Virus record (IMG/VR): IMGVR_UViG_3300028844_004708
Span: 1-20,173 of that record
Length of the DNA: 20,173 bases
From: a virus
Reading direction: 5' to 3' (one strand)
Shown here piece by piece: positions 1 through 20,173 of the stretch. The number at the start of each line of letters is the position of its first letter. Position 1 is the stretch's first letter. The position numbers and the translations under genes are program-made. Under the pieces are notes generated by a model that made no database searches, was not told where the DNA came from, and saw only the letters and a list, made by a program, of their open reading frames with translations.

Positions 1-731
1 CTTCTGTTAGAACGCTAACACCAAGATTTGTTATTAATTCTTTAGCTAATAATCAAACTACAGCCACTACAGCGGGTCTAGAGGTAACATCAACCACTAG
101 TCTTGACTTAGCTATTGGTTTTAATAACTCCGCTGATGGAAAACTTAACACATTAAAACAGATACCGGGTAATACTCCTACTACAAGAGGACTTGGGGTA
201 TATACTACAGCTAATGCTCTTGCTCCAATTCGTGCGAACTTGGTAATGCAAAGTGAGATATTTGGTAGCACTTCTGAAACAGCTGCTGTTCTTATACCAG
301 CAGGCATAGTAGTAGCTTGGGCAGGTTCTTCAGCCCCAGATGGCTGGTTAGAATGTAATGGCGCAGCAATAAGTAGAACAACATATGCTACATTGTTTGC
401 TATTGCAGGTACTGCTTTTGGCCCAGGGAATGGCTCTACTACTTTCAATATTCCAGATGTTAGAGGTAGAGCTATCTATGGAACTTCAACTGCTATTACC
501 AGAGGCGTCTCTTCTACCGCTGCATCATCTGGGATTACAAAAAGTGGTACTACGGGCGCTGGAGGGTCTGCCTCTCATACTTTAACTACTACTAGCGTTA
601 ATTCTACAAGTGATAAAGACGTAGCAGCTACAGTAGACGTAGTTACAGCAGTAGCAGCCCATCCAACACACACTCATAGTTTTAGTGTAGAATATCCTGG
701 AATTTCTATGATGTATATAATTAAAACCTAA
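1..731 (+). CDS. Tail fibre protein with C-terminal phage tail collar domain (5' partial)
   Basis: The reading frame is open from the left edge (first full codon at position 3), so only the C-terminal 242 residues are seen; the ATG at 240 is an internal methionine. The first ~95 visible residues are Thr/Asn/Ala-rich, like fibre shafts. Then comes a typical phage tail collar domain: PAGIVVAWAGS, DGWLECNG, a Tyr/Leu-rich stretch and FNIPDVRGR, which is the usual 'P-GW--C-G---...LPDLRGR' layout. The protein ends in a His-containing stretch and MMYIIKT, a common end for collar-type short-tail-fibre tips. It should sit in the virion and take part in host surface recognition. The next gene follows after 13 bases with a good GGAG ribosome site. 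The domain call is firm; which fibre it is (side or short tail fibre) cannot be told without the N terminus. Confidence 0.85.
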   Translation, partial: SVRTLTPRFVINSLANNQTTATTAGLEVTSTTSLDLAIGFNNSADGKLNTLKQIPGNTPTTRGLGVYTTANALAPIRANLVMQSEIFGSTSETAAVLIPAGIVVAWAGSSAPDGWLECNGAAISRTTYATLFAIAGTAFGPGNGSTTFNIPDVRGRAIYGTSTAITRGVSSTAASSGITKSGTTGAGGSASHTLTTTSVNSTSDKDVAATVDVVTAVAAHPTHTHSFSVEYPGISMMYIIKT

Positions 732-744
732 AAAGGAGACAGCA

Positions 745-1182
745 ATGTTCAATATTAAATTTAATGCTCTTGACATAGACGGAAAAATAGTCTATTGTTA
801 TAGCAGAAATCCAGAAGATGGAAAAAAAGTTCCTGCGGTTGAAAGGACTTTTCCTTATGAGGCATTTGTAGAGTTAGTTCCCGAACTAGCGGAAATGTTA
901 GAAGGAGATGTATATTCTATTTATTTACAAGATGATTTTTCAGAGTGGAAATCTTTAGATGGTACAGAAGGTAGATTATCTGAAGAACAAGTTGACTTTA
1001 TCAAAAACTTAATTATCAGAGCTTGTACAAACCTAGAATTTGATGATTTATTAAGACCGCCTTCTATTGACGATCAGATTGATGAATTTATAAAAGAATT
1101 TTTTGAAGAAGAAGATGACCCAGTAGAGCAAAAAGATTTCTTAGCGGACTTCTTTAAAGAATTAGAAGAAGAGGAAAAATAA
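745..1182 (+). CDS. Small acidic protein of unknown function between two fibre genes
   Basis: This 145-residue protein has no motif I recognise. It begins with a short beta-type segment (FNIKFNALDIDGKIVYCY) and ends in a very acidic tail (from about residue 105 to the end, mostly Glu/Asp/Phe/Lys, finishing LEEEEK). It has no signal peptide or membrane segment. The start is preceded by AAAAGGAGACAGCA, a strong ribosome site. It lies between two tail-fibre genes, 13 bases after one and 19 before the other, so it is probably co-transcribed with them. Small proteins in this position are sometimes fibre assembly factors or fibre-tip accessory proteins, and that is the best guess here, but nothing in the sequence proves it. 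Confidence 0.75.
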   Translation: MFNIKFNALDIDGKIVYCYSRNPEDGKKVPAVERTFPYEAFVELVPELAEMLEGDVYSIYLQDDFSEWKSLDGTEGRLSEEQVDFIKNLIIRACTNLEFDDLLRPPSIDDQIDEFIKEFFEEEDDPVEQKDFLADFFKELEEEEK

Positions 1183-1201
1183 CTAATAGGAGTTATAAGT
1201 A

Positions 1202-3082
1202 ATGGCCCTTACACAAATAACCAGTCAAGTAATAGCTTCTAACACTTTAATAGCAGATTTAATTGCTGATAATTCGTTAGAAACAAGACACTATTCTACT
1301 GAATCTATTACTGCAGATAAGCTAGCAGCAAATGTTGCTACTGCGGGACCGATTACGCTTGCTTTTCAGGCTAATGATTTTGCTACTTATCTTACCGCTA
1401 GAGGAGGGATTGTAGGGGCTAATACTTCTATAACAAATCTTGTAACTGGGCTAGATGGTTCTAATACTCGTTTAGCATCTGAAGAAGGTAACGTAATACT
1501 TTTACAGTTAGGTGCTTCTTCAGAGCGTAGTAACGTTGATTCTTTCACAAATAGTACTGATAACGTTGAGTTGGGCGCTGGTATTTTCCATTTAGATAAA
1601 AATAACAGATCACTAGGTTTAAGTAACACCGATCCTGGTGTTAGTAACATGGTATTTGGAACTCCTGCTAATATTACTATTAACTACGGTGCTACTCCTC
1701 AAATTATTATCAATAATCCTTCTCTAACTACCAGTTTTACTCTTGATGTATTTGGAACCGCTAATACTGGGGCTCTGACCGCTACGTCTGTTAGCTCTGC
1801 GGGAGTAGGACTAAGAGCTAATGATCATGCTACTTATTTAACCGCTAAAGGCGGTATTGACGGGGCTAATACAGCTATCAGTAATATAACAGACGGATCA
1901 ACGGCATTTACTGACGCTGTTACTATGAATGATGATTTAACAATTTTAGGTAACTTAACTGTCGCTGGTTCCTACGCTAATCTCGCTGTTCAAGATTCTT
2001 TTACAGATGATAGAATCATCTTCCTAGCTAATAACTTTACAGGGTCTCCCTCTCTTGACGCAGGCCTATTAATCAATAGAGGGTCTTCTGGTAATTTATT
2101 TATTGGATTTGACGAAAGCGAAGATTACTTTATATCCGCACTTAATAATGATCCTCCTACTAATACAGCAATTTCTATTGCCTCTGTTGCTAATTTTAGA
2201 ACAAATTTAGTTAGATCGGCAGACGGCAGTGCTAGCACCCCTGCTTATTCTAACTATGGCGATGAAAACACAGGTATGTATTTCTCAGGAGCGGACACTC
2301 TTAATTTTGCTACTGCAGGAGTTTCAAGACTACAAATTAGTTCTACTGGTGTAATTACTACTGCAGGTAGTGTAGAAACAACTGGCAGTCTCAGTGCTAC
2401 TGTAGATACAGTAGCTACAAACGCTGCTATAGCTGCAACGGTATTTTCTGGTGGAGTAGAGTTACGAGCTAATGACTATGTTACTTACTTAGTCGCTAAG
2501 GGAGGTATTGACGGAGCTAACACTAATATCGCTTCTAACGATACTGACATTACTAACCTAATAACTGGATTAGACGGTTCTAATACTAATATTTTAAGTG
2601 TTACTTCTAATGTGGGATTGAGTAATAATGCAGTAACTACCGCTTTCCAAGCAAATGATTTTATAACTTTCACCCGGATAAACGCTAATCTTAACCTTGT
2701 ATCTTCTAATGCCGATTCAAAACTAGACTTAGCGGGAGGCACTATGACAGGTGCTATTGCTATGGGTACTAATAAAATTACTGGCATGGGCGACCCTACA
2801 GCTGCGCAAGACGCAGCAACAAAAGCTTATACTGATGCCCTACTTGGGGCTAGTATTATTCCTCAATATACTTTAAATACCTCTTCAGGCACTTCAAATG
2901 TTTTTGCCATGACTAACTCTCCTACAAATCAAAATAGGATTCAAGTATATTTAGGGGGAGCGCAGCAACAATATGGAGCCTCAAATGCTTGGATTCATAA
3001 TACAGGTAATAACTCTATTCAATTTACCACTAATATTCCTGCAGGTATCGAGGTGTCTATTTATTCTTGGGATACCCCATAA
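1202..3082 (+). CDS. Long tail fibre protein with internal shaft repeats
   Basis: This 626-residue protein starts MALTQITSQVIASNTL, a style of N terminus seen in marine phage fibres, after an AGGAG site. It is rich in Asn, Thr, Ala and Ser and contains repeated 'xANDxxTYLxAxGGIxGANT' units at about residues 55, 204 and 421, with a degenerate fourth near 482. Residues 240-400 hold a beta-rich section with 'GNLTVAGS' and 'GDENTGMYFSGADTL', wording typical of phage fibre shafts that carry reference-image-like repeats. Residues 505-545 carry GTMTGAIAMGTNKITGMGDP followed by AAQDAATKAYTD, a widespread fibre motif. The C terminus (QYTLNTSSG...IYSWDTP) resembles a beta-sandwich tip. It has no chaperone or endosialidase-type autoprotease end. 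It acts in the virion in adsorption. The next gene's ribosome site follows the stop at once. Confidence 0.85.
   Translation: MALTQITSQVIASNTLIADLIADNSLETRHYSTESITADKLAANVATAGPITLAFQANDFATYLTARGGIVGANTSITNLVTGLDGSNTRLASEEGNVILLQLGASSERSNVDSFTNSTDNVELGAGIFHLDKNNRSLGLSNTDPGVSNMVFGTPANITINYGATPQIIINNPSLTTSFTLDVFGTANTGALTATSVSSAGVGLRANDHATYLTAKGGIDGANTAISNITDGSTAFTDAVTMNDDLTILGNLTVAGSYANLAVQDSFTDDRIIFLANNFTGSPSLDAGLLINRGSSGNLFIGFDESEDYFISALNNDPPTNTAISIASVANFRTNLVRSADGSASTPAYSNYGDENTGMYFSGADTLNFATAGVSRLQISSTGVITTAGSVETTGSLSATVDTVATNAAIAATVFSGGVELRANDYVTYLVAKGGIDGANTNIASNDTDITNLITGLDGSNTNILSVTSNVGLSNNAVTTAFQANDFITFTRINANLNLVSSNADSKLDLAGGTMTGAIAMGTNKITGMGDPTAAQDAATKAYTDALLGASIIPQYTLNTSSGTSNVFAMTNSPTNQNRIQVYLGGAQQQYGASNAWIHNTGNNSIQFTTNIPAGIEVSIYSWDTP
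1361..2690 (+). repeat. Imperfect intragenic repeats in the tail fibre (four copies of the 'AND...GANT' unit)
   Basis: Units begin near 1361, 1811, 2462 and 2642. The first three encode ANDFATYLTARGGIVGANT, ANDHATYLTAKGGIDGANT and ANDYVTYLVAKGGIDGANT; the fourth keeps only FQANDFITF and then diverges. Copies 1 and 3 also share the following ITNL(V/I)TGLDGSNT. Similarity is clear at the protein level and partial at the DNA level. They probably form repeating shaft elements of the trimeric fibre. Confidence 0.8.
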
Positions 3083-3092
3083 TGAGGAGTTT

Positions 3093-4073
3093 ATGCGTAA
3101 ATATCGACAACTAACTACAGAGCTAACTTTTAGATGTAATGCAAAATGCCCGGCTTGTCATAGGCTAAAACCTTTAAGAATAAATTTAAGTGATAAAGCC
3201 TACACTTATAGTTTAGATAGATTTCAACAAGTATTTTACCCAGAATTTTTAGAACAGCTAGATTGGTTAGTTTTAAATGGTAATTTCGGAGACTCTATTA
3301 TGAATAAAGAGTTTCGTGAAATTATTTCTTATGTGAAACAACATGGTACAAGATTAAATATTCATACTAATGGCGGCTTACATGATCAAAATTACTGGAC
3401 AGATGTAGGTAATATTTTAACTGATAAAGATATTATTAATTTTGATTTAGATGGGTTAGAAGACACTCATTCTATGTACAGAATAAATACTAATTTTAAC
3501 ACAGTCTTTAATAATGCTCGTTCTGTTATTGGTACTAAACGTCCTCAAGTCCACTGGAAGTATATTGTATTCGAGCATAATAAACATCAGGTTGAGCGAG
3601 CAAAAGAAATTGCACTAAAAGAAGGATTTCACTCTTTTTCAACTGTAAAAACTGGTAGAGATTTTGCAGCGCCTAAATCTGGTCAATATGTTCATTTAAA
3701 AAAGAAAACAGATTTAAATAACTTACCAAAAGAAATTAATTGTAGCTGGGAGTCTTGGGGTAAATGGTATGTTTCTCCTAACGGTTTAGTATTTAGGTGT
3801 TGTTGGACAGGTGCTCACTATTTTGATAAAACTCCAGACAGATTTTATTATCCTCAAGAGTTAGAAGACTTATTTGACGCCACTAAAGTTCCTTTAGAAA
3901 AAATCTTATCTTACAATTATTGGAACAAGCTTAAACAGTATTTACAAGGCTATGATAGAAGCTTTAAGATTTGTAAGTCTCAATGTGGTAAAGTTTTAAG
4001 TAGTAGAGAAAAGATAGAGGAAAATTTGTCTACTGGAGAGCTTACAGTATTTTCTGCAGGAGCAGGAATGTAA
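3093..4073 (+). CDS. Radical SAM enzyme with Twitch/SPASM-like auxiliary cluster domain
   Basis: The start chosen is the ATG at 3093 with GAGGAG 3-8 bases upstream of it; the frame is open further back to 2973 but that part lies inside the fibre gene. The product is 326 residues. The N terminus carries the radical SAM CX3CX2C motif (Cys15, Cys19, Cys22) after TELTFRC, and LNGNFGDS (61-68) takes the place of the usual GGEPL loop. INIHTNGG-type strands follow. Cys217, Gly231 and Cys236 fit the CX13GX4C pattern, and Cys294/Cys298 (CX3C) complete a possible second 4Fe-4S site, as in Twitch/SPASM enzymes, many of which modify peptides. The substrate is unknown. The protein ends in GAGAGM. It sits among tail and virion genes, so a virion or small phage protein could be the target; this is inference. 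Confidence 0.85.
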   Translation: MRKYRQLTTELTFRCNAKCPACHRLKPLRINLSDKAYTYSLDRFQQVFYPEFLEQLDWLVLNGNFGDSIMNKEFREIISYVKQHGTRLNIHTNGGLHDQNYWTDVGNILTDKDIINFDLDGLEDTHSMYRINTNFNTVFNNARSVIGTKRPQVHWKYIVFEHNKHQVERAKEIALKEGFHSFSTVKTGRDFAAPKSGQYVHLKKKTDLNNLPKEINCSWESWGKWYVSPNGLVFRCCWTGAHYFDKTPDRFYYPQELEDLFDATKVPLEKILSYNYWNKLKQYLQGYDRSFKICKSQCGKVLSSREKIEENLSTGELTVFSAGAGM

Positions 4074-4089
4074 TTTTTTAAAAATTAAA

Positions 4090-4119
4090 CTGGAAAAGAA
4101 TAAAAATTATAGTTATAAT
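4090..4119 (+). promoter_or_regulatory. Weak sigma70-like promoter candidate
   Basis: The 72-base gap before the 293-residue gene is very AT-rich and contains a perfect TATAAT at 4114-4119. The best -35 at 17-18 bases is poor (CTGGAA at 4090-4095). AGGAG follows at 4134-4138, ahead of the ATG. Chance occurrence is likely in such AT-rich DNA. Confidence 0.25.
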
Positions 4120-4145
4120 AAAGAAAAACTTATAGGAGTTGTCTA

Positions 4146-5027
4146 ATGGAAAATCAAGTAGAAATTATGGGGTATACCACTAAAAACTTTGATATTTGTA
4201 TGTCAGCGGTTATCGTATTTACAAAACTCAAAGGAATGATTCCAGATATGAGTAAGCAGTCTAGAGATGATGTTTTAGCTGCTATTAGGTATCAAGATTC
4301 TATGTTTGGTATTGAAAAAGCTCTTTATGAAATTGGTAGCATGGAAGTAGATATGGAGCAGGTAGAAGAAGCAGTTATGTTATCTCATTTAGTTACTTAT
4401 GCAATGGGTATGGTTTCTGCTGAGATGGATATTGATATTATTGATGAATTTGATTATCTTCCAATGCATATTGAACAGATTAGACACCCTTATAAAAAAA
4501 TCAACCCAGCTTTACCTGATAAAGTTGTAGATGAGGCAAAAACAATGTATGGAGAACTTACTACTATGGACAAAGAAAAAGAAATTGGTGAAGGCCGTAT
4601 GGCTCGTGCTACATTAAGAAAACTAATTATGTATTCTGGAGAAATGCTCAGTATGATTCAGCCAGATGATGAGCTTGAGTCTTGGGTTCAAGCAAAAATG
4701 GGTGAGATGAGCCACATGATTGAATCTATTCATACTTATTATAAGTTTGGTGAGAGAGCCCAACCAGAACCACAAGCTGTACACGCAGAAGAAAGCGCTC
4801 CCTTACCTCCAACAGCTCAGGGAGTAGAACATGTTTGCGCTCTTTCTGTTCAACATGCCACTATGGGGTTCGGAATGTGCATTCCAACAACTCATTCTTT
4901 AGATGAAAAAGGTAACGTTAATTTTTATGACGTTATTTTCTCAAACGGTATTGCAAAAAATGTGCCTGCTAAAGACTTAAAGATTATTGAGTCTAAAAGT
5001 CACGTTCACGGCTCTGTCGGGTATTAA
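4146..5027 (+). CDS. Probable virion-associated protein of unknown function, modular helical
   Basis: This 293-residue protein has three parts. Residues 1-140 are mostly helical and Met/Glu-rich. Residues 149-203 (EGRMARATLRKL...ESWVQAKMGEMSHMIESIHTYYKFGE) resemble, from memory, a helical module found in several phage proteins with the pattern 'M-A---L...WVQ-K-----Y--S---Y'. A Pro/Ala/Glu linker (about 204-227) leads to a compact C-terminal domain (228-293) with Cys231, Cys246 and a histidine-rich end. It has no signal peptide, membrane segment or catalytic motif. The AGGAG site at 4134-4138 supports the start. It sits between the radical SAM gene and a run of tiny genes. A structural or head-accessory role is plausible but inferred from the module and context only. 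Confidence 0.8.
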   Translation: MENQVEIMGYTTKNFDICMSAVIVFTKLKGMIPDMSKQSRDDVLAAIRYQDSMFGIEKALYEIGSMEVDMEQVEEAVMLSHLVTYAMGMVSAEMDIDIIDEFDYLPMHIEQIRHPYKKINPALPDKVVDEAKTMYGELTTMDKEKEIGEGRMARATLRKLIMYSGEMLSMIQPDDELESWVQAKMGEMSHMIESIHTYYKFGERAQPEPQAVHAEESAPLPPTAQGVEHVCALSVQHATMGFGMCIPTTHSLDEKGNVNFYDVIFSNGIAKNVPAKDLKIIESKSHVHGSVGY

Positions 5028-5028
5028 T

Positions 5029-5175
5029 ATGCCGATTAGGAAAGTAAAAGGCGGATACCGTTGGGGCAGTTCTGGAAAAGTTTACCCCACAAAAGGTCAA
5101 GCTGCTAAACAAGCAGCAGCGGCTTATGCTTCTGGCTACAAAAAGCCAAAAAGCAAAGGAGGAAAGAAGAAATGA
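5029..5175 (+). CDS. 48-residue basic protein (GGYRWG...GKVY type)
   Basis: The start is the ATG at 5029, two bases after the previous stop, giving MPIRKVKGGYRWGSSGKVYP and a Lys-rich end (KKPKSKGGKKK). The earlier in-frame codon at 4987 lies inside the upstream gene. Short proteins of the 'VKGGYRWGxSGKVY---xxAxxQAxAxYASGYK' kind recur in tailed phage genomes near head and tail genes; I recall the pattern but not a proven function. The positive charge suits nucleic acid or capsid contact. Translation is probably coupled to the genes on both sides; its last codons overlap the next ATG (ATGA). Confidence 0.75.
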   Translation: MPIRKVKGGYRWGSSGKVYPTKGQAAKQAAAAYASGYKKPKSKGGKKK

Positions 5176-5345
5176 TTATCGTAGATTGGATTAAAGATAG
5201 AGTAAAAGAAAGAACATCATGGGACGGAGGTGCTTTGATCGCTATTGGCGTTATTGGGCTATTCTTCTCTGCCATTGTTCCTTTTAGTCTTATCTGCTGG
5301 GCAGCGATTGCTTGGGGCGCCTGGACAGCGTGGAAATCAGAGTAA
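5172..5345 (+). CDS. 57-residue small membrane protein
   Basis: The ATG at 5172 overlaps the previous stop (ATGA) and has a near-perfect ribosome site, AAAGGAGG at 5155-5162. The product is MIIVDWIKDRVKERTSWDGG followed by a hydrophobic stretch from about residue 21 to 53 (ALIAIGVIGLFFSAIVPF, then SLICWAAIAWGAWTAW) and KSE at the end. That length fits one long or two short helices with an amphipathic, charged N terminus. 'KERTSWDG' followed by a membrane segment is a layout I recall from small cyanophage-type proteins of unknown function. It could be a minor virion or envelope-acting protein; a holin is possible from size alone but unsupported. Confidence 0.75.
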   Translation: MIIVDWIKDRVKERTSWDGGALIAIGVIGLFFSAIVPFSLICWAAIAWGAWTAWKSE

Positions 5346-5376
5346 AAACCCTACCTTAATAAGAGTTTATTATTAT

Positions 5377-5574
5377 TTGCCAGACTATTCTAGCTTGTTG
5401 CAAGAATTTGTCTGGCAAACTCTTGATATACCCCCTCAATTTTATAGAGTTCATAAATTTTTAAATTACTGGAAAGACAATATAGAAGCTACTATTAGTG
5501 AGGTAGAAGTTTCTTACGTGGAAAGATCAATAGGGGATGAATACATTAAAAAGTACATTAGAGAGGTTTTCTAA
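5377..5574 (+). CDS. Small unknown protein lacking an ATG/GTG start
   Basis: The frame ending at 5574 reads convincingly as protein from at least 5359 (IRVYYYLPDYSS...FVWQTLDIPPQFYRVHKF...NYWKDNIEATISEVEVSYVE). It has no ATG or GTG between the end of the preceding gene (5345) and its own body. The TTG at 5377, 11 bases after a TAAGAG stretch, is the first standard-alternative start and is used here. An ATA at 5359 or a +1 frameshift out of the membrane-protein gene would include the IRVYYY segment. A TTG at 5245 also exists in frame but is buried in the upstream gene. The 3' end overlaps the next gene by 38 bases. No family is recognised; Trp/Tyr content is high. Confidence 0.55.
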   Translation: MPDYSSLLQEFVWQTLDIPPQFYRVHKFLNYWKDNIEATISEVEVSYVERSIGDEYIKKYIREVF

Positions 5575-6901
5575 AATTCAACCTGATAAGGTTGCTTTAT
5601 ATGATATAGATAATGATATACAAATAACATGGAAAGAGCTTTTAGAAGAAAGTCTTAAGTTATCTAAAACAGAAAATTTTACTAATTACGAAGATTTACA
5701 TATAATTGAAAAAGATAATTCTATTGAGCTAGTTAAAGAAATGCTGGCTTGTTACTTAGCAGGTAAAGTATTTTTCTCTATAGGCAGTCCTTTCCTAAAA
5801 GACTTTCAAAAATCTTCTCAGATTAATTTTGTAAAACAAAACTTTGTGTATAAAAAAGGTGTTTTTCAAATAAGAGTGTCTAGCGGCTCGACTGACAAAG
5901 CTAAATTTTTCTATGCTACAGAGCAACACCGACTTTTTAGTGCTGAAGTAGTTAAACAAAAACTTAAAATTACTAGAAAAGACTCTATACTTCCAATGGG
6001 GTTGCCTTTGAGTACTGGATTTGGCGATAATTGTATTATTAGAAGTTTGGTCGCTGGATGTAGATTACTTTTAACAAATAAATACGGAGTTAATGATTTT
6101 TTACGACAACTGGAAACTCACAAACCAACCTTAGTTTTTTCTAGCTCTGGGGGTATTTCCCAATTTTATATTAATAAAGGTAAATACATCGAAGATTTTA
6201 ATATAAAACTATCCCCAAGAGTTTGGTGGTCTGGTGCAGGCCCTCTAACTTATGAATTTGCAAAAAAAGTAGAAAATATATTAGAAGGAAAAGTTATCCA
6301 AACTTATTTATCTACAGAGTGCTCTATACCCCATCTTCCTAATTTAACAGACCCTATAGAAACAAGAATAGGAACTGTAGGTAAATTAACTGAAGGCATA
6401 CTTTCAGAAGATGGAGAAATTTTAATTCATAAGGATAATATTTCTGAAACTGTAGGAGGAGTAACTCCTTTTGATGGAGATTATTATCATACAGGTGACT
6501 TAGGAAAATTAGACTTAACGGGAAACTTAATTATAACTGGTAGAAAAAAATTAGTCATAAATGACGGAGATAATGATTTAAATCCTTTTGAAATAGAAAA
6601 AGCATTATCCGCTATTAGTACTGATATAGTATGTGTTGGAATAAAAATTAATAGAATATACCCTGATCAAGAATCCCCTTGTTTAGTTATCAAAGGTCCT
6701 AAACTAAATATAGATGAGATTAAGAACATATTATTAAAATCTTTAAATGTAAATTTACAACATTATTACTATATAGATGAGTTCCCTAAATTAAAAAATT
6801 ATAAAGTTGATCGAGTAAAACTATCGAAAGACTCTCAAAATTTATATACTAATATTTCTGAGACATTCGACAAATATGATGTTTCCTTAGTTACTAAATA
6901 G
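5537..6901 (+). CDS. ANL-superfamily adenylate-forming enzyme (acyl-CoA synthetase / AMP-ligase type)
   Basis: This 454-residue protein is somewhat short for the family (usually about 500-550). Motifs in order: phosphate-binding loop RVSSGSTDKAKF (113-124); SGAGPL (A4-like, 232-237); TYLSTE (256-261, in place of YGxTE); HTGDLGKLD (318-326) with the ribose-binding Asp; GRKKLVINDGDNDLNPFEIE (335-354) at the domain hinge; and NYKVDRVK (421-428) holding the candidate catalytic A10 lysine. Such enzymes activate a carboxylate with ATP to an acyl-adenylate and usually pass it to CoA, a carrier protein or an amine. The substrate cannot be read, and I see no carrier protein with a DSL-type phosphopantetheine site in the window. 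It overlaps the previous gene and lies downstream of the radical SAM gene. Its presence in a phage structural region is unusual. Confidence 0.85.
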   Translation: MNTLKSTLERFSKIQPDKVALYDIDNDIQITWKELLEESLKLSKTENFTNYEDLHIIEKDNSIELVKEMLACYLAGKVFFSIGSPFLKDFQKSSQINFVKQNFVYKKGVFQIRVSSGSTDKAKFFYATEQHRLFSAEVVKQKLKITRKDSILPMGLPLSTGFGDNCIIRSLVAGCRLLLTNKYGVNDFLRQLETHKPTLVFSSSGGISQFYINKGKYIEDFNIKLSPRVWWSGAGPLTYEFAKKVENILEGKVIQTYLSTECSIPHLPNLTDPIETRIGTVGKLTEGILSEDGEILIHKDNISETVGGVTPFDGDYYHTGDLGKLDLTGNLIITGRKKLVINDGDNDLNPFEIEKALSAISTDIVCVGIKINRIYPDQESPCLVIKGPKLNIDEIKNILLKSLNVNLQHYYYIDEFPKLKNYKVDRVKLSKDSQNLYTNISETFDKYDVSLVTK

Positions 6902-6928
6902 CAATGGCGGACATTTAAAAAATAACTA

Positions 6929-6957
6929 TTGCTAAATTTACTTTATAAAGATATAAT
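6929..6957 (+). promoter_or_regulatory. Sigma70-like promoter (TTGCTA-17-TATAAT)
   Basis: A -35 candidate TTGCTA (6929-6934) and a perfect -10 TATAAT (6952-6957) are separated by 17 bases in the short gap after the adenylating enzyme. Transcription would begin near 6964, right at or after the ATG at 6963 of the next gene, so that gene would be leaderless or start at the internal ATG at 6993. It would drive the four small genes up to 7816. Confidence 0.45.
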
Positions 6958-6962
6958 TTATT

Positions 6963-7136
6963 ATGGCTGATTTAAGATACAAAGGTAAGAAAATGAAGTC
7001 TCACCTTGACAAAATGCTTGCTAAATATCGGCGTGGCGAGTCTATCGGAGCAACCGCAGAAGCTAGACTTAAGGCTCGTGGATTGATTAAAAAAAAATCA
7101 GGCAAAAAACGTAAAGGAAAATTAGGTATATCCTAA
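6963..7136 (+). CDS. 57-residue basic protein
   Basis: The product is MADLRYKGKKMKSHLDKMLA, then KYRRGESIGATAEARLKARG and a Lys-rich tail (KKKSGKKRKGK). 'LDKMLAKYRRGESIGxTAxxxLKARGLI' resembles a family of short basic phage proteins I have seen in marine phage genomes, without known function. The ATG at 6963 has no ribosome site and lies just past a TATAAT. The in-frame ATG at 6993 has AAAGG about seven bases upstream and would give a 47-residue product, so the start is uncertain. The charge suggests DNA or capsid binding. Confidence 0.7.
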   Translation: MADLRYKGKKMKSHLDKMLAKYRRGESIGATAEARLKARGLIKKKSGKKRKGKLGIS

Positions 7137-7154
7137 ATATAAAGGAGAAATACA

Positions 7155-7421
7155 ATGGCATCAGTAAGAAAAGAAGTTACTGGAGTTGCAGCTGAACTAG
7201 CAAACTCTTATGACATGAACCCACAGGGCGGCACTGATATGGGACCAGGCGCAGGTGCAGGACCAGCAACTGGTAAGAAGTATCTAAAGGAGGCCCCAGG
7301 TTATATTAATCAGGGCGGTTCTGCCGATACTGAAGACTATGGACTCTCAAAAGGTCCCCAGAGCGGCTCACTTGGCGTTACAGGCACTTCACTAAGTGGC
7401 GACGGCAAGGGTCGTTTCTAA
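7155..7421 (+). CDS. Gly-rich 88-residue protein of unknown function
   Basis: The start is preceded by AAAGGAGAAATACA. After a short ordered N terminus (MASVRKEVTGVAAELANSYD) the protein is low in hydrophobic residues and rich in Gly, Ser, Pro and Thr (PQGGTDMGPGAGAGPATG, and SLGVTGTSLSGDGKGRF at the end), so it is probably largely disordered. No catalytic motif or signal peptide is present. It is followed 15 bases later by another small gene with its own strong ribosome site. A minor virion protein is possible. A disordered Gly/Ser tail could also be a substrate for one of the modifying enzymes upstream, which is speculation. Confidence 0.7.
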   Translation: MASVRKEVTGVAAELANSYDMNPQGGTDMGPGAGAGPATGKKYLKEAPGYINQGGSADTEDYGLSKGPQSGSLGVTGTSLSGDGKGRF

Positions 7422-7436
7422 TAGGAGGATATTTAA

Positions 7437-7676
7437 ATGGCAGGAGCTGCAGGAAAAGGAGAACGTAGGGTTATTATGATCGGTGATAACCGTTATGGTA
7501 TGCCCGAAGAATATGATCCTGTTCGTAAGCAGAAAACTGTTATGAAATATCGTGAAGGTGACTCGTCTACTAGAGAAGCTAAAGCAGTTTATAACGGTAC
7601 TGGACTTGATCTAGGTACGTATCCTCAAAGACAAATGAATTATGGTAAAAAAGTTGTAAAGCAAAAGGGCGACTAA
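7437..7676 (+). CDS. 79-residue small protein of unknown function
   Basis: The start has AGGAGG at an ideal distance. The product (MAGAAGKGERRVIMIGDNRY, then GMPEEYDPVRKQKTVMKYRE, ending KKVVKQKGD) is charged, soluble and has no recognised motif. Its stop overlaps the next ATG by one base (TAATG), so translation is coupled. It lies in the same run of tiny genes with virion-like character. No function is proposed. Confidence 0.7.
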   Translation: MAGAAGKGERRVIMIGDNRYGMPEEYDPVRKQKTVMKYREGDSSTREAKAVYNGTGLDLGTYPQRQMNYGKKVVKQKGD

Positions 7677-7816
7677 TGGAAATCCCGGCTTTTTTACAAC
7701 GGACAATGCCTAAAATAAAGAAAAAGGCGTACAGCAAGAAGAAAAAAGATTCTATTGCTGTACGCCTTAAATCTGGAAAAGGCATTTCAAAGAAAAAACG
7801 TCAACGGCGTAAATAG
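7676..7816 (+). CDS. 46-residue Lys/Arg-rich protein
   Basis: The ATG at 7676 overlaps the previous stop (TAATG). The product begins MEIPAFLQRTMPKIKKKAYS and ends in GISKKKRQRRK; about half of the residues are Lys or Arg, which suggests nucleic acid binding or a packaged basic peptide. The last 16 bases overlap the convergent - strand gene ending at 7801. A 14-base-pair inverted repeat, which serves as a terminator signal on the - strand, lies inside the coding sequence, so the Lys-rich codons (AAA/AAG) double as its U-tract on the other strand. It is the last + strand gene in the window. Confidence 0.65.
   Translation: MEIPAFLQRTMPKIKKKAYSKKKKDSIAVRLKSGKGISKKKRQRRK
7708..7768 (-). terminator. 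Intrinsic terminator for the leftward operon
   Basis: A perfect 14-base-pair inverted repeat (arms 7724-7737 and 7755-7768, AAGGCGTACAGCAA and its complement) has a 17-base loop. Read on the - strand, the hairpin is followed at once by TTTTTCTTTATTTT. It lies 33 bases past the stop of the last leftward gene and inside the last rightward gene. On the + strand the hairpin has no T-run after it. Confidence 0.8.
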
Positions 7817-8352
7817 TCTCCATAAGTATTTTTAAACCAAGCATGTTTACCAGGGGCGCAGATATAAGGCTGCGCCTTACTTGTTTCTATAACCTTTTGA
7901 TAAATCTCATCAATTCCTTCTACATCAATACTAAAGAATACTAAATCTTCATGGTCTAGATTGGAGTAATCGTATTCTTTACCATCTATATGAATTATAT
8001 CTATATTTTTAACCCCACATTTTTTAATTAAAAACTTGCTAAGTTTTACGCATTTTTCTTCATAGTCAAGTCCAATAATTTTTAAACTCGGAAATTCTTT
8101 ATGCAAATCTAGCATACTGTAAGGATACATTCCTGATCCTACCATAATTAGAGTCTTACATGTTTTAAATTTTGAAGCACACTTTTTTTCTAATAGAGTT
8201 TCTTTTATCCAATTTTTTCTAGGTTGTTTAGAAATAAATAGATCATATCTTTCATTTTTTATAATCCATTCAATAAACTTAAATTCTGTTTCTTTTAGCC
8301 CACGCTTCCAATTAGCTTCTAGTTTTTTAAATGTTTTGGAGGTATCTAGCAC
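7801..8352 (-). CDS. SAM-binding Rossmann protein, nicotianamine-synthase-like or methyltransferase
   Basis: This 183-residue protein starts at a GTG at 8352, preceded by AAGGAG nine bases upstream; that site lies in the end of the upstream glycosyltransferase gene (26-base overlap). Residues 68-79 (LIMVGSGMYPYS) form the SAM-binding glycine loop, with a Pro at 77 that recalls the GxGxxPxS loop of nicotianamine synthase-like enzymes more than ordinary methyltransferases. IGLDYEEKCVKLSK (93-106) gives the acidic ribose-binding Asp96, and IIHIDGKEYDY (119-129) and DLVFFSIDVEG (136-146) complete a class I fold. The family either moves a methyl group or, in nicotianamine synthases, an aminobutyl group from SAM. 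The substrate is unknown. It pairs with the glycosyltransferase, and it is the last gene of the leftward operon. Confidence 0.75.
   Translation of the reverse strand: MLDTSKTFKKLEANWKRGLKETEFKFIEWIIKNERYDLFISKQPRKNWIKETLLEKKCASKFKTCKTLIMVGSGMYPYSMLDLHKEFPSLKIIGLDYEEKCVKLSKFLIKKCGVKNIDIIHIDGKEYDYSNLDHEDLVFFSIDVEGIDEIYQKVIETSKAQPYICAPGKHAWFKNTYGDYLRR
7853..7888 (+). terminator. Probable intrinsic terminator for the rightward operon
   Basis: GGCGCAG (7855-7861) pairs with CTGCGCC (7870-7876), extended by G-U pairs, with an 8-base loop, followed by TTACTTGTTTCT. It lies about 40 bases past the last + strand stop and inside the 3' end of the opposing gene. The U-tract is interrupted, so the call is weaker than for its - strand counterpart. 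Confidence 0.5.
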
Positions 8353-9439
8353 TATTAGTAGCTCCTTCTAGATTCAAATCATTATTATATGGAAATTTTT
8401 CATCCTCTAAAATTTCAGAAAGTAAAGTATAAATTCTTGGTAGTTCGTAGTACGAACATACTTTGAACATTCCATACTCTTTAAATAAGTAGCATCTTAT
8501 TAATTGCTCTAGTTTATGCCCGTCTTGTCTGGGAATTATTATGGAAGGAATTTTAGCTTTTAAAATATCTGTTGTACTATTATAACCTCCATAAGTTATA
8601 TAAGCTGTACAAGTTTCTAACTGCTTTGATAAATTTGGAATATAGTTATGAATTGTAATATTCTTACTACTTTTATCTCCAATTTTTTGATGTAGCTCTG
8701 AATTGCCTAACACAACATTAAAATGTAAATCAGGAAATCTTTTTGCTACTGACTTTAATATTTTATTATAGATAAAAAAACTTTCTTCTTTATTTAGCCC
8801 ACAACTAATATAAACATTATTGTCTGCTTTTTTATGTTGTTTAATTTCTGGATTACATACATAACCTGTATAATATAATCTTTTATCTATATCAGGGTAT
8901 AATTCGCTCCAATAATAGTTTCTAGTCGCATCCGACATTAGAGGTAAGTATCTATCATCCCCATGAACCATTATGTTACAGTCAAAAGTTTCAATAACAT
9001 AGTTAATAGTTTTTGCAACCCAATCTTGAATACTAGCATATTGAGGCTCATCCCAGGGATAGTCCCTAATACTAATTACAATTTTAATTCCTTTTTCTTT
9101 AGCAGTTTCTAAGGCAGAAAAATACTCATAAGAAAATTGTTGCCTACAAAAAGGAAACCCCTCGCAAACTAAAATAGAAATATCATTATTATTTATTAAT
9201 TTTTTAAGTGTTGCTGCCCTTTGCCTAACTTTGTCCTGTTTCATTAAGTATTTAAAGTCATTACTAACTTTATCTGGACGCTCCTCTAAATAATAAGTAT
9301 ATTTAGTATTATACTTAATAGGAGGAGAGTATAATTGGTCTATCACAATAAAAGAGTCTTGTGGAAGCATATCACTGATATACTTCGTTCTCATAGCATG
9401 TCCAAGTCCTCTATAATACTGTGATAGAAAACAAATCAT
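8327..9439 (-). CDS. GT-B glycosyltransferase, MurG/COG4671-like
   Basis: This 370-residue protein starts at an ATG overlapping the ThyX stop (ATGA). The N-terminal domain opens with YYRGLGHAMRTKYIS (8-22), the Gly-rich acceptor-side loop of MurG-like GT-B enzymes. IRDYPWDEP (124-132) and VHGDDRYLPL (158-167) match the COG4671-type layout as I remember it. The C-terminal donor-binding region has TYGGYNSTTDIL (282-293), then PRQDGHKLEQLIR (303-315), the 'GG-NT--E-L...P...EQ--R' signature. It would transfer a sugar from a nucleotide donor. The acceptor is not visible. In a nucleotide-metabolism operon, phage DNA bases are one candidate; a surface or small-molecule acceptor is another. No signal peptide or membrane segment is present. 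Confidence 0.8.
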   Translation of the reverse strand: MICFLSQYYRGLGHAMRTKYISDMLPQDSFIVIDQLYSPPIKYNTKYTYYLEERPDKVSNDFKYLMKQDKVRQRAATLKKLINNNDISILVCEGFPFCRQQFSYEYFSALETAKEKGIKIVISIRDYPWDEPQYASIQDWVAKTINYVIETFDCNIMVHGDDRYLPLMSDATRNYYWSELYPDIDKRLYYTGYVCNPEIKQHKKADNNVYISCGLNKEESFFIYNKILKSVAKRFPDLHFNVVLGNSELHQKIGDKSSKNITIHNYIPNLSKQLETCTAYITYGGYNSTTDILKAKIPSIIIPRQDGHKLEQLIRCYLFKEYGMFKVCSYYELPRIYTLLSEILEDEKFPYNNDLNLEGATNSARYLQNI

Positions 9440-10122
9440 AGATGTGCAAATTCTGCAATCATAGGGAACACAGGTTCTAAAGCTTTAGCACACGCTCTCG
9501 CAATTTCCATATGTTCTTTTTGAGTTCCGTGCCCACTACGAAGATCAATATAGTGAACCCAAGAACGTAAAGTTCCGTTCATATATAGTCTACTTCCAAT
9601 ATTACCCTCTGGTAATACTGCCCTGGCTTGCTCTTTTGCAATGCCACTTTTAATAGCCCATTCATAGACTTCTTTAGACTTTTCAATTACTTCTTTTTGT
9701 TTAGCTTCCCATGCATAGTGTATTTCTTCTTCACTATCAATTTCTACACTATTTTGCCTATTTTTAGTGTCTTGTAATCTGGCTTCTTTAGTTGTAAAAT
9801 CTAAATCTTCAGTGGGGTTAGCATATCTTTGGCTAAACTCTTGAAAAGAAAAACTACGATGTCTTAAAATTTGCCTAGCAATATCTCTTGTTGTTTCTAT
9901 CTCTAAACAAGCACTTACCATTTCTAGAGGTGACCAGTGCCCGTGTTTAATTAGATATCTAATTAGTTTTTCAGATGTTTCAGAGTTCATCTGATTTGAA
10001 GGATTACTTACTCTTGCGCAGTAAGCAATCATTTCTTGTACACTAGTATCTACATCAGGTGCTGGAGATACGATACTTTGATTTGGTATACCTTGTGAGT
10101 ATGATATTAATTTTACTTTCAT
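9436..10122 (-). CDS. thyX: Flavin-dependent thymidylate synthase ThyX
   Basis: The enzyme makes dTMP from dUMP using methylene-tetrahydrofolate, FAD and NADPH. The signature RHRX7S is complete: Arg87-His88-Arg89 ... Ser97, in RHRSFSFQEFSQRY. GHWSPLEM (61-68) matches the usual GHxSxxEH-type stretch, and the C-terminal half has NGTLRSWVHYIDLR with downstream Gln/Glu/His (substrate binding). The start chosen is the ATG at 10122, which overlaps the upstream TAA (TAATG) and has AGGATGG at good distance, giving 228 residues. The upstream in-frame ATGs at 10140 and 10131 lie inside the preceding gene. A phage-borne ThyX frees dTMP supply from the host's folate route. It stands between a small membrane protein and a glycosyltransferase. 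Confidence 0.95.
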   Translation of the reverse strand: MKVKLISYSQGIPNQSIVSPAPDVDTSVQEMIAYCARVSNPSNQMNSETSEKLIRYLIKHGHWSPLEMVSACLEIETTRDIARQILRHRSFSFQEFSQRYANPTEDLDFTTKEARLQDTKNRQNSVEIDSEEEIHYAWEAKQKEVIEKSKEVYEWAIKSGIAKEQARAVLPEGNIGSRLYMNGTLRSWVHYIDLRSGHGTQKEHMEIARACAKALEPVFPMIAEFAHL

Positions 10123-10331
10123 TAGTTCCATCCTAACCATCGTTTGATTGCTGTATATAAAATTTTAGCGTGTTTACCTTGTATATATAAATTTATATTT
10201 GTAACTATAATTCCTATTATGATTAGACTATGATAAAAATGCCCAAAAAATATATAATCATAGTAAGTAGCCACACAAATAGCTAATAATGTACCAATAC
10301 TAGCGAACCAAAATATAATTTTTCTAGTCAT
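10122..10331 (-). CDS. 69-residue membrane protein
   Basis: The product has two hydrophobic segments, about residues 4-24 (KIIFWFASIGTLLAICVATYY) broken by a polar YDYIFFGHFYH, and about 35-50 (SLIIIGIIVTNINLYI), followed by a basic C-terminal end (KHAKILYTAIKRWLGWN). It begins at an ATG overlapping the previous stop (ATGA) and its stop overlaps the ThyX start. No family is recognised. Size and topology would fit a small inner-membrane protein. It sits among DNA-precursor genes, not lysis genes, so a holin role is not suggested by context. Confidence 0.7.
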   Translation of the reverse strand: MTRKIIFWFASIGTLLAICVATYYDYIFFGHFYHSLIIIGIIVTNINLYIQGKHAKILYTAIKRWLGWN

Positions 10332-10921
10332 CTTAGTCTACCTTTTGTAAGTTGTTTAATTTGTTCTTCAGTTTGCGGTAACTGATTTTGGCCTTCATAA
10401 CTACTAGCTATAGCCGCACTTTCTTTAGCTATCTTTTTTTCTTGTTGAACCCAGTTATTATCTTTTGTGCCAGGGTACTTCTCTCCAGGAAATACCATCG
10501 GGACTTTTTTGACTTCTAATAGATTTTGTCGTAAGTAAAAAGAAATACTTCCTACAATCTCTCCAACTTCTACTATTTGCTTTTCTGTACCATAATTATA
10601 CAAAATTACTTTAACTTCATTTCTATAGTCGTAATCAAAATGAGAATTAAGAACTCCTATATTTTTCTCTCTAAGTATATTAGAATAAGATCTAATAAGT
10701 ATTTCTGAAGACGGATTTGTTAATTGAAAATATAATCCAGTATCAATGGATACTGGATTATTATCTACTTCTATAGATGTCAAAGAACAGTTGCGTAAGT
10801 AGAAAAAATTATCAAAAGGAGTTTCTTGTATAGGATCAAAAACAACATTTGTATTTTTTTCTATCTCTTGAGCTACTGTAGATTTTTCATAAAGTACGGT
10901 TAATACATTACTATCTCGCAT
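10328..10921 (-). CDS. dUTPase-fold protein, probably degenerate
   Basis: From the ATG at 10921 the protein has 197 residues; a TTG at 10933 with GGGGAAG upstream would add four. Residues 57-130 follow the dUTPase beta fold: VSIDTGLYFQL, IRSYSNI (in place of the PRSG motif 2), IGVLNSHFDYDYRNEVKVIL (motif 3 region), and VGEIVGSISF (motif 4). The N-terminal AGxDL motif 1 and the Gly-rich motif 5 are not seen. The usual GxID has Asn92 where the Asp is expected, although a nearby DYDY may substitute. A charged Gln/Lys/Glu tail (150-197) follows. It would fit dUTP hydrolysis beside ThyX, but activity is doubtful. The gene overlaps the exonuclease end and shares ATGA with the next gene. Confidence 0.6.
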   Translation of the reverse strand: MRDSNVLTVLYEKSTVAQEIEKNTNVVFDPIQETPFDNFFYLRNCSLTSIEVDNNPVSIDTGLYFQLTNPSSEILIRSYSNILREKNIGVLNSHFDYDYRNEVKVILYNYGTEKQIVEVGEIVGSISFYLRQNLLEVKKVPMVFPGEKYPGTKDNNWVQQEKKIAKESAAIASSYEGQNQLPQTEEQIKQLTKGRLR

Positions 10922-11751
10922 AGAGCGTTCCAAACATCTTCCCCTTCTTTAGCGGCTTCTATAACAGTTTTATTATATTTCTTCAAAGATATTAGTTGTT
11001 CATTTTTTAGAAGCTTTTCTTTACTTGCATTCAAATTTTGTATATATTTTGACTTTCCTTTTAGAGGTAAACTATCAAGTAAGTCTGCTAGAGACGCATA
11101 TTCTTTAGCTAACTGTTGCGCTCTTTTTGGCCCAACACCTTCTACTCCTAGAATATTATCACTTTTATCACCTTCTAGGATACGAGAAAATAGATATTGA
11201 TCTGGTTCCATTTCATAGGTTTCGTAGAATGTTGGCAGATCAATTTCTTTTCTAGAGAACATATTGAATATACTCACGCTGTCAGAGATAAGCTGGTACA
11301 TATCTCGGTCGCTTGTTACAATCCAAGTATGCTCAAATCTTTTAGAAAGATTTAAGACAAGGAATGTGATAATATCGTCTGCTTCTAGTCCACGAAATTT
11401 TAGAGATTGACAAGGAAGTAGCTCTGGGATGTCGTTTAGGCACGCAAAAAACTCTTCATAATGTCGCTGCTCTTCTTCCTCTTTAGGCTTAGTTCTATTG
11501 CCTTTGTAAGAGTCAAGTAGATCCATTCTGTAGTAGCTCTTACCAAAGTCAAAGCACACTATAGTTTTTTCTGCGTTATAACTTTTGCCTAAACTTTCTA
11601 CGGTTCGTAGATAATCATCTTGAAAAGAGTTGTAGTTTTTTCTGTGCAACCAACGGTAAGCTAAGTTGTTACCATCAACTAATAGTAGAGACTTAGGCTG
11701 AGATAATACATTTTCGACCTCAGCTAAGTCATCCCAAGTTTTTGTGTTCAT
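10900..11751 (-). CDS. 5'-3' exonuclease / flap endonuclease (T5 D15, PolI N-domain family)
   Basis: This 283-residue protein has the family's full metal-binding set: LLLVDGNNLAYR (Asp26), VCFDFG (Asp68), YKGNR (82-86), GLEADDII (Glu123, Asp125, Asp126), VTSDRDMYQL (Asp148, Asp150) and GDKSDNILGVEGVGPKRA (Asp195, Asp198), followed by the helix-hairpin-helix that grips the DNA backbone. It would remove RNA primers and 5' flaps during replication or degrade host DNA from 5' ends. It starts a new translation unit after a 51-base gap that holds a promoter candidate. The ribosome site is weak (AGAAAG). It overlaps the dUTPase-fold gene by 22 bases. Confidence 0.93.
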   Translation of the reverse strand: MNTKTWDDLAEVENVLSQPKSLLLVDGNNLAYRWLHRKNYNSFQDDYLRTVESLGKSYNAEKTIVCFDFGKSYYRMDLLDSYKGNRTKPKEEEEQRHYEEFFACLNDIPELLPCQSLKFRGLEADDIITFLVLNLSKRFEHTWIVTSDRDMYQLISDSVSIFNMFSRKEIDLPTFYETYEMEPDQYLFSRILEGDKSDNILGVEGVGPKRAQQLAKEYASLADLLDSLPLKGKSKYIQNLNASKEKLLKNEQLISLKKYNKTVIEAAKEGEDVWNALCEIVMY

Positions 11752-11781
11752 TTTTATTTCTTTCTGTTTAATTTATACTTT

Positions 11782-11810
11782 ATTATACTATAATCTGGGG
11801 GCTTATGCAA
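11782..11810 (-). promoter_or_regulatory. Sigma70-like promoter upstream of the exonuclease
   Basis: On the - strand TTGCAT (11810-11805) and a perfect TATAAT (11787-11782) are 17 bases apart in the only sizeable gap of the leftward block. TATAAATT, close to a T4-type late box, lies just after it. It would drive the exonuclease-to-SAM-protein genes. The -35 lies in the 3' end of the nuclease gene. Confidence 0.5.
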
Positions 11811-12243
11811 TCTTTTTGTAAGCTTCTAACCAGTCTTGAAGTAGCCCCATTTTAAATTCACAGTCAAATCCAGTATAAGAAATCATATTGTTTAAAACAA
11901 TTTCGTCATTCCAACATATATAATCTTTAGAGCGATTCCACCTATAGATTACTAGAGGTTTCTTCTTCATCACCTCTGCTTCTCTTACTGCTTGTCTCCA
12001 GAAATTTAATAAATCAGAGGAGGTAGCGGTTAAAAGTCCGTTCCAGTTTACTTCTGCATAGTGTTTACATTCTATACAATAAGGCCAAGCAGCTGTGTCA
12101 TGTGGAGTCCATAGATCACCCTTTAAATACTCAATAGCCCCACTTAGAGGCATACGTTTAAACTCTATCTTAAGTTCTTTTGTTAATAAATCTCTTATCT
12201 TAGCTTCATAAGCAGAGCCTTTTATTTTACTACGACTAGCCAA
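11803..12243 (-). CDS. PD-(D/E)XK nuclease, Holliday junction resolvase-like
   Basis: This 146-residue protein starts at a TTG (12243) with GGA about seven bases upstream; no ATG precedes residue 31, so the TTG is the likely start. KIKGSAYEAKIRDLL (6-20, Glu13) and FKRMPLSGA (28-36) resemble the start of archaeal-type Holliday resolvases. KGDLW (Asp43) and CIECKHY (Glu58, Lys60) give the PD-(D/E)XK catalytic core. A later WRQAVREAEVMKKKPLVIYR stretch fits the final helix-strand of the fold. It would cut branched DNA during recombination or packaging. It overlaps the glutaredoxin gene by eight bases. A plain endonuclease of the same fold is the alternative. Confidence 0.75.
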   Translation of the reverse strand: MASRSKIKGSAYEAKIRDLLTKELKIEFKRMPLSGAIEYLKGDLWTPHDTAAWPYCIECKHYAEVNWNGLLTATSSDLLNFWRQAVREAEVMKKKPLVIYRWNRSKDYICWNDEIVLNNMISYTGFDCEFKMGLLQDWLEAYKKIA

Positions 12244-12478
12244 TGTTCATTCCATGATCTTCAATGTATTGCATTAGGTCTGTATACCCTCCTACATATT
12301 TTCCCCATAAAAAGATTTGAGGAACTGTTTTAGCGTCGGGTACAGCTTCTAATAGTTGTTCTTTTGTCCATTCTTTTTGAATATTTCTTTCTTCAAAAGA
12401 AATACCTCTTTTTGCTAATTCATCTTTTGCTCGTAAACAAAAAACACAGTCATTTTTAGACCATACAATAGTGCTCAT
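12236..12478 (-). CDS. Glutaredoxin
   Basis: This 80-residue protein has the redox pair Cys11-Val-Phe-Cys14, the cis-proline stretch TVPQIF (51-56) and the GGYTDL (63-68) glutathione-site motif, which is the complete single-domain glutaredoxin layout. Its start overlaps the nrdB stop (ATGA), so it is made with the reductase and most likely serves as its electron donor, using the cysteine pair at the NrdA C terminus. CVFC differs from the common CPYC. It is similar in role to T4 NrdC. Confidence 0.93.
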   Translation of the reverse strand: MSTIVWSKNDCVFCLRAKDELAKRGISFEERNIQKEWTKEQLLEAVPDAKTVPQIFLWGKYVGGYTDLMQYIEDHGMNIG

Positions 12479-13575
12479 AATTTAAACCCTTCGAATGTAT
12501 TTTTACTAATGTCTTGTTTAATACCGCCAACAATATAAGATTCGATCTCAGTTTCTTGTGGCGCATTTTGTAATTCTCTAGAATTGAGCCAGTGTTGTGT
12601 CCAAGGAAGAGGATTATTATTACTTTTCTGATCAAATATAGCTTCTAACCCAATAGCTTTCATACGCTTATTAGCTATCCATTCTACATAGTCAGATAAT
12701 AGTTTCGCATTTAATCCTACCATAGAACCACGCTTAAATAAATATTCTGCCCATTGCTTCTCCTGAGCAACAGCATCTTTATACATTTGATAAACAGTAG
12801 GCTCACATTCTTTAATGATTTCTCTCATTTCAGAATCCCCTTCTGCTGCTCTATAGTTCTTAATAATATGTTGAGAAATAGCTAAGTGCTGAGACTCATC
12901 ACGAGCAATCAATGAAATAATCTTTGCAGAACCTTCCATCAGTTTTAACTCTCCAAATGCAAAAGTGCAGGCAAAAGATACATAGAATCTAATACCTTCT
13001 AGAATGTTAACATTTACTAATGCAAGCCAGAGCTTCTTTTTTAGTTCTCTCTTATCGTTGACTAACCCCAGTTTAAATTTATTTCCATACTCTATAAAGT
13101 CGTCATAAGTTTTAGTCACACTTTCTGCTCTCTCAATAATCATAGGATCATCAAGAATAGTGTCAAAGATTTCAGCAGGGTCAGAATATAAATTTTTAAT
13201 CATATATGTATAAGAACGAGAATGAATAGTTTCAAAAAAGTCCCAAGTAATCATACAAGATTCTAGCTCTGGAAGGGTACAGAAAGGAACAAATGCAAGA
13301 GCAGGCCCCCTGCCTTGAACTGAGTCTAGTAGAGTCTGATACTTTAAGTTAGAAGTAAAGATAAACTTTTGCTCTTCTCTAAGTTCATTATAATCATTTC
13401 TGTCTTTTTGAAGACTTACTTCTTCTGGACGCCAAAAATACCCAAGCTGATTTTGTGTTAGCTTATCAAAAATTGGATACTTAAATACATCATATCTTTG
13501 AGAGTTTAATTCCTCTCCAAAGAACATTGAGCCCTTAGTAAAATCTACTTTCTTTTTATTAAATACTGTCGCCAT
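12475..13575 (-). CDS. nrdB: Ribonucleoside-diphosphate reductase class Ia, beta subunit
   Basis: This 366-residue protein closely follows E. coli NrdB. The diiron ligands are Asp84 (TLLDS), Glu115 and His118 (ETIHSRSY), Glu193 (LEGIRFYVSFAC), Glu227 and His230 (ARDESQH). The radical tyrosine is Tyr122. The FWRPEEV stretch and the C-terminal acidic-hydrophobic tail that docks on NrdA are present (NTFEGFKL). It generates the tyrosyl radical needed for NrdA. The ATG is preceded by AGGATGG, and the gene overlaps the kinase by 17 bases and the glutaredoxin by four. It is intact, with no intein or intron. Confidence 0.97.
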   Translation of the reverse strand: MATVFNKKKVDFTKGSMFFGEELNSQRYDVFKYPIFDKLTQNQLGYFWRPEEVSLQKDRNDYNELREEQKFIFTSNLKYQTLLDSVQGRGPALAFVPFCTLPELESCMITWDFFETIHSRSYTYMIKNLYSDPAEIFDTILDDPMIIERAESVTKTYDDFIEYGNKFKLGLVNDKRELKKKLWLALVNVNILEGIRFYVSFACTFAFGELKLMEGSAKIISLIARDESQHLAISQHIIKNYRAAEGDSEMREIIKECEPTVYQMYKDAVAQEKQWAEYLFKRGSMVGLNAKLLSDYVEWIANKRMKAIGLEAIFDQKSNNNPLPWTQHWLNSRELQNAPQETEIESYIVGGIKQDISKNTFEGFKL

Positions 13576-14128
13576 AATTCCATCCTATAATAATATTATA
13601 CATTTTTCTAGAGATTTCATCAATAGAAGAATTATTTTCTATACTTATCTCAGGTATTTCTACTTCATTTTTCCAGTAACTTCTAGAATCATTAGAGAAA
13701 TCACACCCATCTCTAATTACTCTAACTAGTAAACAGTTTAGTCTGCCAATTTCTCTTACAACGGCATTTGCTTCTTCTGGAAATCCACTATCACTAATAA
13801 AGAATATAGAGTTATTTGATGCTTTAATTTTATTAGCGGCAATTTGTCCAAACACCTCTTTACCGAATGTGGGTTTTGCCCAAGTTTCGGATAGTGATAT
13901 CTGTACCTCTCTCCAAGTTTTATCTAAAAGTCTACTAAAAGATAGCTCTTTATGTTGCTCAAGTGCTTCAACGTAATCATCAGAAATTCCAAAGAATACA
14001 GGTAGAGCTTCTTTTAGTGGAGCAGAAAACTTAACATTTTCTGAATCTGGTAGCATACTTACTAGTTGATTAGTAATTGTATCTTTACCACAACGAGGTG
14101 GTCCGTTAAAAAATACTACTCTTTTCAT
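13559..14128 (-). CDS. P-loop kinase, probably deoxynucleoside monophosphate kinase
   Basis: This 189-residue protein has a P-loop at 9-17 (GPPRCGKDT), the GxxxxGKD form used by phage dNMP kinases of the T4 gp1 type. ISDSGFPEEA (about 110-120) and RDGCDFSNDSRSYW with downstream Glu resemble the lid and acceptor regions. It would phosphorylate dNMPs to dNDPs for DNA synthesis. It sits between nrdA and nrdB, which overlap it on both sides (ATGA with nrdA, 17 bases with nrdB). The family is recognised by P-loop and context; other nucleotide kinases of this fold remain possible. Confidence 0.75.
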   Translation of the reverse strand: MKRVVFFNGPPRCGKDTITNQLVSMLPDSENVKFSAPLKEALPVFFGISDDYVEALEQHKELSFSRLLDKTWREVQISLSETWAKPTFGKEVFGQIAANKIKASNNSIFFISDSGFPEEANAVVREIGRLNCLLVRVIRDGCDFSNDSRSYWKNEVEIPEISIENNSSIDEISRKMYNIIIGWNYGDSI

Positions 14129-16446
14129 ATGGCGCAGCTTTCACAAAATTCATCATCTTCTACGCTAGAAACTTCTAGTGGTAGAATCTCTACTTCTTTA
14201 TTCTCATCATGCCATCCGAGGGTATGTTGCTCTTCGTCTTCATCTTTCTTGGCGTCGTAAGTATTTTGATAATAAGAAGTTTTCCATCCTAGTTTGTATG
14301 TTGTTAATAAATCTTTAGCCATAACTGATAGAGGAACTTCATTATCAGGATATTGCTCTGGGTTATAAGACCAGTTTCCGCTAATACCTTGATCAAAGAA
14401 CTTCTGCATAAGAGCTACGATATTGATATAACCTTCGTTGCCTTGCATATCCCATAGAAGCGTGTAGTAGTTACGATAGTGGTAATACTGTGGAACAATT
14501 TGCTTAAGAGGCCCTTTCTTGGACTTCTTAACGGACAAGTATCCTCTAGGTGGTTCAATTCCGTTTGTTGCGTTTGACACAACGGAACTGCTCTCCGATG
14601 GCATCTGTGCGGACAATGTGCTGTGCCTAAGTCCGTACTTTTTAATATCGTGTCGTAAAGATTCCCAATCATATTTTAATTCCGGGCTAGCGATTAAAGC
14701 ATCTACTTCTTTTTTATAAGTATCAATAGGAAGAATACCTTGAGAATATTTTGTTCTATTGAAGTACTCACACGTGCCCTTCTCCTTTGCAAGATTTATA
14801 GAAGCTTTTAGTAAGTAATATTGAAATGCTTCAGTTGTATCATGAACTAACTGCCATGCTTGTGGACTATCATACATGATTTTATTCTTAGCAAGATAAT
14901 GTGCTAGTCCAATATACCCTACTCCTAAAGAGCGCCTTGCCTTTGTTGAGCGTTCTGCTGCTTTAACTGGGTATCCTTGAAAATCAATTAGTTCATCAAG
15001 TGCTCTAACAGCGGTATCACAAATTTCTTCAAGTTCTTCTAAATCAGTAATCTTTCCTAAATTAACTGCACTAAGAATACAAAGAGCAATTTCTCCGTTT
15101 TCATCGTCAATATGCTGAACAGGTTTAGTTGGAAGAGTAATTTCTTGGCATAGATTACTCATAGAAACTTTATCTAAGAAAGATGAGTGCTCATTACAGT
15201 GATCAATATTCATAATATAGATACGCCCAGTTTCTGCTCTTTCTTTTAGAATTGACATAAATAAGTCTTGTGCTTTAATCTTTTTCTTTGGAATAGAATA
15301 AGCACGTTCATATTTCACATACAGTTCGTCAAATTTTGGAGTTCCAAAAGCTTCATACAGTCCTGGAACCTCGTGTGGAGAAAATAGTGAGATTTGTTTA
15401 TCTTCAATCAGTCTTTCATAGAATAATTTTGAAATCTGAATTGAATAGTCTAGCTTACGAACACGGTTATCTTCTGTTCCTTTATTATTTTTTAGAACAA
15501 TAATATCTTCTATTTCTTTGTGCCAAATAGGGAAGTGGACAGTTGCAGAACCGCCCCGTACCCCATTTTGAGTGCAACAACGAACAGTAGACTCAAACTT
15601 TTTAAGAAACGGGATAACCCCTGTGTGTTGGATTTCTCCGTCTCTAATTTTTGAATTAATTGCTCTAATTCTACCAGCATTGATTCCAATTCCTGCTCTT
15701 TGCGCTGTGTAATATCCGATAGCCATGTCAGAACTAAAAATGGACTGAAGAGTATCATCAGCATCAACAAGAACACAAGAAGCAAACTGACGAATAGGAG
15801 TACGGACACCGGCCATGACAGGAGTAGGAATATTAATTTTAAATGTCGAAATACTGTCGTAATACTTTTTGACATAGTTTAGTCTCTTTTCTTTTGGATA
15901 TTGGGCAAACATGGTGGCTGCGATCATCATATACATAAACTGTGGAGTCTCATATATTTGACCACTAGAGCGATCTTGCACTAGATACTTATCTACTACT
16001 TGACGTAACCCTGCATAAGTAAAATCAAAATCTCTTTGGTGCTTTATATAAGAGTCTAGTTTTTCAAGCTCTTTTGCTGAATACCATTCTAAAATAGTCT
16101 TATCATAAACACCGTGTTTTATATTTCTTTCAATAATTTCTAGTAAAGAAATATAACCAAATTGCCCCATAACTTCTTTGCGTAGAGCAAATAAAAGTAA
16201 TCTAGCAGCTGCAAACTGATAGTTAGGAGTATCTAAAGAGATAAGGTCAGCAGCACTCTTTACAAGAATACTTTGAATATCCTTAGTGCTAATACCGTCA
16301 AACACTTGAATACCAGAGTTCATTTCAATTTGAGACGCACTAACTCCTGATAGCCCATCACAGGCTTCAAAAGTCATTTTATGTAATTTTTCTAGGTTTA
16401 ATGGTTCTTTAGTTCCATCTCTTTTTTGTACTTCAATATTTGCCAC
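14125..16446 (-). CDS. nrdA: Ribonucleoside-diphosphate reductase class Ia, alpha subunit
   Basis: This 773-residue protein matches the E. coli NrdA length and layout. An N-terminal ATP-cone (residues 4-90; VQKRDGTKEPLNLEKLHKM) is present, so allosteric activity control should be retained. Catalytic residues: Cys224 and Cys456 (the redox pair), Asn431, Cys433 (thiyl radical) and Glu435 in NLCQE. The YYQNT tyrosine pair that relays the radical is at about 732-740. The C-terminal cysteine pair is Cys768/Cys771, reduced by glutaredoxin. The start is a GTG at 16446 with AGGAG upstream. No intein or split is visible. The gene follows gp46 by 12 bases. The substrate is NDP. Confidence 0.97.
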   Translation of the reverse strand: MANIEVQKRDGTKEPLNLEKLHKMTFEACDGLSGVSASQIEMNSGIQVFDGISTKDIQSILVKSAADLISLDTPNYQFAAARLLLFALRKEVMGQFGYISLLEIIERNIKHGVYDKTILEWYSAKELEKLDSYIKHQRDFDFTYAGLRQVVDKYLVQDRSSGQIYETPQFMYMMIAATMFAQYPKEKRLNYVKKYYDSISTFKINIPTPVMAGVRTPIRQFASCVLVDADDTLQSIFSSDMAIGYYTAQRAGIGINAGRIRAINSKIRDGEIQHTGVIPFLKKFESTVRCCTQNGVRGGSATVHFPIWHKEIEDIIVLKNNKGTEDNRVRKLDYSIQISKLFYERLIEDKQISLFSPHEVPGLYEAFGTPKFDELYVKYERAYSIPKKKIKAQDLFMSILKERAETGRIYIMNIDHCNEHSSFLDKVSMSNLCQEITLPTKPVQHIDDENGEIALCILSAVNLGKITDLEELEEICDTAVRALDELIDFQGYPVKAAERSTKARRSLGVGYIGLAHYLAKNKIMYDSPQAWQLVHDTTEAFQYYLLKASINLAKEKGTCEYFNRTKYSQGILPIDTYKKEVDALIASPELKYDWESLRHDIKKYGLRHSTLSAQMPSESSSVVSNATNGIEPPRGYLSVKKSKKGPLKQIVPQYYHYRNYYTLLWDMQGNEGYINIVALMQKFFDQGISGNWSYNPEQYPDNEVPLSVMAKDLLTTYKLGWKTSYYQNTYDAKKDEDEEQHTLGWHDENKEVEILPLEVSSVEDDEFCESCAI

Positions 16447-16458
16447 TATTTTTTTCTC

Positions 16459-18285
16459 CTACTCAATATGACTAATGTTATTTTCTTTTATAATTGAAAT
16501 TTTTTCAATTAGAGGGTGTGTAAAATCATGTGAGATTAAAAACACATTTAAATTTTCTTCTTCTTGTAAAATATCAATAAGTTTTTCTTTACCGGCATCA
16601 TCTAGTACGCCAGTTATTTCGTCTAAGAATAACAAATTGATGTAATTACCACCTATTTTTGATAATAGGCTGCGAATAGAAAGAAGAATAGCAGTTTGAA
16701 TCCTGCTAAACTCACCGCCAGAGACAGTTTCAATGGGTGTTTCTTTACCATCATTGACAACTACGATATTGAGTTTTTCTCCATCAAGTCTGAACACTAC
16801 TTGGAATTTACCATCAGATAGCTCTGCTAAGTATCTATTTATGGTATCTTCAAGCTCTTTTGTTAGATTTTCAAGTTTAAACGCTACGATACCTGTTGTG
16901 CTAAATGCTTTTCTTAAAATTGTTATATTTTTGATTTTTGAAGTTAAAGAAATTATATCAGAATTTAATAGGAGTTGTCTATCTAAAAATTGTCGTTTTT
17001 GTTCAATTAGGGCTTCTACTTTAGTATTGTGAATCTTAACTTGCTCGTTATGTTCCAGTGCTTCGTTTTTTAAACTTTCTTGTTCTCGTAGAGTTCTACT
17101 GAAGGTTCGTAGTTCATTTTCAATTTTTGTATAGTCTGGATATTCAGTAGGTAAGTTAGAATCAATTAGCTGAGTAAGCTGTTCAAACTTTTCGATAGCA
17201 GCGACATTTTTGCCATATTCTTTATCTAATCGAAAATATTCATCTAGTGTTTTTTGTAGTTCTTCTAGCTTGTTTTCTTCTTTTATTAAGTCTTGTTTAT
17301 GACTTACTAGTTCTAGTTCAAAATTAGCCTTCATTTGTATTACTTTAGAGTTATCTATTGCTTGCCCACAAGCATAACAAATATCAGTAGTATCGAGTCC
17401 CTTAAGTTGTTTATTTATTTCAGAGATACGATTTTTTCTCTTTGAGACGTTGTTTTTTGCGGTTTCAAACTCGTCATTTATTGAGTCATTTAATTCGGGA
17501 GATTTTAGTGAGACATCAAATTTTAAAGAATTTCTGTCATCAATAAAACCATTGTTTCGATCTATCTTTTTACACTGAGCTTCATAGTCTTCTAATTCAT
17601 TTTTTAGTCTAGCAATCTTTTGTCGCAAAGTATCATCTACTTCTGGAACATCTACTAGTTCTTGTGGTTCTGCAATTTGAGCCTCTCCAAGAAATGCTTT
17701 TACAGTTTTCATTTCTCCGTTCTTTGTTGCTAAATCTCTTTCAAGAGTTGTAAGACTGACTTTTAGCACATCACCGATTGCAACATACTTTTCAAGACCA
17801 AATAGATTAATTAAGAATTTTTTACGATTTGTATCTGTTGCTTTGATAAAGTCTAAGAGGTCTGTAGAGCTTTGATATGTTAGCTGAGAAAATACTTCAA
17901 AGTTCATTCCAAGAATGTTAGATATCTTCTTGTATGTATCTGGTACTTTGTGATCAGAAATATCTACTCCATTTTCAAATAGAGATACCTTACTGGAGCT
18001 TCCTACACGTTTTACATCAACTTTATAGTTTTTTGCGTTTACCTTAAATTCTAAGCTACCAGACCAATCTTTGCTATTACTATACCGATTAATAATATCT
18101 CCTTTCTTAATATTTTTAATATTCTTAGAAAAGAGCATTTCTTGAATTATTAGTGCAATTGTTGATTTACCACTACCATTTGCAGCAGTTAACTGAGTAA
18201 TCTTATTCTCGTTAATAGAAAGCTCATTACCCGTCCCATAACTGAACATATTATTAAATTTTAAATTTTCTAAAGTTATTTCCAT
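16459..18285 (-). CDS. 46: SbcC/Rad50-like ATPase, T4 gp46 homologue
   Basis: This 608-residue protein has the ABC ATPase layout: Walker A AANGSGKST (34-42), then two long coiled-coil arms (about 180-300 and 310-440) around a zinc-hook CYAC (Cys303, Cys306), then the signature VSGGE (521-525), Walker B LLFLDE (551-556) and the H-loop SHD (His586). It is short, as phage gp46 proteins usually are. With gp47 it forms the ATP-dependent exonuclease that resects DNA ends for recombination and replication, and degrades host DNA in T4. Its start overlaps the PP-loop gene by 10 bases. Confidence 0.95.
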   Translation of the reverse strand: MEITLENLKFNNMFSYGTGNELSINENKITQLTAANGSGKSTIALIIQEMLFSKNIKNIKKGDIINRYSNSKDWSGSLEFKVNAKNYKVDVKRVGSSSKVSLFENGVDISDHKVPDTYKKISNILGMNFEVFSQLTYQSSTDLLDFIKATDTNRKKFLINLFGLEKYVAIGDVLKVSLTTLERDLATKNGEMKTVKAFLGEAQIAEPQELVDVPEVDDTLRQKIARLKNELEDYEAQCKKIDRNNGFIDDRNSLKFDVSLKSPELNDSINDEFETAKNNVSKRKNRISEINKQLKGLDTTDICYACGQAIDNSKVIQMKANFELELVSHKQDLIKEENKLEELQKTLDEYFRLDKEYGKNVAAIEKFEQLTQLIDSNLPTEYPDYTKIENELRTFSRTLREQESLKNEALEHNEQVKIHNTKVEALIEQKRQFLDRQLLLNSDIISLTSKIKNITILRKAFSTTGIVAFKLENLTKELEDTINRYLAELSDGKFQVVFRLDGEKLNIVVVNDGKETPIETVSGGEFSRIQTAILLSIRSLLSKIGGNYINLLFLDEITGVLDDAGKEKLIDILQEEENLNVFLISHDFTHPLIEKISIIKENNISHIE

Positions 18286-19091
18286 GTTAAAAATACTTGT
18301 CCTTTTCTTGCACTATCTTTATATACAGGAGTATCTAACAGCATTTTGTATTTTAGTAAATGCTGTAGAGCTTCCCATCCAGTTCTTTTTGTTCTCTTTT
18401 TGAGATTTGGGTAACAGTCATAGATAAATTTATTATCTTTATCTCCTGGCTGTGAGGGGTCGTAGTTTAGTAGATAGTGCATAAATATCGGTTCTAAACT
18501 AGTGAATGTAAAAAAATTGTTTTCTGTATTGATAGCGTACTTTACTAGATTAGGAGAGTCTTCCCACCATCCTATTCCAAGTCTGCTAAAATCAGGATTA
18601 TGCCCAGAAAAGATTAAAATATCTTTTTCTGTCATAAATTCAAATAAGTATGTGAGAGCTACTTGACTCAGTGAATTTGTAAATTGACCATGCAGTACAG
18701 CTTTTGGGACAACTTCTTCAATAAACTCTGACAAGTCTAGATCTATAAAATTATAGTTTATGCTTCTATCCTTACAAAACTGTTTTACATAGATAAGATC
18801 AAATGCATTTTGTGCATCAAATAAACTGAGTGATATAGCTTCAAAAGGAATACCTAGTTGGTAAAATGTTTCTGCTGTTATCTCAGAATCAATGCCTCCG
18901 CTCATTGCTATAAAAAAATTATGATGGCGATAGGTATCTGCAAATTCTCTAGCAAGAGAAAATAAATCGTGCCTAATAGACACTCCGTATCTTTTATATC
19001 TGGGGCAGGTTACTTTAGCAGAGGAAAAAGGAGTTGGTCTCCACCAATCTCCGTTATTATACTCCCAGTATACTCTATTAAGTTCCAACAT
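18276..19091 (-). CDS. PP-loop ATP pyrophosphatase-type protein of unknown substrate
   Basis: This 271-residue protein carries a PP-loop SGGIDSE at 64-70 after NFFIAM, the N-type ATP pyrophosphatase motif used by asparagine synthase-like, tRNA-sulphur and queuosine-pathway enzymes. The N terminus (WEYNNGDWWRPTPFSSAKVT) and the SGHNPDFSRLGIGWWEDS stretch are Trp- and Asp-rich. I see no zinc-binding Cys cluster, no glutaminase domain and no thiolase domain. It would activate a substrate as an AMP ester, then aminate or thiolate it. It lies between gp47 and gp46 and overlaps both (14 and 10 bases), so it is made with them. Which molecule it modifies cannot be read from sequence. Confidence 0.75.
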   Translation of the reverse strand: MLELNRVYWEYNNGDWWRPTPFSSAKVTCPRYKRYGVSIRHDLFSLAREFADTYRHHNFFIAMSGGIDSEITAETFYQLGIPFEAISLSLFDAQNAFDLIYVKQFCKDRSINYNFIDLDLSEFIEEVVPKAVLHGQFTNSLSQVALTYLFEFMTEKDILIFSGHNPDFSRLGIGWWEDSPNLVKYAINTENNFFTFTSLEPIFMHYLLNYDPSQPGDKDNKFIYDCYPNLKKRTKRTGWEALQHLLKYKMLLDTPVYKDSARKGQVFLTWK

Positions 19092-20046
19092 CTATATTTA
19101 AGTCTTGAAAGTCTTTTACAATTTCATCTACGTTTGAAATCTTTGTGTATTCTAAATAGGCTCTAAGTTCTTCGATTAAATTCATATTCTTAAGTTCTAG
19201 CTTTGAATTTTCTGCTGGCTTAAGAGCAATCTTCTTATCAAGTAGTTCAGAGTTTTGAACTTTTGAAAGCTGATCGACAGAGCCTGTTACTTCATAGATT
19301 ATATGGTTTATCTTGTCTGCCTTCATTTCTTCTCCAACTTCTAGAGTACGTCTAATTAGTCGAGGAAGCTGCAGTGGCATAAACTTCACTGTATAGTCAT
19401 CTATTGAATTAAAATCAATAGAGTTAACTCCATAATCTCTAGAGTCATCTCTATCAAAGTTTACATTCATCGGAGAACCGCTATACCAAGCAGGATAATC
19501 CAAGTACTGATGAGGAAAGTGTATGTCACCGAGAAGTATGAGTTTCCAGGGACGAAGCTTTTCAAAATCGTACTCAGGCGTGATATGGGGCGGTACTTCT
19601 CCACGTATATGAGTAACCATAATTTCGCCTTCCTCATACGCCAATAAATTGTCTTTTTGCATTTCTCCGTAGGGGAAGAAGTAGAATTGTTGCCCATTAT
19701 AAGTTTCACGTTGATTTTTTGTAATAAGAACCACGTTTGGATTCGTAATAGCATAGTCTTCATGAAAGTACTCGAAGAATGTTTCACCTTTTTTGGTAGC
19801 CTCGTGGTTACCTGGTATGATATATGTTCTAATCTTTGTAGCATTTGCAAACCTTAAAAATAAACAAATTTCATCTGGCTCAGGTTTTCTATCAAAAATA
19901 TCACCTGAGATGATGTGAATATCGTGAGATTCTTCTAGTTTATGAATCTCTTCAAAAAATAATCTAAAACGATTGGCGCTCCATTCTGCAGGAACTTTTT
20001 TCTTATGCAGGTTAATATGCCAATCTGCGCTGTGTAAAATTTTCAA
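19078..20046 (-). CDS. 47: SbcD/Mre11-like nuclease, T4 gp47 homologue
   Basis: This 322-residue protein has the calcineurin-like phosphoesterase motifs in order: SADWH (Asp8, His10), SGDIFDR (Asp49), PGNHE (Asn80, His81), VTHIRGE (His146) and GDIHFPH (His176). These bind two metal ions, and the protein is the nuclease partner of gp46. The only available start is the TTG at 20046, as an in-frame stop lies 24 bases upstream; GGAG stands eight bases before it. It is the first gene of the leftward block seen here and follows a palindrome with an embedded promoter. The C-terminal third is helical, as expected for the gp46-binding part. Confidence 0.93.
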   Translation of the reverse strand: MKILHSADWHINLHKKKVPAEWSANRFRLFFEEIHKLEESHDIHIISGDIFDRKPEPDEICLFLRFANATKIRTYIIPGNHEATKKGETFFEYFHEDYAITNPNVVLITKNQRETYNGQQFYFFPYGEMQKDNLLAYEEGEIMVTHIRGEVPPHITPEYDFEKLRPWKLILLGDIHFPHQYLDYPAWYSGSPMNVNFDRDDSRDYGVNSIDFNSIDDYTVKFMPLQLPRLIRRTLEVGEEMKADKINHIIYEVTGSVDQLSKVQNSELLDKKIALKPAENSKLELKNMNLIEELRAYLEYTKISNVDEIVKDFQDLNIDVGT

Positions 20047-20067
20047 TCTAGCTTCTCCAAAAATTTA

Positions 20068-20106
20068 GGGATAGTGTATTTTACTACACTATCCCATAAT
20101 TGTCCA
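20068..20106 (-). promoter_or_regulatory. Promoter with overlapping palindrome (possible operator) upstream of gene 47
   Basis: On the - strand TGGACA (20106-20101) and TAAAAT (20083-20078) are 17 bases apart, each one mismatch from the sigma70 consensus. A perfect 11-base-pair inverted repeat (20068-20078 and 20085-20095, GGGATAGTGTA and its complement, 6-base spacer) covers the -10 and half of the spacer, as an operator would. The same hairpin followed on the - strand by TAAATTTTT could instead be an intrinsic terminator of the upstream gene. Confidence 0.5.
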
Positions 20107-20126
20107 GAACTATTTAAACTTAAATT

Positions 20127-20173
20127 CTAGTAACCGTTAGGTACAATTACATAATGAATTAATAATACAATTC
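20127..20173 (-). CDS. Possible 3' end of an upstream gene (partial)
   Basis: One - strand frame reads IVLLIHYVIVPNGY and then a TAG stop at 20129-20127. A gene in this position would explain the hairpin-like terminator before gene 47. Fourteen codons are too few to prove coding, and the other frames also stop here. Confidence 0.25.
   Translation of the reverse strand, partial: IVLLIHYVIVPNGY

Follow-up and report, generated by a model that had tools for sequence, protein, structure and literature searches.

A gene downstream of the tail-fibre genes of a marine T4-like phage contig encodes an adenylate-forming (ANL, AMP-binding) enzyme and is mobile cargo, a swapped-in accessory gene in marine T4-like phages. 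Our preferred reading, which we hold at a probability of about one half, is that the product is a trimmed, working ANL enzyme of a phage clade, borne as mobile late cargo, which would transfer an acyl group from acyl-AMP to CoA or an amine and would probably alter the host envelope.

The window, that is the whole 20,173-base IMG/VR virus record analysed here, is a marine T4-like phage contig; 166 phage records match its NrdA at ~72-75% DNA identity, almost all of them from Synechococcus or Prochlorococcus phages. A sequence-only reading of the window had placed the ANL gene in a phage structural region, which holds in the sense that it is one of the plus-strand genes downstream of the tail-fibre genes, with a tail collar protein at the left end (Table 1).

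Table 1. Features of the window (positions in bases).
Feature	Position	Strand	Basis or context
Left half: tail collar, likely tail-fibre, radical SAM, small proteins, Usg-like, ANL		+	one block
Tail collar protein	3-731	+	Pfam 4e-23
Likely tail-fibre protein	1202-3082	+	
Radical SAM/SPASM-like protein	3090-4073	+	resident in phage group
Small membrane-protein-like ORF	5172-5345	+	left flank of segment; kept in L017, L021, L022, L024, L025
Inserted/replacing segment (Usg-like ORF and ANL)	5346-6912	+	junction comparison with L021, L022, L024, L025
Usg-like ORF (PF06233)	5347-5574	+	Pfam 4.9e-18
ANL enzyme, 454 aa, ATG start	5537-6901	+	Pfam AMP-binding, motifs, AF2 fold, tree
Small basic ORF	6963-7136	+	right flank of segment; 95-98% identity in L021/L022
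Methyltransferase-like resident gene	7801-8352	-	right landmark of interval; conserved across group
Resident glycosyltransferase	8327-9439		adjoins methyltransferase-like gene
Right half: methyltransferase- and glycosyltransferase-like genes, ThyX, dUTPase-like gene		-	
Right half: T4-like RNase H, glutaredoxin, NrdB, NrdA, gp46, gp47		-	by reading
PP-loop ATP pyrophosphatase-like gene	18276-19091	-	between gp46 and gp47

Motifs and fold of the window enzyme

The translated ANL frame matches Pfam AMP-binding (PF00501) with an E-value of 9.1e-14 and 51.5 bits (cut-off: 29.9), and 70 NCBIfam models match it, the best being ANL ligases (7e-19) and all scoring far under their equivalog cut-offs. 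Motifs A3 (S115-S-G-S-T-D-K-A-K123), A5 (S-T-E261), A7 (H-T-G-D321), A8 (G-R336-K-K) and A10 (K423-V-D-R) are at the right places, and the key residues G117, T119, K123, E261, D321, R336, E354 and K423 are present, among them the A5 Glu, A7 Asp, A8 Arg and A10 Lys. The P-loop (SSGSTDKAKF) departs from the canonical form in that Asp120 replaces the Gly after T119, with Lys123 kept; this Gly is a detail of the motif that neither the PF00501 profile nor the fold requires. Compared with normal ANL enzymes, the window protein lacks ~40-50 residues between A2 and A3 and ~13 residues before the G293-E294 motif.

Two further positions that are Gly in normal ANL enzymes are occupied by D345 and Y422. 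The former is the second position of the A8 GG motif, where the Gly looked for as a mark of acyl-CoA ligases is absent from the window protein and present in its homologues L102, L118, L119 and L120; we take it to correspond to Gly524 of acetyl-CoA synthetase, which lines the pantetheine tunnel. Y422 replaces the Gly that precedes the A10 Lys. Other members of the phage clade described below keep Gly at both positions wherever these can be read, so that the replacement is confined to the window, where the second half-reaction may be altered or missing.

A structure model was computed with AF2 from 12 sequences (mean pLDDT 83, pTM 0.75), replacing a poor first model from 5 sequences (pLDDT 59). 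The best 50 PDB matches of the second model are all ANL enzymes, with TM-scores up to 0.76, and it has the two-domain ANL fold. The motifs, the Pfam match and the modelled fold together bear out the sequence-only reading, which had named a divergent ANL enzyme with all core motifs recognisable. NRPS adenylation domains share these core motifs, and no carrier or condensation domain was seen adjacent to the gene in the window; the alpha-amino-binding Asp235 of PheA presumably maps to Gly161 of the window protein. Among PADLOC profiles, neither the ANL nor the Usg-like protein matches any anti-phage defence protein.

A phage clade and its cellular relatives

Scanning viral contigs with the single window protein returned nothing, and alignment searches of viral contigs recovered the same family in seven further IMG/VR contigs (five distinct loci, 31-39% identity), all of them T4-like. 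Identity to the window enzyme is 39% for L102/L116 and 31-33% for L119, L117, L118 and L120 (equal to L121 and L122). A maximum-likelihood tree with 27 rows unites the five distinct sequences from phages (window, L102, L118, L119 and L120) in one clade with support of 100/100 and a stem of 2.08 changes per column, and the signature [YF]QI[RK][MV]SSG[ST]T[DNG]xAKF is present in 5/5 of them. The P-loop position after S/T-T is D, N or G among homologues, and three members have Asp there. The A5 Glu is missing from L102 and the A7 Thr from L120, so that not every copy need be active.

A profile HMM of the clade scored 652-749 bits on the phage members from which it was built; L112, a phage ANL of another kind, reached 36 bits, and no match exceeded 108 bits in a cellular search of 296 Bacteroidota genomes. 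Four of the best five Bacteroidota matches (L158, L160-L162) are read as MenE from menC-, menA- and hotdog-thioesterase-like neighbours, by reading and not by profile, and MenE also ranked first when PDB was searched with the ANL by hmmsearch. MenE (o-succinylbenzoate-CoA ligase, TIGR01923; PDB 5buq, 3ipl) shares with the window enzyme the ANL fold and the spacing of the A4 region. It differs at 24-26% identity, with the P-loop Gly replaced by Asp, HxxG by T-G-F-G-D and a shorter N-terminal domain in the window protein, which reaches 60.8 bits against the TIGR01923 equivalog cut-off of 330; menaquinone gene context was found neither in the window nor at the homologue loci. On the sequences compared, the clade is deeply separate, found so far only in marine T4-like viruses and nearest to MenE-like acyl-CoA ligases.

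Two pattern scans of 84,980 cellular genomes returned no clade member and only two ordinary acyl-CoA synthetases; because such scans require short exact peptide patterns, "phage-only" here means that none has been found so far. Several candidate members were set aside: L125/L126 (Bacteroidota) are ordinary acyl-CoA synthetases, and L103-L110 and L113-L115 are ordinary FadD-like genes on contigs that look bacterial or misbinned. No member of the family occurs in 50,697 named phage records, where match H1 proved to be bacterial DNA, a MenE operon on an Enterococcus contig marked "unverified", and the other matches align no better than H1. With 0/50,697 named records and seven related IMG/VR contigs, the earlier statement that such genes are not standard in phages stands.

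Phage ANL enzymes of other kinds were also seen. L111/L112 hold an ordinary one (L112:5776-7149) with normal motifs and P-loop, outside the clade in the tree, on a contig that also carries gp32-like and NodU-type carbamoyltransferase-like genes. This protein and two BFVD entries from uncultured Caudovirales (A0A6J5L563, A0A6J7WHT9) are similar in length to the window enzyme, with 17-22% identity to it. As phage ANLs already exist as annotations, the kind is known, and what appears new is the clade, the altered P-loop and the cargo behaviour, none of which was found described in our literature search; searches on Usg and on ANL or auxiliary metabolic genes in phages found no papers.

Purifying selection on the ANL gene shows only mild strength: between L118 and L120, dN/dS is ~0.4-0.5, compared with ~0.2 for the neighbouring asparagine-synthetase-like (AsnS-like) gene and ~0.1 for gp16. 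Between the window and L102, dS is saturated and both frames are intact. The sequence-only reading had named two findings that would count against it, homologues present only as degraded copies, and loss of the A10 Lys and ATP-loop residues; a nonsense codon interrupts L119 alone, all other homologues being open, and the A10 Lys is kept in all.

The inserted segment and the cargo slots

In four related contigs (L021, L022, L024, L025), a ~225-bp coiled-coil-like ORF (~73 aa) occupies the place where the window has the Usg-like ORF and the ANL gene. The slot is limited by the stop of the small membrane protein at 5345 and by conserved intergenic sequence from ~6913. The left junction, GAGTAAAAAC, is common to the window and L017, whose contig ends there, and other relatives read GAGTAATATG; L017 is the closest relative (radical SAM 98%, 88% nucleotide identity over the left flank). 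Neither ANL nor Usg was found in any of the 40 related contigs that cover the whole interval from the radical SAM gene to the methyltransferase-like gene, which measures 2.0-2.7 kb in them and 3.7 kb in the window. The GC3 of the window ANL is 17%, under that of its neighbours. The homologues in L117-L122 lie in another slot, directly after gp16 and before gp17 (gp names by reading). Late-promoter-like ATAAATA sites were not above chance. The methyltransferase-like gene is small and has weak similarity to the staphylopine enzyme CntL (1.4e-5).

The Usg-like ORF matches PF06233 with 65.5 bits (cut-off: 27) and overlaps the first 38 bases of the ANL gene. It has no ATG, GTG or TTG near the N-terminus of the conserved core, and upstream no stop interrupts its frame as far as a TTG at 5245, which overlaps the preceding gene. 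Usg-like genes were found in 15 contigs, usually after gp23 or before gp17. Those relatives that begin with a normal start codon belong to T4-like phages and lie close to gp23, gp15 or gp17; in L119 one lies 1.3 kb before the ANL gene. In a control set of well-known genomes, PF06233 was found in Caulobacter only. This cellular family recurs as a T4-like phage gene (L002-L016, L119 and the window).

The sequence-only reading had also proposed a small pathway of the ANL and radical SAM genes, which we abandon. A search with the radical SAM gene gave 122 matching stretches, of which 80 loci were kept; at least 80 contigs carry the gene as a resident, and it is present without ANL or Usg in 40/40 covered intervals. 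Between the window and L018-L020 it has 94-95% identity, against 29-48% for the tail genes before it, which points to a recent exchange of this single gene between phages. In L018, a marine T4-like phage, the slot directly behind the 94%-identical gene has taken up a cassette (L018:9040-15391) that comprises a DegT aminotransferase, an NAD-dependent epimerase and four proteins of the radical SAM type. Zaragoza-Solas et al. 2020 (PMC7029224) call the tail-fibre region of pelagimyophages a "host recognition cluster", in which they note LPS-related genes, and describe radical SAM cassettes that differ between close relatives. The L018 cassette fits this description. Features in common are a T4-like late region that combines tail fibres with LPS-related genes and cassettes of radical SAM genes; the main text of that paper mentions neither ANL nor Usg-like genes.

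In L117, L118 and L120-L122 the stop of the ANL gene is overlapped by an AsnS-like gene, and in L102 by a gene with GATase and AsnS parts; the window and L119 ANL genes have no adjoining AsnS. The L118-type AsnS-like gene is resident at gp16-gp17 and occurs without ANL in 21/26 contigs, so that its adjacency to ANL is at least partly positional. The PP-loop gene of the window was considered as an AsnB-like partner and rejected, its AsnB similarity being restricted to the surroundings of the PP-loop and the gene not adjoining the ANL. The gp15-gp17 region (L117-L122, L127-L151) is a hot spot with exchangeable AsnS-like genes with and without GATase, sometimes ANL, repeated PP-loop ATPases (SGGINSTYS) and a conserved 274-aa protein. 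In the cargo region of L118 (1242-2139), a radical SAM gene is frameshifted into two frames.

Proposed role and alternatives

The predicted first half-reaction would convert ATP and a carboxylic acid to acyl-AMP and pyrophosphate by means of the A3, A5, A7 and A8 residues and Lys423; the C-terminal domain would then rotate, and the acyl group would pass to CoA or an amine. The ANL gene moves singly, as an accessory gene, from one marine T4-like phage to another and enters late-operon cargo slots (after the tail-fibre genes, or between gp16 and gp17), and would probably be produced late alongside the structural genes. The host envelope might then be altered, for example by acylation of a surface sugar or lipid; the amino-sugar genes in the cargo slot of a sister phage make host-surface modification the probable role. 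Against this, the only glycan gene beside the window ANL is the resident glycosyltransferase, and the weak purifying selection, the broken L119 copy, the altered P-loop and the residue losses in L102 and L120 would likewise speak against the preferred reading.

As to the acceptor, ancestry points to CoA, and D345 and Y422 of the window enzyme seem to point away from it. A CoA-independent ligase that passes acyl-AMP to an amine, as amide bond synthetases do, with a virion protein or an amino sugar as a possible target, is a serious but minority possibility. It would account for D345 in the presumed pantetheine tunnel and for Y422, and several homologues adjoin amide-forming AsnS-like genes. Amide bond synthetases (PDB 8pyx, 8ppp) share the ANL fold, and their reaction would suit D345; they were among the fold matches of the poor first model, where Foldseek gave 15% identity, no closer than CoA ligases. 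Against it stand the Gly residues kept elsewhere in the clade, the CoA ligases as the nearest cellular enzymes and the many AsnS-like genes that lack ANL. We regard as doubtful a catabolic or membrane-lipid acyl-CoA ligase, an auxiliary metabolic gene feeding host fatty or aromatic acids into host CoA metabolism: its best cellular relatives would be the MenE/acyl-CoA ligases found here, but neither the window nor the surroundings of the homologues hold another lipid or menaquinone gene, the tree places the clade far away from all cellular families sampled, and the slot and neighbours are unlike such metabolic operons.

That the gene is a decaying passenger, brought by recombination and idle in the window phage, we consider improbable. 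The Usg-like ORF without a canonical start near its core, the interrupted L119 copy, the mild selection and the carriage by one contig of the window's phage group (perhaps two, with L017) would all fit decay, but 454 codons are open at 29% GC, catalytic residues are conserved at 31-39% identity across several distinct phages, and the window and L102 frames are intact despite saturated dS. An obligate pair of ANL and AsnS-like (or radical SAM) enzymes making one product is very unlikely: the overlaps at the ANL stop favour it, and it conflicts with the two ANL genes that lack an adjoining AsnS as well as with the AsnS-like and radical SAM genes that stand without ANL. Least probable is a chimeric assembly in which DNA from a cell or another phage was fused into the contig. 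The segment is missing from all closely related, fully covered contigs and the GC3 of the ANL is low, but the independent contig L017 has the same left junction, unlike all other relatives, and ANL and Usg both belong to the gene repertoire of T4-like phages and lie close together in L119.

A combination of an ANL gene with an asparagine-synthetase-like gene presumably also occurs in the exopolysaccharide (EPS) clusters defined by TIGR03098 and TIGR03108. The exosortase-A-associated acyl-CoA ligase of these clusters (TIGR03098) matches the window ANL weakly (2.7e-12), and the amidotransferase (TIGR03108) matches the L102 neighbour weakly (2.7e-4), both far under cut-off; no exosortase, carrier protein or decarboxylase was seen with the phage ANL. 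A broader and speculative reading, to which we give little credence, is that the virus-specific minimal ANL clade and the AsnS-like, GATase-AsnS and PP-loop ATPase genes of the same late slots would form a toolkit with which the phages modify the host surface or virion through amide or ester formation, with the window enzyme as a CoA-independent amide ligase.

ANL enzymes are common in cells and hardly described in phages. A clade so far seen only in viruses and marked by an altered P-loop and shortened domains adds a new branch to a superfamily that has been studied in depth. Marine T4-like phages also exchange carboxyl-activating enzymes of several kinds through their gp14-gp17 and tail-fibre cargo slots, which raises the testable question of whether these phages chemically modify the surface of the infected cell or their own particles.
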